Part shown: positions 1 to 64,000 of the stretch, piece after piece | Layout: every line of letters starts with the position of its first letter | How positions within the stretch are numbered: the stretch's first letter is position 1 | Origin: an uncultured Pelagibacteraceae bacterium | Lineage (GTDB): Bacteria > Pseudomonadota > Alphaproteobacteria > Pelagibacterales > Pelagibacteraceae | Reading direction: 5' to 3' | DNA: 64,000 nucleotides | NCBI GenBank assembly: GCA_902519255.1 | Contig: CABYIV010000005.1 | Span: forward strand, 1 to 64,000 | The notes under the pieces: generated by a model | Databases searched by the model: none | What the model was told of the DNA's origin: nothing | The model's input: only the letters and a program-made list of their open reading frames with translations | Made by a program: the position numbers and the translations under genes

Positions 1-5
1 AGTGC

Positions 6-1898
6 TTAGTGCACTATCTTTGGTTTTAAGCCCATCGAACCAAGTGCTGAGCTTTGATCATCATCTTCTTCTTTTAGATCTTCTTTATTTTTTGGGTATA
101 TATTTTTATTTATTAAATCCTCAATCTCTGTACCTGTCAAAGTTTCATAAGTTAATAAAGCTTTTGCTAATTTGTGCAAATCATCAATTTTTTCTGTTAG
201 TACTTTTCTTGCTCTCTCATAGCCCATATCAACAAATTTTCTAATTTCACTGTCTACTTTTCTAGCGGTTTCCTCTGACATATTTTGCTGTCTAGCAACA
301 GATCTTCCCAAAAATACTTCTTCTTCATTTTCTCCATAAGCAACTGGTCCCATTTCCTTACTTAATCCGGCCCTCATAACCATAGCCCTTGCTCTTTTAG
401 TTGCTTGTTCAATATCGCTTGCTGCTCCTGTAGTTACTTTATCATCTCCAAAAATTATTTCTTCTGCAACTCTTCCTCCCATAGCAATAGCCATTTGTGC
501 ATGAAGCTGTTCTCTTGTTTGAGAAACTTCGTCTCTTTCAGGTAATTGCATAACCATTCCTAGAGCTCTACCTCTAGGTATTATTGTTGCTTTATGTATG
601 GGATATGCAGCTTTTTCATTTATTGTTACAATTGCATGTCCAGCTTCATGGTAAGCAGTTAACTTTTTCTCCTCTTCTGACATAACCATTGATCTTCTCT
701 CAGATCCCATCATTACTTTGTCTTTAGCCTCCTCGAATTCTTGATATGTAACAATTCTTTTATTTTTTCTTGCAGCTAGCAACGCAGCTTCATTAACGAG
801 ATTTGCTAAATCTGCGCCAGAAAATCCTGGTGTTCCTCTAGCAACTGTTCTTAAATTAACATCAGGTGCCATTGATATTTTCTTTGCGTGGACTTTTAAA
901 ATCTTTTCTCTACCAATTAGATCTGGATTTGAAACAACAACTTGCCTATCAAATCTTCCTGGTCTTAAAAGAGCTGGATCTAAAACATCTGGTCTATTAG
1001 TAGCGGCAATAATAATTACACCTTCATTTGTATCAAAACCATCCATCTCAACTAAGAGCTGATTAAGAGTTTGCTCTCTTTCGTCATTTCCACCACCAAG
1101 ACCTGCTCCCCTACTTCTTCCTACGGCATCAATCTCGTCTATGAAAATTATACATGGAGAATGTTTTTTACCTTGTTCAAACATATCTCTAACTCTTGAA
1201 GCTCCAACTCCAACAAACATTTCAACAAAATCTGATCCAGAGATTGTAAAAAATGGAACACCTGCTTCACCCGCAATTGCTCTAGCTAGTAATGTTTTAC
1301 CAGTACCTGGGGGGCCGACTAATAAACATCCTCTTGGAATTTTACCACCTAGTCTGCTAAACTTTCTTGGATCTTTTAAAAATTCTACAACTTCCTCTAC
1401 CTCTTCTTTAGCCTCTTCAACCCCGGCAACGTCATTAAAAGTAACTTTTCCTTTTACTTCATTCATCATTTTTGCTTTCGATCTTCCAAAGCCCATTGCT
1501 CCGCCTTTTCCACCTTGCATTTGTCTCATAAAGAATATCCAAACAGCAATTAATAAAAGCATTGGAAACCAAGAAAGAAGTATTCCTAATAATGAAGGCA
1601 TTTTTTCCTCTAATGGACTTGCTGAGATACTTACACCTTTATCACTTAGTTTCTGGATTAAGTTTGGATCTTCAGGAGCATAAGTGGTGAATTGATCTCC
1701 ATTTGATAATACACCTTTTATATTTTTTCCTTGTATCTCTACTTTTACAACTCTTCCATTATCGACTTCTGTTAAGAATTCTGAAAAAATAATTTTATTT
1801 TTTTGAGAAATCGAACCTTGTGGGTTCTTAAACATATTATAAAGACCAATCGTTAAAATAACGATTATTCCCCACATGGCCAAGTTTTTAAAATTCAT
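6..1898 (-). CDS. ftsH: ATP-dependent zinc metalloprotease FtsH
   Basis: Inner-membrane AAA+ protease that extracts and degrades misfolded membrane proteins and selected regulators. The 630 residues are the usual family length. There is a TM segment at about residues 8-23, a small periplasmic domain, and a second TM at about 103-124. The AAA domain has Walker A GPPGTGKT (195-202), Walker B IIFIDEID (250-257) and a second region of homology near 298-317. The protease domain has the zinc motif HEAGH (417-421). The acidic, Lys-rich tail is complete and ends at a TAA stop at the window edge. It lies downstream of tilS with a 64-base gap, the usual tol-pal-tilS-ftsH order of alphaproteobacteria. 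Confidence 0.98.
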
Positions 1899-1962
1899 AG
1901 ATCTTTAAATTAAGAATTATTAATAAATTAACAAGTGTCATTTTGATCATTTAACAAAAAAA

Positions 1963-3015
1963 TTATCGTTTTTCTGGGTAAATAATCACCGAATCTTGAA
2001 TTTTTTCAATAATACATCCAGAAAGTGTCAATTTCACGTTTTTGTTTGAAAACTTTATAGAATCTATAAGGCTATTCACCTTTTTGCCTCTTGGATAGTT
2101 TTTTTTCCAACTAATGCGTTTAATTACTTGCATAATACTTCTCAAAATAATTTCCTCAGGATTATTAAAAAAGGATTGGTTTAGTATTATTTTTTTATCT
2201 TTCTCAAAATACTTTGAGTTTTCTAAAATATTTTTATCAACATAAAATTCGATAACTTGATCACTTTTTGATAAATTTTTTAAAGTTAAATAGAATTTAT
2301 TAAATTTTAGACCTTCTTTATTTAGGTTTTTTAGAAGTTTTCTAATTCTACTCCTCAGAAATTTATCATCATTATTTGTGGGATCATCTATAAAAAATCC
2401 AAAAGTTTTTTTATTTATTTTAAGTAGATCTTTTTTTGAAGTAGATAGAAATGGTCTAATAACTTTAATTCCATTATAAATTCTTACTTTTTTGTCAAAA
2501 GAAACAAGTCCTTTTAAACCAGAGCCTCTCAGAAATCTTATAAAAAAATTTTCAATTAGATCATCTTTATGATGGCCTAATATAAGATAGTCTATTTTTT
2601 GTTTATTGCACTCTTCAAAAAATAAATCATATCTTAGGTCTCTTGCATAAGATTGTATATTCTTATTAGTTTTAACAATTTTTTTTGAGAGAATTTTACA
2701 ATTAATTTTAAAGTTTTGTTTAAGTTTATACTTCAAGTTTTTAGCTTCGATTGTAGATTCTTTTCTTAGTTTATGATCTATTATTACAGGGTGCAATTTA
2801 GTATGATGTTTTAAAGCATAGCACTGAGAGAAAAATAAAACAGCTAAGCTGTCAGCACCACCAGATACCCCAACCATAATCTTTTTTTTGGTCAAATCCA
2901 TAGATGCGAGATTATTTGAAAATAGGCTATATAATTTTCTTACCTGGGGATCCTTTAATTTTGTTAGGTAAAAATTAAGAGTTTTCTTTGTTGCACTCAA
3001 ACTTTTTCTCTTCAT
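1963..3015 (-). CDS. tilS: tRNA(Ile)-lysidine synthase TilS
   Basis: Uses ATP and lysine to convert C34 of the CAU-anticodon tRNA-Ile to lysidine, allowing AUA decoding. AUA is abundant in this AT-rich genome. The PP-loop motif GVSGGADS and the downstream GHHKDD and RGSGLKGL blocks are visible. I chose the ATG at 3015, which leaves about 50 residues before the PP-loop and overlaps the cpoB 3' end by 41 bases. The same frame stays open to an upstream ATG at 3075, and a later ATG at 2901 would begin just before the PP-loop, so the start is uncertain. The C-terminal half is Lys-rich and poorly conserved, as is common in TilS. Confidence 0.9.
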   Translation of the reverse strand: MKRKSLSATKKTLNFYLTKLKDPQVRKLYSLFSNNLASMDLTKKKIMVGVSGGADSLAVLFFSQCYALKHHTKLHPVIIDHKLRKESTIEAKNLKYKLKQNFKINCKILSKKIVKTNKNIQSYARDLRYDLFFEECNKQKIDYLILGHHKDDLIENFFIRFLRGSGLKGLVSFDKKVRIYNGIKVIRPFLSTSKKDLLKINKKTFGFFIDDPTNNDDKFLRSRIRKLLKNLNKEGLKFNKFYLTLKNLSKSDQVIEFYVDKNILENSKYFEKDKKIILNQSFFNNPEEIILRSIMQVIKRISWKKNYPRGKKVNSLIDSIKFSNKNVKLTLSGCIIEKIQDSVIIYPEKR

Positions 3016-3979
3016 ATTTAGCTTTTTGAAGAACTGATTGAGTAGCATTTGGATACTGTTTTTTAACACCAGCAATCATCAAACAACCCTGATCTTTCTC
3101 TCCTATTTGAACTAAAGATACACCAAGCTTCAAAAGGTTAATAGGTGCTTTTTCACTCTTTGGATATTTTTGATAACCTTCTAAATAAGCAGATGCTGCA
3201 TCTGTATAGAGCTGTCTTATTCTAAAAGTCTCTGCATACCAATATTGTGCATTTCCAGAAAGATCATTATCAGGATTTGTGTCCACAAATTCTCTAAACG
3301 CTCTTTCTGCCATATTATAATCTCCAACTTTTAAAAAACTTGTTGCAAACTCATATTGTTCTAATGGAGATGCATCAGGTAAAATTTTTTCCTCACTGAT
3401 AAAATTTTCTGTTAAAATAGTTTTAGTTGTCTCAACAGATTCAATTGCTTGTGTCTCACTTGTGTCTGTCATATCTTTATAAGATATTGTTCCTAAATCT
3501 TGAGGTTGAGATGTGCCTGGCATAATTTTTTTGCTGGCTAGATTTGTCTCTGAATTTTCATTTGTTAATAAATTTTGTTCATTAATTTCATTTTTTTTTA
3601 CAAGGCTAGAATTGTTTTCTAAATCTTGAAATCTTAATTGGTTATCAGCTTGTGATTTGGACAGTCTAGAAGATAATTTATCTACTTTAAAATTAATTTC
3701 CTCAAATTTGTTAGTCAAATTTTGAAATTGTCTTTCTATTTCAGATAATTTTAACAAATGTCTTGTCAAGGCATCTTCTGTTTCTTTGTTTGACAAAGAG
3801 GTTTCTGCTCCAGTTTTTTTCTGAAATGACTCTGAATAAACTGCTCTTTCTAATGTTCTAAGATCTTTTTGAATAATTTCTAAGATTTCTCTCATATTCA
3901 ATTCCTCAGAACCTGCACTAAATGTAATAAAAAAAATAGAAATTATATAAATAAAAATATTAATAAACTTTTTAAACAT
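2975..3979 (-). CDS. cpoB: Tol-Pal system protein CpoB/YbgF, periplasmic coiled-coil TPR protein
   Basis: Periplasmic partner of the Tol-Pal complex that links envelope constriction to peptidoglycan synthesis in model bacteria. A signal peptide covers about residues 1-25 (MFKKF followed by a hydrophobic stretch ending in SAGS). A heptad-like region around residues 30-130 fits the trimerising coiled coil. The C-terminal third has TPR-like repeats (PLEQYEFATSFLKVGDY, NAQYWYAETF). At 334 residues it is somewhat longer than E. coli CpoB because of a Ser/Thr/Glu-rich linker. It follows the pal terminator, so it probably has its own promoter in the roughly 30 bases before the start or relies on read-through. 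Confidence 0.93.
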   Translation of the reverse strand: MFKKFINIFIYIISIFFITFSAGSEELNMREILEIIQKDLRTLERAVYSESFQKKTGAETSLSNKETEDALTRHLLKLSEIERQFQNLTNKFEEINFKVDKLSSRLSKSQADNQLRFQDLENNSSLVKKNEINEQNLLTNENSETNLASKKIMPGTSQPQDLGTISYKDMTDTSETQAIESVETTKTILTENFISEEKILPDASPLEQYEFATSFLKVGDYNMAERAFREFVDTNPDNDLSGNAQYWYAETFRIRQLYTDAASAYLEGYQKYPKSEKAPINLLKLGVSLVQIGEKDQGCLMIAGVKKQYPNATQSVLQKAKYEEKKFECNKENS

Positions 3980-4007
3980 TAGATTATTCTTTAATTATAA
4001 TGATGGC

Positions 4008-4052
4008 AAAAAAAAGACCCTTAAATTATTTATAATAATTTCAGGGTCTTTA
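4008..4052 (-). terminator. Rho-independent terminator after pal
   Basis: On the minus strand an AAAGACCCT / AGGGTCTTT inverted repeat flanks an AT-rich loop and is followed by a run of eight T. It starts 17 bases past the pal stop codon and ends just before cpoB. It should end the tolQRAB-pal transcript and separate it from cpoB-tilS-ftsH. The opposite strand has only a short T run after the stem. Confidence 0.75.
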
Positions 4053-4068
4053 AATATTTAAAATAACT

Positions 4069-4557
4069 TTAATTAGCTTTTACAGTTACAGATCTTCTAT
4101 TCTTAGACCAAGAAAGTGGATTTGAACCTGAGTCAACTGGTCTTTCTTTTCCATAACTTATTACTGAAATTCTATCAGCAGATATTCCATAAGTGATCAG
4201 ATAATCTTTGGCAGCATTTGCTCTTCTTTCGCCTAATGCCAAGTTATATTCTCTTGTTCCTCTTTCATCGGCATGACCTTCGACTACAACATTGATGCTA
4301 GAATTCTCTCTTAACCAATTTGCTTGTTTTCTTAATGTGTCTCTTGATTTAGTTGTTAAAATAGATTCGTTTGTCGCAAAAAATACTCTGTCCGGAACAC
4401 CGTCAGCTAAATATTTAACTGTATCAGTTCCTGTGTAGACATCACCTTGCATTTGACCCTCTACTGTCGTAGTGGTTTTTTTAGTAGCACAAGCCGATAC
4501 GATTAAACTTAATAATATAACTAGAAAAGTATTTCTAAATGATTTGCTAAAATTCAT
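4069..4557 (-). CDS. pal: Peptidoglycan-associated lipoprotein Pal
   Basis: Outer-membrane lipoprotein that binds peptidoglycan and, with TolB and TolA, keeps the outer membrane attached during constriction. The N-terminus is a lipoprotein signal with lipobox VSAC and the lipidated Cys at residue 23. The OmpA-like domain fills residues 55-160 and has the peptidoglycan-binding block VEGHADERGTREYNLALGE. Its 162 residues are normal for the family. It is followed by a clear terminator. A 99-base AT-rich gap separates it from tolB upstream, with no structure I could recognise. Confidence 0.97.
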   Translation of the reverse strand: MNFSKSFRNTFLVILLSLIVSACATKKTTTTVEGQMQGDVYTGTDTVKYLADGVPDRVFFATNESILTTKSRDTLRKQANWLRENSSINVVVEGHADERGTREYNLALGERRANAAKDYLITYGISADRISVISYGKERPVDSGSNPLSWSKNRRSVTVKAN

Positions 4558-4656
4558 TAATGCTCCTTAATAATTTATTAGAACTTTTTCACAACTAATT
4601 AGATGTTTCAAGCATAAAAATCAACTTAATTTATATTAAAAATTAATAAAAAAGCC

Positions 4657-6003
4657 CTAATTACTTAATAAAGACGACCAAGATGGGTCAGAGGCATCTG
4701 TCTCTGTTTGAACTTGCCTTTCATTATAACCTGTAAGATCTATAGACCATAACTTGGCACTAAATCCTTCACCTTTATCGTTAGATTTGGTCTCTCTATA
4801 AAAAATTAACACTCTTCCATTTGGAGACCAAGAAGGAGCTTCTTGATAGTAATTTTCAGTCAATAATCTTTCTCCAGAACCATCGGTTCGCATAACACCA
4901 ATATAAAATTTTCCTTTATGTAATTTTGTAAACGCAATTAAATCACCTCTTGGAGACCATACAGGCGTGCCATACAATCCTTTGCCAAATGAAATTCTTT
5001 TTACATTTGAACCATCAGATTTCATTACATAGATTTGTTGAAACCCACTTCTATCAGAATTAAATGTTATAAATCGATTATCAGGTGAGTAAGAAGGCGA
5101 TGTATCAATTGATGGATGATTAGTTATTCTTTCAACAATTCTATTTTCCAAATCCATTGTATAAATATCTGAGTTTCCATCTTTTGCAAAACTCATAATA
5201 ATTTTTTTTCCATCTGGTGAAAATCTTGGAGCAAATGTCATTCCTGGAAAATCACCAACTACTTCTTGAGTACCAGTTTCAATATCTAATAAATATACTC
5301 TTGGTAGATTTTTAAAATAAGATAGGTAAGTCACCATTTGACTTGTCGGATTAAATCGAGGAGTTAAGACTAATTCATTTCCTAATGTTAAATATTTTGT
5401 GTTAAAACCATCTTGATCCATAATAGCTAACTTCTTAACTCTTGCAGTCTTAGGTCCTTCTTCAGATACATAAATAATTCTGGTATCAAAATATCCTTTT
5501 TCTCCGGTTAATCTTTCATAAACTTTATCAGAAATTATATGTCCAACTCTCCTCCAATTACTTGGAACCGTTGTAAATGCTAAAGCCATCATTTCTCTTC
5601 CAGCTAAAATATCCCATAGTCTAAATTCAACTTTTAATTTTTTGTCCTCAATTGTTACTTTGCCTGTAATTAAAGCTTGAGCTTTAATCAATGCCCAATC
5701 CTCAAATCTTGGTTTTAAATGAGCAATATCTGGCTTTTGTAAAAATGCTTCTTTACTAATAGGATTAAATAAACCTGAAATTTTCAAATTATTTTCCACA
5801 ACTAATGAAATCTCAGATCCAACATTTTCAATTTTAAGTTCATTAATTGAATTTCTTTTTGAACTATCATCTTGAAACAAAGGAGAAACTGCAATTGGTA
5901 ACGGATCTAAATTGCCTCTGGTTATATCAATCTCTATTAAAGAATAAGCCTTGGCTGATAATAAAAAAAATATAATAAAAAATAAATTAAATATTCTAAT
6001 CAT
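4657..6003 (-). CDS. tolB: Tol-Pal system beta-propeller protein TolB
   Basis: Periplasmic protein that shuttles between Pal and TolA. A Sec signal peptide covers residues 1-21. An N-terminal alpha/beta domain (to about 165) is followed by PD40 beta-propeller repeats with recurring motifs such as [33 protein letters not shown] and [11 protein letters not shown]. Its 448 residues match typical TolB. The start codon overlaps the tolA stop by one base (TAATG), so the two are probably translationally coupled. Confidence 0.97.
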
Positions 6004-6971
6004 TATCCTCCAAGCATATCACGAGCATCAAAATTTAAAATCATATTTTTCCATCTTTCATAACCACTTGTGGGAACTTTTAATGGATTACACAACTGAA
6101 TAGCTCGTCTTACACTATCTGCTAGTGTTCTAAATTTTTCTTTACCAGGTGTGTTCATTTTTACATGATCTAACATTTCAAGTTTTTCAATTGTTCCGTC
6201 TGGTTTTAATTGGAGTTTAACTCTAACTAATAAATCTTCACTAAATGGCAAACCTATAGGAACACTCCAGCATGTAAATATTTGGGCCTTTAATGCGTCC
6301 TCTTCACTTAGGGTTAATTTTGAATAATCCATAGTTTCATCAGTTGATTGAGAAATCTTATCAACTTCTTTTTTTGTTTCTGCTAAATTTTCTTTTTTTT
6401 TATCTATTAAAGCTGCAATTTCATTTAAATCTAATTTTTCTTTCTTTTCAAATTCTGAAACTTGTTTAACTTTTTTTTCATCCAAAATAGGTTTTTTAGT
6501 TTGAACTATTTTTTTGATATTTTCGTCATTGATTTCTTTTGAAGGTTTCTGCTTTTTTTCTTCTTTAGGTTGAATTTTCTGTTTATCTTCATCTGGCATA
6601 GGTACAGCGTTTAATTTTTCTTTTTTTAACTTTTCTATTTTATTTTCACTGGTTGGTGTTTTTTTTGATGCAACCTCAGAAATTTCATTTTTTTTTTTAT
6701 CTGTTTTAACTTCTTTTTTTTCATCTTTTTTTACTTTTTTAGGAGGGGCCTGTTCAGACAAAAGCTTTTCATTTTCTTTTTTTGCCTTCTCAATTATTTT
6801 TGATGCTTTTGGTGCGAAAGGAATATTTGTCTTTTCAGCTATTTGAATAAGCTCAACAGAGATAAGAGGTGGAATATCCAGAGGTTTTTTGGCAACAAAT
6901 GGTAAAGCCAAAATACTCACCATAACAATAGCGACATGAAATCCAGATGAGATTAAAAGACCTCGATACAT
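6003..6971 (-). CDS. tolA: Cell envelope integrity protein TolA
   Basis: Inner-membrane protein that spans the periplasm and carries proton-motive-force-derived pulling from TolQR to TolB/Pal. There is one N-terminal TM (about residues 6-25), then a long Lys/Glu-rich helical rod (about 60-215), then a compact C-terminal domain ([13 protein letters not shown] to the end). The rod is Lys-dominated rather than Ala-rich as in E. coli, as expected at this base composition. The gene lies 5 bases after tolR and overlaps tolB by one base. Confidence 0.93.
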
Positions 6972-6976
6972 AATCT

Positions 6977-7393
6977 CTATCTCTCTTTATTTGGTTCAGA
7001 TATTAAAGCAACTTTTGTAAATCCCGACCCTGAAAGCATTCCCATAATTTCAAGAACCCTTCCATAGTTAATAGCTTTGTCTCCCCTAACATAAATTCTT
7101 GTATCAGTTCTATTATTTGATACTGCTAATATTTTTACAATCAAATTGTTAAACTCAACTTTTGTTTCCTGAATAAAAATTTCACCTTTAGAATTAATTG
7201 TTAAAGTTAATGGTTCATTTTCCTCAGGAAGTGTATCAGCAGAAGTTTCTGGCAGATCTACCTGGACTCCAACTGTAAGCAATGGTGCAGTGACCATGAA
7301 GATAATTAGTAAAACCAACATTACATCAACAAATGGTGTAACATTAATTTCACTCATTGGATCATTTTTTGAACTTTTGAGCTTAAATCCCAT
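6977..7393 (-). CDS. tolR: Tol-Pal system proton-channel subunit TolR
   Basis: ExbD/TolR family inner-membrane protein that forms the proton path with TolQ. A short cytoplasmic N-terminus is followed by a single TM with NVTPFVDVMLVLLIIFMV. The conserved channel aspartate is D23. The periplasmic domain occupies about residues 50-138. The start codon directly follows the tolQ stop, with no gap. Confidence 0.97.
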   Translation of the reverse strand: MGFKLKSSKNDPMSEINVTPFVDVMLVLLIIFMVTAPLLTVGVQVDLPETSADTLPEENEPLTLTINSKGEIFIQETKVEFNNLIVKILAVSNNRTDTRIYVRGDKAINYGRVLEIMGMLSGSGFTKVALISEPNKER

Positions 7394-8068
7394 TTAAATA
7401 ATTGATATGAATCTTTTTGAAAAATTTTCTAGTTTTTGTGAGTATTTTCTAGAGTCTGAATTAAATTTATTGTACGCAATTACAGCAGGAATTGCAGCTA
7501 ATAATCCAAGTGCAGTTGCAAACAAGGCTTCTGCAATTCCTGGGGCTACTATTGCAAGGCTAGTGTTTCTTGAAATTGCAATCGATTGAAATGAATTCAT
7601 AATTCCCCAAACAGTTCCAAACAATCCTATAAATGGAGCTGTCGATCCAACAGTTGCTAAAAAACTATTATACTTTTCAACTGCTACCATTTGTTTTTCA
7701 ATATTTACTTCTAAAACACTAGATAGTCTCTCAGATAAATTTGATTTTGATCTAGTTTTCATAACTGTTTGCATAGAACTTTTAAATAATTTTGCCATAG
7801 GATCCTCAATATTTGAAGGCAGACTGTTATAAAATGTTTCTGCAGACTTTGATTTCCAGAATTTCTCTTCAAATTCCTCTGCGCTTTTATTAATTTTTCT
7901 AAACATTCTTATTTTTTCAAATATTATTGCCCATGAATAAATAGAACTTACAATTAATATTATGATTACTAACTTTACAATTATATCCGCACGTAAAAAT
8001 AAACTAATTAAAGAAAAATCTGTGTTACTTACTAAACCTAAACTTTGCGTTGCAATATCTGCTTCCAT
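7394..8068 (-). CDS. tolQ: Tol-Pal system proton-channel subunit TolQ
   Basis: MotA/TolQ/ExbB family motor subunit. It has three TM segments: about residues 30-50, 133-158 (VGSTAPFIGLFGTVWGIM) and 170-193. The family Gly/Thr-rich TM2 block is intact. It is the first gene of tolQRAB-pal. In many alphaproteobacteria ybgC, ruvA and ruvB lie between ruvC and tolQ, but here only 56 bases separate ruvC from tolQ. Confidence 0.97.
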   Translation of the reverse strand: MEADIATQSLGLVSNTDFSLISLFLRADIIVKLVIIILIVSSIYSWAIIFEKIRMFRKINKSAEEFEEKFWKSKSAETFYNSLPSNIEDPMAKLFKSSMQTVMKTRSKSNLSERLSSVLEVNIEKQMVAVEKYNSFLATVGSTAPFIGLFGTVWGIMNSFQSIAISRNTSLAIVAPGIAEALFATALGLLAAIPAVIAYNKFNSDSRKYSQKLENFSKRFISII

Positions 8069-8124
8069 TCAATCGTTTCCCATTAAAATATGTCATTAAT
8101 TTGTCTTCAAAAAACTCTAATAGT

Positions 8125-8622
8125 CTAGTTATCGTTGTTTTCCCTTGTGTTTTCAAAATATTGAGCAATTAAAATAGCATCTGCTTTATTATTATCTTTT
8201 TTTCTTGATAACTTATTAGAAATTTTAGGAAACATATCTATTACTTTAGTTCGACTGGCATCTTTTTCAGAATTAATCAAATTAAAATGTTTTTTCCATT
8301 TTGCTGGTCTAACATAAAAAATTGGAAGCTCCATTGCGGAACATATGCCTTTAATTACTCCAAATGATTGTCCAAAATTAAACATGCTTGTTACACCTTG
8401 TCCTGGCATAGCAGAAACTTGTTCAACTATTACACTCATTTTTTCGTTCTTAAATTTATTTTTTATTAGCATTATTTCATTATAAATTTGCCTACCATTA
8501 ACTTGCTTTTTATTTTTTTTTCCTTCAGCCATTGTAGGCATGTCAATTACATCAATAACATTCCCACTAGAAAAAAAACAGATAGCACCTGCTATTCCTG
8601 GATCAATCCCAACAATTATCAT
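8125..8622 (-). CDS. ruvC: Divergent RuvC-like Holliday junction resolvase
   Basis: RNase H-fold endonuclease, probably cleaving Holliday junctions. The four expected acidic positions can be placed: D7 in GIDPG, E67 in VIVEQV, and D143/D148 in KKDNNKADAILIA. Position next to yebC supports RuvC. The sequence is unlike canonical RuvC: it has GIDPGIAGAICFF near the start, an EQVSAMPGQGVTSMFNFG block, and a shortened C-terminus. It therefore resembles compact phage-type or RuvC-like resolvases. The yebC stop directly adjoins its start codon. No ruvA or ruvB is nearby. Confidence 0.75.
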   Translation of the reverse strand: MIIVGIDPGIAGAICFFSSGNVIDVIDMPTMAEGKKNKKQVNGRQIYNEIMLIKNKFKNEKMSVIVEQVSAMPGQGVTSMFNFGQSFGVIKGICSAMELPIFYVRPAKWKKHFNLINSEKDASRTKVIDMFPKISNKLSRKKDNNKADAILIAQYFENTRENNDN

Positions 8623-9345
8623 TTAATCTTCAAAGTTAACATTTGTATAAACATTTTGTACATCATCCTCATCGTCAAGAGTTTCTAAAAATTTTACCAT
8701 ATTTTGATTTTCTTCACCTTTAAGAGATACCTTATTTATGGGTAGCCACTCGATTTCAGTAGAAAGAAAATTTGCAATAACTTTTTCAAATTTTTTTTTT
8801 ACCTCATATATTTCATCGATATCCGTATGCACTTCATGAAATTCATCACGAGAAATACAATCATTTGCACCCGACTCGATTGCTAATTCAAAAATTTTAT
8901 CTTGTTCAATTTCATTTTTATCTATTTTAATTACACCCAATCTTTGAAAATTATGTGATGCAGAGCCCTGGGTTCCTAAAGAACCGTTATTTTTCGAAAA
9001 TATTGTTCTTATATTAGAAGCAGTCCTATTTTTATTATCAGTCAATGCTTCAACTATTACAGCAGATTTGCTAGGTCCAAAACCTTCATACCTAATATTT
9101 TCAAAATTTGATTGATCATTGTTAGAAGACTTTTCAATTGCTCTCTCAATATTTTCTTTTGGCATGTTAGCTGATCTGGCTGCTTGTATTGCTGATCTTA
9201 ATCTCGAATTCATATCAGGATTTTTATCTCCTAATTTTGCAGCTACAGTAATTTCTCTGGAGAGTTTAGAAAAAATTTTTGATCTCTGTTTGTCAGCTTT
9301 GCCTTTTTTATGTTTAATACCTGCCCAATGTGAGTGTCCAGCCAT
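8623..9345 (-). CDS. yebC: YebC/PmpR family protein
   Basis: Conserved cytoplasmic protein. Members act as transcriptional regulators or, as shown more recently for some, relieve ribosome stalling. The N-terminal signature AGHSHWAGIKHKKGKAD and the NMPKENIERAIEKS block are diagnostic. Its 240 residues are normal. Genes upstream (ymdB-like) and downstream (ruvC) are on the same strand with gaps of 2 and 0 bases. Confidence 0.96.
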   Translation of the reverse strand: MAGHSHWAGIKHKKGKADKQRSKIFSKLSREITVAAKLGDKNPDMNSRLRSAIQAARSANMPKENIERAIEKSSNNDQSNFENIRYEGFGPSKSAVIVEALTDNKNRTASNIRTIFSKNNGSLGTQGSASHNFQRLGVIKIDKNEIEQDKIFELAIESGANDCISRDEFHEVHTDIDEIYEVKKKFEKVIANFLSTEIEWLPINKVSLKGEENQNMVKFLETLDDEDDVQNVYTNVNFED

Positions 9346-9347
9346 AA

Positions 9348-10154
9348 TTAATTTACGTTATTTAAACTTCCACCAAAAATGAAACTTTCTATATTTTTTG
9401 CTAGTCCATTTCTTACATCGCAATCTACAACTACTCCACTCAGAGATGCTTCTCCATTGGCAGGAAAATGTTTTACAGCTTCTTTTTTTAGAAATCTGTT
9501 AATTGAATTTTGTGCATTCATACCAATTACAGAGTCATAGTCGCCACACATTCCAGCATCTGTAATATAGCTAGTTCCATTTTTTAGGACTCTTGCATCA
9601 TTTGTGGGCACGTGCGTATGGGTGCCTACAACTAAAGTTGCATATCCATCAAATAGATTACCTATAGCCATTTTTTCACTTGTTATTTCTCCATGAAAAT
9701 CCACTATTAAAAAATCATAATCTTTTAATTTTTTTTTTTCTGCAATAAATTCAGTGGCAATTTTAAAAACATCATCACACTTTTTCATAAAAACGTTACC
9801 CATAAGATTTAGTACACCAACTTTTAGATTTTTTTTTGAATTGAATATAGAAAAACCTTTACCAGGTAAATTTCCACTCATATTTATTGGTCTTAATAAT
9901 TTTTTTTCAGTTTTTATGTATTCATAAATTTCTTTTTGATCCCAAACATGATTGCCTGTTGTAATTACATCTACACCTACATTAAAAAGTTCATTAGCAA
10001 TATTTTCAGTTAGACCCACACCTTCACTGGCTGCATTTTCACCATTAACACAAACAAAATCTATACCTTTTTTTGAAACTATATTTGGCAAGTTTTTTTT
10101 TACTGATTTAAAGCCTGCGTCTCCAACTATATCACCTAAAAATAAAATCTTCAT
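9348..10154 (-). CDS. YmdB-family metallophosphoesterase
   Basis: Calcineurin-like di-metal phosphoesterase of the TIGR00282/YmdB family. Characterised members hydrolyse 2',3'-cyclic nucleotides. Metal-ligand motifs are present: FLGDIVGDAG, VNGENAA, TTGNHVWD, DFHGE and GTHTHVPT. Its 268 residues match the family. The substrate here is unknown. The coding strand contains an 11-A tract (forward 9729-9739) in a Lys stretch. It is the middle gene of a tight minus-strand run between 5-formyl-THF cyclo-ligase and yebC. Confidence 0.88.
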   Translation of the reverse strand: MKILFLGDIVGDAGFKSVKKNLPNIVSKKGIDFVCVNGENAASEGVGLTENIANELFNVGVDVITTGNHVWDQKEIYEYIKTEKKLLRPINMSGNLPGKGFSIFNSKKNLKVGVLNLMGNVFMKKCDDVFKIATEFIAEKKKLKDYDFLIVDFHGEITSEKMAIGNLFDGYATLVVGTHTHVPTNDARVLKNGTSYITDAGMCGDYDSVIGMNAQNSINRFLKKEAVKHFPANGEASLSGVVVDCDVRNGLAKNIESFIFGGSLNNVN

Positions 10155-10156
10155 TT

Positions 10157-10741
10157 TTACATTAATTTTTCTGTCAAAATTAAATCCAATTTTCTATCAA
10201 AATTTTCAAAATTAATTTTATTAACTTTTTGATGTGAAAAAGCCAGTCCAATTGTTGTACATTTTTTAATTTGAGAGATTTTTTCTAAATATCTATCATA
10301 AAATCCACCACCATAGCCAATTCTGTTCCTGAATTTATCAAAAGCAACTATTGGTACAAATATTATATCTGGGTATACTTTTTTCAATTTTAGCGGCTGA
10401 GGAATTCCTAATGAGCTTATTATTAAAGGATCATTTGGACTCCATTTATAAAAATCCATTTGATGATTTCTTTTTATAATCGGCAATGAAATACTATAAC
10501 CATTAGAATAAAATTTTTTTAGTATTTGCAAACAATCAAATTCAAAATTTATTGGAAAATAACCTCCAATTATTTTATTTTTTGATAGATTAATTTTATT
10601 ATGAAAACTATTTATAATATTATTGTCTATTTTTATTTCAAAATATTTTTTTTTTCTTATGTTAATAATTTTTTTTCTTAATTTAAATTTTGACACTGAT
10701 ATTTTATGAAACAGAAGTATTTGTGCTATTTTTTTTGACAA
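10157..10741 (-). CDS. fau: 5-formyltetrahydrofolate cyclo-ligase
   Basis: Converts 5-formyl-THF to 5,10-methenyl-THF using ATP, returning folate to the one-carbon pool. The diagnostic C-terminal block is GYGGGFYDRYL after FVPIVAFDKFRNR. Its 194 residues are typical. The 5' end overlaps zapA by 38 bases, so there is no room for a 6S RNA between them, which is where gammaproteobacteria have it. The N-terminal 60 residues are Lys/Ile-rich and weakly conserved, so the exact start is less certain. Confidence 0.9.
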   Translation of the reverse strand: MSKKIAQILLFHKISVSKFKLRKKIINIRKKKYFEIKIDNNIINSFHNKINLSKNKIIGGYFPINFEFDCLQILKKFYSNGYSISLPIIKRNHQMDFYKWSPNDPLIISSLGIPQPLKLKKVYPDIIFVPIVAFDKFRNRIGYGGGFYDRYLEKISQIKKCTTIGLAFSHQKVNKINFENFDRKLDLILTEKLM

Positions 10742-11150
10742 AGTCTTCTATTTCTAAAGTTACTTTGTCTATTAAATTTTCATAACTTATTTTGTAGTTT
10801 TCAATATCATTCTCAAGTTCTTCTTGTGTTGAGCTTAAATTTTTAATTTCATTTTCTTTGTTATCTTTGTACTGATAAACTAAAGATTTTAATTCTTTAA
10901 ATTTTTCTTTTAATTCTTGAAGCTCTTTTTTTTGCGCATCGACTTTTTTTTTGGTTTCAAAATACTCGTCCATGACTTTTATAGAAGATATTAGTAATAA
11001 TTTATTCTCTCCAATATTTCCAAGATCAAATTTTAGATCATTAAATTTTTTATTTAAACTCAAGGATAATTCTTCCAAATGTTCCTCTTGACCATCTTCA
11101 CAAGATAATAAATATTCTTTACCATTAAATTTTATATTTACATTTGCCAT
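10704..11150 (-). CDS. zapA: Cell division protein ZapA
   Basis: Small FtsZ-ring-associated protein. The N-terminal globular domain (MANVNIKFNGKEYLLSCEDGQEEHLEELS) matches ZapA. A dimerising coiled coil follows from about residue 60, with a longer Glu/Lys-rich tail than E. coli ZapA. It overlaps the preceding coiled-coil gene by 13 bases. The pair matches the alphaproteobacterial zauP-zapA arrangement. Confidence 0.88.
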   Translation of the reverse strand: MANVNIKFNGKEYLLSCEDGQEEHLEELSLSLNKKFNDLKFDLGNIGENKLLLISSIKVMDEYFETKKKVDAQKKELQELKEKFKELKSLVYQYKDNKENEIKNLSSTQEELENDIENYKISYENLIDKVTLEIEDFVKKNSTNTSVS

Positions 11151-11467
11151 TTATCTATTTCTTCCAATAAATTATCTGTTTCTTGATTTAATTCATCAAT
11201 CTTTTCATTAAATTGATTTTCTTTTCTTTTTGAAGTTTCGTAATCCTTTTTTAATTCATTTATTTGACTTCTAAGTTTTAAGTTTTCTTCTTCTAAGCTT
11301 TGGAGAGATGTGGTTATCTGTTTTTTTTCAATTTCTAATTGATTTTTTTGATCTTTTAAAATTACAACTTTATCTAATTCTTCATTATGATTATGTTGAA
11401 TATTTATCTCTCCTAACTTCTTTAAAGTATCCTTTAATTTTTTTTCTTTTTCATCAATGTTTTTCAT
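11138..11467 (-). CDS. ZauP-like (DUF4164-type) coiled-coil protein upstream of ZapA
   Basis: Small protein (about 109 residues from the ATG at 11467) predicted to be almost all coiled coil, rich in Glu, Lys, Leu and Asn. Position directly upstream of and overlapping zapA, divergent from tkt, matches ZauP/DUF4164, which in Caulobacter partners ZapA to focus the Z-ring. The assignment rests on context and coiled-coil character, not on a catalytic motif. The frame remains open to a GTG at 11497. I prefer the ATG because it leaves about 52 bases for the divergent promoters. Confidence 0.7.
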   Translation of the reverse strand: MKNIDEKEKKLKDTLKKLGEINIQHNHNEELDKVVILKDQKNQLEIEKKQITTSLQSLEEENLKLRSQINELKKDYETSKRKENQFNEKIDELNQETDNLLEEIDKWQM

Positions 11468-11519
11468 ATATATATCTATATTAATAAATTGATTCACCTA
11501 AGTCTAGATAGGATACTTT

Positions 11520-13475
11520 TTGAAAAATATAGAGAAAAATTTATCAAATGCTATTCGTTTTTTATCAATGGATGCAGTTCAAAACGCTAATTCTGGTCAC
11601 CCAGGCATGCCAATGGGTATGGCTGATGTTGCAACAATTTTATTTAAGTATTTTCTAAAATTTAATCCAAAAAATCCAAACTGGCTTAATAGAGATAGAT
11701 TTATTTTGTCAGCTGGACACGGATCAATGTTGCTTTACTCGCTATTGTACTTAACTGGTTATAAAAGTGTATCACTTAACGACATCAAGAAATTTAGACA
11801 ACTAAATTCAATTTGTGCTGGACACCCAGAGTATCACCCAAACTCAGGTATTGAAACAACAACTGGTCCTTTAGGTCAAGGAATTGCAAATTCTGTGGGT
11901 TTTGCAATTGCAGAAGAAATTTTAAAGAAAAAATTAGGAAATAATTTAATAAATCACAAAACCTATGTCTTGGCTGGTGATGGGTGCCTAATGGAAGGAA
12001 TTAGCCATGAAGCAATGAGTCTAGCTGGTCACCTTAAACTTAATAATCTTATAATGCTTTTTGATAATAATTCTATTTCAATAGATGGTCCCACTAGTTT
12101 AGCAGTATCAGATAATTATAAAAACAGATTTAAAAGCTATGGATGGAATTATATTCTAATCAATGGGCATAATTATAGAGAAATTTATAATGCGTTAAAA
12201 AAAGCGCAAACATCAAAAAAACCAACTGTGATTTCGTGTAAAACAAAAATTGGATTTGGATCTCCAAATAAAAGTGGAAGGGCCTCTTCTCATGGAAGTC
12301 CTCTTGGAATAGACGAAATTAAGTTAGTTAGAAAAAAATTAGATTGGAATTATAAACCATTTAAAATTCCCCAAAATATTTTAAATCATTGGAGGAAAAT
12401 TGGAGAAAAAGGCAGTAAAAAAGAAAAAATATGGAATAAAACTTTTAGTAAACACACTCAAAAATTTAAGAGTATTATAAAAAATAAATTCTCAAGTTCA
12501 ATTATAAAGCAAAAAAAAGATGCAATAAAAAATTTTAAGACTATAGCTACAAGAAAATCCTCAGAAGAGTTTTTATCAGCTATATTAAAAGAGAGTAATA
12601 CTTTAATTGGTGGCTCTGCTGATTTAGCGGGATCAAACAATACAAAAACTAAGTTACATAAAATTATTAATTCAAGTAACTTTGATGGTAATTATATACA
12701 TTATGGTGTTAGAGAGCACGCAATGAGTGGAATAATGAATGGATTGGCTCTTCATAGTAATTTTATTCCTTATGGAGGTACTTTTTTAATATTTTCAGAC
12801 TATTGCAAACCTTCAATAAGACTGTCTGCTATAATGAAACAGAAGGTAATTTATATAATGACACATGACTCAATTGGACTAGGAGAAGATGGACCTACGC
12901 ATCAACCTATAGAGCAACTTGCTGGTTTAAGATCTATTCCAAACTTAAATGTTTTAAGGCCAGCGGATCAAACTGAAACAATTGAATGTTGGGATATTGC
13001 TTTAAAAAACGACAAAACTCCTAGCATATTAGCCTTAACCAGACAAAACTTAAAACCCATAAGAAATAAGTATAGCAAAAAAAATCAATGCTCTATGGGA
13101 GCTTACGAGGTTTTGAGGACTGGAAAAAATATAAATTTAACTATTCTAGCTTCAGGATCAGAAGTCAATCTCGCAATTGAAACTAGTCATAAATTGGCCA
13201 AACAAAAAATATATTCAAAAGTAATTTCAATGCCTTGCCAAGAAATTTTTGACAAACAAAACAAAAGCTATAAAAATAAAATCTTAAAAGAAAGCAAAAA
13301 CACTTTTGCAATTGAGGCAGGTTCAAAAATGTCTTGGGAAAAATATATTGAGAAAGGCTTATCTTTTACAATAGAAGACTTTGGTAAAAGCGCTCCTTAT
13401 AAAAAAGTCTATGATTATTTTGGTTTAAGTAGTGAAAAAATTAGTAAAAAAATAAAATTTTTTATAAAAAAATGA
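11520..13475 (+). CDS. tkt: Transketolase
   Basis: Thiamine-diphosphate enzyme moving two-carbon units between pentose and triose/hexose phosphates. The N-terminus aligns with transketolases (NAIRFLSMDAVQNANSGHPG). The ThDP motif GDG is at residues 153-155 and the pyrimidine-domain block HDSIGLGEDGPTHQP is intact. Its 651 residues are normal. The start is a TTG preceded by AGGA about 7 bases upstream; no in-frame ATG lies before the conserved N-terminal block. It opens the tkt-gap-pgk-fba cluster. Confidence 0.97.
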   Translation: MKNIEKNLSNAIRFLSMDAVQNANSGHPGMPMGMADVATILFKYFLKFNPKNPNWLNRDRFILSAGHGSMLLYSLLYLTGYKSVSLNDIKKFRQLNSICAGHPEYHPNSGIETTTGPLGQGIANSVGFAIAEEILKKKLGNNLINHKTYVLAGDGCLMEGISHEAMSLAGHLKLNNLIMLFDNNSISIDGPTSLAVSDNYKNRFKSYGWNYILINGHNYREIYNALKKAQTSKKPTVISCKTKIGFGSPNKSGRASSHGSPLGIDEIKLVRKKLDWNYKPFKIPQNILNHWRKIGEKGSKKEKIWNKTFSKHTQKFKSIIKNKFSSSIIKQKKDAIKNFKTIATRKSSEEFLSAILKESNTLIGGSADLAGSNNTKTKLHKIINSSNFDGNYIHYGVREHAMSGIMNGLALHSNFIPYGGTFLIFSDYCKPSIRLSAIMKQKVIYIMTHDSIGLGEDGPTHQPIEQLAGLRSIPNLNVLRPADQTETIECWDIALKNDKTPSILALTRQNLKPIRNKYSKKNQCSMGAYEVLRTGKNINLTILASGSEVNLAIETSHKLAKQKIYSKVISMPCQEIFDKQNKSYKNKILKESKNTFAIEAGSKMSWEKYIEKGLSFTIEDFGKSAPYKKVYDYFGLSSEKISKKIKFFIKK

Positions 13476-14479
13476 CGATAAAAGTTGGTATTAACGGTAT
13501 GGGAAGAATTGGCAGAATGATTGTAAGGTCAATTTACGAAAATCACAAAGGTAAAATAATTATCAAACATATTAATAATAGATCCAGCTCTGAAATTTGC
13601 GCAAATTTGTTAAAATATGATTCAATTCATGGTAATTTGAGTTCTCTAGTGAAATATGGAGAAAATTATATCAAATTAGATAAAGAAAAAATATCTTACA
13701 CCCAACACTCTATGATTAGTGACATAAAGTGGAAAAAATATGGTGTTGATTATGTTTTCGAGTGCACAGGTAAGTTTAATTCTAAAGATCAATTACTGCC
13801 ACATATAGAAAACGGTGTAAAAAAAGTTATTGTATCAGCACCATGTAAAATGGCAGATAAAACTATAGTTTTTGGAGTAAATCAGAAGAAGATAAATAAG
13901 AATGATAGAATTATTTCAGCAGCTTCTTGCACAACAAATTGTTTAGCTCCCGTTGCAGATGTTATTAATAGAAATTTTATAATTATAAATGGTTTTATGA
14001 CAACCATACATGCTTTTACAAGTGATCAAAGAATATTAGATAATTCACACAAAGATCCAAGAAGGGCAAGATCTGCAAGTCAATCAATAGTACCCACATC
14101 TACTGGTGCATCAAAAGCTATTGGTGAGATTATACCCTCATTGAAAGGTAAGCTAGAAGGAGTAGCAATGAGAGTGCCAACGCCAAATGTCTCATTAATA
14201 GAATTTATATTTAATGTAAAAGACAATATTACTGTAAAAAAATTAAATAACTCTTTAATTGCAGCATCTAAAACAAAACTTAAAAATATTCTAAATGTTA
14301 CAGATGAGAAACTAGTCTCAGTTGATTTTAATCACAATAGTGCATCTGCAATCATAGATACCTCACTAACTAATGTAGTTGGCAATAAAATGGGAAAAAT
14401 TTCAGCCTGGTATGATAATGAATGGGGTTTCTCGAACAGAATGTGTGATATTGCTCAGTATGTAAGCAAGATCAATTAA
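13472..14479 (+). CDS. gap: Glyceraldehyde-3-phosphate dehydrogenase
   Basis: Interconverts glyceraldehyde-3-phosphate and 1,3-bisphosphoglycerate using NAD(P). The Rossmann motif GINGMGRIGR is at residues 6-15 and the catalytic Cys is C153 in SAASCTTNCLAP. The substrate-binding block ARSASQSIVPTSTGASKA and C-terminal YDNEWGFS are present. It overlaps tkt by 4 bases (ATGA), indicating translational coupling, and its stop overlaps the pgk start by one base. Confidence 0.98.
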   Translation: MTIKVGINGMGRIGRMIVRSIYENHKGKIIIKHINNRSSSEICANLLKYDSIHGNLSSLVKYGENYIKLDKEKISYTQHSMISDIKWKKYGVDYVFECTGKFNSKDQLLPHIENGVKKVIVSAPCKMADKTIVFGVNQKKINKNDRIISAASCTTNCLAPVADVINRNFIIINGFMTTIHAFTSDQRILDNSHKDPRRARSASQSIVPTSTGASKAIGEIIPSLKGKLEGVAMRVPTPNVSLIEFIFNVKDNITVKKLNNSLIAASKTKLKNILNVTDEKLVSVDFNHNSASAIIDTSLTNVVGNKMGKISAWYDNEWGFSNRMCDIAQYVSKIN

Positions 14480-15651
14480 TGAAATCTATAGAAAATTTAA
14501 AAAATATAGAAAATAAAAATGTAATTTTAAGACTTGATTTAAATGTTCCAATAAAAAATGGAAAAATAACAGATACTAACCGTATCGACAAAATTTTACC
14601 TACATTAAATTTTTTAATAAAAAAAAAAGCTAAAATTATAATAATATCTCATGTTGGAAGACCCAACGGCAAAATAGTTGAAGAACTCTCGCTAGTACCA
14701 ATATCTTTGTGTATAAAAGATAAGATAAAAAAAGAAGTTTTCCTATTAAAAGAAAATATTTTTAAAATAAATAAAAGAGATATATTTAAAAGTTCCAATT
14801 ATGAAGTGGTATTACTTGAAAATATTAGATTTTATCCTGAAGAAGAAGCTAATGATGATAAATTTTCTGAGAAATTAGCTAGTTTAGGTGATATATACGT
14901 TAATGATGCGTTCTCATGTTCCCATAGAGATCACGCTTCAGTTTCAAAAATTACAAAATATATTCCCTCATACTGTGGTATTCAAATTAACACTGAAGTT
15001 AATGCTCTTGACAAGATAACATCAAAAATAAAAAAACCGGTAACATGTATAATAGGTGGATCTAAAATATCATCAAAAATTAATATAATAAAAAATTTAA
15101 TACCAAAATTTAACAATATTATAATAGTAGGTGCTATGGCTAATAATATTTTTAAATACAAAGGTTTAAAAATCGGTAAATCTATTTATGAAAAAAATAT
15201 TGATAAAATAATTCACGAAATATTTTCTTACGCTGAAAAAAATGACTGCAAAATTTATTTTCCAAAAGATGTTAAGGTCGGAAAGAGATTGAATGACAAA
15301 TCTATTGAAAAAAACTTTGAAAATATAGAGGATGACGATTTAATATTAGATGTTGGATCAAAAACTTTAATTGAGATAAAAAAAATAATAGATAGTTCAT
15401 CGACATTATTATGGAACGGGCCGTTAGGTTATTTTGAAAATATAAATTTTTCATTAGGAAGCTCGGAAATAGCAAAATATATTGCAAGTAAAGGAGATAA
15501 TATTTTTTCAGTTGTTGGTGGGGGGGATACAGTAGCAGTCATTAACGCACTAAATATGAGTAACAAATTTAATTTTGTTTCAACTGCAGGTGGAGCATTT
15601 TTAGAATATCTTGAAGGTAAAGTTCTCCCTGGTATAAAAGCTTTAAATTAA
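14479..15651 (+). CDS. pgk: Phosphoglycerate kinase
   Basis: Transfers phosphate between 1,3-bisphosphoglycerate and ADP. It shows the N-terminal VILRLDLNVPI, the substrate loop SHVGRPNGK, LLENIRFYPEE, the nucleotide site GPLGYFE and C-terminal VVGGGDT with STAGGAFLEYLEG. Its 390 residues are normal. The gene shares one base with the gap stop and is immediately followed by fba. Confidence 0.98.
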   Translation: MKSIENLKNIENKNVILRLDLNVPIKNGKITDTNRIDKILPTLNFLIKKKAKIIIISHVGRPNGKIVEELSLVPISLCIKDKIKKEVFLLKENIFKINKRDIFKSSNYEVVLLENIRFYPEEEANDDKFSEKLASLGDIYVNDAFSCSHRDHASVSKITKYIPSYCGIQINTEVNALDKITSKIKKPVTCIIGGSKISSKINIIKNLIPKFNNIIIVGAMANNIFKYKGLKIGKSIYEKNIDKIIHEIFSYAEKNDCKIYFPKDVKVGKRLNDKSIEKNFENIEDDDLILDVGSKTLIEIKKIIDSSSTLLWNGPLGYFENINFSLGSSEIAKYIASKGDNIFSVVGGGDTVAVINALNMSNKFNFVSTAGGAFLEYLEGKVLPGIKALN

Positions 15652-16665
15652 ATGACAGAACTTAACAAAATCGCTCTTCAAATATTATCTAAAGGTAAAG
15701 GTATTCTTGCTGCAGATGAAAGTACAGCTACAATGACAAAACGATTAGAGTCTGTAAATGTGCATTCCAACGAAGCTAATAGATTAATTTTCAGAGAATC
15801 GCTGTTTTCATCAAAATCAATGAAAGAATGTATAGGTGGAGTAATACTTTACGATGAAACTATAAAACAAAAAACATCTTCTGGAAAAACTATACCAGAA
15901 CTAATAAAGTTGAATGGACCTTTAATTGGAATAAAAGTTGATACAGGGGCAAAAGTACTAGCGGGATCCAAGGAGGAAAAAATTACCGAGGGTTTAGATG
16001 GTTTGAGAGAAAGATTAAAAGAGTATTATAATCTTGGAGCAAGATTTACAAAATGGAGAGGAGTGTACTCTATATCAGATAGATATCCGAGTAATCTGTC
16101 TATTTCAGCAAATGCTCATGCTTTGGCTAGATATGCGGCATTAGTTCAAGATGCGGGAATGGTGCCTATTATTGAACCTGAAGTTCTGATGGATGGAGAT
16201 CATTCTGCAGAAGTTTGTCTAAATAAAACATCTGAAGTAATTAAAAAATGCTACGAAGAATTAGAATTAAACAAAGTTGATTTAAAAGGAACAATATTAA
16301 AGCCTAATATGATACTACCAGGAACAAAATCAGAAAAAAAAATTTCAAGTAAAGATGTAGCCGAACTTACTTTAGAATGCTTAAAAAACAGTGTGCCATC
16401 AGAAGTACCTGGAATAGCTTTTTTGTCTGGTGGACAAAGTGAATTAGAAGCAACAGCAAATTTAAATCAAATTAACATTAAAAATGATACAAATTTTATA
16501 ATGACTTATTCTTATGGCAGAGCTCTACAACAAAGTGCTTTAAAATTTTGGTCTAAAGATATTAAAAATATAAATGGGACCCAGGAAATATTTGATCGTA
16601 GAGCTAAAATGTGTACCCTAGCAGCGCAGGGAAAATGGTCTTTAAATCTTGAAAATACAGAATAA
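15652..16665 (+). CDS. fba: Class I fructose-bisphosphate aldolase
   Basis: Schiff-base aldolase that makes or cleaves fructose-1,6-bisphosphate. The N-terminal GKGILAADESTATMTKRL and the Schiff-base lysine K217 in LKGTILKPNM show the eukaryote-like class I family, not the zinc class II type found in many bacteria. Further motifs are GVILYDETI and FLSGGQSE. Its 337 residues are typical. It starts at the base after the pgk stop. Together with tkt, gap and pgk it gives a compact gluconeogenic/pentose-phosphate block. Confidence 0.97.
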   Translation: MTELNKIALQILSKGKGILAADESTATMTKRLESVNVHSNEANRLIFRESLFSSKSMKECIGGVILYDETIKQKTSSGKTIPELIKLNGPLIGIKVDTGAKVLAGSKEEKITEGLDGLRERLKEYYNLGARFTKWRGVYSISDRYPSNLSISANAHALARYAALVQDAGMVPIIEPEVLMDGDHSAEVCLNKTSEVIKKCYEELELNKVDLKGTILKPNMILPGTKSEKKISSKDVAELTLECLKNSVPSEVPGIAFLSGGQSELEATANLNQINIKNDTNFIMTYSYGRALQQSALKFWSKDIKNINGTQEIFDRRAKMCTLAAQGKWSLNLENTE

Positions 16666-17266
16666 AAAATTTGTCTATTTAATATCACCAAATCAGATTA
16701 AGAATAATTCTTTCTTTATAAATTTAAATTTAGTATTGAAATCAAATAAAGTCAGTTTTTTTCAATTAAGACTTAAAAATGAAAGTTTAAAAAAACACAT
16801 TTCAATTGCAAAAAAAATTAAAAAAATTTGTAAAAAAAACAGGGTTAAATTTATAATTAATGATAACCCTTATGTTGCTAAAAAAGTTAATGCTGACGGA
16901 TGTCATTTGGGTCAAAAAGATATGAATATAAGAAAAGCAAAAATAATTTTAAGAAATAAGTATATTGGTATTACATGCCATAATTCACTAAAACTAGCAA
17001 AAATTGCATGCTTAAATGATGCTAGCTATGTTGCTGTAGGAGCTTTTTATAAAACTAGTACGAAAAAGGTTAAACACAAAGCTAATATTAAAATCCTAAA
17101 ACAAATAAAAAAGTCTATTAATTTGCCAGTTGTAGCTATTGGAGGCATAAATGAAAAAAATTATAAAAATCTATTATTGAATAAAGCTGATTTTTTAGCT
17201 ATTTCAAGCTACATTTGGAAGAATAAAAAACTCAAACCGCACCAAGCTATTGAAAGTTTAAAATGA
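16649..17266 (+). CDS. thiE: Thiamine phosphate synthase family protein
   Basis: TIM-barrel enzyme expected to join HMP-pyrophosphate and thiazole phosphate to form thiamine phosphate. Family features are FFQLRLK near the N-terminus, FIINDNPYVAKKVNADGCHLGQ, ITCHNSLKLAKIA, YVAVGAFYKTSTK and VVAIGGINEKN. The start is a TTG at 16649 inside the 3' end of fba; no ATG lies in frame before the conserved barrel. The 17-base overlap with fba and 4-base overlap with efp put it in the same transcript. TenI-type activity cannot be excluded. Confidence 0.85.
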   Translation: MKIQNKKFVYLISPNQIKNNSFFINLNLVLKSNKVSFFQLRLKNESLKKHISIAKKIKKICKKNRVKFIINDNPYVAKKVNADGCHLGQKDMNIRKAKIILRNKYIGITCHNSLKLAKIACLNDASYVAVGAFYKTSTKKVKHKANIKILKQIKKSINLPVVAIGGINEKNYKNLLLNKADFLAISSYIWKNKKLKPHQAIESLK

Positions 17267-17823
17267 AAATTAACGCTACAGAAATAAGAGTTGGCATGAT
17301 TATAGAACATAAAGATGATTTATGGGAAGTTTTAAAAACAAATCATGTAAAACCTGGTAAAGGAGGAGCATTCGCGCAAGTAGAAATGAAAAGCATAAAT
17401 AAAAATACTAAATTAAATGAGAGATTTAGGTCAAGCGAAAGTATTGAAAAAGCATCATTAGAAGAAATAAAGTTTAACTTTTTATATAGCGATGAAAATG
17501 ATTATTATTTTATGAATCCCAAAACATTTGAACAAATAAACTTAAATAAAAGAATAATTGGAGAAAAGGGCAGAATGCTAAGTGAAAATTTAGAAGTTCT
17601 TATAAATTTTTATAATGAAAATCCACATAATATAATTTTGCCAAATCAAATTACTTGCAGAGTGGAAAGTACTGATGTTGCTATAAAAGGGCAAACAGTT
17701 TCATCCTCGTACAAACCTGCATTACTTACGAATGGGATCAATATTCAAGTCCCGCCATTTATAGACAGTGGGGACTTAATAATTGTTGATACAAGAACGC
17801 TCGAATATGTGAAAAAAGAATAA
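17263..17823 (+). CDS. efp: Translation elongation factor P
   Basis: Relieves ribosome stalling at proline stretches. The modification loop PGKGGAF carries lysine K33 at the position of the beta-lysylated lysine in E. coli EF-P, so EpmA-type modification is possible. The three beta-barrel domains are complete over 186 residues, ending with PPFIDSGDLIIVDTRT. The start overlaps thiE by 4 bases (ATGA). Confidence 0.98.
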   Translation: MKINATEIRVGMIIEHKDDLWEVLKTNHVKPGKGGAFAQVEMKSINKNTKLNERFRSSESIEKASLEEIKFNFLYSDENDYYFMNPKTFEQINLNKRIIGEKGRMLSENLEVLINFYNENPHNIILPNQITCRVESTDVAIKGQTVSSSYKPALLTNGINIQVPPFIDSGDLIIVDTRTLEYVKKE

Positions 17824-17824
17824 G

Positions 17825-18571
17825 ATGAATTCCATATCACCTATTTTAAACTTAATGATAAAAGCATGTGAAAAAGCTTCTAAAATTATAATCAGAGACT
17901 TTGGGGAAATAGAAAATTTACAAGTATCAAAAAAAGGACCGAAGGATTTTGTAACTAAAACAGACAAAAGAGTAGAAAAAATTTTAATAGATGAATTATC
18001 AAAATCTAAAAAAAATTATTCTTTTATTACTGAAGAAACAGGTAAAATATTAAATAAAAATAAGGATATTTTTTGGATAATAGACCCAATTGATGGAACT
18101 ACCAATTTTTTACATGGAATTCCACATTTTGCTATATCTATTGCATTAGAAATTTCAGGTGAAATTATTTCTGGTTTAATATTTGATCCAATTAAAAATG
18201 AAATTTTTTATGCTGAAAAAAATAATGGATCTTATATCAATAATAGTAGAATTAGAGTATCAAAGAAATCAAATCTTGAAGAGTGCTTGTTTGCATCGAA
18301 TAGCGAAGGAATTAAATTAATTCATCCAGAATTGAATTTGAGAAATACAGGATGTGCAGCTTTGGATCTAGCATATTTAGGCTGCGGAAGGTTCGATGGT
18401 TATTTCCATAATAAAATTAACTTATGGGATATAGCTGCTGGAAAAATAATTGTAGAAGAAGCTGGTGGAAAAATTAATATAATTAAAGGTTTTAAATCCG
18501 AAAAGTTAGATATCCGTGGTGGAAATCCTAATATTTATGAGAAAATGATTAAAAAATTAGCTAAGTTTTAA
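17825..18571 (+). CDS. suhB: Inositol monophosphatase family protein SuhB
   Basis: Mg-dependent sugar or inositol monophosphatase; SuhB also acts in rRNA antitermination in enterobacteria. Both signature motifs are present: [19 protein letters not shown] (first metal site) and [17 protein letters not shown] (second). An ITEETG-type metal ligand lies before them. Its 248 residues are normal. It starts one base after the efp stop. Whether it dephosphorylates inositol phosphate or another substrate cannot be read from sequence. Confidence 0.93.
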
Positions 18572-18599
18572 TTGTTTTTAAAATAGTTTTTGTTATAAG
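18572..18599 (+). promoter_or_regulatory. Candidate promoter of rpmE
   Basis: TTGTTT (18572-18577) and TATAAG (18594-18599) are separated by 16 bases in the short gap after suhB. The predicted start would fall at or next to the rpmE ATG at 18607, which would make the mRNA leaderless or nearly so. It is weak evidence in AT-rich DNA. Confidence 0.35.
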
Positions 18600-18606
18600 G
18601 CAGCCC

Positions 18607-18837
18607 ATGAAAAAAAATATTCATCCCAAATATCATAATATAAAAGTCGAGATGACTGATGGAACTCAATTCGAAACAAAATCGACTTGGGGATCTGAGA
18701 ATGAGATTTTAAAACTTGAAATCGACCCAATATCACATGCGGCATGGACAGGTGGTAAGCAAAAAATTTTAGACAAAGGAAGAATAAGCAAATTTAATAA
18801 AAAATTTCAAAATTTTAGGTCTGAAAATAAAAACTAA
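18607..18837 (+). CDS. rpmE: 50S ribosomal protein L31
   Basis: Ribosomal protein L31 with the N-terminal [14 protein letters not shown] and C-terminal [10 protein letters not shown] signatures. The zinc-binding cysteines of the CxxC-type L31 are absent, as in the alphaproteobacterial zinc-free form. Its 76 residues fit. Its stop overlaps the trcR start by one base. Confidence 0.96.
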
Positions 18838-19412
18838 TGTCAAAAGCTCCTTTAATGCCAATGGCCACAGCAGTTTGGCTAGTTGAAAATACATCGTTGA
18901 CATTTAAACAAATTGCAGATTTTTGTAAACTACACGAGGTAGAAGTCCAAGGAATTGCTGATGGAGAAGTGGCAAAAGGTATTGTAGGATATAATCCAAT
19001 TATATCTGGTCAACTATCTCGAGAAGAAATTGAATTATCATCTCAGGATGATAAAAGACCTTTGATTATAACAGATAAAGAAATTGAAATTAAAAATAGT
19101 GAGAATAAAATAAAAAAATATGTCCCAATATCAAAGCGTCAGGACAAACCTGACTCTGCACTTTGGTTATTAAAAAATCATTCTAGTTTAAAAGACTCGC
19201 AAATTGCAAAACTGGTTGGTATTACGAAAAACTCTGTAACTTCAATTAGAAACAAAAGTTATTGGAACTTCAATAGTTTAAGTGCTAAAGACCCTGTGGC
19301 TATGGGACTATTTAGCCAAAAAGATTTATTAAATGCTATAGAAAAAGCTGAAAGAAGGATTCTAAAAGAAAAAAAATTAAAAGAAAAATCAAATTTGACC
19401 ATCAAAAATTGA
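18837..19412 (+). CDS. trcR: TrcR family (DUF1013) cell-cycle regulator
   Basis: Alphaproteobacteria-specific DUF1013 protein, annotated in model species as cell cycle transcriptional regulator TrcR. Recognisable blocks are MPMATAVWLVENTSLTFKQIA, a winged-helix-like region near residues 5-55, and a second helix-turn-helix-like region, DSALWLLKNHSSLKDSQIAKLVG. It has 191 residues. It is coupled to rpmE by a one-base overlap. The role in SAR11 is inferred from the family only. Confidence 0.85.
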   Translation: MSKAPLMPMATAVWLVENTSLTFKQIADFCKLHEVEVQGIADGEVAKGIVGYNPIISGQLSREEIELSSQDDKRPLIITDKEIEIKNSENKIKKYVPISKRQDKPDSALWLLKNHSSLKDSQIAKLVGITKNSVTSIRNKSYWNFNSLSAKDPVAMGLFSQKDLLNAIEKAERRILKEKKLKEKSNLTIKN

Positions 19413-19443
19413 TTTTGAATTTTATAGACAAATAATTTTTAAA

Positions 19444-19485
19444 ATGTTAACACAGCGCAATTTTTGGAGGTTGTTATTAAAATAG
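19444..19485 (+). other. Possible short upstream ORF overlapping the rpsU start
   Basis: An ATG at 19444 opens a 13-codon frame that runs through the rpsU Shine-Dalgarno sequence and ends at TAG 19483-19485, just past the proposed rpsU AUU codon. It could couple or attenuate rpsU translation, or mean nothing. No Shine-Dalgarno precedes it. Confidence 0.25.
19466..19470 (+). promoter_or_regulatory. Strong Shine-Dalgarno of rpsU that decides the start
   Basis: GGAGG is a full match to the anti-Shine-Dalgarno core, and strong sites are scarce elsewhere in this window. It lies 5 bases before the in-frame ATT at 19476 and overlaps the only other in-frame candidate, TTG at 19464. Confidence 0.7.
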
Positions 19486-19670
19486 AAGTAAAAGATAATA
19501 ATGTTGAACAAGCGCTCAGAGTTTTAAAAAGAAAACTTCAGAGGGATGGCTTTTTTAAAATAATTAAACTAAAAAATAATTATGAGAAGCCTTCTGAAAA
19601 GAAGAAAAGAATACTTCAAGAAAATATTAAGAGAGTAAAAAAACTTAACAAACTCAAAAATAGGATTTAA
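19476..19670 (+). CDS. rpsU: 30S ribosomal protein S21, probable AUU start
   Basis: Small-subunit protein S21, which supports mRNA binding and initiation. The core DNNVEQALRVLKRKLQRDGFFK and YEKPSEKKKR match alphaproteobacterial S21. No ATG or GTG is in frame between the upstream stop at 19440 and the conserved region. The choices are TTG at 19464, which overlaps the GGAGG Shine-Dalgarno, or ATT at 19476, which sits 5 bases after it. Starting at ATT gives 64 residues whose N-terminus aligns with the family. A start at TTG would give 68 residues. The tRNA gene begins 4 bases after its stop. Confidence 0.93.
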   Translation: MKIEVKDNNVEQALRVLKRKLQRDGFFKIIKLKNNYEKPSEKKKRILQENIKRVKKLNKLKNRI

Positions 19671-19674
19671 AGAT

Positions 19675-19751
19675 CGCGGGGTGGAGCAGCCTGGTAGCTC
19701 GCAAGGCTCATAACCTTGAGGTCGGCGGTTCAAATCCGTCCCCCGCAACCA
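19675..19751 (+). tRNA. Initiator tRNA-fMet (CAT)
   Basis: A complete 77-base cloverleaf with encoded CCA. The C1-A72 mismatch (19675/19747) and A11:U24 pair are initiator hallmarks. The anticodon CAT is at 19709-19711. The anticodon stem is CAAGG/CCTTG, so pair 29:41 (19704/19716) is A:U where the initiator consensus is G:C. It follows rpsU by 4 bases, suggesting one transcript. A transaldolase-family gene converges from the other strand 3 bases after the CCA end. Confidence 0.97.
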
Positions 19752-19754
19752 ATT

Positions 19755-20447
19755 CTAAAGTGTATACTTAGATTTTCTTGTATCTTTTAAAAAACCTTTT
19801 ACAGTATCCTTAGTTAATTTTTCAAAGGTCTTCCCAAAATTTTCTATTTTTTCTATAATAGACGGTGGAACAGTAATAATATGACATCCTAAATTTCTAG
19901 CTTGAGTATAATTGTAAGGTTCTCTTGTGCTCGCCCATAATATTTCTACATTCTTGAACTTTTTTGAAATTTTTAAACTTTCTTTAAATTGTGGTACGGG
20001 GTCTTTACCTACATCTGCCATTCTTCCCGCAAATATTGAAATAATTACTTTTGTTTTTTTATCGATATTATTTAATATTTTTCTAGTTTGGTTAGCAGTA
20101 TAGACTGCAGTTATATTCAACTTAATTTTATCACTATTCAACTTTTTTATTACTCTTCCTGTAAATTGACCTTTTGAATTTGTGACAGGGACTTTTACAT
20201 AAACGTTTTTACCCCATTTACTAATTTTTTGCCCTTGAAGTATCATATTATTAATTTCATCAGCAAAAACTTCACAAGAGATAGGTTTTTTTGTAATTTT
20301 AATAATTTTTTTTGAGTATTTTAAATAATCTTTTGCTCCTGCGCTTCTCATCAAGCTAGGGTTAGTTGTAAAACCTCTAACAATTTTTTTCTTGTCAAAT
20401 TTTTTAATAAGATTTATGTCAGCGATATCACAAAAAATTTTAGTCAT
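19755..20447 (-). CDS. tal: Transaldolase / fructose-6-phosphate aldolase family protein
   Basis: Short TalC/FSA-like Schiff-base enzyme. The N-terminus FCDIADINLIKKF, the TTNPSLM block and the Schiff-base lysine in VYVKVPVT define the family. Its 230 residues fit the short class rather than the 315-residue classical transaldolase. With tkt in the neighbouring cluster, a transaldolase role in the pentose phosphate pathway is likely, but fructose-6-phosphate aldolase activity cannot be excluded. Its start overlaps the pntB stop by one base, so it is the last gene of that transcript. Confidence 0.85.
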   Translation of the reverse strand: MTKIFCDIADINLIKKFDKKKIVRGFTTNPSLMRSAGAKDYLKYSKKIIKITKKPISCEVFADEINNMILQGQKISKWGKNVYVKVPVTNSKGQFTGRVIKKLNSDKIKLNITAVYTANQTRKILNNIDKKTKVIISIFAGRMADVGKDPVPQFKESLKISKKFKNVEILWASTREPYNYTQARNLGCHIITVPPSIIEKIENFGKTFEKLTKDTVKGFLKDTRKSKYTL

Positions 20448-21841
20448 TACAAGCTCTTAACAATTTCTTCAGTCATTTTTTTTGCATCAGCAAATAACAT
20501 TAAAGTGTTGTCTCTATAAAATAAGTCATTATCTATACCGGCATAACCAGGAGACAAACTTCTTTTTACAAATAATACTGATTTGCTTTTTTCAACATCC
20601 AAAACTGGCATTCCATAAATTGGGCTTTGCGGATCTGACTTTGCGACAGGATTTGTAACATCATTAGCTCCAATCACATAAGCAACATCACAATTTGCAA
20701 AATCATTGTTTATTTCTTCAAGCTCAAAAACTTCATCGTATGGTACGTTTGCTTCAGCTAATAATACATTCATATGCCCGGGCATTCTTCCAGCAACTGG
20801 ATGTATCGCATACGAAACCTTTACACCATTTTTTTTTAAAGCATCAACCATTTCTCTTAAAGCATGTTGAGCTTGTGCTACTGCCATTCCATAGCCAGGT
20901 ACAATAATTACTGAAGATGCGTTTTTCATTAAAAAAGCTGCATCATCAGCATTTCCATTTTTTACAGGTTTTTGCTCTTTACTTTGTGAGTTAGAAATTT
21001 GATCAGTTGCTCCCCACCCTCCGAGGATAACATTAAAGAATGATCTATTCATTCCTTTGCACATTATATAAGATAAAATTGCTCCAGATGAACCAACTAA
21101 AGCACCCGTTATAATGAGAGCTGTATTTTCTAAAGTAAATCCTATGCCAGCAGCTGCCCATCCAGAATATGAATTTAACATAGAAATGACGACCGGCATA
21201 TCGGCTCCACCAATCGGAATTATTAATAAAACTCCGACAAGGAAAGAAATTAAAACTATGGACCAAAAAATATGAGTAGATTGAGTTCTACACAAGTAAA
21301 AAATTAAAAAAGCAATTGAAATGCCTAATAATAAATTAATAAAATGTTGACCTTTAAAAGTTATTGGAGCTCCCGACATTATCCCTCTTAATTTCAAAAA
21401 GGCAATTATAGACCCAGAAAATGTTATTGCTCCTATTGCGGCACCTAACGACATTTCAATTAGACTGGCAAGCTTTATACTTCCCACTTCTCCAAGATTG
21501 AATGCATACGGTTTAAGAAAAGCTGATATAGCGACAAAAACAGCTGCTAAACCTACTAAACTGTGGAAACCTGCAACTAATTCCGGCATTGCAGTCATTG
21601 GAATTCTAAAAGCAATAAATGCACCAATAGAACCTCCAACAACTAAGAATATTAACACATATATAAATCCTGGTCCAAAATTCCCAACAGATAAAAAGGT
21701 TACAATAATTGAAATAGCCATACCAGCTATTCCGAAGTAATTTCCTTGTCTAGATGTTTCTGGAGATGAAAGGCCTCTTAAAGCTAGAATAAAAAGTATT
21801 CCTGAAATTAAATAAAATGATGCTGAAAGATTTGCTGACAT
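20447..21841 (-). CDS. pntB: NAD(P) transhydrogenase subunit beta
   Basis: Proton-translocating transhydrogenase subunit that carries part of the membrane channel and the NADP(H)-binding domain III. About nine TM segments span residues 5-275. The soluble NADP domain starts near 300 and has VIIVPGYGMAVAQAQH, the AIHPVAGRMPGHMNVLLAEA block and VIGANDVTNPVA. Its 464 residues are normal. It completes a three-gene pntAA-pntAB-pntB unit that makes NADPH at the expense of proton-motive force. Confidence 0.98.
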   Translation of the reverse strand: MSANLSASFYLISGILFILALRGLSSPETSRQGNYFGIAGMAISIIVTFLSVGNFGPGFIYVLIFLVVGGSIGAFIAFRIPMTAMPELVAGFHSLVGLAAVFVAISAFLKPYAFNLGEVGSIKLASLIEMSLGAAIGAITFSGSIIAFLKLRGIMSGAPITFKGQHFINLLLGISIAFLIFYLCRTQSTHIFWSIVLISFLVGVLLIIPIGGADMPVVISMLNSYSGWAAAGIGFTLENTALIITGALVGSSGAILSYIMCKGMNRSFFNVILGGWGATDQISNSQSKEQKPVKNGNADDAAFLMKNASSVIIVPGYGMAVAQAQHALREMVDALKKNGVKVSYAIHPVAGRMPGHMNVLLAEANVPYDEVFELEEINNDFANCDVAYVIGANDVTNPVAKSDPQSPIYGMPVLDVEKSKSVLFVKRSLSPGYAGIDNDLFYRDNTLMLFADAKKMTEEIVKSL

Positions 21842-21843
21842 AT

Positions 21844-22146
21844 TTATTTTTTCTTCTTCTTATACATTTGCAACATTCTTTGAGTTACAAGGAAACCACC
21901 AAAGATATTAACAGCTGCTAAAATTATAGCTAAAAATCCAAAAATATTTGATGTTTCAAATATATTATCTGAGGCGCCAGCTAATGCTGCAATAATAGCT
22001 CCTACTATAATAACTGATGATATCGCGTTAGTTACTGACATTAATGGTGTATGTAATGATGGCGTCACACTCCATACAACATAATAGCCGACAAAAATTG
22101 ACAATATAAATATACTTAACCTAAATATAAAAGGATCTATTTCCAT
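21844..22146 (-). CDS. pntAB: NAD(P) transhydrogenase subunit alpha part 2
   Basis: Small membrane subunit of about 100 residues corresponding to the C-terminal membrane domain of E. coli PntA. There are three TM helices with HTPLMSVTNAISSVIIVGAI, the family block. A Lys-rich tail follows. Its start overlaps the pntAA stop by one base, and pntB follows after 2 bases. Confidence 0.96.
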   Translation of the reverse strand: MEIDPFIFRLSIFILSIFVGYYVVWSVTPSLHTPLMSVTNAISSVIIVGAIIAALAGASDNIFETSNIFGFLAIILAAVNIFGGFLVTQRMLQMYKKKKK

Positions 22147-23234
22147 TATTTAACCTTTGTCTTTTCAATTATTTCATCATCTAGATTTATGATAAAATTG
22201 TTTTTTTCTTTATCATATAAATTATTTATAAAATTAAATAAATTTTTTGCATAAAGGTTTGATGCAGAGATTGGTAATTTGTTTAATATATTGGATTCTC
22301 CCATAATTTTCACTCCTCCACTGTCGATTATTTCATTAACTTTTGTTAATTCCGAATTGCCGCCTTGTATTGCCGCCAAATCATAAATAATTGAACCACT
22401 TTTCATAACATCTATCATATCTTTTTTTATTATTAATGGTGCTTTTTTTCCAGGGATTAATGCGGTACAAATAACAATATCAATTTTTTTTAATGTTTCT
22501 TTTAATAATTGTTCTTGTTTTTTTTTGAAATCATCAGAGGTTTCTTTGGCATAGCCTCCTTCGGTTTCTAAATTTTCTATTCCTTCAACAGTAAGAAATT
22601 TTCCGCCTAAGCTTTCTACTTGTTCTTTAGATGCCATCCTTACATCGGTTGCAAAAACTATAGCTCCCATTCTTTTTGCAGTTGCAATTGCTTGCAAACC
22701 AGCGACACCTGCACCAACTACCAAAACTTTTGCTGCAGAAATAGTACCTGCTGCTGTCATCATCATTGGAATAGCTTTTTCAAAATAAGCAAAAGAATCT
22801 ATTACAGCTTTATAACCTGCTAAATTAGCTTGAGAGGACAATATATCCATTGATTGTGCTCTTGTAATCCTTGGCAAAAGTTCTAATGAGAAACAGATTA
22901 TATTCTTTGAAATTATATCTTTTAATTTATTCTCGTTTAAGAATGGGTTTAATACCCCAATTAGTATTTGGTCTTTTTTTAATTTATTTAAATTTTCATC
23001 ACTCAATATACTCATCTGCAAAATAGCATTTGAATTTTGGATTACTTCTTGGTCACTAGATAATATGTTAGCGCCTTCTGCCTCATACTCTTTATCTTTT
23101 ATACCTAAATGAATTGCATAATCTTTTGTTAAATTTACTTTTAAACCTAAAGATATATATTTTTTTACAACATCTGGAGTTATGGCAACTCTTTTCTCTT
23201 GATTTAGATTTTCAGAAATTGATCCAACAATCAT
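22146..23234 (-). CDS. pntAA: NAD(P) transhydrogenase subunit alpha part 1
   Basis: Soluble NAD(H)-binding domain I of the transhydrogenase, related to alanine dehydrogenase. The N-terminus MIVGSISENLNQEKRVAITP and dinucleotide fold VLVVGAGVAGLQAIATAKRMGA are present, along with RITRAQSMDILSSQANLAGY. Its 362 residues match split alphaproteobacterial PntAA. It starts one base after the small cox gene upstream. Confidence 0.97.
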   Translation of the reverse strand: MIVGSISENLNQEKRVAITPDVVKKYISLGLKVNLTKDYAIHLGIKDKEYEAEGANILSSDQEVIQNSNAILQMSILSDENLNKLKKDQILIGVLNPFLNENKLKDIISKNIICFSLELLPRITRAQSMDILSSQANLAGYKAVIDSFAYFEKAIPMMMTAAGTISAAKVLVVGAGVAGLQAIATAKRMGAIVFATDVRMASKEQVESLGGKFLTVEGIENLETEGGYAKETSDDFKKKQEQLLKETLKKIDIVICTALIPGKKAPLIIKKDMIDVMKSGSIIYDLAAIQGGNSELTKVNEIIDSGGVKIMGESNILNKLPISASNLYAKNLFNFINNLYDKEKNNFIINLDDEIIEKTKVK

Positions 23235-23235
23235 T

Positions 23236-23346
23236 TTATAAAAGAAATATCGCCATTAAGATAAGTACAATTATAACTGCTACCGATCCCCAAAGTACAA
23301 ATTTAGTAAAATTATTCCATGTATTTTTGTGACTTTCGTTATCCAT
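23236..23346 (-). CDS. aa3-type cytochrome c oxidase subunit IV-like protein
   Basis: A 36-residue protein (MDNESHKNTWNNFTKF at the start, then one TM with VAVIIVLILMAIFLL). The pattern H-x(n)-W-x2-F-x2-F-x3-G followed by a single helix ending LMAIFL is that of the tiny bacterial aa3 oxidase subunit IV (COX4_pro_2 family). Alphaproteobacteria often encode it next to pntAA, as here, where the gap is one base. rpmJ ends 5 bases upstream. Confidence 0.8.
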   Translation of the reverse strand: MDNESHKNTWNNFTKFVLWGSVAVIIVLILMAIFLL

Positions 23347-23351
23347 TTTAA

Positions 23352-23477
23352 TTATTTTTGTCTTGCTTTAAACTTAGGATTTTTTTTGTTTATTATATAA
23401 ACTCTTCCTCTTCTTCTTACTAGTTTAGAATTTAAGTCTCTTTTTTTTAAAGATTTTAGTGAACTTGCAATTTTCAT
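23352..23477 (-). CDS. rpmJ: 50S ribosomal protein L36
   Basis: A 41-residue L36 with [17 protein letters not shown] at the start and [21 protein letters not shown], the alphaproteobacterial form that lacks the zinc-binding cysteines. It lies between the epimerase gene (5-base gap) and the oxidase subunit, within the run that begins at the 5S rRNA. Confidence 0.95.
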
Positions 23478-23482
23478 AAAAT

Positions 23483-24367
23483 TTATTTTTCAACTTTAAT
23501 AAACGAACTTATGTAATCTTTCAAACTTATTTTTCCAAATTTTTTAACAACTTTATTGTTAAATGATAAATTTGTTAAAGCTGAAGCATATCTTTCGCCA
23601 AGTCTAGGTGGCAAATACTTAGTTTTGGATCCGAACATTTTTGCCACTTCATTTATTGAGTAACTTTTTTTATGACTAATACTATAATGCTTACATTTAT
23701 TAGCTTTCCAAGCATCATAACATACTTTAACTGTATCAGATATATGGGTAAATCTCCTAGTCTGAGTCCCTGGCTTAACAATAGTTAAAGGTTTGTTGTT
23801 TTTATATTGTCTTTCGAAAATTCCAATTACTGTGGCCATACTGCCTTTATCTATCTGTCTTTGACCATAAACATTATAGAAGTATAAGATTTCAAATTTG
23901 AAATTAAACCAATTCTTTAAATTTTCTAATAATTCCAAATTTTTTGATTTTGTAAATGCGTAAGGTGATAAATTTTTATCATAACCTGAGTTGCCTAGGC
24001 TTGCAGAAGTGGCTGAATATATTAATTTAATTTTATTATCTAAACAGAATTTAAATACTTCCTTACTACCAACTGTGTTACTTTCATAACATTCATTAAA
24101 TTTTTTAAAACTTTGAAATATTCTAGCAAATTCACCAAAGTGAAAAACTGTAGAAATTTTGTTTTTGTATTTATTTAATTTTTTTTTTATATTTAAAGTA
24201 CTTCCGTTAATATATAAAACTTTGCTAGATTTAATATGATTTTGCTTTAAACCAGTTGAGTAATTATCTAAACTTATAATTTTAAAATTTGTATTATTTA
24301 AAAAATATTCAATAAGATTAGATCCGACAAAACCTGCGCCACCTGTTACTAAAATAAATTTTTTCAT
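23483..24367 (-). CDS. NAD-dependent epimerase/dehydratase
   Basis: Extended short-chain dehydrogenase of the UDP-glucose 4-epimerase type. The Rossmann motif GGAGFVG is at residues 9-15, the catalytic Ser region is YSATSASLG and the Tyr-Lys pair is in SPYAFTKSK. The 294-residue length and C-terminal [13 protein letters not shown] block fit sugar-nucleotide epimerases. The exact sugar is unknown. It lies on the core side of the 5S gene and starts only 15 bases after the 5S 3' end, without a Shine-Dalgarno. Confidence 0.85.
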
Positions 24368-24382
24368 TTAGGTAAGAATTAA

Positions 24383-24499
24383 GCCTGGCAATGTCCTACT
24401 CTTCCATGTCTTAAGACAAAGTACCATCGGCGCAGAAAGGCTTGACTTCCGAGTTCGGAATGGAATCGGGTATTACACTTTCGCAATAATCACCAGGCA
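24383..24499 (-). rRNA. rrf: 5S ribosomal RNA
   Basis: The minus strand reads TGCCTGGTGATTATTGCG at the 5' end and GTAGGACATTGCCAGGC at the 3' end, with the conserved CCGAACTCGGAAG and CGCCGATGGTA internal elements. The ends pair as the helix I stem, giving about 117 bases. No 16S, 23S or tRNA lies next to it. A polysaccharide island occupies the upstream side, where 23S would normally be. It has its own promoter. Confidence 0.96.
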
Positions 24500-24503
24500 C
24501 AGC

Positions 24504-24532
24504 TTTATACAAACTTAAAATATAAATGTAAA
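24504..24532 (-). promoter_or_regulatory. Sigma70-type promoter of the lone 5S rRNA gene
   Basis: On the minus strand TTTACA (24527-24532) and TATAAA (24504-24509) are separated by exactly 17 bases. The predicted start falls at about 24497-24500, the mature 5' end of 5S. The -35 and -10 each differ from consensus at one position. Confidence 0.7.
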
Positions 24533-24600
24533 GTAATCAAATTTAAAATTTATTTAAGATAAAACTAATAAAACGTATTTTTTTGATATATATATTTTTA

Positions 24601-25623
24601 ATGGCAAAAAAAGTAGCACTTATAACTGGCATATCTGGGCAAGATGGCGCTTACCTAGCAGAATTTTTATTAAATAAGAATTATAAAATAATTGGAACAG
24701 ATAGAAGATCTGCAAGAGGTAATAATTGGAGATTAAACAGACTTGGAATACTAAATAAAATTCATTATGAGGAAATGGAATTAGGAGAGTTATATGAAAT
24801 TGAAAGAATATTTAAAAAATATGATATCGATGAAGTTTATAATTTAGCAGCACAATCATTTGTTGCTACATCATTTAAAAGTCCACTCAATACTTCGAAT
24901 GTTACAGGACTAGGAGTATTAAGAATTTTAGAAACAATTAAATCAATAAATCGAAAAATTAAATTTTACCAAGCCTCATCATCAGAAATGTTTGGCAAGA
25001 TTTTTGACAAAAAACAAAGCGAAAAAACTCAGTTAAATCCCCAAAGTCCATACGCTATTTCAAAAGTTTTTGGGCATTATATGACAGATAATTATAGAAA
25101 GTCATATGGCATGTATGCTGTTTCAGGAATTTTATTCAATCATGAATCACCTTTAAGGGGAGAAGAGTTTGTGACTAGAAAAATAATTTTGGGGTTAGTA
25201 AAAATAATTAATAATGACCTAAAGTGTTTAGAATTAGGAAATATTTATGCAAAAAGAGATTGGGGATATGCCAAGGAATATGTAAGTGCTATGTGGAAAA
25301 TGCTTCAAAAAAAAAAACCTAAGGATTATGTGATTTCTACTGGAAAAACTTACAGTATTAAATATTTCATAAATTTAGCAACCAAATATTTAAATTTAGA
25401 AACAAAATGGGTGGGAAGAGGATTGAATGAAAAACTTATAAACCTAAATAATAATAAAACAATAATAAAAATTAATCCTAAGTTATTTAGACCCGCAGAA
25501 GTAAATATTTTAAAAGGAAACTCAAATTTAGCAAAAAAGGAATTAAATTGGCATCCAAAAACAAACTTAAAAATGTTGGTAAAAATTATGGTTGATCAAG
25601 AAATTAAATTTTATAAAAAATAA
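24601..25623 (+). CDS. gmd: GDP-mannose 4,6-dehydratase
   Basis: Converts GDP-mannose to GDP-4-keto-6-deoxymannose. The Rossmann motif ITGISGQDGAYLAEFLL is at residues 8-24. The catalytic triad blocks SSSEMFG and SPYAISK are present, as is NHESPLRGEEFVTRKI, which is specific to GMD. I set the start at ATG 24601; the frame continues to a TTG at 24583 but the family starts here. It is the first gene of the polysaccharide island and lies back-to-back with the 5S promoter. With fcl it supplies GDP-fucose. Confidence 0.95.
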   Translation: MAKKVALITGISGQDGAYLAEFLLNKNYKIIGTDRRSARGNNWRLNRLGILNKIHYEEMELGELYEIERIFKKYDIDEVYNLAAQSFVATSFKSPLNTSNVTGLGVLRILETIKSINRKIKFYQASSSEMFGKIFDKKQSEKTQLNPQSPYAISKVFGHYMTDNYRKSYGMYAVSGILFNHESPLRGEEFVTRKIILGLVKIINNDLKCLELGNIYAKRDWGYAKEYVSAMWKMLQKKKPKDYVISTGKTYSIKYFINLATKYLNLETKWVGRGLNEKLINLNNNKTIIKINPKLFRPAEVNILKGNSNLAKKELNWHPKTNLKMLVKIMVDQEIKFYKK

Positions 25624-26325
25624 TTAATCTAAAATTTTATATTTAAATATACACTTTAAAGCAACCAAAGCGTCTTTAAAACCAATTTTTTTTCCCTCGG
25701 CGTAAGTTCTGCCCTTATAACTAATTGGAACTTCGTAAAATATTAGTTTATTTTTTGCAAGCTTAATAGTTAGCTCGGGTTCGACTCCAAATGATTTTTC
25801 TTTAAGATTAATATTTTTCAAATATTCAGATTTAATAACTTTATAACCAGTCTCCATGTCGCTCATATTAAGATTAGTAATAAAATTGCATAAAAATGTT
25901 AAAATTTTGTTGGCTAAATAATGCCAAAAAAAATGAAGTCTTACCATATCACCACCTAAAAATCTTGATCCATAAACGACATCTGCATTACTTTCTTTAA
26001 AGGGTTTTAATAATTTAGAGTATTCATTTGGGTCATATTCTAAATCTGCATCTTGAATTAAAACTAAATTACCTGTTGCCATCCTGAAGCCTTCTTTCAA
26101 GGCAGAGCCTTTACCCTCATTTTTTTCTTTAAAAAAATATTTTACTTTATTATTATTTTTTGAGATTTTTAATATTATATCCCTTGATTTGTCAGTTGAT
26201 TTGTCGTCAATTATTATTATTTCTTGAATTATTTCAGATTGTTGTAATACTTTATTGATTAAAATTTCTAATGTATTTTCCTCATTATAACATGGTACAA
26301 TTATCGATAATCTATACTCTTTCAT
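25624..26325 (-). CDS. GT2 glycosyltransferase, polyprenyl-phosphate sugar synthase (DPM1) type
   Basis: Inverting GT-A enzyme. SIIVPCYNEENT, IIDDKSTD, and the metal-binding QDADLEYDPNEY block followed by YGSRF are characteristic of DPM1/Dpm-like transferases, which attach sugar to polyprenyl phosphate. Its 233 residues fit the soluble form without a C-terminal membrane domain. It is a clear paralogue of the gene at 28091-28798 (shared QDADLEY, YKVI and EGKKI blocks). It converges on gmd with no gap and overlaps the next GT2 by 4 bases. Confidence 0.9.
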   Translation of the reverse strand: MKEYRLSIIVPCYNEENTLEILINKVLQQSEIIQEIIIIDDKSTDKSRDIILKISKNNNKVKYFFKEKNEGKGSALKEGFRMATGNLVLIQDADLEYDPNEYSKLLKPFKESNADVVYGSRFLGGDMVRLHFFWHYLANKILTFLCNFITNLNMSDMETGYKVIKSEYLKNINLKEKSFGVEPELTIKLAKNKLIFYEVPISYKGRTYAEGKKIGFKDALVALKCIFKYKILD

Positions 26326-27074
26326 TTTAAAAAAATAAATTGTTTAATTCTGTTAAAAAATTTAAAAAATAAAAATTTTAAAATTAAATATATATTTTTT
26401 TTTATACCTAGAATATCTAAAATAATCATATTTTGTTTTATAATATCAATTATATTATTGTTGGATTTGCCCCCAGTCCTCATTGTAACCAAAGTATTAC
26501 TTAGATAATAACTTTTTAAATTAAAATAATCCAAAAACCTGAACATAAGCTCAAAATCTGCAGAATTACCATATTCTTTTTTATATAAACCAAATTTATT
26601 ATATGCTGATTTTTTTACAAAAAAGCTTGGATGAGGCGGAGACCATCCCTTGGAGAAAAGTCTCGCCTTGTACTCATTGGATTTCCAATATCTAATAATA
26701 TTTTTTGGATTTTTACGTTTAACATAATTTAGGTCTCCGTATACAATATCGACATCATTATCTTCAAATACTTGATTAATTTTCTCCAAAACGGTTTCAT
26801 CTGTATAAAAATCATCAGAGTTGAGTATAGAAATGATTTCACCTTCAGAAGCTTTTATACCTTTGTTAAAAGCATCATAAATACCATCATCTTTCTCTGA
26901 GATTAATTTAATGTTACTTCCCTTTTTATTTATAATTTCAATAGTTTTATCAGTAGATTTGTTGTCTATAATTATATGCTCGTAATTTGAGTATTTTTGT
27001 AGATTTATAGACTCTAAATTGCTTAATATAAACTTTTCGCTGTTAAATGTAGCTGTAATTATTGATATTTTCAT
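26322..27074 (-). CDS. GT2 glycosyltransferase (WcaA/WcaE-like)
   Basis: GT-A fold transferase: SIITATFNSEKFILSNLESI, then DNKSTDKT, DDGIYDAFNKG and the DxD-like NSDDF motif. PHPSFFVKKSAY with GNSADFELMFR is typical of the WcaA/WcaE group that builds fucose-containing polymers. It has 250 residues with an amphipathic, Phe/Lys-rich C-terminus. It lies between the DPM1-like gene and fcl on the same strand. Donor and acceptor cannot be inferred. Confidence 0.88.
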   Translation of the reverse strand: MKISIITATFNSEKFILSNLESINLQKYSNYEHIIIDNKSTDKTIEIINKKGSNIKLISEKDDGIYDAFNKGIKASEGEIISILNSDDFYTDETVLEKINQVFEDNDVDIVYGDLNYVKRKNPKNIIRYWKSNEYKARLFSKGWSPPHPSFFVKKSAYNKFGLYKKEYGNSADFELMFRFLDYFNLKSYYLSNTLVTMRTGGKSNNNIIDIIKQNMIILDILGIKKNIYLILKFLFFKFFNRIKQFIFLK

Positions 27075-27098
27075 TAGTTAAATATTTTTTATTCAAAA

Positions 27099-28043
27099 CT
27101 AAGATTTATTGTATGAATGATATGTCTCTTTTAATTTATTTAAAATATTTTCATCTGATATCCAGCCATATTTTTTAGCTAACTTTATGTCTAATAGTTT
27201 TCTTTCCACACCATTTAAATCTTTTTTAATATTTTTTATTTTCAAATTATGACCAGAAATATTAATCAGCATTTTTGCATACTCATTTATTGTTTTTTCA
27301 TACCCAGTACCGATATTAATTAAACTTTCTTTTGTTTTTTTATTTAAAAAATAAACAATAGCATTGGCTAGATCATCAACATGCATTATCTCTCTTTTGG
27401 GCTTACCAGTGCCCCATACCTCAATAAAATTTTTTTTTTTTTTTATTGCAGTATGTATCTTTCTAATTAATGCAGGAATAAAATGTGAGCTCTGTAAATT
27501 ATAATTATCGTTTTTTCCAAAAATATTGGTAGGCATTAGACAAATATAATTTGTTTTATATTGCTCATTTAAAGATTGGCAATATTTAATTCCTGATATT
27601 TTTGCAATTGCGTATGCATCATTGGTTTCTTCTAGAGGACCTGTTAATAAATAACTCTCTTTAATTGGTTGTTTTGAATTTGCTGGATATATGCAACTTG
27701 AGCCAAGAAAAACTAGTCGCTTTACATTGTATTTAAATGCAGCGTTTATTAGATTATTTTGAATTGTCATGTTTTCATAAATAAAATCGGCTTTGTTATT
27801 TTTGTTTGCATTAACGCCTCCAACTTTAGCCGCACAGATTATTAGTCCTTTAGGTTTATTCAAAGAAATAAACTTATTGACCTTATTTTGATCTAAGAGA
27901 TTTAATTTTTTTCTATTACATGTAATAACTTTTTTGAAGCCAACTTCATTTAATTTATTTAGAACAGCACTACCAACCAATCCATTATGTCCAGCAAGAA
28001 AAATCTTATCATTTTTTTTTATATATCTAAGAGGGTAATCCAT
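27099..28043 (-). CDS. fcl: GDP-L-fucose synthase
   Basis: Bifunctional epimerase/reductase turning GDP-4-keto-6-deoxymannose into GDP-L-fucose. It shows FLAGHNGLVGSAV near residue 16, the Ser block FLGSSCIYP, and the Tyr-Lys pair in DAYAIAKISGIK. PTNIFGKNDNYNLQSSHFIPALIRK is diagnostic for GDP-fucose synthase. Its 314 residues are normal. The coding strand holds a 15-A tract (forward 27430-27444) in a Lys run. Its partner gmd is 1.5 kb away on the other strand. Confidence 0.94.
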   Translation of the reverse strand: MDYPLRYIKKNDKIFLAGHNGLVGSAVLNKLNEVGFKKVITCNRKKLNLLDQNKVNKFISLNKPKGLIICAAKVGGVNANKNNKADFIYENMTIQNNLINAAFKYNVKRLVFLGSSCIYPANSKQPIKESYLLTGPLEETNDAYAIAKISGIKYCQSLNEQYKTNYICLMPTNIFGKNDNYNLQSSHFIPALIRKIHTAIKKKKNFIEVWGTGKPKREIMHVDDLANAIVYFLNKKTKESLINIGTGYEKTINEYAKMLINISGHNLKIKNIKKDLNGVERKLLDIKLAKKYGWISDENILNKLKETYHSYNKS

Positions 28044-28090
28044 AATTAATATTTAAATATGATAAATTTATAGTTTGTAAAAAATCAATT

Positions 28091-28798
28091 TTATGTATTT
28101 TTAAATAAATTATATTTTAAAATAGAATATATCGCTCTCAAACCATCAAAGTAAACTATTTTTTTACCTTCAGAATGTGTCCTTCCAAAATAATCAATGG
28201 GTACTTCTTTAATCTTAACTCCTTGACGCGATATTTTTGCAGTAACTTCTGGACAAAAACAAAATCCGTTTTCATATAATTCAATTTCTTTCAAAATATC
28301 AGATCTAATAACTTTATAACAAGTATGGCAATCAGTTAAGTTTTGTTTATTTAATATATTTGACAAAAATGTTAAAAACAAATTTGCAAAATATCTTACC
28401 TTAAAATCAGTTGTTTTTGGCCTAGTTCTTTTTCCTCCTGGTAAAACCCTAGATCCATAAACAACTTTTTCATTACCTTTAATTATCGGCTCTATGAGTT
28501 TGTTGTAATTTTCAGGATTATATTCAAGGTCTGCATCCTGAATTAATATAATATCCCCTGTAGAATTTTTTATTCCTATTCTGCAAGAATAACCCTTCCC
28601 CATATTCTTATCGTTATTAACTAATTTTGAATATAAACTTTTGCAATCATTTTCTAAAATCTCTTTTGTGCTATCAGTTGAAAAATCATTTACAACTATG
28701 ATTTCTTTTTCAATATTTTTTACATTATTAACTCTAGTTAAAATTTCTTTAATATATTTCTCTTCATTAAAAACAGGGATTATTATAGATACTCTCAT
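28091..28798 (-). CDS. GT2 glycosyltransferase, polyprenyl-phosphate sugar synthase (DPM1) type
   Basis: Shares all main blocks with the gene at 25624: SIIIPVFNEEKYI, VVNDFSTDST, GDIILIQDADLEYNPENY, YGSR, and PIDYFGRTHSEGKKI. It probably forms a polyprenyl-phosphate-linked sugar for a GT-C transferase. It has no membrane domain and 235 residues. It starts at the base shared with the FkbM gene's last codon. The two paralogues may have different sugar donors or reflect island shuffling. Confidence 0.9.
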   Translation of the reverse strand: MRVSIIIPVFNEEKYIKEILTRVNNVKNIEKEIIVVNDFSTDSTKEILENDCKSLYSKLVNNDKNMGKGYSCRIGIKNSTGDIILIQDADLEYNPENYNKLIEPIIKGNEKVVYGSRVLPGGKRTRPKTTDFKVRYFANLFLTFLSNILNKQNLTDCHTCYKVIRSDILKEIELYENGFCFCPEVTAKISRQGVKIKEVPIDYFGRTHSEGKKIVYFDGLRAIYSILKYNLFKNT

Positions 28799-29625
28799 TA
28801 ATTAATTTTTTTAATTTTTGGAACATAAAATATATTCCTACTTGATAAGTAATTTTCTTTAGTGGTCCTAGATATTTTTTTTTTATTAATTTTATTTTTT
28901 AATTTAATCATCTTATTATTTTTCAGGTCATAAATATATGGATAATAATCTTTTAGTAGTTTTTTGATATTATTAAAATATTCCTTGTTATACTCAATTA
29001 AAAATATTGGGCTGTGTTTTTTTATAGTTTTAGTTAGACCTTTAAGAATATAATGATCATGTCCTTCAGTATCTATTTTAATAAAATGCGGCACAACATT
29101 TAATCCCAAGTCATCAAACTTTTTACAAACAATTTTTTTTTTTTTTATTTTAATTTTATTTAAAATTTTAGGAAATGTAATTTTTATACTATTAATCAAG
29201 TATTCTTTATTAAAACTCGAAAAATAATGTATACACTCAGTTTTATAAAACGGAGTATACATAAATTTCGTTGTATTATTATTTCCAAGGGCTAAATTTT
29301 TTATAAATATATTTCTATATCCAGTTAAATTTTTTTTTAAATATTTTTTATATAAATAATGATTTGGCTCAAATGCATAAATTTTATTTTTAAAACCAAG
29401 TTTTCTAAACCCTAATGATGAAATCCCAAGACTAGCACCAATATCCAGTATTACTTTATTTTTACTATTTTCACATAAGAGGAGCATTCCATAAAAATCC
29501 TTTTCGTGTGGAAGAAAAAATTTAAATAGATGAATATTATTATAAATTAATAAGTTTATTTTATAATTACTCTCAATAAATCTTATAATTTTGTATTTAA
29601 AGGCTTCTAAACTTTTTAAAAACAT
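28798..29625 (-). CDS. FkbM family methyltransferase
   Basis: SAM-dependent O-methyltransferase of the FkbM family. The SAM-binding motif VILDIGASLGISSLGFRK (about residues 92-109), then IYAFEPN, and FIKIDTEGHDHYILKG are the family markers. Such enzymes methylate sugar hydroxyls in surface polysaccharides. It has 275 residues with a Lys-rich N-terminus. A 14-A tract occurs in its coding strand (forward 29133-29146). It is divergent from the membrane gene at 29669. Confidence 0.87.
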   Translation of the reverse strand: MFLKSLEAFKYKIIRFIESNYKINLLIYNNIHLFKFFLPHEKDFYGMLLLCENSKNKVILDIGASLGISSLGFRKLGFKNKIYAFEPNHYLYKKYLKKNLTGYRNIFIKNLALGNNNTTKFMYTPFYKTECIHYFSSFNKEYLINSIKITFPKILNKIKIKKKKIVCKKFDDLGLNVVPHFIKIDTEGHDHYILKGLTKTIKKHSPIFLIEYNKEYFNNIKKLLKDYYPYIYDLKNNKMIKLKNKINKKKISRTTKENYLSSRNIFYVPKIKKIN

Positions 29626-29668
29626 AATATTTAATACGATATTATATTAATACTGATATATTCATGCA

Positions 29669-31375
29669 ATGATTGAAGTCTTATTTTATAGCTACCTATC
29701 TTCAGTCCATATTTATATATGTGGTAATTTATTTTTCCATATAATATTTAAAGGAGAGTTAAATAAAAACTATAATTTATTTGAATTAGGTTTTTTTGGT
29801 ATAATTTTATTAAGTTTTATTGGTTTAACATCAAATTTTTTTTTACCTTTAAATAAAATATTTAATTCAATTGTATTTATTATACCATTCCTTCTGGTTA
29901 TTTTTTACAGAAAGAAAATACTTTTTTCAAAAATTTGTTTATATTCAATACCAGTTTCTGTTCTAATTTTATTTACAATTGTGTACGATGGCACTTATAG
30001 ACCTGATGCAGGTTCTTATCATTTACCTTATATAAGCATGTTAAATGAGAGCAAGATTCTTGTGGGGATTAATAATATTCATTTCAGATTTGGTCACACT
30101 TCAATAATTCAGTATCTTTCAGCTATTCATAATAATTTAATATTTAATGAAAAAGGAATTATAATACCTATTGCATTTATTTTTTGTAATTTTATTTTTT
30201 ATTGTATTTATGAATTATTTGTAAATAAAAATGAAACTTATTTAAAAATATTAATATTTATTATCACAACATTTGTAGTTTTTCGTGTTAGTAGATTTAG
30301 TGATTTTGGAAATGACGCACCTGCAAATTTAATTTTTTTTTATCTAATAATTGAAAGTTTAAAAAAAGAGCCAATATTTATAAAATCTAGAAAAGCGATA
30401 TTGGCGTCATCATTTATTTTTTTGAATAAAATAACACTTCTTTTAAGTTTTTTTATTGCATTATATTATTTATTGGTTCCTTTTAAATTAAAAAATTTGT
30501 TTAATAGAGTAATTATTTTTTCTTCAATCTTTGTTTTTTTATATATTGGAAAAAATGTTTTGATATCAGGATGTTTAATATTTCCCATTGAACAAACATG
30601 CTTAAAAAGTATTTATTGGTACGATAAAAATAGTAATAGAAATAGTAATGCTATAAATGCAAGGCAAGAAAATGAAGCTTGGACAAAAGGTTGGTTTAAT
30701 CAAAAAGGTGAAAAAAAAGATTATGCAATATATATAGAAAATTATGATTGGATAGATACTTGGTTAAGCTCTGAAGCTAAAACAATTAAAAAAAAATTGT
30801 TACCTTTTTCTATTTTTATATTAAGCCTGTATTTTTTTTTAATTCTACATACAATAAAAAATAAAAATATCACTAAATCAAAAATAGAAATTTCAAAAGA
30901 TACTTTTGTTTGTTTAATTGTCTGTTTAATGGGATCAATAGTTTGGTTTTTGAAATTTCCAGTATTCAGGTATGGTTATGCTTATCTAATATCTTTTTTT
31001 GCTATTTTTTTAACTATTATAATCAAAGATTTTATGTTTTTTAAAAATACTGAAAAAGTTTTAAATTCCATGAAATATTTAATGATTTTTTTGCTGTTTG
31101 GGCTAATGTTAAAAAATTTTTACCGAATAAACAATGGCATTGAAAATAATATAAGCTTGTGGCCAAATATTTATAGCAGCGAAAATAATTTCAAAAAAAA
31201 AAGTAATAAACCAATTTATAAAAATGGCAGTCTTATATTTTATAAATCAAAAAGAGAAGAGTGTTATTATAGCTCTAGTCCATGTACACATTTTTTTAAT
31301 GGTAAAGATTTTAAAATAGAAGATATAAACTTAGATAGTAAGTTAGGTTATAAAATATATTATTTTAAAAAGTGA
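29669..31375 (+). CDS. Polytopic membrane protein, possible GT-C glycosyltransferase
   Basis: I do not recognise a named family. The 568 residues contain about 11 hydrophobic segments. An extracytoplasmic loop carries DGTYRPDAGSYHLPYIS, an acidic motif followed by YHLP. A similar acid-YHL motif occurs at the same relative place in the protein at 45014-46858. Acidic residues in the first loop are typical of GT-C transferases that use polyprenyl-linked sugars, and two DPM1-like donors are encoded nearby. The hydrophilic C-terminus (about 490-568) contains CYYSSSPCTHFF. The function is inferred. Confidence 0.6.
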   Translation: MIEVLFYSYLSSVHIYICGNLFFHIIFKGELNKNYNLFELGFFGIILLSFIGLTSNFFLPLNKIFNSIVFIIPFLLVIFYRKKILFSKICLYSIPVSVLILFTIVYDGTYRPDAGSYHLPYISMLNESKILVGINNIHFRFGHTSIIQYLSAIHNNLIFNEKGIIIPIAFIFCNFIFYCIYELFVNKNETYLKILIFIITTFVVFRVSRFSDFGNDAPANLIFFYLIIESLKKEPIFIKSRKAILASSFIFLNKITLLLSFFIALYYLLVPFKLKNLFNRVIIFSSIFVFLYIGKNVLISGCLIFPIEQTCLKSIYWYDKNSNRNSNAINARQENEAWTKGWFNQKGEKKDYAIYIENYDWIDTWLSSEAKTIKKKLLPFSIFILSLYFFLILHTIKNKNITKSKIEISKDTFVCLIVCLMGSIVWFLKFPVFRYGYAYLISFFAIFLTIIIKDFMFFKNTEKVLNSMKYLMIFLLFGLMLKNFYRINNGIENNISLWPNIYSSENNFKKKSNKPIYKNGSLIFYKSKREECYYSSSPCTHFFNGKDFKIEDINLDSKLGYKIYYFKK

Positions 31376-31412
31376 AAAAAAATTGAATTTGTAATTACAG
31401 AAGACAGTTAAA

Positions 31413-32264
31413 CTAAATTTTTGAGTACAATTTGAATAATTTCCTTCTTTTAAAAAAATAAAAAAAATCAAAATAACCATTCAAAATTGATAAAATCATT
31501 TTCTTATCATAGTCAATCGTAAAATTATCTCTAAATATAAAACTGTTTTTCAGATTCATTTTATTTTCCCCTCTGATACCCAAAAAGATGAATTTGTAAT
31601 TTGTTTTTGCAATATTAAATGATTTTTCACTCACATCGTTAATTTTTCCAAAAGGAAAAGAAAAATATTTATTAAATGAAATTATTTTTTTAAATTTATT
31701 ATTTACTGGTCCAGCAATCTCATCATAAAGTTTTTTATCTGTTTTACATTTTGAGAGTTCGACGTGACTTTTAGTATGAAAACCAACTACATGGTTTTTT
31801 TTACTTAAGTCAATTGTATCATGTAAGTTCATGTTTATTTTTTTAAGTTGATCTAATTTATAATTTTTAATCTTTAATCTATTTTTAATAAAATAGAGAC
31901 AATTTTTTTTATTTTTCATCATCATAAAATTATATGGTATAAAAAAAATAGCTTTAATGTTGTGTTTTTTTAATATTTTTTTTGCAATTAAGTAATTAGA
32001 ATAAAATCCATCATCAAATGTTAAAATTACATTTTTACCTCTGATTTTTTTTTTTCTTAAATGTTCAAGTTTTTTTGGATCAACAAAACTCCAACCATCT
32101 TTTTTTATTAATTTTATTTGATCTGAAAATTTTTGAAAATCCTTTTTTTTTATATCGTGATACATTATAACTCTTAATGAATTTTTATTGTTAATCCTTA
32201 AAACTTTGGTTATTTTATAGACAAGATGTGCTAAATAAGAAAATGTACGATGAAAAAGATTCAT
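31413..32264 (-). CDS. Polysaccharide deacetylase (NodB-like)
   Basis: Carbohydrate esterase 4 fold. VIMYHDI is the first metal/catalytic block, VILTFDDGFYSN the catalytic Asp motif, and GFHTKSHVELSKC carries the His pair H-x3-H. KYFSFPFGK is the RPP-like motif in modified form. It would remove N-acetyl groups from a surface glycan. It has 283 residues. The start codon at 32264 lies inside the first codons of the divergent ligase gene. A later start is possible because the NodB domain begins near residue 32. Confidence 0.85.
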   Translation of the reverse strand: MNLFHRTFSYLAHLVYKITKVLRINNKNSLRVIMYHDIKKKDFQKFSDQIKLIKKDGWSFVDPKKLEHLRKKKIRGKNVILTFDDGFYSNYLIAKKILKKHNIKAIFFIPYNFMMMKNKKNCLYFIKNRLKIKNYKLDQLKKINMNLHDTIDLSKKNHVVGFHTKSHVELSKCKTDKKLYDEIAGPVNNKFKKIISFNKYFSFPFGKINDVSEKSFNIAKTNYKFIFLGIRGENKMNLKNSFIFRDNFTIDYDKKMILSILNGYFDFFYFFKRRKLFKLYSKI

Positions 32265-33761
32265 AATTTCAGGGATTTTTTAAATTTTTATTGTAAAAAA
32301 AACAATGAAAATATTTACTACTTGGGTCAAAATCTAGACCAGGAATTAAAATATTCAGATCTTATAAATATATTTCAAAATTTTAATATTTTTTTAAAAA
32401 AAAACAAAATTAGAAAAAAATCTAAAATTTTAGTAATTTTAGACAACTCTGTAGAACTTTTGCTAATTTTTTTATCTTCTCTTTATAATAATATAATATT
32501 CATACCTGTAAATCCAAATAGTGGCAATGAGGAAATCAATTATATTGCTAAAATAACTAAACCAAGCTTTTTAATAACAAATAAAATTTTTTTAAAAAAA
32601 GCAAAAAAAATTAGTTTTTTAAAAAAATATATAATTAAAAATGATAATTTTTTAAAGAAAATCACAAGAAAAAATAAAAATAATAACTTTAAAATAAAAT
32701 CAAGTATTGGCCAAAACTCTGAAGCACAAATCCTTTTTACATCGGGCTCTACTGGAAAACCTAAAGGTGTTGTTTTAACTCATAAATCAATGCTAACTAA
32801 CTTGTATGGTATTAATAATTCTTTGAATATAAAGGTAAAAAATCCAAAATTTTTATCTGTAACACCACTTTACCACAATAACGGCCAATTTATTCCAACA
32901 TTATTACCTTTCATTTTAAATGGCAGCACAATTACGACTAGTCCCGATACAAGTCTATTAAATTTTTGGCCGATATCTCAAAAATATAAAATTAATTATT
33001 CTTCTGTTATGGCAACCCATATAAATTATTTTAACACATTAAGAAAAATTAAAAAGCATAGTTTAATTAATCTTTTTTGTGGTGGTGCAAAACTGGATAA
33101 ACAATCACAACTAAAATTTGAGAAGAAATTTAAAATAAAAGTTTTGTGTAATTATGGATTAACAGAAACATCATCTATTGCATCAACAGAAGATACAAGA
33201 AGTAATACTTACTTTTACGGATCTGTAGGCAAACCTCTTAATAACAATCAAATCAAAATTATAAAAAAAAATAAAAAATTTGGAGAAATATTAATTAAAG
33301 GTGAAAATATATTTAAGAATTATTTCTCTAATAATAAATTAACAAATTTAAAATTTAAAAATAAATGGTTTAAAACTGGAGATTTAGGTTATTTTAACAA
33401 AAATAGGTATTTATTTATAAAAGATAGAATTGATAATATGATAAATGTATCAGGAGAAAACATTTACCCCTCAGAAATTGAAAATCATATTTATAATTTT
33501 AAGGATATTAAAATTGGAATAGCCAGCTTTATAAAAGACAAAATAACACAAAATAAAATAATATTCTTATATGAAAGTAATAAGAAAATAAGTTATAAAA
33601 AATTTTACCAATTTTTGAAATCTAGAATTGCTCGACATAAAATTCCAAAACAAATAATTCATGTAAGAGAAATAGGAATAAAAGAAATACCTAAAGCACC
33701 TAATAAGAAATTATTGAGAAAAAAAGTTAATATGATACTTGAAAATTTTTATTTAAAATAA
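32250..33761 (+). CDS. AMP-dependent synthetase/acyl ligase
   Basis: ANL-superfamily enzyme that activates a carboxylic acid as acyl-AMP and loads it on CoA or an ACP. The P-loop ILFTSGSTGKPKGVVLTH, the YGLTETSS motif, the hinge block FKTGDLGYF plus NVSGENIYPSEIE, and a C-terminal catalytic Lys region (PKAPNKKLLRK) are intact over 503 residues. An ACP gene converges on its 3' end (13-base overlap) and an acyltransferase-like gene follows, suggesting acyl modification of a sugar. The acid substrate is not predictable. Confidence 0.9.
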   Translation: MKKIHNFRDFLNFYCKKNNENIYYLGQNLDQELKYSDLINIFQNFNIFLKKNKIRKKSKILVILDNSVELLLIFLSSLYNNIIFIPVNPNSGNEEINYIAKITKPSFLITNKIFLKKAKKISFLKKYIIKNDNFLKKITRKNKNNNFKIKSSIGQNSEAQILFTSGSTGKPKGVVLTHKSMLTNLYGINNSLNIKVKNPKFLSVTPLYHNNGQFIPTLLPFILNGSTITTSPDTSLLNFWPISQKYKINYSSVMATHINYFNTLRKIKKHSLINLFCGGAKLDKQSQLKFEKKFKIKVLCNYGLTETSSIASTEDTRSNTYFYGSVGKPLNNNQIKIIKKNKKFGEILIKGENIFKNYFSNNKLTNLKFKNKWFKTGDLGYFNKNRYLFIKDRIDNMINVSGENIYPSEIENHIYNFKDIKIGIASFIKDKITQNKIIFLYESNKKISYKKFYQFLKSRIARHKIPKQIIHVREIGIKEIPKAPNKKLLRKKVNMILENFYLK

Positions 33762-33967
33762 ATCAAAAATTTTTTTAAAGATAAGTTCAAAATTTCCTGA
33801 TTAGTACTTGGTTTATATTTTTTTTTTAACAATATTTCGAATTTTCTAACTAATTTTACAAATTCTAAAGAATCTATATCAAGAACAAGAAATATTTTGG
33901 TATCTAAGCTTATTTTTTTTTTATATTTTGTTTTTAAAAACTTGACTATATTTTCTTCCTTATTCAT
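33749..33967 (-). CDS. Acyl carrier protein
   Basis: A 72-residue protein with the phosphopantetheine site LDIDSLEFVKLV; the serine in DSL is the attachment residue at about 33. The predicted helices match the four-helix ACP fold. It is basic for an ACP, unlike acidic AcpP, so it is probably a dedicated carrier, not the fatty acid synthase one. It is encoded on the strand opposite the acyl ligase with overlapping 3' ends and is divergent from the acyltransferase-like gene by 23 bases. Confidence 0.82.
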   Translation of the reverse strand: MNKEENIVKFLKTKYKKKISLDTKIFLVLDIDSLEFVKLVRKFEILLKKKYKPSTNQEILNLSLKKFLIYFK

Positions 33968-33990
33968 TTTTATTAAGTACTATAATATTT

Positions 33991-35058
33991 ATGATTATAA
34001 AAAAACTTAGGATAAATCATTATAAAAAAATCAAAAGGTTAATAATTAAAAATGGTTTCAAAATTCCAAGCTATAAATACTGGGCAGAGCTTTGGGGGAA
34101 TAAACAGAAAACAAGTATTGGAGATGGAATCATTTATAAAGACCAAATAGTAGGATATCATTCATATTTCGAAAAAAAATTAATATATAACAATAAAGTT
34201 TATAAGATTCTAGTTAGCTCAAATTGGAATGTGGAAAAAAAATTTCGTAATTTTTCTCTCATTCTTCTGAATAAGTATTTTGATAAAAATAGTGACATAT
34301 ATTTAACGACTACTGCAAGTAAAAAAGTATCAGAAATTTGGAAAACCTACAATGCCATCGAGATTAATAATAAAGGATGCAAAAAAATTTTTTTTTCAAT
34401 ATTAAATTTTTATAAATTTATAAATATTCTATCTGTAAAAAAAAATTCTTTAATTATAAAATTATTTAGTCCAATTTTGTCAATTTTGCTCTGGATATAT
34501 GCAAATATAAAACAAGTTAAATTTAATATAGAAAGTTTAAACTTTAAGCTTATTAGCACAATAGATAAAGAAATCGACTTATTTAACCATGAATACGAAA
34601 AAAAAAATAGCAACTTTCCTAAGGAAAAAAGAAGTGATGGCGAAATTCTAAGATATTTAAATGTAATAAAAAACAAAAAAAAATTATTTATTTTAAAAAT
34701 TTATAAAAAAAATAAAATTATTGGATACTCTGTTTTGGCAAAAGAAAAAATTTATGGAACTCGACACTTTAGAATGTTTTTGGCTGAATTAAGAATATAT
34801 AAAAATAATTACTATAATTTAGGAGAAATATTTCAGTTTTTAAGTAAATTTTCAAAAAATAAAAATTGCTCAATATTGGAATTTAGAAATTTGAACAAAA
34901 AAATAATAAAAATAATTAGTAAAGAAAACTATTTTTTAAGACGAATAAATCATAATCCATATTTAATTAAATTTAGTAATAATTTTAATAAAAGAGATGT
35001 TAATATCATTAAATCTAATTTTGAGACTTCTTATCTTGATGGTGACTGTCTTTTATAA
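33991..35058 (+). CDS. GNAT-like acyltransferase family protein
   Basis: A 355-residue soluble protein that looks like two weak GNAT-type halves. The first has GDGIIYKDQIVGYHSYFEKK and an ILVSSNWNVEKKFR block. The second has KLFILKIYKKNKIIGYSVLAKEK. Such proteins transfer acyl groups from CoA or ACP to sugar amines. The position beside the ligase and ACP supports acyl transfer, but the family call is tentative. Its 3' end overlaps the convergent polymerase gene by 44 bases. Confidence 0.55.
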   Translation: MIIKKLRINHYKKIKRLIIKNGFKIPSYKYWAELWGNKQKTSIGDGIIYKDQIVGYHSYFEKKLIYNNKVYKILVSSNWNVEKKFRNFSLILLNKYFDKNSDIYLTTTASKKVSEIWKTYNAIEINNKGCKKIFFSILNFYKFINILSVKKNSLIIKLFSPILSILLWIYANIKQVKFNIESLNFKLISTIDKEIDLFNHEYEKKNSNFPKEKRSDGEILRYLNVIKNKKKLFILKIYKKNKIIGYSVLAKEKIYGTRHFRMFLAELRIYKNNYYNLGEIFQFLSKFSKNKNCSILEFRNLNKKIIKIISKENYFLRRINHNPYLIKFSNNFNKRDVNIIKSNFETSYLDGDCLL

Positions 35059-36316
35059 GGTATTGAATTAAAAAGATTTCAGTGAAAGCAATAATAAATC
35101 CTCCATTAATAAATCCCGCTCCTCGAAATAGCTGAACCACAAAAATAGAAACAACAAAAAAATCGAATTTATTAAAATTTTTTTTAAAGAAATAATTACA
35201 AAATAGTAAAATTAAAAAAAAGCTTAAGTAGCCAAACTCAATTACTAATTTAAAAACATTTCCTAAGGCATCTTTTAAATTTAATTTCCAAACATAATTA
35301 TCTACTATTTTAATATTTGTTTCACCGAGAAGCGGGGTATTTAAAGTATTATCTTCTAACTTATATTCTATTTTATTTTTATTTTTATCAAAAAAATTAC
35401 TTGTTGCTTTAATAGAACCATTATAACCCCAACCCAATGGATGATTTTTTAAAGTATCAATTGATATTATCATTGATCTCTCATAAATTGTTGATGTGAG
35501 ATCGCCAGCTTTTTCTCTTTTTATATTTTCATTAATTACATCACTAATTTTAATATTTTCAAACTTTCTATTGCAGTTATCGCTAAATATATAAAAAATA
35601 ATTAATGATAAAGAAATTATTATTATTGAGAAATTAAAAAAAGTACTTTTTGATTTTAAAATCAATATTACTGAGCATAAAATAAAACCTAATACAAAAG
35701 TCGTACTTAAATTAAATAAATTTATTATTAAGGCTAATATGACGAGGAAAAGAAGTGACTTATCCCGATTTTTAGAATATGAGAATACACCTGATGATAT
35801 TGCTGCTATATTCATCATTGCTAAATGTGAATTTTCAGAAAAAAAGGCATTAGAGATTGATAAATTTTTTAGTAATGTAAAATTTTCGAGAAATACACTG
35901 CCACAAGATCCAACATTAATATTTTGATTATTTAATATAGAAAAAAAAATGAGCGAAATGAAATAAATTTTTAAAATATTATCAAAATTATTTAAAATTA
36001 GATCTCTATAATTTATAAAACAAAAAATAATAAGTGTTAAAAAAACTATACTAAATATATCATTTATCCCAATTGAATTTTGATTTAGAAAGTTAGTGAG
36101 TAAATAGTGAAGAATTAAAAATAATGGAATAATTAAAAAATTTATAATTTTAATTTTTTTTATATAACTTAAATCGAAAAATAAAAATAGCAGAGGTATC
36201 AAGATAAAATACCTTAGATAGTTTTTATCTAAAATTATATAACTCCAAAAGAATAAGTATAAAAAAAACGAGAATATTATAATCTTATTTTTTGAAATCT
36301 GAAATAAATTTTTCAT
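35015..36316 (-). CDS. Wzy-like polysaccharide polymerase candidate
   Basis: Integral membrane protein of 433 residues with about 10-11 TM segments and one large periplasmic loop (about residues 255-350) holding YERSMIISIDTLKNHPLGWGYNG. The short TLKNHPLGWGYN block resembles the NHPxxGxG motif of O-antigen polymerases and ligases. The 5' end overlaps the upstream ligase-like gene by 32 bases. Sequence alone does not separate Wzy from other Wzy_C-like enzymes. Confidence 0.68.
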   Translation of the reverse strand: MKNLFQISKNKIIIFSFFLYLFFWSYIILDKNYLRYFILIPLLFLFFDLSYIKKIKIINFLIIPLFLILHYLLTNFLNQNSIGINDIFSIVFLTLIIFCFINYRDLILNNFDNILKIYFISLIFFSILNNQNINVGSCGSVFLENFTLLKNLSISNAFFSENSHLAMMNIAAISSGVFSYSKNRDKSLLFLVILALIINLFNLSTTFVLGFILCSVILILKSKSTFFNFSIIIISLSLIIFYIFSDNCNRKFENIKISDVINENIKREKAGDLTSTIYERSMIISIDTLKNHPLGWGYNGSIKATSNFFDKNKNKIEYKLEDNTLNTPLLGETNIKIVDNYVWKLNLKDALGNVFKLVIEFGYLSFFLILLFCNYFFKKNFNKFDFFVVSIFVVQLFRGAGFINGGFIIAFTEIFLIQYLIKDSHHQDKKSQN

Positions 36317-37577
36317 TAAAATATAAAAATAAACTTAAGTTTAAAAAGATAAAACTTGAATTCCAATTATTAAAAAAATTACCAGTAGTAGTAATTGGCC
36401 AAAGATGCATTAATAAGCCGCTTAATAATATTGTATATTTTCTTATACTTTGTTTGTTATTTTTTTTATAAAATATAGATATTATAAATACCTTTGCATA
36501 TTTGATTACACAATAAATAAAAATAAAAAATAATAATAAAAAGCCAATTAGGCCTGTTTCAGATAAAAACTGCAAGTAATAATTATGTGGGTGTGTAGAA
36601 CAAAAATCAACATTGGATTTAATATTTGTTATTTTTGATTTATAAAGGCTATTATTTAATTTACATGTTTCTCTAAAAGATTTTACTCCAGATCCAATTA
36701 ATTTATTATTTAGGAAATTATTATAAGATGAATTAAATAAACCTATATGTTCGGGAAAATATAATTTTCCTCCATTTTTTTCTAAAACAATGTGATCTTT
36801 TAATTGATTTACATACCGATCGTGAATTGTGGGACTAAAATTTAAAATTACTACAGCTGTAATACTAAATATTGTCGTAAATAACAAAAATTTTTTAATA
36901 GATAAAATTATTGGCAGTACTAAAAGAATAAACAATAAACTTAAAAAAAAAGCAGATCTCTCTCCGCTTAAAAAAATTAATGGTATCATTATAAAAATTA
37001 TTATTGTATTAAAAATTTTTAGTTTTTTGTTATGTCTATTCTCATAATAAAGAAATAAGATTATTGGTAAAAATTTACTTAAAAATGAACCTAATATCAA
37101 TTCGTCTCGAAAGAAGCCTGACAGCCTATCTGGTCTAACTTTCTCAAAACCTAATATATTTTTCCCAAAAGCAAACTGAATATAACCATCAAACACTACT
37201 ATAAATAATACTATTATTAAGTAGATATTAAAGTTACTAAAATAATATTTATTATTCTTTATTAAGTAAATCACTAAAAATGAAAAAATAATAAATCTTA
37301 TAAATGTTAGACTGGGTTTTAATGATAGAAATCTATATTCAGAAATTAAGGATGTAATCAGAATATATAGCCAAAATACAATTAAAATATTTAAAAATTT
37401 ATTGTTTTCATGCAATTCTTTATTGGATATCAATATAAAAAAAATATACATCAAAGCTGCAGTACTGATTATCAAATCAGTCAGAAATGGGCCGGTAACT
37501 TGAGCAAAAGGAATTAAAAAAACTAAAAATGATGAAAAATAAAGAAATCTGTTATTATATTTTGAAAATTCTAGCAT
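36285..37577 (-). CDS. O-antigen ligase/polymerase-like membrane protein (Wzy_C)
   Basis: About 12 TM segments over 430 residues. The loop after the central TMs has NNKLIGSGVKSFRETCK and CSTHPHNYYLQFLSETGLIGFLLLF; the HPHN-x6-E-x-G block is the hallmark of the WaaL/Wzy_C family. It would ligate finished polysaccharide to lipid A-core or polymerise repeats. It lies next to the other polymerase candidate and is divergent from the WecA-like gene by 2 bases. WaaL is favoured because of the strong HPHN motif. Confidence 0.8.
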   Translation of the reverse strand: MLEFSKYNNRFLYFSSFLVFLIPFAQVTGPFLTDLIISTAALMYIFFILISNKELHENNKFLNILIVFWLYILITSLISEYRFLSLKPSLTFIRFIIFSFLVIYLIKNNKYYFSNFNIYLIIVLFIVVFDGYIQFAFGKNILGFEKVRPDRLSGFFRDELILGSFLSKFLPIILFLYYENRHNKKLKIFNTIIIFIMIPLIFLSGERSAFFLSLLFILLVLPIILSIKKFLLFTTIFSITAVVILNFSPTIHDRYVNQLKDHIVLEKNGGKLYFPEHIGLFNSSYNNFLNNKLIGSGVKSFRETCKLNNSLYKSKITNIKSNVDFCSTHPHNYYLQFLSETGLIGFLLLFFIFIYCVIKYAKVFIISIFYKKNNKQSIRKYTILLSGLLMHLWPITTTGNFFNNWNSSFIFLNLSLFLYFNEKFISDFKK

Positions 37578-37579
37578 AA

Positions 37580-38593
37580 ATGAATTATTTATATTTTTTT
37601 TTTATTAGTATTGTTTTAATTAGCACGATCAACTATGTCCAATATAAATTTAACTTTTTAATAGATTCTAGAGAAAAGCATAAAATAAAACTAATTAACA
37701 AAATTCCTTTATCTGGTGGAATAATTTTTTTAATATATTTATTAATTATTAAAATATTATTTAACTCATATATCAGCATTAATATTATCCTTATTTTATC
37801 TTTATTCTTTATACTAGGATATTTTTCTGACACGAGACCTAATTTTAAACCAATTCTAAGATTAATTTTTCAAATTATTTTAATAATTTTAATGCTTCAT
37901 ATTTGCGATTTAAAAATTAATAAGACAAATATATTTTTTATTGATTATTTTTTATCAATTAATAATTTTAATATAATATTTACAACATTTTGCATTTTGG
38001 TTTTTTTAAATGGATCAAATTTTATTGATGGAGTTAATACTAACTTAACGTTATATAATATTATTATTTTAACAAGTCTTGCCAATTATCAATTTTATTT
38101 TGACCTTAAATTATTATTGATAATTTTAAGCACTTTTTGTTTATTTAATTTTTTTGGAAAGTGTTTTTTGGGAGATAATGGTGTTTATGTTATTTCTATA
38201 CTAACTAGTTTTATTGTTATAAGTATGATTAATATTAATTATTTAAATCCCTTTATTGCATTAAATTTACTATGGTATCCTGCTTTTGAAAATTTATTTT
38301 CGATAATTAGAAGATATATAAATAATGACAAACTTGATAAAGCAGATAAAAAACACCTTCATACTTTATTGTATTTATCGCTTAATAAGTACAAAATTAG
38401 CAGCTCAGTATCTAATTCACTGAGTGGTTTGATTATTAATTTGTATAATTTTACTTTAATATTTCTTAGCATGAAATTTATTAATAATAATCAATTATTA
38501 TTTTTAATATTAATAATAAATATATTTGTCTATGTGATAACTTACCTGAAATTATTAAATAATTTTAAAAATTTATCAGACTCTAATGCGTAA
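37580..38593 (+). CDS. WecA/WbpL-like undecaprenyl-phosphate sugar-1-phosphate transferase
   Basis: MraY/WecA superfamily initiator that places sugar-1-phosphate on undecaprenyl phosphate. Motifs are SREKHKIKLINKIPLSGG at the first loop, NGSNFIDG, FLGDNGVY and ADKKHLHTLL (the HxH loop). It has about 10 TM segments and 337 residues. The usual DD pair in the second cytoplasmic loop reads GYFSDTRPN, with one Asp. The 3' end overlaps the convergent gene by 52 bases. It probably starts the repeat unit of the island's polymer. Confidence 0.85.
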   Translation: MNYLYFFFISIVLISTINYVQYKFNFLIDSREKHKIKLINKIPLSGGIIFLIYLLIIKILFNSYISINIILILSLFFILGYFSDTRPNFKPILRLIFQIILIILMLHICDLKINKTNIFFIDYFLSINNFNIIFTTFCILVFLNGSNFIDGVNTNLTLYNIIILTSLANYQFYFDLKLLLIILSTFCLFNFFGKCFLGDNGVYVISILTSFIVISMININYLNPFIALNLLWYPAFENLFSIIRRYINNDKLDKADKKHLHTLLYLSLNKYKISSSVSNSLSGLIINLYNFTLIFLSMKFINNNQLLFLILIINIFVYVITYLKLLNNFKNLSDSNA

Positions 38594-40110
38594 ATCAAAA
38601 ATACTGATACTGTCAAGGATATAGCAAATAAATAAGTATCTTTGGGTGCATAGCCAAAGTGAAAAAGTCTATATACAATAGTATGAGAAAAAAATGACAA
38701 AAAGAATAAATTTCTATTACAAACTAAAAAAATTTTTTTTTCTATAAACGTAAATAAAATTATTAAAGAAAAAGAGATTACTATAAGAAAAAGAAGGCTA
38801 CCAGAGTAATATAGGAATGAAAATATACCTGGTAAAGTATTACCTTTTACAATTACATTATTGGCATAAAAGGTTCTTTTTTTATCCTTTAAATAAAAAT
38901 TATTTTCATAGAATGTGGTTTTAAGTTTATTTTTATTTTCTTTAAGTGCATCATAAAGAAGATTAAAGCTAAGGTTTTTTGAAGTAGACACATTAATTAA
39001 TGAGTCAATGCCTATCCAACGGTTGATTAATATAAAATTAGCCATTTGCTCTGAACTGTAATAATCGTCGGTTGAAAAAGCATACTCTTTAGAATTTTTG
39101 TCTGTTATTTTGCTTGGATCATAGGGTTTTCCGGCAAATTTATAAAAATCCCAATTTCTTTTAAAGTTAAAACTAGGCATTCCAGGCTCATAATTTTCAA
39201 TTATATCACTTTCAAGAGAAATTTTATTTTCTTTTATAAAATTTGTTTCTGTCTTGTTGGATAGATTAATTCTTATTTCATTTGATATTACAACAGAGAT
39301 TAAACATAAAATGAAATATGAAATAAGTATTATTGTAAAATTTATTACAGATTTTCTTATATAAGATTCATAATAAATAAAACTATATAGAAATGGTAAA
39401 CCAAATAAAATCATAGATCTACTTAACATTGAGGTATAAGAACAAAAAATTTCCAAAAAAACTATTAAAAAAATAAGTGGTATATATTTATTTTTTTTTA
39501 TAATTTCACTTTTTAAGATCAAACAACTAATTGTTGTAAAACCAAATAATATTAACCATTTTAAAAAATTTGTTAAAATAAAATTGTAGTTATTTTCAAA
39601 AATCATACCCTTAATATAAATTTTATTATTTAAATTAATTGCTCCTATAATAGAAAAAAATATTATAAAAGTTATTAGAATTAGTTTATTATTTTTAAGG
39701 TATAAGGTATGTATTAATCCAATTTTGCTTTTAACATTAAGTTTATTGTAACTAAACCATTTAATAGAAAAAAAATTTCCAAAAATTATTGTTAAAAAAA
39801 GACAAATTGATAATAGCAATACACCATCAATATCGTTAGAATAAAAAAAACCTGAGTCATAAACTCGACCATTATTATAGACTAAACTCAAATTATATTT
39901 AAACCAAAAACCCATAAACAAATAGAATGCTAAAAAGAAAGAAAAAAATGATGATTTTGATGATGTTAGATAAAAACTTAATAATAAAATCAAAATATTA
40001 TAAGAAAGAAAAACTAAATCAGAACCATAATAAAATTTAGATGCATAAAATGAAAACAGCAGACAAATTAAAATTATAATAAATTTTGATATATTAATAA
40101 TTCTTATCAT
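38542..40110 (-). CDS. Polytopic membrane protein, second polymerase candidate
   Basis: The protein has 522 residues with about 11-12 TM segments and a large extracytoplasmic loop around residues 285-410. The loop includes WDFYKFAGKPYDPSK and LINRWIGIDSLINVSTSKNL. The topology and the position between WecA-like and flippase genes suit an oligosaccharide repeat-unit polymerase, but no family motif is decisive. Its start overlaps the fusion gene's 3' end by 17 bases. Confidence 0.55.
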   Translation of the reverse strand: MIRIINISKFIIILICLLFSFYASKFYYGSDLVFLSYNILILLLSFYLTSSKSSFFSFFLAFYLFMGFWFKYNLSLVYNNGRVYDSGFFYSNDIDGVLLLSICLFLTIIFGNFFSIKWFSYNKLNVKSKIGLIHTLYLKNNKLILITFIIFFSIIGAINLNNKIYIKGMIFENNYNFILTNFLKWLILFGFTTISCLILKSEIIKKNKYIPLIFLIVFLEIFCSYTSMLSRSMILFGLPFLYSFIYYESYIRKSVINFTIILISYFILCLISVVISNEIRINLSNKTETNFIKENKISLESDIIENYEPGMPSFNFKRNWDFYKFAGKPYDPSKITDKNSKEYAFSTDDYYSSEQMANFILINRWIGIDSLINVSTSKNLSFNLLYDALKENKNKLKTTFYENNFYLKDKKRTFYANNVIVKGNTLPGIFSFLYYSGSLLFLIVISFSLIILFTFIEKKIFLVCNRNLFFLSFFSHTIVYRLFHFGYAPKDTYLFAISLTVSVFLIYALESDKFLKLFNNFR

Positions 40111-42334
40111 ATCTCAAAGAGTACAAAATAAATGAAAGAAAAGCAGATATCAAATATGCAAAAGAAATTGCATTAATTCCATTGATATGATTCAAAATAA
40201 CAATTAAAGGAAAAATTGAGAAACTGTAAAGAATATCTCTTTTAAAAACCATGTCCTTAGAATTGAAAAATTTAAATATATCTCTGTGTCTTTTTCTCAA
40301 AGATGCAAGCATTACCAATGTACCTAAAAATGAGAAATAAAATGTGTTCAATACAAAATCACTAACAAGTTTATTTTCAAAAAACTTAAGAATAACAAAT
40401 ATTAATGATAAAAAAGTAAAACTTATAATATAAAAAAAATTTTCATACTTTTTAAATACTTCCTCCAATCTTTTTTGTCTAAGGATAGATTGACCAAGTA
40501 TATTATTAAAAAAAGTAGCTGGGAAAGAAGCTACTGAAAAAATTGCGAAAATGATTCCTGCAAGATCTTTGTTTGTAAAAAATAATATTGAATATCTCCA
40601 GAATACAACTGAGATAGAATTTGTTAAAGTTGACAAAAATGAAAATATATTATTGTAGAGAAATGATGTTTTATATTTTGTTTTAATAATTGATGTAAAA
40701 TGAAATAAGTAAAATAATGGTAAAATTCCTATTATTGAAAAAATCAAATAGAGATTAATCAAGCTAGTTTTGTCAAAAAACATTAGATATATATGAATAA
40801 AGTAAAATACAATTAGTAGGAAAATGTATGCTTTCAATAACAATTTAAATTTTCTCTTTTCTAAATAAACTAAAGTGATTTCATTTATCCAAAGTATCAA
40901 TATCAAAACAATTAAGTTTAAATGAAAAGTTTCTTCAATAAAATTAATATTAGAAAATAAAAAATAAAATAATACAAAAATTATAATTGATACAAAAACT
41001 CTAAAAAATATAAAATTTTCAAAATTTTTTTCTTCAGTTTCATTTAATAAAATTGCCCTACTATTAGATGAAAATATCTGTAAAATAAAAATTATTGTAC
41101 CTTCAACAATTCCTATTTCAGCAGAAACTTTTGGATTTAATAATGAATAAAAAACTACCAAAAATGGTACCACAAAAGAGTTTAGTGCATTTGCTATAGT
41201 TATATTAAATATATTAATAGGATTAATTTTATTTTTGTAATTTGCTACTTTCTTTAAAAATGACACATATTTTTTTTTTGATGCTTCAGTGTTGTATATT
41301 TGCTTAAATTGATTTTTTACATTTTTTCTTATCTCATAGGATTGATTATAATTTTTTGTTAAATAATTTAAATTTTTTGCAATAATATTTTCTTCTGGCT
41401 TAGAGAAAAAAATTAACTTAGAAATTTTTTTCGGATATTTTATATTTATATTAACCAAGCTTTTTGTACCAACACTTAAAGATTCTAAAACGGATAAACT
41501 TAATATTTCAGATTTTGACATTAAAATATTTAAAAAATTCTCGGACATTTTTTTAAATTTTCTCTTTATTCCAAAAATTGGTTTTCTTATTAATATTTTT
41601 TTTCTAACATTTTGCTGAGAAATAATATTTAAAATTTTTTTTTTGTAGTTAATATCATCATCTATTCCATAAATTATAAGCTTCCAATTATCTTTTAGAT
41701 TTGCTTTTACAAATGAGTTAATTATTAAATCTATATTTTTGTGTGAATTAAATCTTCCAAAATATGCTATTTGTTTTTTTATTTTTTTTTGAACTGTAAA
41801 TGAAGAAATAAAAGGATTTTGTATTACAATTATTTTTTTACTCTTAAAATATTTAAAAATAGATTTTTTTTCATCTTCTGTAACTGCAACAAAATGTGAG
41901 TTTTTTAGTAGAATTTGGTATATAAATAGTACTAAAAGTTTTGAATAATAACTAAAAATAGATTTAGCTTTAATGGCTTCATCAAGCAACATTCCATGAG
42001 GTTGAATTATTAATTGTATATTTAATAATTTAGCATATGTAACAAAAATTAGATGAATTGGTCTCCATAATCCGTGAATATGTATTATATCTGGTTTCTC
42101 TTTAGTTAAAAAAAAATATATTTCTGACTTAAGTTTAAATATATTTTTGTATATGCTGACTGTCTTATATGTTTTTTCATTATTAATAATTTTTTTTTTA
42201 TCTTCTGGAAATACAATTTTAGAGTTTTTAGTTTCCTTATAATTTGATAGGATCTTTGTTACTGTAACTATACTATTATTTTTTTCACTGAATTCTTCCA
42301 AAATATGAAATACCTTCATCTTGAAATTGTCCAA
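40094..42334 (-). CDS. Fusion of GT-B glycosyltransferase and Wzx-like flippase
   Basis: One uninterrupted 746-codon frame with two domains. Residues 1-360 are a GT4-type transferase: HIHGLWRPIHL, QPHGMLLDEA, YFGRFNSHKNIDLIINSF and the SEILSLSVLESLSVG donor-site block. Residues 365-746 hold about 11-12 hydrophobic helices with an NPINIFNITIANALNSFVVPF start, resembling Wzx/MATE-like polysaccharide flippases. The join is near nucleotide 41240. I see no in-frame start with a Shine-Dalgarno at the join. This couples lipid-linked glycan extension with translocation. Confidence 0.8.
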   Translation of the reverse strand: MDNFKMKVFHILEEFSEKNNSIVTVTKILSNYKETKNSKIVFPEDKKKIINNEKTYKTVSIYKNIFKLKSEIYFFLTKEKPDIIHIHGLWRPIHLIFVTYAKLLNIQLIIQPHGMLLDEAIKAKSIFSYYSKLLVLFIYQILLKNSHFVAVTEDEKKSIFKYFKSKKIIVIQNPFISSFTVQKKIKKQIAYFGRFNSHKNIDLIINSFVKANLKDNWKLIIYGIDDDINYKKKILNIISQQNVRKKILIRKPIFGIKRKFKKMSENFLNILMSKSEILSLSVLESLSVGTKSLVNINIKYPKKISKLIFFSKPEENIIAKNLNYLTKNYNQSYEIRKNVKNQFKQIYNTEASKKKYVSFLKKVANYKNKINPINIFNITIANALNSFVVPFLVVFYSLLNPKVSAEIGIVEGTIIFILQIFSSNSRAILLNETEEKNFENFIFFRVFVSIIIFVLFYFLFSNINFIEETFHLNLIVLILILWINEITLVYLEKRKFKLLLKAYIFLLIVFYFIHIYLMFFDKTSLINLYLIFSIIGILPLFYLFHFTSIIKTKYKTSFLYNNIFSFLSTLTNSISVVFWRYSILFFTNKDLAGIIFAIFSVASFPATFFNNILGQSILRQKRLEEVFKKYENFFYIISFTFLSLIFVILKFFENKLVSDFVLNTFYFSFLGTLVMLASLRKRHRDIFKFFNSKDMVFKRDILYSFSIFPLIVILNHINGINAISFAYLISAFLSFILYSLRYDKNY

Positions 42335-44046
42335 TTTTCCATGACTAAAAAATCCATATTTGTTCTAATAAAGCAGTTTAATGCCTCCTCTGGCTTTTGT
42401 ACTATAGGTTCATTTTCATTAAACGACGTATTTACTAACACAGGAACTCCTGTTTTCTCGTAGAATTTATCAATTAAATTATAATAGTGTAAATTTTCAT
42501 TTTTTTTCACAGTTTGCACTCTACAAGTATTATCAACATGAACAACTGCAGGAATTTTTTGTTTTGCAAATTCTGTTGCCTCCACAACATTAAGCATGTA
42601 AGGAGAGTGATATTCTAATTTAAAATACTCATCTTTTTTATCATAAAGCACTGATGGTGCAAAAGGTCTAAATTTTTCTCTTAATTTTATTTTAAGATTC
42701 AATATATCTTTTATATTTTTATTCATTGGATTCGCTAAGATTGATCTATTTCCTAATGCTCTTGGCCCCCATTCCATCCTTCCTTTAAACCACCCTATTA
42801 CTAGATTGTTTAAAATTTTATCAGCAGTGATATTATAAATTTCTTCATCACTCAGTTTTATTATATTGAAATTTTTTAGGTTTTTATGACTATGAATGAC
42901 TTTCTCGATATAATCGTTATTGTAACTCGGACCTAAGTAAACTTTATCGTTATTAAAATTAGTATATATAGAGTTTTTTTTCATGTTTAAGTGTAATGAT
43001 GCACCTATTGAACCTCCACCATCACCAGCATTTGGTTGTATACAAATATTTTTGAATTTTGTTTTTTTTTTTATAATTCCGTTTAATTTTGAATTAAAAG
43101 CACATCCACCAGATAAACAGAGATTTTCGATTTTATATTCCTCAAATAATTTATTTAATATTTTAAGTATAATATTTTCGAAATGATTTTGCATTGAACA
43201 AGCAATGTCCATGTGATCTTGTTTTATCGGATCATTTTTGGCTCTTGGTTTTCCAAAAAATTCAACATACTTGTCACTGTATAAATTATTAAAAATTGGA
43301 TTTCCATTTTCAAAAAAATATTTAAAATCTTTATCAATATGATGTTTAAAAAAACTTAAATCTAATTTGAAATAGTTTTTCTCGGAAAAATTTACTATTT
43401 TTGAGAAAAGATCGACATATGTTGGTTTGCCATAGGAAGCTAATCCCATTAATTTATACTCATCACCATAGTTATTAAAACCAAGAAACTGTGTTGTAGC
43501 TTGATAAAAAATTCCTAGTGAGTGAGGAAATGTAACTTTTTTTATTAATTTAATATCATTTTTCTCACATATATACGACGCCATGCTACAAAAATCTCCA
43601 AATCCATCAATAGTTAGTCCAATGGATTTAGAAAATTTAGATATTGCATATGATGAATAAAGATGGCTTAAATGGTGATCCACATTAACAATTTCTCCTT
43701 TAAAATTATTTTGATTTAAATAATTATTTAAAAAATTTTTGTTCTTAAACTTATTTTTTTGATTATAAATTTTTTTAATAGTCGATATTTTAAAAATATT
43801 CTTAAGTGAATAAGTAATTTTTTCTTTAAAGTTAGAATTTGGGTTATAATTTAAAGCCACATAATCAACTTCAGAAATTTTGATTTTTCCATAATCTAAG
43901 CAAAATTTTATTGAATTTTTAGGGAAACCTGAAAAATGCTTAATTCGAACAAACCTTTCTTCTTCGGCAGCGGCTACTAGTTCTCCATTTTTAATTAAGC
44001 ATGCGGATGAATCGGGGTGGTAATAATTAATACCTAAAATATTCAA
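42316..44046 (-). CDS. Carbamoyltransferase (NodU/TobZ family)
   Basis: Transfers carbamoyl from carbamoyl phosphate, through carbamoyl-adenylate, to a sugar hydroxyl. The N-terminal domain begins MNILGINYYHPDSSACLIKNG and has DHHLSHLYSSY and TIDGFGDF. The C-terminal YrdC-like domain has FKGRMEWGPRALGNRS and KFRPFAPSV. It is complete at 576 residues. The 3' end overlaps the fusion gene start by 19 bases and its start overlaps the epimerase stop by 4 bases. Confidence 0.93.
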   Translation of the reverse strand: MNILGINYYHPDSSACLIKNGELVAAAEEERFVRIKHFSGFPKNSIKFCLDYGKIKISEVDYVALNYNPNSNFKEKITYSLKNIFKISTIKKIYNQKNKFKNKNFLNNYLNQNNFKGEIVNVDHHLSHLYSSYAISKFSKSIGLTIDGFGDFCSMASYICEKNDIKLIKKVTFPHSLGIFYQATTQFLGFNNYGDEYKLMGLASYGKPTYVDLFSKIVNFSEKNYFKLDLSFFKHHIDKDFKYFFENGNPIFNNLYSDKYVEFFGKPRAKNDPIKQDHMDIACSMQNHFENIILKILNKLFEEYKIENLCLSGGCAFNSKLNGIIKKKTKFKNICIQPNAGDGGGSIGASLHLNMKKNSIYTNFNNDKVYLGPSYNNDYIEKVIHSHKNLKNFNIIKLSDEEIYNITADKILNNLVIGWFKGRMEWGPRALGNRSILANPMNKNIKDILNLKIKLREKFRPFAPSVLYDKKDEYFKLEYHSPYMLNVVEATEFAKQKIPAVVHVDNTCRVQTVKKNENLHYYNLIDKFYEKTGVPVLVNTSFNENEPIVQKPEEALNCFIRTNMDFLVMENWTISR

Positions 44047-45017
44047 CTTTTCCTCACTTTTTTATTTCTTAAGTAATTTAATTTTTGAAAAGAATATTTA
44101 ATATCTCTACATTTTAAATTAGTAAAATATTTATTATAATTTTTTGTTGATGCAATTACAAACTTGGGGTCATATTTTTTCTTTTTTCTACTTAATAACT
44201 TTATTTTATATTTAAAAGTTTCTTCAAATAATGTAACAAATTTATTTATGGTAATAGGTTTTCCAGATCCTAAATTTACTGTAAGATTTGATTTTTTTAT
44301 TCTAATTGCATTTAAAAAAATTTTTGAAACATCTCTGACATCAATAAAATCTCGACTCGTAGATACAAAAAATCCATTTTCAAGAAATTTTGAAACTTTA
44401 AATGATTTTTTTTTTGATTTAAATACATCTAGTAACTTAAAAAAAACAGATTTTCTTTTTTTAAAATATTTATAAAATTTTTTTTCAACCCCAATTAAAT
44501 TAAAAATTCTAAATATATAAAATTTAGAATTTTTTAAATTTTTTTTTATAAATATTTCCGAATATAGCTTTGATTTACCGTAAGGATTAATTGGTTTTAA
44601 AAATTGATTTTCAGTACATTTTTTTTTTGTTGTATTCCCATACACTGCTGCAGAACTTGCAAAAAAAAATTTTTTTATTTTATATTTGCTTGATAGTGAA
44701 ACAATTTTTTTTGTATTAAAAAAATTAGTTTTTAAATATAATTTATTTTTTTTTATACTTTCTTCTGCATCAATCTTAGCAGCTAGATGATAAACGTAAT
44801 TAATTTTATACTTTATAAAAATATTTTCTAACAATTTTAAATTATTTATATTTCCCTCAATCAATTTGATTTTTTTATTAGATAATTCATTTAAAATATT
44901 AGGATTGCTATTAGAAAAGTTATCAAATATTATAATTTTGACCTTATTTAAATTCAAAAGTTCGTTAACCAGGTGAATACCCAAGTATCCTATGCCGCCA
45001 GTAACTAATATATTCAT
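44043..45017 (-). CDS. NAD-dependent sugar epimerase (UDP-glucose 4-epimerase type)
   Basis: Extended SDR with ILVTGGIGYLGIHLV at residues 3-17, HLAAKIDAEESIK, the catalytic Ser region FFASSAAVYGN and Tyr-Lys pair in NPYGKSK. RDFIDVRDVSKIF and GSGKPITI complete the fold. Its 324 residues are typical. The substrate cannot be set; GalE-type activity on UDP sugars is the default for this subfamily. It is coupled to the carbamoyltransferase and overlaps the upstream membrane gene by 4 bases. Confidence 0.87.
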   Translation of the reverse strand: MNILVTGGIGYLGIHLVNELLNLNKVKIIIFDNFSNSNPNILNELSNKKIKLIEGNINNLKLLENIFIKYKINYVYHLAAKIDAEESIKKNKLYLKTNFFNTKKIVSLSSKYKIKKFFFASSAAVYGNTTKKKCTENQFLKPINPYGKSKLYSEIFIKKNLKNSKFYIFRIFNLIGVEKKFYKYFKKRKSVFFKLLDVFKSKKKSFKVSKFLENGFFVSTSRDFIDVRDVSKIFLNAIRIKKSNLTVNLGSGKPITINKFVTLFEETFKYKIKLLSRKKKKYDPKFVIASTKNYNKYFTNLKCRDIKYSFQKLNYLRNKKVRKS

Positions 45018-46858
45018 ATTTTACAATTTTTTAGCTGATATAAATCTAAATGAAAAATGTATCCATCATAATTTTCACTTTTGAAAAAAGGACTTCTACC
45101 TGAAGTTTGGCCTGCATTTTTTTTAAATTTGAACAGTTCTCCCCTACAATTTTTTAAAATGTCATTACTATTATTTAATTCATTACTAGAATATAAAATA
45201 AAAGCTGGTTTTTCTTTTAAGATATTGTCCAAATAATATGTAAATCCGTTTTTTTTATGTGAATTTGAAAAAAGTCGGAATTCATAAGGAATTGCTTTAT
45301 ATTTATAAAATGCAATTGATCTATGTGTAGTTAAAATTACGGAATTATCTGGTAATACTTCATTTGCCCATTTATACAGCAAATAACCATCAGCATTGTT
45401 TGTTAAAACTTTATCTAACAAATCTTTATTCAAATTTCCCTTAAATAAATTTAAAGAGAAGAATGCTAAAAAAATGAGAAACAACGAAGAAGTAAAAACT
45501 ATGGTATTTTGCAAGTAATTTATAAATCGACTTTTATTTTTTGAAAAATAAAAAATTGAAACAAAAAGTAACCATATGAATGGTTCTATGAAAAATCTTC
45601 CAACTGGTTGAGCAAATACTAAGGAGATGAAAATAAATATAAATGACAATAATAAGTATTTTTTTATTATTTTTAGATTTAATTTTAATCCAAAAATAAA
45701 ATATAATACCATTGGACCTAAAGTATAAGTTATTACACTAAAATTGGGATATGGAAAAAATATCCAAATAGGAAATAATCTTGAATTCCCAGTGCCATGT
45801 TTTAAGCTGTTGTTTATATCAACAGATGAATAAATATCTGTAACAGGATTAAAAAAGTTAAAAAATATATTTTTATTCAAATTTAAAAATTCATATATCT
45901 CCTTAGGGGCAATAAGAGCTAAAGATATTGGTAAAGCTATAAAAATAGATTTTACTAATAAACCTTTTTTATACATTTCATAGATTGCTAACAAAGAAAT
46001 TAATCCAGAAGATAAAATAAAATTAAATTTAAAATGAATAGAACATAATAAAAGAAAAATAATTAGAATAAAACATTTGATTGAATACTTAATATTTAGT
46101 TTTGGTAAATAAATTGTTGTTAGAATTAAACAAAAAAAATTGTTTATTAGAGGAAACATTTGGGGTTTTGATGTACTAACTAAGAATAATAAAACAGGCA
46201 TAGTTAAAATAATTAAAGAAACATAGATTTTTTTTTGATCACTAAAATTATAATTTTTATGTTGAAAATTTAATATGAATATTATTAATAAAAATAAGGA
46301 AATAAATTGCAAGAATTGTGATAAATAAATTGATCCAAAAGTTATTCCATACATGAAAAAAGATTCTCCTGCACCAGAAAGTTGACTTGTAAGCCAGTAT
46401 TTAACAATTGGAATATTCTGAAAATTTAGTTGATATATTGGTATTGTAAGATGGTACTCAAGACTATCTGGATCAGTATTTGGAGAGAGCGAAAGTAAAA
46501 AATAAAAAAATAATAAAAAATAAATTAAATATACTTTTTTGTCGTTTTGATTAAAATTATTAACAAAATTTTTAAAATAATTTGGTTTATAAAAACCTGA
46601 TGAAATAATAAAAATAGACACTACACTAATTACAATAGGGTTGATTTTAAAATATAACGAGTAAAAATAGGTTAATATAGACAAAGAGTTAGTAATTAAA
46701 AAAAAATTCAATATTAATAACAATTTTTCGTCTTCAATAAAAAATCTGTTTTTTCTAATAGGTTTTATAATTTCCGCTAAATTGAACAAACCATTAATAA
46801 TTAATAATGAAATTAATATAGAAATAATTGATGAAAATTCTAAAATCATTAAACTCAA
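45014..46858 (-). CDS. Polytopic membrane protein, possible GT-C glycosyltransferase
   Basis: The protein has 614 residues with about 12 TM segments and a C-terminal soluble domain (about 480-614). The first large loop has SPNTDPDSLEYHLTIPIYQ, an acidic motif followed by YHL like that in the protein at 29669. The C-terminal part has LTTHRSIAFYKYKAIPYEFR. The layout is that of GT-C transferases of the ArnT/PMT type, but I do not recognise a named family. It overlaps the adjacent GT2 gene by 4 bases. Confidence 0.58.
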   Translation of the reverse strand: MSLMILEFSSIISILISLLIINGLFNLAEIIKPIRKNRFFIEDEKLLLILNFFLITNSLSILTYFYSLYFKINPIVISVVSIFIISSGFYKPNYFKNFVNNFNQNDKKVYLIYFLLFFYFLLSLSPNTDPDSLEYHLTIPIYQLNFQNIPIVKYWLTSQLSGAGESFFMYGITFGSIYLSQFLQFISLFLLIIFILNFQHKNYNFSDQKKIYVSLIILTMPVLLFLVSTSKPQMFPLINNFFCLILTTIYLPKLNIKYSIKCFILIIFLLLCSIHFKFNFILSSGLISLLAIYEMYKKGLLVKSIFIALPISLALIAPKEIYEFLNLNKNIFFNFFNPVTDIYSSVDINNSLKHGTGNSRLFPIWIFFPYPNFSVITYTLGPMVLYFIFGLKLNLKIIKKYLLLSFIFIFISLVFAQPVGRFFIEPFIWLLFVSIFYFSKNKSRFINYLQNTIVFTSSLFLIFLAFFSLNLFKGNLNKDLLDKVLTNNADGYLLYKWANEVLPDNSVILTTHRSIAFYKYKAIPYEFRLFSNSHKKNGFTYYLDNILKEKPAFILYSSNELNNSNDILKNCRGELFKFKKNAGQTSGRSPFFKSENYDGYIFHLDLYQLKNCKI

Positions 46859-47640
46859 TTCAGTAAATTAATATTATATAAGAAATTTTTTAGTTTAATT
46901 TTTTGAGCAAAATAATTTGTAGATAATATTTTTGATAATTCATTATTTTTATTAAATTTATTAATAATATAAGCCAATTCACTAATTTCAGATTTTTTGT
47001 TTTTTGATTCATTATCTTCATGAATTCTATACTTACATAAATAGTCATCTAAATATTCAAAATACGAAAATTCGCTTAATCTTATTATTAAATCAAAATC
47101 CGATGTAATATGTAATTTTCCATCAAAATAATAATCTAGCTTTTTTAGTGATGATTTTTTAATCATTAATGTTAGCCATGCGGTTAAAGGTTTACCATTT
47201 AAATAACTTTGAATAACTTCTTTTTTGCAATAACCGCTATATAATTTTTTATTTATTTTGGAATAATTATTTTCGGTCATTTTATAATAATTAGTATAAA
47301 CAACATCTATTTTTTCATTAAATAAAAATTTTTTGATTTGTAGCTCTAGCTTTTTTTCCAACCATAAATCATCAACATCTAAGAAAGATATAAACTCACC
47401 TTTTGACAGACTTAAAGCCATAGTTCTCACATTTCCCAAATTAAGTAATTTATCAGTTTTATGATACTTTATTCTTTTATCTTTAAATGAGTTTACAATT
47501 TTTTTACTTTTATCTGAAGAAAAGTTATCAATAAATATAATTTCCCAATTCTCATATGTTTGGTTTATTATACTATTGATAGAGTCTACCAAGTATCTTT
47601 CGCCATTATGGCAAGTCATAATTATACTTACAAGTTTCAT
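46855..47640 (-). CDS. GT2 glycosyltransferase
   Basis: GT-A transferase with VSIIMTCHNGERYLVDSINSI, IDNFSSDKSKKI and FLDVDDLWLEKKLELQ (DxDD metal motif), followed by the helical block of WaaV/KdtX-like transferases. It has 261 residues. It heads the minus-strand run that goes through the epimerase, carbamoyltransferase and fusion. A gap of 43 bases separates it from the divergent membrane gene at 47684. Confidence 0.88.
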   Translation of the reverse strand: MKLVSIIMTCHNGERYLVDSINSIINQTYENWEIIFIDNFSSDKSKKIVNSFKDKRIKYHKTDKLLNLGNVRTMALSLSKGEFISFLDVDDLWLEKKLELQIKKFLFNEKIDVVYTNYYKMTENNYSKINKKLYSGYCKKEVIQSYLNGKPLTAWLTLMIKKSSLKKLDYYFDGKLHITSDFDLIIRLSEFSYFEYLDDYLCKYRIHEDNESKNKKSEISELAYIINKFNKNNELSKILSTNYFAQKIKLKNFLYNINLLN

Positions 47641-47683
47641 CTAATAGAATATATATCCTATATATATTATTTTTGAATTTTAA

Positions 47684-48769
47684 ATGATCAAAAAACTGGA
47701 TAAAATTTATTTATTTTATGTAATCTCTGTAATCATATTTCTTTTCTTGACTACTAAGTATTTGGATCTTGAAGAGTTAATAAATTCTGCAGGTCAAATG
47801 GATATTATTAGTTACACAGAAATTTCAAAATTTTATCCATCTTTACCAAATAATAGTGAGATTATTGTTAAACATATAGCTCAAAGATTTTTTATACCCT
47901 ATTTTGCTGGTTTAATTTCATTCCATTTAAATTTGGATCTATTCACGGTATATAAAATTTTAACCTATACTTTTTTGGTTACTTTTGCTTTTGCTATTAC
48001 ATTTTATGTAAACAGGTCTGACTTTAGTTTAAAAGAAAAAATTTTATTTTTTTCATTGCTTTTTTTAAATCCATACATTGTTAGACATCATATTTTTCAA
48101 CCTGTACAAGCTCATGATTTAATTTTTTTTTTAATAACACTGACTATTTCGTACCTAATTATAAATAAAAAATATAATTGGATTATATTTTTCGGTACAA
48201 TTCCTTTATTTTTAAGACAAACATCAATTGCTTTATTTATAGGGTCATTAATAATACTTTTTATAAATAAAAAATATATTCAAGCTTTTTTATGTTTTAT
48301 ATTATTTTTTATAATAATTAATTATATTTCTTACGTTTCGAATATAATATCCCCCCAAAATTTTAATTTTAAATATGCTTATGGAATAATTCTATATGAT
48401 TTTTCTGAAGTTGAGAGATTATTGAGATTTTTAGCTTTGCCAATAATTAGTTTTTTCCCATTAGGAATATTTCTTTTCTCAAAAAAAAAGAATGGGATAA
48501 ATAATAAAAATGTTCTCATAATGCTTTTTATTTGTTTAATGATGATAGGACAGCCCATTTTGGCCGGACCTGATGGAAGTCTGAGAAATGTAGTTCGAAT
48601 TGCAACTTTGTGTTACCCAATTCTAGTTTCTTTGCTATTTTATAAATTTGATATAACTAAAGTTCTTAATAATAATCTGATATTCTATTCCTTTGTTATT
48701 GGACTTTTTCTATGGTCATTTCATCCAACTTTTTCAATAATTAGTTTTTTTGGGATTTTAAGATTTTAG
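47684..48769 (+). CDS. Polytopic membrane protein of unknown function
   Basis: The protein has 361 residues and about 9-10 TM segments. The early loop reads SAGQMDIISYTEISKFYP and a later one HHIFQPVQAHDLIFF; LFLRQTSIAL is a third recognisable patch. Short length and loop acidity resemble small GT-C-like membrane proteins of polysaccharide loci, but no motif settles it. It is the last plus-strand gene in the island within the window. Its stop adjoins the stop of the next, minus-strand gene. Confidence 0.5.
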   Translation: MIKKLDKIYLFYVISVIIFLFLTTKYLDLEELINSAGQMDIISYTEISKFYPSLPNNSEIIVKHIAQRFFIPYFAGLISFHLNLDLFTVYKILTYTFLVTFAFAITFYVNRSDFSLKEKILFFSLLFLNPYIVRHHIFQPVQAHDLIFFLITLTISYLIINKKYNWIIFFGTIPLFLRQTSIALFIGSLIILFINKKYIQAFLCFILFFIIINYISYVSNIISPQNFNFKYAYGIILYDFSEVERLLRFLALPIISFFPLGIFLFSKKKNGINNKNVLIMLFICLMMIGQPILAGPDGSLRNVVRIATLCYPILVSLLFYKFDITKVLNNNLIFYSFVIGLFLWSFHPTFSIISFFGILRF

Positions 48770-49963
48770 TTAAACTAGATCAAAAGAATCTATTTTTAAT
48801 TTCTGATCATTTGCATAGTTTCTATACATAAAAAGAGCTTGTATAGCAAAAAAAGTTACCCAAGAATTTGGATGTTTCATTTGCTTTCCATTACTTGTTT
48901 TTCCCCAATAAAATGATCCTTTAATTTTAATATTATTACTTTTAGAATTTTGGTATTTTAGTAATAAATTAATTAGCTTTTTTATTTTTCTTATATCAAA
49001 ATCTGAATTATTTTGTTTAGAACTGTTTAAGAAAGATAATCGAATTACTTGCGAAACTGCATCCAATCGCTCATGAAAAATCATCTTTTCTTTAAAATAT
49101 AGCCTTGGAATTTTTCCATCTTTATTAAGTTTAGATAAGATCCATTTTGTTGCTTTTTTTGAGGCTTTTAAATACTTTTTCTCCTTTAAATAAGTACCTA
49201 CACACCATAATCCTTCGGCTGAATAACAATGAGGATGTGCATTGGTTCCTCCCCTGAATGGAAATGATATAAATCTTCCGTTCTTTGTTTGAAATTGTAG
49301 AGATCTGTTACATATTTTTTTAGCATTTTCTAAATATTTTTTTTGTTTTGTAACAGAATATAAATTTATTAAACCTGTAGCTATTTTAGTATGATAACTA
49401 CTTGATGTTAATGACCATTCTTTATCAGATTCAAAAAATTTATTTTCAGAAACATCATATACTGGCTTTACATAATCATTCTTATCTATACAGTAATTTG
49501 TGATCCAGTTTCCACATTTGATTGCACTTTTTAATAGATAGTTTTTTTTTGTTATTTTGTATAAAGATACTAATCCATTTAAAATCACACCATTATCAAA
49601 TGAATATATTTGATTTTGTTTAAAAGCATGCAATGATTTTTTATCAATCAAAAACAAACATTTAAACCCTCCATTTTTATGCAAAGCATACTTAATTAAC
49701 CAATTAGCAGATAGTATAGCATAATCTAAGTATTTTTTATCTTTTGTATTATTGTACAAAAAAACCATCATTGTTAAAAAATAACCATTTATCTCAGAAT
49801 AGATAAATGAATATTTTTTTCTTTTTATATCATACCAAGCATTAACACTTCCTTTTTTATGTGATTTAGTGTTTTGAATACCAGATTTAACCAGCCAATC
49901 TACTGCGCTTTCAATAGACTTTGATAATTTATTAGAATTCAAATCCAATTTTTTTTTGCCCAC
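48770..49963 (-). CDS. Alpha/alpha-barrel (six-hairpin type) glycan-processing protein
   Basis: A 397-residue soluble protein built from helix-pair repeats, each ending with a Gly/Asn-rich loop, such as YLDYAILSANWLIKYALHKNGGF, LLKSAIKCGNWITNY, YLENAKKICNRSLQFQTKNGRF and YLKASKKATKWILSKLNKDGKI. This is the pattern of six-hairpin glycosidases, epimerases and related enzymes. No signal peptide is seen, so it may be cytoplasmic. The start is GTG at 49963, since the next in-frame Met lies far inside a repeat. Catalytic activity is unknown. Confidence 0.6.
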   Translation of the reverse strand: MGKKKLDLNSNKLSKSIESAVDWLVKSGIQNTKSHKKGSVNAWYDIKRKKYSFIYSEINGYFLTMMVFLYNNTKDKKYLDYAILSANWLIKYALHKNGGFKCLFLIDKKSLHAFKQNQIYSFDNGVILNGLVSLYKITKKNYLLKSAIKCGNWITNYCIDKNDYVKPVYDVSENKFFESDKEWSLTSSSYHTKIATGLINLYSVTKQKKYLENAKKICNRSLQFQTKNGRFISFPFRGGTNAHPHCYSAEGLWCVGTYLKEKKYLKASKKATKWILSKLNKDGKIPRLYFKEKMIFHERLDAVSQVIRLSFLNSSKQNNSDFDIRKIKKLINLLLKYQNSKSNNIKIKGSFYWGKTSNGKQMKHPNSWVTFFAIQALFMYRNYANDQKLKIDSFDLV

Positions 49964-50907
49964 TCTATATTTAATTTAAGACCTGTTTTTATATCTACTT
50001 TATGTCTCCACCCTAGCCGCTTGCACAATTTAGCGTCACAGGTTAACCTTTGGACTTCAGCTTTTCTCTCTGTGATATGAACAATTTTTGATTTACTTTT
50101 TGAAATTTTTTTAATCTGTTTAGCTAAAAAATTTATAGTATAGTCTTTACCTGTCCCAAAATTGATTATTTTTTTTAAACTTTTTTTGTTCTTTGAAACT
50201 AACAAAAAAGCTTCTACAGCATCTGTAACATAAGTTAAATCTCTAGATTGTTGTCCGCTTCCATGAATTGTTATATCTTTATTATTAAGTGCCATTTTTA
50301 TAAATTTAGGTATTACATCGTAAGTATGTCTTGGACCATATGTATTAAAGGGTCTAATAATTATAATTGGTAAATTATAGGTTTGTATATAAGAGAAACA
50401 ATATCTGTCTGCTGCAGCTTTCGAAGCCGCATAAGGAGACGTAGGATTTAGTGGATGTTTTTCGTTTATTTTTTTTGTCAATGCAGTTCCATATACTTCA
50501 CTTGATGATGTGCAAACAATTTTTTCTATACCTTTAATCTGTCTAGCTGCTTCTAGTATATTTAATGTTCCAATTACGTTTGCTTCATTTACTTCCAAAG
50601 GATGTTCAAATGAATAGGGAACGTAAGCATTTGCAGCTAAATGAAAAATTATTTTTGGGTTATCTTTAATAATGTGCCTAATGATATCTGTAGATGAAAT
50701 ATCACAACAAATAATTTTTTTACATTTTCTGACATACTTTAAACTTAAATTTTTAAAGTCATAGCTGCTTGTTCCATGATTTGAAGTTGCTCTTACAACA
50801 ATAGTTAAGTGTGCACCAAGGTCTAAAAGTTTTTCCGCTAAATGTGACCCTACAAAACCATCAGCACCTGTTAGTAAAATTTTCTTATTTTTCCAAAAAT
50901 TACTCAT
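49939..50907 (-). CDS. NAD-dependent sugar-nucleotide epimerase/dehydratase
   Basis: Extended SDR: ILLTGADGFVGSHLAEKLL (residues 10-28), HLAANAYVPYSFEHPLE, CTSSSEVYGTA and SPYAASKAAADRYC. PFNTYGPRHTYDVIPKFI and SRDLTYVTDAVEAF give the sugar-nucleotide dehydratase/4-epimerase type. It has 322 residues. The closing WRHKVDIKTGLKLNIEW is typical of the dTDP-/GDP-/UDP-sugar dehydratases. It overlaps the six-hairpin gene by 25 bases and follows the GT2 gene immediately. Confidence 0.88.
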   Translation of the reverse strand: MSNFWKNKKILLTGADGFVGSHLAEKLLDLGAHLTIVVRATSNHGTSSYDFKNLSLKYVRKCKKIICCDISSTDIIRHIIKDNPKIIFHLAANAYVPYSFEHPLEVNEANVIGTLNILEAARQIKGIEKIVCTSSSEVYGTALTKKINEKHPLNPTSPYAASKAAADRYCFSYIQTYNLPIIIIRPFNTYGPRHTYDVIPKFIKMALNNKDITIHGSGQQSRDLTYVTDAVEAFLLVSKNKKSLKKIINFGTGKDYTINFLAKQIKKISKSKSKIVHITERKAEVQRLTCDAKLCKRLGWRHKVDIKTGLKLNIEWAKKNWI

Positions 50908-51618
50908 TTATTTCCAAAATAGATAACCTTTTATTATTGTTCTTAATACTTTTAAACCAAAAAAAAAACGACCAAAAGGCACATTAAAAAGTTTTGAAAT
51001 TCCATGCTTTCTCTCATATCTATGAACTGGAACCTCTTTGATTTTAAAATTTTTTCTAAAAGACTTAATTAAAAGCTCTGTCTCAATCTCAAATCTGTTG
51101 GTCTCTAAATTAAGCTCATTTAGTTTACTTGATACAAAACACTTAAACTCTGATTGGCTATCAGTAATATTTTTATTAAAAAGTAAATTAATTAAAAAGG
51201 TTATAGATTTGTTTCCAAACTCATTTACTGGCAAAACTGCTTTATTTGAAAATCTATCTTTAGATTTTTCAAAATTTAGAAATCTTGATCCAATTACATA
51301 ATCAAATCCATTATTAATTTCATTTATAAGAAGGTTTATCTCTTGGGGATCATCTTGCCCATCTCCACCCATAAAAACTATATAATCACCTTTGGCTTTT
51401 TCAATACCCTTACGCATTGCATATCCTTTTCCCATATTTTGTGTTAAATTAATTTTTATACATTTTGAATTATCAATTTCAGTTTCGGTATTATCAGAAC
51501 TACCATCGTTAACTACGATTAATTCATCTTGTTCACTTAAAACAAGATTAATTTTTGAAATCAAATCTCCTATATTGCCTTGCTCATTGTAAACTGGCAC
51601 AATTATACTTTTTTTCAT
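50908..51618 (-). CDS. GT2 glycosyltransferase, polyprenyl-phosphate sugar synthase type
   Basis: Begins KSIIVPVYNEQGNIGDLI, then VVNDGSSDNTE, NMGKGYAMRKGIE, and FMGGDGQDDPQEI (DQDD-like metal block) with DYVIGSRF. KCFVSSKLNELNL and VPVHRYERKHGISKL close the DPM1-like fold. It has 236 residues and no membrane anchor. It is a third DPM1-type enzyme in the island but clearly different from the pair at 25624 and 28091. It is coupled to the RfbH-like gene by a 4-base overlap. Confidence 0.9.
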   Translation of the reverse strand: MKKSIIVPVYNEQGNIGDLISKINLVLSEQDELIVVNDGSSDNTETEIDNSKCIKINLTQNMGKGYAMRKGIEKAKGDYIVFMGGDGQDDPQEINLLINEINNGFDYVIGSRFLNFEKSKDRFSNKAVLPVNEFGNKSITFLINLLFNKNITDSQSEFKCFVSSKLNELNLETNRFEIETELLIKSFRKNFKIKEVPVHRYERKHGISKLFNVPFGRFFFGLKVLRTIIKGYLFWK

Positions 51619-52889
51619 TTCGTGATTTTGTTAAAGAAATTATCAAAAGTTCTTGATATATAATTAATTTTTTTATTATCTAATTTATGATGTAATCCTA
51701 TAAAAAAACCATTTTTCATCACGAGATCAGAATTTTTTAAATTACCTTTTTTATACTTAAATTTTTTTAAAAAAGGCTGATCTGCAATATTACCTGCAAT
51801 AATTGGTCTATTTGCAATATTTTTATCTGACAAAAATTTTACTAAATCTTTTTTTGAAAATTTTTTGTTTGGTTTAACTACAATTGGAAAAGTAAACCAA
51901 CTATTTTTGATTTTATTTACAAAGCTTGGTAAAATCAAAAATTTCTCATACTGTTTTAATAAATTTATGAGTTTTTTTGCAGCAAAAGTTCTTTTATTTA
52001 TAAATTTATTTAATTTATTAATTTGATTTGAGACTAAAGCTGCAGACATATCAGTTGGCTTAAAATTAAATCCTATGTATGGAAACATAAATGACTCTTC
52101 AAGTTCTGGATTACTTTTGATAAAATTTTTTCTTGTTTTGGTGTTTCTAACTTCTCTTAACCAGCCATTTGCTCTTATGCTTCTTAAAATATCAGCATAA
52201 TAATTATCATCTGTCAAAATCATTCCACCTTCTACTGAAGATATATGATGTGATTGATACATGGAGATAGATGAAAATATTCCAAAAGTACCAGAATATT
52301 TATTGTTAAATTTTGCTCCAATTGACTCACAATTATCCTCGATTAAAATTAGATTATATTTTTTACATAATTGGAGAATTTTACCCATATCACAAACGTG
52401 ACCTAATGGATTTACAACCATTATTGCTTTTGTTTTTTTTGTTATTGATTTTTCAATTAAATTTACATTAATGTCATAAGTAGATAAATTTACATCAATC
52501 AAAACTGGAACCAAACCATTTTGGATTATTGGACTTACTGTTGTGCTCCAAGTTACTGCAGGAGTTAAGATTTCATCTCCCTCTGAAAGTTTATGCTTTT
52601 TCTTCGCATATATTGACCGAAGTAGATATAAAATTAAAAAATTTGCTGACCCGCCAGAATTTAACATGATTGCATTTTTAATTTTTAAATATTTTTCTAT
52701 TTTTTTTTCTACATTTGAGACTTCTTTACCGATGGTTGGCCATCCTCTTAATAATGTATTCAAAGAATTCAAAACATCTTTAGTGTCGTACTGAATTATG
52801 CTCAAAGGTAAATTATTATTAGCAAAAGACTTTGAGTCTAAATAGTTTAATTTTTTTTTTATCTCAAATTTAATATTTTTTTGGTTCAT
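51615..52889 (-). CDS. RfbH/ColD-like PLP-dependent sugar 3-dehydratase
   Basis: DegT/StrS-fold protein closest in pattern to RfbH: NSGGSANFLILYLLRS, GDEILTPAVTWSTTVSPIIQNGLVPV, LIEDNCESIGAKF and the YIGFNFKPTDMSAAL block. At the PLP lysine position it has His (SHHISSVEGG), so it should be a dehydratase, not an aminotransferase. The Cys cluster that binds [2Fe-2S] in RfbH is absent; the segment reads GWLREVRNTKTRKN. This points to a ColD-like mechanism. It has 424 residues. It overlaps wecB by 20 bases. Confidence 0.82.
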   Translation of the reverse strand: MNQKNIKFEIKKKLNYLDSKSFANNNLPLSIIQYDTKDVLNSLNTLLRGWPTIGKEVSNVEKKIEKYLKIKNAIMLNSGGSANFLILYLLRSIYAKKKHKLSEGDEILTPAVTWSTTVSPIIQNGLVPVLIDVNLSTYDINVNLIEKSITKKTKAIMVVNPLGHVCDMGKILQLCKKYNLILIEDNCESIGAKFNNKYSGTFGIFSSISMYQSHHISSVEGGMILTDDNYYADILRSIRANGWLREVRNTKTRKNFIKSNPELEESFMFPYIGFNFKPTDMSAALVSNQINKLNKFINKRTFAAKKLINLLKQYEKFLILPSFVNKIKNSWFTFPIVVKPNKKFSKKDLVKFLSDKNIANRPIIAGNIADQPFLKKFKYKKGNLKNSDLVMKNGFFIGLHHKLDNKKINYISRTFDNFFNKITK

Positions 52890-53955
52890 TTTTTTTCAAA
52901 TATTTTTTTATTATATAGTATAATTTTTGTGATGCTTTACCATCACCATAAGGATTTCTCCAATTAATTTTTCTTTTAATTATTTTAATAGCATTGAGAT
53001 AGATATTTTTTTGACTAATTTTACTTAAAATATTACATCCAATTTTTAATGTTTCTGGTCTTTCGGTGCTATTTCTTATAGTAATTAACGGTATTTTCAT
53101 AATACAAGCCTCTTCTTGTATCCCACCAGAATCGCTGAATATAATTTTAGAATTTTTTATTAATTTTAAAAAGTTAAAGTAATTCATTGGATCAATAGGT
53201 TTAATATTTTTTTTATCATAGTTAATTTTGTTTAATAATTTTTTTGTTTTTGGATGAACTGGAAAAATAATTTTAATATTTGTCTTTTTAAAAAATTTTT
53301 CTAATTCTTCAATTATTTTTTTTAAGTTATTTTCATTTTCAGTATTTTCCTCTCTATGTATTGTTAAAACTGCATATTCAAATGTAATATTTAAATCTTT
53401 TTTAATTTGGTTTTGTACCAGTGGAGATTTAATAGCATCACAAATTGTATTACCAATGACAAAGATTTTTTTTGGATTTATATTTTCACTTATTAAGTAT
53501 TTTTTTGATGTTGAGGTAGGACAAAATAAAATATCAGAAGCATGGTCTATTAATCTTCTATTTAACTCTTCAGGCATATTTTTATCAAAACTTCTGAGAC
53601 CAGCCTCTAAATGAATTAATTTTATATTTTTGTACTTTGAAACAACTAATGCTCCTGCAAGAGCAGAATTAGTATCTCCATAGACTATAATGGCTTTAAA
53701 TTTATTTTTGCGAATAATTTTTTCAATACTTATCATCATTTGTGCAGTTTGTTGAGCATGTGATTTGGATCCAATTTTTAAATTGTAGTCAGGCTTAAGG
53801 ACTTTAAAATCTTTTAAAAATATCTTGCTTAAATTTCCTGAATAATGTTGTCCAGTATGAATTATTTTGTATTGAATTTTTTTTTTTTTAAAAAAGCTTA
53901 CTACCGGATATATTTTAATCAATTCTGGTCTAGTGCCTAAAATTATGCCTATCAT
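52870..53955 (-). CDS. wecB: Non-hydrolysing UDP-N-acetylglucosamine 2-epimerase
   Basis: Interconverts UDP-GlcNAc and UDP-ManNAc. IGIILGTRPELIKIYPV at the N-terminus, TGQHYS, VYGDTNSALAGALVVSK, HLEAGLRSFDKNMPEELNRR and SDSGGIQEEACIMKIPLITIRNSTERPE are all family blocks. Its 361 residues are normal. A 13-A tract lies in the N-terminal Lys run (forward 53877-53889). UDP-ManNAc could feed a ManNAc-containing repeat or a nonulosonate. It is followed by the RfbH-like gene. Confidence 0.94.
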   Translation of the reverse strand: MIGIILGTRPELIKIYPVVSFFKKKKIQYKIIHTGQHYSGNLSKIFLKDFKVLKPDYNLKIGSKSHAQQTAQMMISIEKIIRKNKFKAIIVYGDTNSALAGALVVSKYKNIKLIHLEAGLRSFDKNMPEELNRRLIDHASDILFCPTSTSKKYLISENINPKKIFVIGNTICDAIKSPLVQNQIKKDLNITFEYAVLTIHREENTENENNLKKIIEELEKFFKKTNIKIIFPVHPKTKKLLNKINYDKKNIKPIDPMNYFNFLKLIKNSKIIFSDSGGIQEEACIMKIPLITIRNSTERPETLKIGCNILSKISQKNIYLNAIKIIKRKINWRNPYGDGKASQKLYYIIKKYLKKNEPKKY

Positions 53956-54004
53956 AAATTTAAATATTTATACTTAAGTTGAAAAATATGCAAAAAAAAT
54001 AAGA

Positions 54005-54916
54005 TTAGATATTTTTACCATAATATCTTATTGTTTTTTTCAATCCATTTTGAAAATTTTCTTTTGGGTACCAATTAAGAATTGTTTTAATTTTTTCAAT
54101 ATCAGGGTATAATTTCAAGATCTCATCTTTACGCATATTTATTTTACCAAAATCAGGTCTTCCACTTTTTATAATATTTTTTATTATTTTTATAACATTT
54201 TTTATTTTTTGAGGTTTGGCAGAACCTACATTAAAAATCTCACCCATTACTTTATTGCTCTTTAAACATTTGAAGACAGCATTAATAAAATCGTCAATAT
54301 ATAGAAAATCTCTAAACTGTTTTCCTGATGAGCTCGGAAATTTAGAATTTAAAAAACATCCTTTTATAGTTATAGGAATGAATCTATTGAAATCTTGTTT
54401 AGGGCCATAAACCAAGTATGGTCTTAATATTGTGCAAGGGAATTTGTATTGTTTATTCTTTTCAAGTAGATAATTTGTAGCTAAAAGCTTTGCTTTACCA
54501 TATTTGGAATTAACTTTATTAACATCGGTTATATAAATTTCTTTTTGAGGAGATGGAGCTTTTCCATATTCAACACAACTACCGATTTGTAAAAATAGTT
54601 TAATTTTTTTTTTTAAAAAAAAGTCTACCAAGTTTTTGCATCCATAAAAATGACTTTTAAATGTTTTGGCTTTATTTGTGTGATCAACATAACCTCCAAA
54701 ATTTACAATATAGTCAAATTTCTTAATCAATTTTTTTTTTAATTGTTCTCTATTTGTTATGTCAGCTATTATATAATCAATATTCTTTAAATATCTTTTT
54801 TTTTTTGGTTTTGATGAAGATATGCTAGTAACTTTCCAATTTTTTTTTCTGCATTTTTTGGCTAAGTGATAACCAAGAAATCCTGTTCCACCAACAATAA
54901 GAATTTTTTTACTCAA
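54005..54916 (-). CDS. SDR sugar reductase/epimerase, CDP-deoxyhexose pathway candidate
   Basis: Extended SDR with ILIVGGTGFLGYHLAKK at residues 5-21, VNFGGYVDHTN, the Ser region QIGSCVEYGKA and a Tyr-Lys pair in SKYGKAK. RPYLVYGPKQDFNRFIP and FRDFLYIDDFINAV follow. The position directly behind rfbG and rfbF suggests a CDP-4-keto-6-deoxy sugar reductase or epimerase such as the paratose/abequose synthases. This is inferred from context. It overlaps rfbF by 4 bases and has 303 residues. Confidence 0.75.
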   Translation of the reverse strand: MSKKILIVGGTGFLGYHLAKKCRKKNWKVTSISSSKPKKKRYLKNIDYIIADITNREQLKKKLIKKFDYIVNFGGYVDHTNKAKTFKSHFYGCKNLVDFFLKKKIKLFLQIGSCVEYGKAPSPQKEIYITDVNKVNSKYGKAKLLATNYLLEKNKQYKFPCTILRPYLVYGPKQDFNRFIPITIKGCFLNSKFPSSSGKQFRDFLYIDDFINAVFKCLKSNKVMGEIFNVGSAKPQKIKNVIKIIKNIIKSGRPDFGKINMRKDEILKLYPDIEKIKTILNWYPKENFQNGLKKTIRYYGKNI

Positions 54917-55596
54917 AATTTTTTTAAAACTTTATCTAAATAGTCCTTATCTCTTTTAGTATCCATACATTGCCAGAAGCCTTTATGTTTGTAGGCCATT
55001 AATTCACCCATTCTTCCAACAGTTTCTAAAGGCTCTTTTTCAAGAAAGGTTTGACTATTTTTTATATACTTTATAAATGAAGTTTCCATTACAAAAAAGC
55101 CCCCATTTATCCATCCTTCATCTATTTTATCTTTTTCCTTAAAAAATTTAACTTTATTTCCTGATAATTTAATTGCTCCAAATCTTGCAGGAGGTCTTAC
55201 TGCGGTAAGTGTAACAAGTTTTTTATTTCGTTTGTGAAATTTCAAAAGTTTATTTAAATTAATATCTGAAATTCCATCCCCATAAGTTGCAAAAAAACTT
55301 TCATTACCCAAATACTTTTTTAGTTTTTTTATTCTTCCACCAGTCATTGTATTAATGCCAGTATCTACAAGTTTTATATTCCAGCTAAATTTATTTTTTT
55401 TAAAATAATTTTTTATAACATTTCCTTTATAACCAAGCGCAATATAGAAATCTTTGAAGCCAAAATTGGCGTAATGTTTCATTATATGTACTAAAATAGG
55501 TTTATTTTTAATTTTGACCATTGGTTTTGGAATTTTTTTTGTATATTCCGATAATCTTGTTCCATAACCTCCCGCAAGAATAACAATTTTCGTCAT
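54913..55596 (-). CDS. rfbF: Glucose-1-phosphate cytidylyltransferase
   Basis: Makes CDP-glucose from CTP and glucose-1-phosphate. LAGGYGTRLSEYTKKIPKPM is the signature loop with the activating Arg and Lys. Further blocks are HYANFGFKDFYIALGYKG, DTGINTMTGGRIKKLK, FFATYGDGISDINL, TAVRPPARFGAI and a C-terminal WQCMDTKRDKDYL. The 227 residues are close to the usual 257 with shorter loops. The 4-base overlaps with rfbG and the SDR make a three-gene CDP-sugar cassette. Confidence 0.93.
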   Translation of the reverse strand: MTKIVILAGGYGTRLSEYTKKIPKPMVKIKNKPILVHIMKHYANFGFKDFYIALGYKGNVIKNYFKKNKFSWNIKLVDTGINTMTGGRIKKLKKYLGNESFFATYGDGISDINLNKLLKFHKRNKKLVTLTAVRPPARFGAIKLSGNKVKFFKEKDKIDEGWINGGFFVMETSFIKYIKNSQTFLEKEPLETVGRMGELMAYKHKGFWQCMDTKRDKDYLDKVLKKF

Positions 55597-56663
55597 TTAA
55601 TTCTATTTTCAAAATCCTTGATTTGATTTAATGAGATATTATATATTTTAGTCTTATTATTTTTATAACCTATATACCAATCTGTTATAAACTTAACCGT
55701 TTCATCTATATCTAATTTTGCGTCCCAGTTTAATAATTTTTTGGCTTTGCTACTATTTAATTGCAATAAACTTGATTCATGAAAATTATTATTATTTTTT
55801 AATTTCCATTTAATTTCATCCCAATTTTTTTTAATTTTTCCAATAAAATCTATAACTTTTATATTTTTAATTTTGTCTGAACTAAAATTAAAAGATTGTC
55901 CATTAATCTTTTTATTATATTTTAGATGATAAGCTAAGGTCATGTATCCATTTAATGCTTCTAATACATGTTGCCACGGTCTAGTTGAATCTGGATTTCT
56001 TATATAAACTCTCCTATTACTTAGCCAACTCTTCATACAATCTGGTATCAATCTATTTTTTGACCAATCTCCACCTCCTACTACATTGCCAGCACGTGCG
56101 GTTGCAATTTTTAATCTATTATTTTTTTTTTCAAGAAAATTTTTAAAATAAGAATGAAATAAAATTTCGGCAGATGCTTTAGAAGCACTATAAGGATCAT
56201 CACCTCCCAATATATCATCCTCTTTGTAACCAGTCTTTTTTTCGTAATTTTTATAACATTTATCACTTGTTATAAATACAGCTATACATTTTTTTTTTTG
56301 TTTAGATAATGTTTCAAGCATGTTAAGAAATCCAACTACATTCGTCTCCCAATTATTAATGGGATTTTTAAATGATTCTGAGACTATTGCTTGAGCAGCT
56401 AAATGAAAAACAAAATCAGGTTTTATATAATTAATTTTTTTGGAAAGAGTTTTCGAGTCTCTAATGTCTAGGTAATGTTCTTTTATATTAATTTTATTTT
56501 TTACTAAGTTAAAATGATTTTTCTTGTTATTATTTTCCAAAGAGACGCCATGAACTTTTGCGCCTAAATGATTGAGCCAAATAGTAAGCCAACTTCCTTT
56601 AAATCCATTGAAGCCAGTGATTAATACTGTTTTATTTTTGAATATTCTAAATTTGCTTAACAC
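55593..56663 (-). CDS. rfbG: CDP-glucose 4,6-dehydratase
   Basis: Converts CDP-glucose to CDP-4-keto-6-deoxyglucose. The Rossmann loop is LITGFNGFKGSWL, followed by FHLAAQAIVSESFKNPINNWETNVVG, the catalytic FITSDKCYKN and the Tyr-Lys pair in DPYSASKASAE. GNVVGGGDWSKNRLIPD is diagnostic for RfbG. Its 356 residues are typical. It heads the rfbG-rfbF-SDR cassette. A 116-base AT-rich gap with no recognisable element separates it from the AroB-like gene and probably holds a promoter. Confidence 0.94.
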   Translation of the reverse strand: MLSKFRIFKNKTVLITGFNGFKGSWLTIWLNHLGAKVHGVSLENNNKKNHFNLVKNKINIKEHYLDIRDSKTLSKKINYIKPDFVFHLAAQAIVSESFKNPINNWETNVVGFLNMLETLSKQKKKCIAVFITSDKCYKNYEKKTGYKEDDILGGDDPYSASKASAEILFHSYFKNFLEKKNNRLKIATARAGNVVGGGDWSKNRLIPDCMKSWLSNRRVYIRNPDSTRPWQHVLEALNGYMTLAYHLKYNKKINGQSFNFSSDKIKNIKVIDFIGKIKKNWDEIKWKLKNNNNFHESSLLQLNSSKAKKLLNWDAKLDIDETVKFITDWYIGYKNNKTKIYNISLNQIKDFENRIK

Positions 56664-56779
56664 TTAACAACTATTATTTTTTAATAATATAAATATATCT
56701 AAATTATTTTTTTTAATATTAAAATTTAAAAATATTTTAACAATTTTTGATAAAAATTTATTCATATATTTAAAAATTA

Positions 56780-57883
56780 TTATAGTATATTATTAATTAT
56801 AATATTAATTTTATTATAATCTTGCATTTCTTCAATTTTTGGTTTGCCAACATTTTTTAAATTAATATATCTTGGATATTTGTTTATTCTCTTTTTGTCT
56901 AAAAACAAAAATTTAAATATATCATTCTGTAATTTTTGTTTATTTAAATTCAAGTGTTTTAAATTTACAGGCAAATTATACAGATTTAATATTTCTTTGG
57001 TTTTCTTTATTAATTTACTATTTTGAGAGGCGTATTCTAATTCACACAATATCCCTATACCTACTGCTTCACCATGCCTTAATAGTTCTTTTTTGTTATT
57101 TATATTTTTTTCAATTGCCATTTCAATTGAATGCGCAAAAGTATGACCAAAATTAAGCATTAATCTATTTTTCTTTTCATAAACATCATCTTTAAAAAAA
57201 TAAATTTTTGCTTTTAAAGATCTAAGACACAAATCTTTAACAATTTCAGAATTTTTTTTTTTAATCTTTAGACTTTCATTTTCTAAAAAATTTAATATTT
57301 TTGTGTCTTTTATTAGTCCACATTTTAGTACTTCTGGAATACCAGATATATATTCTCTTTCTGGTAAATTTTTTATAATTTTATCCAATATGTAAACTTT
57401 ATTCGCATGGAAATATGTTCCAATTGAATTAATAATGTTTTGATAATTAATTGCTGTTTTGCCTCCTATGCAACTATCTACGATAGAAGTCATCGTGGTT
57501 GGTATGTGCATATATATCATCCCTCTCATGTATAAACTTGCTGCTAATGCAGAAAGATCTCCTAGCACACCACCTCCCATGCTTAAAACTATAGATTTTC
57601 TTGTAAATCCTTTTGATATCATAAAATCGATGATCTTTAAAACTGCCTTCAAATTTTTATTTTTTTTAGATCCAATAAATTCTATTTCATAAACACTGCA
57701 ACCTGAAAGCTTAAGCTCAGAATAAATTTCACTTCTAATTTTTTTGCTTATATTTTTATCAAACAGAAAAAGGATTTTTTTGTCTGATTTCATTTTTTCT
57801 AAATCTTTTGTTATTTGAGAAAGCTTTTTATTTAAGTAGTAAATCTGATAATTTTCCTTATTTATTCTATATTCGATTTTCAT
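56780..57883 (-). CDS. 3-dehydroquinate synthase family protein (sugar phosphate cyclase)
   Basis: AroB-like NAD- and metal-dependent cyclase. VLSMGGGVLGDLSALAAS, PTTMTSIVDSCIGGKTAIN, NFGHTFAHSIE and LRHGEAVGIGI carry the cofactor and metal ligands. Its 367 residues are usual. True AroB would be expected with aroK or other shikimate genes; here it lies among sugar genes, directly after a KdsB-like gene. It may be a paralogue with a different substrate, or the genome's AroB placed in the island. The Cys in SCIGGKT replaces the common Ser. Confidence 0.85.
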   Translation of the reverse strand: MKIEYRINKENYQIYYLNKKLSQITKDLEKMKSDKKILFLFDKNISKKIRSEIYSELKLSGCSVYEIEFIGSKKNKNLKAVLKIIDFMISKGFTRKSIVLSMGGGVLGDLSALAASLYMRGMIYMHIPTTMTSIVDSCIGGKTAINYQNIINSIGTYFHANKVYILDKIIKNLPEREYISGIPEVLKCGLIKDTKILNFLENESLKIKKKNSEIVKDLCLRSLKAKIYFFKDDVYEKKNRLMLNFGHTFAHSIEMAIEKNINNKKELLRHGEAVGIGILCELEYASQNSKLIKKTKEILNLYNLPVNLKHLNLNKQKLQNDIFKFLFLDKKRINKYPRYINLKNVGKPKIEEMQDYNKINIIINNIL

Positions 57884-58627
57884 TTACTTGTAAATTTTGA
57901 AATATTTATCTCTAGACATTTTTATACCTGCTTTTTTGTAATCATCAAAAACATCAACAGAGAAGCTATCGCCTTTTAATTTGAGACTTTTAATTTTAAG
58001 ACCTATTTCTAAAGCTCTGAGTAATTCGATATCCTCTATACTCTCGAAGTATGTTTTTTTTGATTTAGAAAATTTTTCCAAGGCCTTAGGTTTAAAAGAA
58101 ATTATTGATAAATGTTTTAAGCTTGTAGATTTATTTTTTTTGTAATTTAATGGGATGTCAGCTCTAGATAGATACATCACTTCATTTTTATTATTTAATA
58201 GAACTCTAATAATATTAGTATTGTTTGTTGGTTTAATCTTTAAAGTTGGAAGAATAATATCCACATCTGGGTTTTTGTTATGAAATTTTACTACTTGATC
58301 AATGTGGTATGGACTTATTAAAGGTTCATCACCTTGAATATCCACTACAAAATCAAATTTCTTTTTTAATTTTTTATAAACTTCGTAAATTCTCTCAGTT
58401 CCATTTGTGTGATTTTTTGATGTCATTATCACTTTGGCTCCAAATTTTTCAGCTGCGTTTTTAATTTTTTTGTCATCACAACAAATAAATACTTCATCTA
58501 ACGTTTTACACAGTTTTGCTCTTTTATAAGTATGAACTACTAATGGAATATTATTAATTGGAAGTAACGCTTTTTGTGGAAGGCGAGTTGAATTTAATCT
58601 TGTAGGTATTAAACCGATTGTTTTCAT
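57884..58627 (-). CDS. KdsB-family 3-deoxy-octulosonate-type cytidylyltransferase
   Basis: Activates a 3-deoxy-sugar acid (Kdo or relative) as a CMP-sugar. LIPTRLNSTRLPQKALL is the N-terminal signature, then NHTNGTERIYEV, DIQGDEPLISP and a C-terminal ESIEDIELLRALE. I set the start at ATG 58627, giving the usual ATGA overlap with the SDR stop; an in-frame ATG exists at 58639. Family members in some bacteria prefer 8-amino-Kdo, so Kdo itself is not certain. The neighbours are unusual for a core kdsB. Confidence 0.83.
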   Translation of the reverse strand: MKTIGLIPTRLNSTRLPQKALLPINNIPLVVHTYKRAKLCKTLDEVFICCDDKKIKNAAEKFGAKVIMTSKNHTNGTERIYEVYKKLKKKFDFVVDIQGDEPLISPYHIDQVVKFHNKNPDVDIILPTLKIKPTNNTNIIRVLLNNKNEVMYLSRADIPLNYKKNKSTSLKHLSIISFKPKALEKFSKSKKTYFESIEDIELLRALEIGLKIKSLKLKGDSFSVDVFDDYKKAGIKMSRDKYFKIYK

Positions 58628-59358
58628 GTATTTGACCAACCTCCATCAATTTTAATAGTTTCACCATTTATATAACTAGATTTATCCGAGCATAAAAAAT
58701 AAATAAGCTCAGCTATTTCATCTGGTTCAGCCCAACGTTTCATTGGTGTTCTAGATATCGTCCAATTAAATAAATTTCTATTTTGTTTAAATTTTTTGTA
58801 AAAGCTTGTTTTTGTGAAACCAGGATTAATTGAGTTAAATCTTATTTTACCTTTATACTCAGATGCTAAGCATTTTGTAAGTCCATTGATTGCAGCTTTT
58901 GTAGACCCATAACCTGATAAATCTGAAAAACCTAAAGATCCAACTATAGATGATATATTTACTACACTGGATCTATATTCTTTTTTTTTTACATGATTAA
59001 CAAATTGTTGGGTAATATTAAAAACAGAAAAATAATTCACATCAAAAATTTTTCTGATATCCCGATCTTTGATTTTTAAGAACTGCTTTCTTTGCCTTTG
59101 TCCTGCATTATTAATTAAATATTTGAGATTTAATTTTTTTTTTTTTATAAATGTAAATATTTTTTTTATTAATTTATTGTCTGTAACATCTCCTTCAAAT
59201 AAAATTATATTTTTATTTTTGATAATCTTTGTAAGATTTTTTTTATTTCTTGCTATTGCAATAACTTTACAATTATTTTTTAAAAGTAATTCTAAACAGG
59301 ATTTACCTATACCTTTTGAGGCTCCAGTAATTAAAAAATAGTTATTATTCTCTTTCAT
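58624..59358 (-). CDS. Short-chain dehydrogenase/reductase (PtmA/FabG-like)
   Basis: Classical SDR. LITGASKGIGKSCLELL is the cofactor loop, NNAGQ follows, the catalytic Ser is in VVNISSIVGSLG and the Tyr-Lys pair in SGYGSTKAAI. It has 244 residues. The C-terminal GETIKIDGGW is the FabG-type ending. Similar SDRs (PtmA) occur in nonulosonate loci, and one follows the CMP-sugar synthetase here at some distance. A 13-A tract occurs in its coding strand (forward 59134-59146). Confidence 0.88.
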   Translation of the reverse strand: MKENNNYFLITGASKGIGKSCLELLLKNNCKVIAIARNKKNLTKIIKNKNIILFEGDVTDNKLIKKIFTFIKKKKLNLKYLINNAGQRQRKQFLKIKDRDIRKIFDVNYFSVFNITQQFVNHVKKKEYRSSVVNISSIVGSLGFSDLSGYGSTKAAINGLTKCLASEYKGKIRFNSINPGFTKTSFYKKFKQNRNLFNWTISRTPMKRWAEPDEIAELIYFLCSDKSSYINGETIKIDGGWSNT

Positions 59359-61063
59359 TTAGCAAATTTTTCCACTTCTTATATTCTATATCAATTAAAA
59401 AAAAATTAGTTTTATATCTTTTTGTTTTTTTTTCGTTCATAGATTTGATAATATTTAATAATTCTCTGCTATTTCTAAAAAATGAGCAATATTGGTTGTC
59501 TTTGAGAGGTGAAAAATTAAAAAAATTTGACTCTTTTAAAATTGCAACATTATAACCTTTTGAAAAGTAGTCTATTGATACTGCTGTTTTATTAGTACAT
59601 ATGACAAGATCATAATCTTCAAATTGTTTATTATTTTCAATAATCTCGTAGCTAAAAATAGTTTTGAAGTTTTTATTTTTATTAAGAGGGTGCTCTTTAA
59701 AAAATATTTGATATTTAGATAAATCAATAATTTCGTTTAAAATTTCGATTAAAGCTGAGTTTGATTTATTTGAATAATCAAGAACAATTAGGATAGAATT
59801 TTTATATTTATTAAATAATGGTTTTTTTGTATTCTTGTATCTTAGTGACTCAACTTTTATTAGTTCATCACGATCATAACCAAAATTTAAAGCTTTCTCA
59901 TGTGAGTCATCACCATTTGTTAACAAATAATCAGGCGATATTTGAGATTTTTGAAATCTTAAATCCCAAAAACGTACTGAAGAATTGATGACACCATAAA
60001 TTTTATTTTTATTATTTTTTCTCCAATGATAAATTAAAGATTTTTCCCATGGTTGGTTTTCATGGATATAAAAACATTTTGAACTAAATTTATTTTTATT
60101 AAAATATACTTTAAATAAATAAAAATAATAAATTTTTATTAAAATATTATAAAAAAGAAATTCTTGTTGCAAATTATAACTTACAAAACGTGATATTTTT
60201 TTTGTATTATAAGTTAATTCAAAATTATTCAAATTTAAAATAGATTTACATTTTATTTTTAAAGAAATAAAAAAAATCTTTATTAGTATAATAATATTAA
60301 TATTTGTATCCAAAAACCCATGAAATTCATTTTTATTGTTGAAATTTTTTATAGTGTTACTCAGATAATTAATATTATTTGATATTTCATTATTCAAAAA
60401 AATGTGAAGAAAGTTTGAATTACATAAGGAATTTATATTACTCCAAAATAGAGAATCATATTTTTTTTCATTAAATTTTTTTTTATTTATATAAGTAAAA
60501 AAAGACACGAATAAATTAAAAGTACTACTGGTTTCAACATTTCTTTTTTTATAAAATAATTTTGATATTAAAAACTTTATTCCTTTTCCTAAGTTTATAA
60601 GTTCATTTAAAAGTTGTGTATTTTGTTTAAGAACAGAAGTTTTATGGAAGCTTATATTGACATTTTTTGTTTTAAAAATATCGACCAAACAATCTCTATA
60701 ATTTTTATTATTTATATTTATATTAATTTCATCAAAATTTATTTCTTTAACAATATCAATTATTGAAATTACTTTTGTAATTTCGAAAAATTCGTTATTT
60801 TTATAAAAGTTTTTTTCTCTAAAATTTGTCAAAAACCAAAAATTAAAGTTTGGTTCAATTTTAAATTTATCTATTAAGGATTTATTTTGAATTTCTAAGT
60901 TTTCTAAAATAGCGAGTAATTTTTGCCTTAAATTTTGTGAATTCTTTTCAATATAGTCCGTTAAACATATTTCTTCACTTGTTGTTGAAAAATTACTTAT
61001 CCAATAAATTTTTTTAATTATTTTGCCCTGATTTTTGAAAATTATGGTTTCATTTGTTTCCAT
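59345..61063 (-). CDS. Large surface-carbohydrate protein with GT-B-like C-terminal half
   Basis: A 572-residue soluble protein. The N-terminal half (about 1-330) is Asn/Lys/Phe-rich and not recognisable. The C-terminal half resembles TIGR04326-type surface carbohydrate proteins and related GT-B folds: WEKSLIYHWRK, YGVINSSVRFWDLR, ILIVLDYSN, QIFFKEHPLNKN and DLVICTNKTAVSIDYFSKGYNVAIL. The HPLN and SID blocks would form the donor site. It overlaps the SDR by 14 bases. The role as a transferase is inferred. Confidence 0.6.
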   Translation of the reverse strand: METNETIIFKNQGKIIKKIYWISNFSTTSEEICLTDYIEKNSQNLRQKLLAILENLEIQNKSLIDKFKIEPNFNFWFLTNFREKNFYKNNEFFEITKVISIIDIVKEINFDEINININNKNYRDCLVDIFKTKNVNISFHKTSVLKQNTQLLNELINLGKGIKFLISKLFYKKRNVETSSTFNLFVSFFTYINKKKFNEKKYDSLFWSNINSLCNSNFLHIFLNNEISNNINYLSNTIKNFNNKNEFHGFLDTNINIIILIKIFFISLKIKCKSILNLNNFELTYNTKKISRFVSYNLQQEFLFYNILIKIYYFYLFKVYFNKNKFSSKCFYIHENQPWEKSLIYHWRKNNKNKIYGVINSSVRFWDLRFQKSQISPDYLLTNGDDSHEKALNFGYDRDELIKVESLRYKNTKKPLFNKYKNSILIVLDYSNKSNSALIEILNEIIDLSKYQIFFKEHPLNKNKNFKTIFSYEIIENNKQFEDYDLVICTNKTAVSIDYFSKGYNVAILKESNFFNFSPLKDNQYCSFFRNSRELLNIIKSMNEKKTKRYKTNFFLIDIEYKKWKNLLNERE

Positions 61064-61074
61064 TAAAATAAATA

Positions 61075-62211
61075 TTATAAAATTTTACCTGCAAGTATTT
61101 CCCAAGAATTTTTATTTTCTCCTCTAAATTTAATGAATTGTTGAATATATTTTTTATATTTTTGTTGATCAACTTGATAAAATTTATTTAATTCCTTTTT
61201 TCTATATTTTTTTATGTCTATAACCTTACAACCTAGAACTTTGCCCATTAAATCTAGATTATCCTTAAAATTAGTTAATTCAAAACCTGGCATTTGCAAA
61301 AGTAAAATAGGCTTATTAAATAATATTGGAAAATTTATACTTATGCTATCGTGTGCAACAACTAAATCAGCATATTTAGTGTAAATAGCTGTTTTATTAA
61401 ATACAACATTTTTAAAATCCTTCAAATAATCATCATTACGTTGAGCCCTAGGATGAGCACAAAAGATAACTTTTTTTTTTTGAATCTTGCTTAAATCTTC
61501 AAAAAATTTTTTCAAGTATTTATAAAACATTTTATCTAAATAATTAGGTTCTAAAGTTAGTTCGTATTCTGGATGATCCAAATTTTTTTGATCTAAATAA
61601 ACTATATAATTTTCAGCCAAAGGTCTTTTTGAGTTCTTTAATTCAAGCATTTTATTATAATCTAGTGCATGTGAATAAATTATTTTACTTTTTTCTTTTA
61701 TATTTCTTTGTTCAGATAAACCACCAACAAAGTAATAATCAGATTTAAAAAATTTAAATAAATTGTACAATTTATAAATTCTTCTTCTAATATTTGAAGT
61801 TATAAAATACTTTTTAAAGATTTTTTTGAAAAAAGTAGTAAATCTTCTTTTGTTACCAGTTTCAATATAGTTTCCTATACTTACATATATAAATTTGATA
61901 CCCCTGAAGTAGATCAAATTTTTTATTAGAATATAAATAAGACTTTTGTCAGAACTCATATCAATGACATATGTATTTTTTTTCAATTTATTTATTGCTT
62001 TAATTAATTCAAAGTAGCTAAAAAACTTTTTCTCTATGACAGTTATTTCTTTATTTTTCTCTTTTTTAATCAAACTAACACTGGATGTTATTGGAGATAT
62101 ATTCCAGTATTTAATATGAAATTTTTTTTTTAAATAAGATAGATTAAATCTACTATAATTCCATTTATTTAGAGACTGTGAAGTAATTAAAATTAAACTC
62201 TTTTTTTTCAT
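61075..62211 (-). CDS. GT-B-like surface-carbohydrate protein
   Basis: A 378-residue protein with an N-terminal Rossmann-like half (SLILITSQSLNKWNYSRF) and a C-terminal half holding VIFCAHPRAQRNDDYLKDF and YADLVVAHDSISINFPILFNKPILLLQMPGF. This is the pattern of CDP-glycerol/polysialyl-type GT-B transferases, where HPR and HDS contact the donor phosphates. It has no membrane segment. It lies one base from the CMP-sugar synthetase, so transfer of the CMP-activated sugar is a reasonable guess. Confidence 0.58.
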   Translation of the reverse strand: MKKKSLILITSQSLNKWNYSRFNLSYLKKKFHIKYWNISPITSSVSLIKKEKNKEITVIEKKFFSYFELIKAINKLKKNTYVIDMSSDKSLIYILIKNLIYFRGIKFIYVSIGNYIETGNKRRFTTFFKKIFKKYFITSNIRRRIYKLYNLFKFFKSDYYFVGGLSEQRNIKEKSKIIYSHALDYNKMLELKNSKRPLAENYIVYLDQKNLDHPEYELTLEPNYLDKMFYKYLKKFFEDLSKIQKKKVIFCAHPRAQRNDDYLKDFKNVVFNKTAIYTKYADLVVAHDSISINFPILFNKPILLLQMPGFELTNFKDNLDLMGKVLGCKVIDIKKYRKKELNKFYQVDQQKYKKYIQQFIKFRGENKNSWEILAGKIL

Positions 62212-62861
62212 TATTTTAGTAATTTTTTTGCTAAATTAAAATCTTTAATTGTATCAATATCAATTATTTCTTTAGGATCAGATACAACATATCCTAAAGA
62301 CTTTATGTTAATAAAATTTTTATATTTTTTTAAATTTTTTATAGAATTAATATAAATACTTCCTGTCGGCTTAAAAAATTTAAATTCTTTTGTATCCTTT
62401 TTTTTTATTAAAGGCTTGTTGGTAAAATATTTGATATTTGAATTATTAATTTTTTTGGTAATTGATAAGATTGATTCTTTATTCTTACTGAAAATTTTCA
62501 ACATTTTATATAAAGTACTTATTTTTCTATATGGCGAAGTTGGTTGCAAAAGTATTATACAATCAATTTTTCTATTTAATTTTTTAAACCAATTTATAGC
62601 GTGAAAAGTAAATGATATTGAAGTAGATATATCACGCGATAAATATGATGGTCTTAAAATAGTTTTTAAATTTCTGTACTTAAGCCCAATTTTTAGAATT
62701 TCTTTATCGTCTGTTGTCAGCAAGATATTTTTTGATATTTTATTTTTTATTGCAAACTTTATTGTATGTTCCACTAGTGGTATATCACGTAATTTTTTTT
62801 TATTTTTATTTTTTAGCCTTCTTGAACCTGATCTTGCAGGTATAATAACCAGAATGCTCAT
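62211..62861 (-). CDS. CMP-nonulosonate synthetase (NeuA/PtmB-like)
   Basis: Cytidylyltransferase for sialic, legionaminic or pseudaminic acid. LVIIPARSGSRRLKNKNKKKLRDIPLVEHT is the NeuA signature (CTP loop, residues about 4-33), and LLQPTSPYRKISTL follows. GSIYIN and a C-terminal VVSDPKEIIDIDT block agree. I start at ATG 62861, which leaves one base after the upstream stop and removes a non-conserved 18-residue extension open to 62915. With the CBS-nucleotidyltransferase it marks a nonulosonate pathway. Confidence 0.87.
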   Translation of the reverse strand: MSILVIIPARSGSRRLKNKNKKKLRDIPLVEHTIKFAIKNKISKNILLTTDDKEILKIGLKYRNLKTILRPSYLSRDISTSISFTFHAINWFKKLNRKIDCIILLQPTSPYRKISTLYKMLKIFSKNKESILSITKKINNSNIKYFTNKPLIKKKDTKEFKFFKPTGSIYINSIKNLKKYKNFINIKSLGYVVSDPKEIIDIDTIKDFNLAKKLLK

Positions 62862-62862
62862 C

Positions 62863-63921
62863 CTAAATTTTGATTGATTTTGAAAATTTTCTGTACTCTT
62901 TCCATTTGCCAACATCCATCCAAGAGTTATCTTCTATAGGATATACATCAACTTTTAGCTTTTTTTTCATACTTAAGCGTATTAATTGATCCATATCAAA
63001 CTTTATGTTGCTAGGTATAATTTCAATAGCTTTTTTACCTATTAAATATAATCCGCTATTTATTAATATTTTAATATTTGGCTTTTCTTTTAACCTAAAA
63101 AACTTCCCATTTTCATCTAACATTATTTGACCATAAGGAATGCTTATATTTTTTAAATTCCCAACTATAGTTAAATCATTTTGTTTTTGTTTATGATATT
63201 CAAAGATATTTCCATAATCTACATCAATTATATTATCGCAATTAGTCACAAAATAATTTTTTGAATTAAGTTTTTTTAAATATGATAATGAACCAGCTGT
63301 TCCTAGAGGTTTTTTTTCCTCTAAAAACTTTAGATTTAATTTTTTCGTATCTTTAAAATAAGCTTTAATTAAATCTTTTTTATAATTTATTGAAATAATA
63401 AAATTTTTTAAATTTTGTCTTTCAAATTTTGACATAATATTTTCAATTAAAGTATTTTCACCAATAGGCATTAATGGTTTTGGAAGTACATTTGTTGCTG
63501 GGTGAAGTCTGGAGCCCCTTCCTCCTGCCATAATAACAACTTTAATAGAACTTAATTTTTTATTAAATTTAAATAATTTTTTTTTGAATGATTGGATGGT
63601 AAAAATTTTAATTATATTTTTTTTTTCATTTAATATTGGTACAATATTAATATTATTGTTTTCATTTAAAATTATCTTCTTTATTTTGTGAATGTCGTAA
63701 TTCCGCTCAAAAAAAAGAAAGTTTTTATTGCATAAATCTTTTAATTTGCTGTTTATACTCTTTTTTTTAAGAAGAGCTCTTCTAATATCTCCATCTGTAA
63801 TTGTTCCAAGAGCCTTTTTTTTTTCGTCTATTACAATTAAACAATTTCTATTAACAGAGTCTAATAATTTTATCGCATCTCTTATTTTATTATTGCCTTT
63901 AATTAAATAGTTATTAATCAT
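62863..63921 (-). CDS. CBS-domain nucleotidyltransferase (PtmE-like)
   Basis: Two CBS motifs (about residues 1-120; RNCLIVIDEKKKALGTITDGDIRRALL) precede a sugar-1-phosphate nucleotidyltransferase with VVIMAGGRGSRLHPATNVLPKPLM, EKKPLGTAGSL, VTNCDNIIDVDY and SWMDVGKWKEY. This architecture is that of PtmE, which forms GDP-glucosamine for legionaminic acid in Campylobacter. It has 352 residues. It overlaps the upstream partial gene by 8 bases and is followed by the CMP-sugar synthetase. Confidence 0.87.
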   Translation of the reverse strand: MINNYLIKGNNKIRDAIKLLDSVNRNCLIVIDEKKKALGTITDGDIRRALLKKKSINSKLKDLCNKNFLFFERNYDIHKIKKIILNENNNINIVPILNEKKNIIKIFTIQSFKKKLFKFNKKLSSIKVVIMAGGRGSRLHPATNVLPKPLMPIGENTLIENIMSKFERQNLKNFIISINYKKDLIKAYFKDTKKLNLKFLEEKKPLGTAGSLSYLKKLNSKNYFVTNCDNIIDVDYGNIFEYHKQKQNDLTIVGNLKNISIPYGQIMLDENGKFFRLKEKPNIKILINSGLYLIGKKAIEIIPSNIKFDMDQLIRLSMKKKLKVDVYPIEDNSWMDVGKWKEYRKFSKSIKI

Positions 63922-64000
63922 CCGTACCGTCGTAATTAGCTGTATGCCTCAATTTCCATTCATTACTTATTTTCTTCCATAAATGTGGAGATCTGAATTT
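63914..64000 (-). CDS. 3' end of an unidentified island gene (truncated by the window)
   Basis: The last 28 codons of a minus-strand frame that enters from beyond 64000 and ends at TAA 63914-63916. The visible tail has FRSPHLWKKISNEW and LRHTANYDGTDD. It overlaps the CBS-nucleotidyltransferase start by 8 bases, so it is probably in the same operon. A NeuB- or NeuC-type nonulosonate gene would fit the context, but the tail is too short to say. Confidence 0.6.
   Translation of the reverse strand, partial: KFRSPHLWKKISNEWKLRHTANYDGTDD

Follow-up and report, generated by a model that had tools for sequence, protein, structure and literature searches.

The 5S rRNA gene and its surroundings

The window (the whole stretch of 64,000 nt that was analysed) carries a 5S rRNA gene on the minus strand, with a divergent gene, the first of a polysaccharide island, on its upstream side.

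24383..24498, minus strand: 5S rRNA gene (RF00001, 87.3 bits over 24383-24497; one base added to reach the helix-I G)
24601..25623, plus strand: GDP-mannose 4,6-dehydratase, the divergent gene that opens the island (PF16363, 1.1e-117; ATG at 24601)

The 5S match exceeded the gathering cut-off of 38 bits and covered model positions 1-120. It was the sole 5S match obtained in an Rfam search of the 33-contig assembly, and neither 23S nor 16S adjoins it, which bears out the isolation of the gene claimed in a preliminary description of this DNA. The island placed upstream by the same description was confirmed by the dehydratase and by Pfam matches to glycosyltransferase, epimerase and FkbM-type methyltransferase genes beyond it, and more island-like ORFs were recognised by eye in the part of the contig lying beyond the window, to position 74637. 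No 23S end was present in the approximately 50 kb between 5S and this contig end, and no 23S match was obtained anywhere in the assembly (83.8% complete). The 5S gene was present in exactly one copy in each of the 11 single-contig genomes of the family with a 5S match.

The separation of 23S and 5S by the hypervariable region HVR2, taken as known in the preliminary description, is indeed already published: available sections of Wilhelm et al. (2007, PMC2217521) give a distance of 48 kb in HTCC1062 and propose 23S and 5S as recombination sites for HVR2. Excerpts of PMC7318151 attribute one rRNA operon to subclades IV and V and a split to all other Pelagibacterales, with a similar statement on the split in an excerpt of PMC3815206. 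This arrangement was found in relatives of the window, with 34-62 kb between 23S and 5S on the same strand of five shared contigs (G154, G316, G106, G297 and G201), and in part in the window's own genome, the assembly of which is without 23S. A 23S match was obtained in 14 of the 30 genomes searched and was missing even from some single-contig genomes; we read these cases as due to masking or filters, not to absence, because the 16S match was also fragmented or missing in G081, G384 and G408.

Promoter elements upstream of 5S

A putative promoter lies immediately upstream of 5S, on the same strand.

24527..24532, minus strand: −35 element TTTACA of the 5S promoter (from the sequence; 77 of the 93 same-genus loci that reach a score of 10 have exact TTTACA, see below)
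24504..24509, minus strand: −10 element TATAAA (from the sequence; 76 of the same 93 loci have TATAAA, TATAAG or TATAAC)
24498 (24497-24499 allowed), minus strand: predicted transcription start, the first G of 5S helix I (discriminator of 5 nt here)

The two hexamers, TTTACA (24532-24527) and TATAAA (24509-24504), are separated by a 17-nt spacer and followed, after 5 nt, by the helix-I G at 24498, a geometry within that of sigma-70-type promoters (hexamers 16-18 nt apart, start 5-8 nt past the −10). In the window alone, this pair is unremarkable and proves nothing: a generic scan of 2.3 kb of the window yielded 14 promoter-like sites, versus 14.4 expected, and did not list the TTTACA/TATAAA pair, because its −10 lacks the final T. 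The elements are also short and embedded in very AT-rich sequence, which counts against them.

The corresponding sites of relatives were scored for TTTACA/TATAAA with a 16-18 nt spacer, 4-8 nt before helix I (maximum 12, with 0.5 added for a −10 ending in G or T). Of 399 same-genus genomes, 284 gave a 5S match, and 119 loci were chosen among these for a high rank in the score list or for good assembly, not by promoter; L017, the helix I of which starts with ACCTGG and was not anchored (TTTACA is visible upstream), was dropped, leaving 118. At the exact 5S-anchored site, 93 of these 118 loci scored at least 10, versus 48 of 2360 dinucleotide shuffles (2%). Without the extra half point, 93 loci again reached 10, as did 74 of 95 once upstream sequences at least 70% alike had been removed. 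Within the window's family, Pelagibacteraceae (hereafter referred to as f1), the same score was attained by 28 of 30 loci from the five other genera (hereafter referred to as g2-g6), whereas it was attained by none of the 16 loci of a sister family (hereafter referred to as f2) and none of 29 loci from other class members, two possible anchors being allowed for each locus in these three sets. The class sample comprised 57 genomes, 27 of which had no 5S match under stricter filters and were left out. The promoter is thus present in six genera and absent from outgroups in which 5S still lies behind 23S, and it therefore goes with the split. An own promoter for 5S and the stability of the arrangement, both suggested in the preliminary description, are supported by this comparison.

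The position of the elements was also conserved. Among 99 exact TTTACA hexamers within 300 nt upstream of 5S in the 118 loci, 78 fell into one 5-nt bin (−35 to −31). Identity among unrelated upstream sequences was 0.55 at −35 and 0.49 at −10 to −6, versus 0.31-0.46 in the remaining bins between −100 and −11. The gap between the −10 and helix I in the 93 high-scoring loci was 6 nt in 62, 5 nt in 25, 7 nt in five and 4 nt in one. Such gaps are the normal distance from the −10 to +1, and transcription should therefore begin at the first base of mature 5S. The predicted start at the mature 5' end, like the TTTACA-17-TATAAA promoter itself, had been put forward from the window alone; the geometry was correctly described, conservation across relatives supports the promoter, and its place (87 of the 93 loci have a gap of 5 or 6 nt) makes the predicted start well supported by comparison.

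Among the 25 of the 118 loci scoring below 10, 17 had TATAA with a weaker −35 (TTGATT in five) and four had TTGACA with TATAT; no recognisable promoter was present upstream of 5S in L049. Two g3 loci (L272 and L273) scored 9. A scan of named genomes for the promoter together with the start of 5S gave at least 119 stretches, and the 80 matches listed were all titled Pelagibacteraceae, Pelagibacter or Pelagibacterales, a result only partly independent, as the pattern contains SAR11-like 5S bases. Overall, conservation raises the predicted 5S promoter well above chance.

Loss of the precursor stem and of the 23S neighbour

The flanks of 5S pair with each other in ordinary rRNA operons. A stem was considered clearly better than expected if the flank duplex was more than 4 kcal/mol beyond that of shuffled flanks. 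For 155 Pelagibacteraceae loci, the mean was −3.4 kcal/mol, versus −3.8 for shuffled flanks, and the duplex was clearly better in four loci. The corresponding values were −15.3 versus −6.4 kcal/mol in f2 (clearly better in 16 of 16) and −20.3 versus −9.0 kcal/mol for the class loci (23 of 29). Likewise, a 23S tail was found upstream of 5S in none of the 118 same-genus loci (0.4-1.5 kb examined: 54 loci with 1.5 kb, 60 with about 1 kb and four with a shorter stretch), versus all 16 f2 loci and 27 of the 29 class loci. The gene belongs to the same 5S family as that of the standard alphaproteobacterial 16S-23S-5S operon, but has neither the 23S neighbour nor the precursor stem of that operon. On these comparisons, the window's family has lost the precursor stem; a promoter at 5S would make 5' trimming needless.

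One class outgroup locus (L307, G597) has a 5S gene without a 23S tail in 1.5 kb upstream, and its flanks seem complementary by eye.

Genes downstream of 5S

The downstream side of 5S, which the preliminary description did not cover, contains four ORFs on the 5S strand.

24368..24382, minus strand: AT-rich linker of 15 nt, presumed cleavage zone, without room for a terminator and without a Shine-Dalgarno-like tetramer (from the sequence)
23483..24367, minus strand: NAD-dependent epimerase/dehydratase, between 5S and rpmJ (PF01370, 7.8e-30)
23352..23477, minus strand: rpmJ (bL36), translation without cysteine (PF00444, 2.1e-16; 5 nt past the epimerase stop)
23236..23346, minus strand: 36-aa ORF of the aa3-type cytochrome c oxidase subunit IV family (PF07835, 7.8e-11, via the homologue at HTCC1062 coordinates)
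22146..23234, minus strand: pntA-like gene, core flank of the island (PF05222 and PF01262)

The epimerase ATG of the window lies 15 nt past 5S. The first gene after 5S was rpmJ in 70 of the 118 loci, an epimerase in 45 and another sugar-nucleotide-type gene in three; in g2-g6 it was rpmJ in 26 of 30 and an epimerase in four, with similarly tight spacing. The next start codon lay 6-28 nt past 5S in 114 of the 118 loci (median 11), and 78-81 nt past it in the other four. These 114 linkers were 88% AT, with five consecutive T residues in three and an SD-like tetramer in none. On the 5S strand, rpmJ was present within about 3.3 kb downstream in 117 of the 118 loci: in the 48 loci with another gene first, it followed right behind in 40 and in L008, lay 1.8-3.3 kb from the 5S start in six, and was cut off by the contig end in one. 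Between the epimerase gene and rpmJ, L421 (G392) and L423 (G046) have an ORF of about 236 aa on the opposite strand, such that rpmJ must use another promoter there.

No terminator was found between 5S and the epimerase gene in the window, and 112 of the 114 linkers, at 6-20 nt, leave hardly any space for one. With a looser scoring, no internal promoter for the next gene reached 10 in 5S or the linker in any of the 114 loci, whereas the promoter before 5S reached 10 in 109 of them. The genes thus lie on one strand, tightly spaced and without a terminator, save for the 78-81-nt gaps and the opposite-strand ORFs. With such tight linkers and no internal promoter, a joint transcript of 5S, the epimerase gene (where present) and rpmJ, perhaps extending into the pnt genes, is the simplest and most likely reading of the sequences. 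The earlier proposal that 5S is expressed alone is not supported by linkers of this length before the next start codon. A bacterial ribosome covers about 15 nt before the start codon, and one translating the uncut RNA would thus run into the folded 5S.

In three loci (L424, L425 and L426), 5S and rpmJ are separated by three sugar-nucleotide-type ORFs, and the gap past 5S is longer, at 79-81 nt. The inserted ORFs of L421 and L423 show that additional genes are gathered on the far side of 5S as well. No match to the 5S-rpmJ region was found in phage records.

Gene order in the sister family

In f2, 5S lies directly behind 23S, and rpmJ was found 54-78 kb downstream on the same strand in the seven of 16 genomes with both on one contig; seven others had rpmJ and 23S-5S on different contigs, and two had no rpmJ match. 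A pntA-like gene lies 1.8-2.4 kb past rpmJ in all 14 f2 genomes having both, and several of the first ORFs past 5S resemble sugar-nucleotide genes (by motif, by eye). The flanks of the island therefore seem to correspond between f1 and f2, with 5S apparently having crossed from the 23S flank to the rpmJ-pnt flank, and this move suggests how the split arose. One g3 genome (G406), with a pntA-like gene 71 kb from rpmJ, counts against this simple picture. The sister family may be one of the subclades, IV or V, with a single operon.

All nine complete 23S loci listed (L032-L040) continue with TGCACTGAAAAAAATTT and then with variable sequence; this element may mark where the shortened rRNA operon now ends.

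The predicted 16S promoter and the balance between 5S and 23S

A pair TTGA..-16-TA..AA. was found upstream of 16S in 26 of 30 loci (L332-L361); 24 of these have TTGATT-16-TATAAG, at a distance of 214-242 nt from the 16S mark. Variants were found in L357 (TATAAC) and L353 (TTGACT with TAAAAC); three g2 and g3 loci (L332-L334) had no match to the pair, and in L355 the pattern is visible but was uncounted because of the short upstream sequence. The 16S and 5S units thus share a similar predicted −10 and differ in the −35. Bacteria are usually thought to balance 5S and 23S through one common RNA. With this link gone, the two RNAs have to be balanced through two promoters or through decay of the surplus, and the split provides a natural test of how tightly the stoichiometry of rRNAs must be controlled.

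Proposed organisation and alternatives

We consider it probable that 5S heads a transcription unit of its own, starting at helix I and running into rpmJ, through the epimerase gene where there is one. A housekeeping sigma-70-type promoter (TTTACA, 16-17 nt, TATAAA/G) would set +1 at the first base of helix I, and the mature 5' end of 5S would be made by initiation, with no precursor to be cut. This is in keeping with the lost precursor stem and predicts a 5S with a 5'-triphosphate. Transcription would pass 5S into rpmJ, with or without the epimerase gene, and possibly into cox4 and pntA, and cleavage of the 5S 3' end within the short AT-rich linker would leave the mRNA with almost no leader. 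Two separate promoters with a like −10 (16S: TTGATT-16-TATAAG), rather than one transcript, would keep 5S and 23S in balance. Comparison of relatives establishes the conservation and place of the promoter, the stem loss and the gene order; the start site, co-transcription, cleavage and balance we infer. Without attenuation, transcription of an epimerase gene from a promoter of rRNA strength would be costly, and this argues against a unit of this kind.

More tentatively, 5S may constitute the 5' part of the bL36 mRNA, keeping its triphosphate, while 3' excision frees the near-leaderless message, such that 5S maturation and bL36 synthesis are coupled and the island sugar genes lying between are driven by an rRNA promoter; we regard this extension as possible rather than likely. 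The 5S-rpmJ junction would then be a possible direct link between the output of rRNA and that of ribosomal proteins. No special contact between bL36 and 5S is known, so a functional coupling is hypothetical.

The origin of the unit could differ without any change to the present mechanism, if the promoter was at first that of an rpmJ/epimerase operon, the leader of which received 5S when this gene moved. Such a history would be consistent with the position of 5S at the head of the unit and with the presence in the sister family of rpmJ near pntA without 5S. However, the elements stand at a fixed distance from the 5' end of 5S, and none of 14 f2 loci reached 10 for a 5S-type promoter in the 150 nt before rpmJ, below the 8.6% of shuffles, so we consider it unlikely. 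A 5S gene with its own promoter might also be transcribed alone, with transcription ending at 5S (e.g. through Rho-dependent termination, or with rapid decay of the RNA beyond) and other promoters serving the genes downstream. The two of 117 loci with an opposite-strand ORF, in which rpmJ manages without 5S, and the four with 78-81 nt before the next start codon agree with such an ending, but the short linkers of the other loci, the absence of any promoter-like site of score 10 from 5S or the linker in these loci, and the tight spacing also observed in g2-g6 make it quite improbable. Trimming of 5S from a long island or 23S transcript, with the hexamers as an AT-rich coincidence, would suit the 86 of 117 loci in which the neighbouring upstream ORF has the same direction, but is highly improbable given the tens of kilobases between 23S and 5S, the lack of a precursor stem, a promoter far above shuffles and absent from outgroups, and, for 31 of 117 loci (the window included), a nearest upstream ORF that is divergent, which excludes read-through from that gene there. 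Read-through from 23S or the island was thus rejected on grounds of distance and divergent neighbours, and 5S as the head of its own unit remains our preferred reading.

Relation to known systems

SAR11 bacteria are among the most abundant cells of the ocean, and the comparisons above make a family-wide rewiring of an essential RNA gene well supported. Solitary 5S genes are also known in some archaea. A solitary 5S, likewise unlinked from 23S, is reported for Mycoplasma hominis. The window shares the split with the published HVR2 arrangement, but the promoter, the processing and the 5S-rpmJ unit are not treated in the available sections of PMC2217521, and the word “promoter” occurs zero times in that paper. 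Thus, the split is known, whereas no report of a SAR11 5S promoter, of stem loss or of a 5S-rpmJ transcript was found in the portions of open-licence full texts covered, and these features are apparently unreported. A “5S rRNA gene operon” is mentioned, without more, in an excerpt of one paper, and a search by title found no paper on transcription start sites in SAR11 or Pelagibacter. The available part of Meyer et al. (2009, PMC2704228) places rpmJ before pntA in HTCC1062 and names 5S or rmlB as the gene most often 5' of the pntA motif; this is the same gene order as described here, but is given in passing for another motif, with no treatment of 5S transcription in that part.

The candidate structured RNA concerned, the “pntA element” (HTCC1062 564786-564910, L369; excerpt of PMC2704228), coincides with a 36-aa ORF matching PF07835 (7.8e-11). 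In G408, rpmJ (564660-564782) and a pntA match beginning at 564917 frame the published HTCC1062 interval. An ORF of 25-50 aa was found just past rpmJ in 103 of 200 loci, and in the others it was either absent or outside the sequence; the 45 peptides listed were all recognisably of this kind. The pntA element is therefore probably a missed coding gene rather than an RNA motif.
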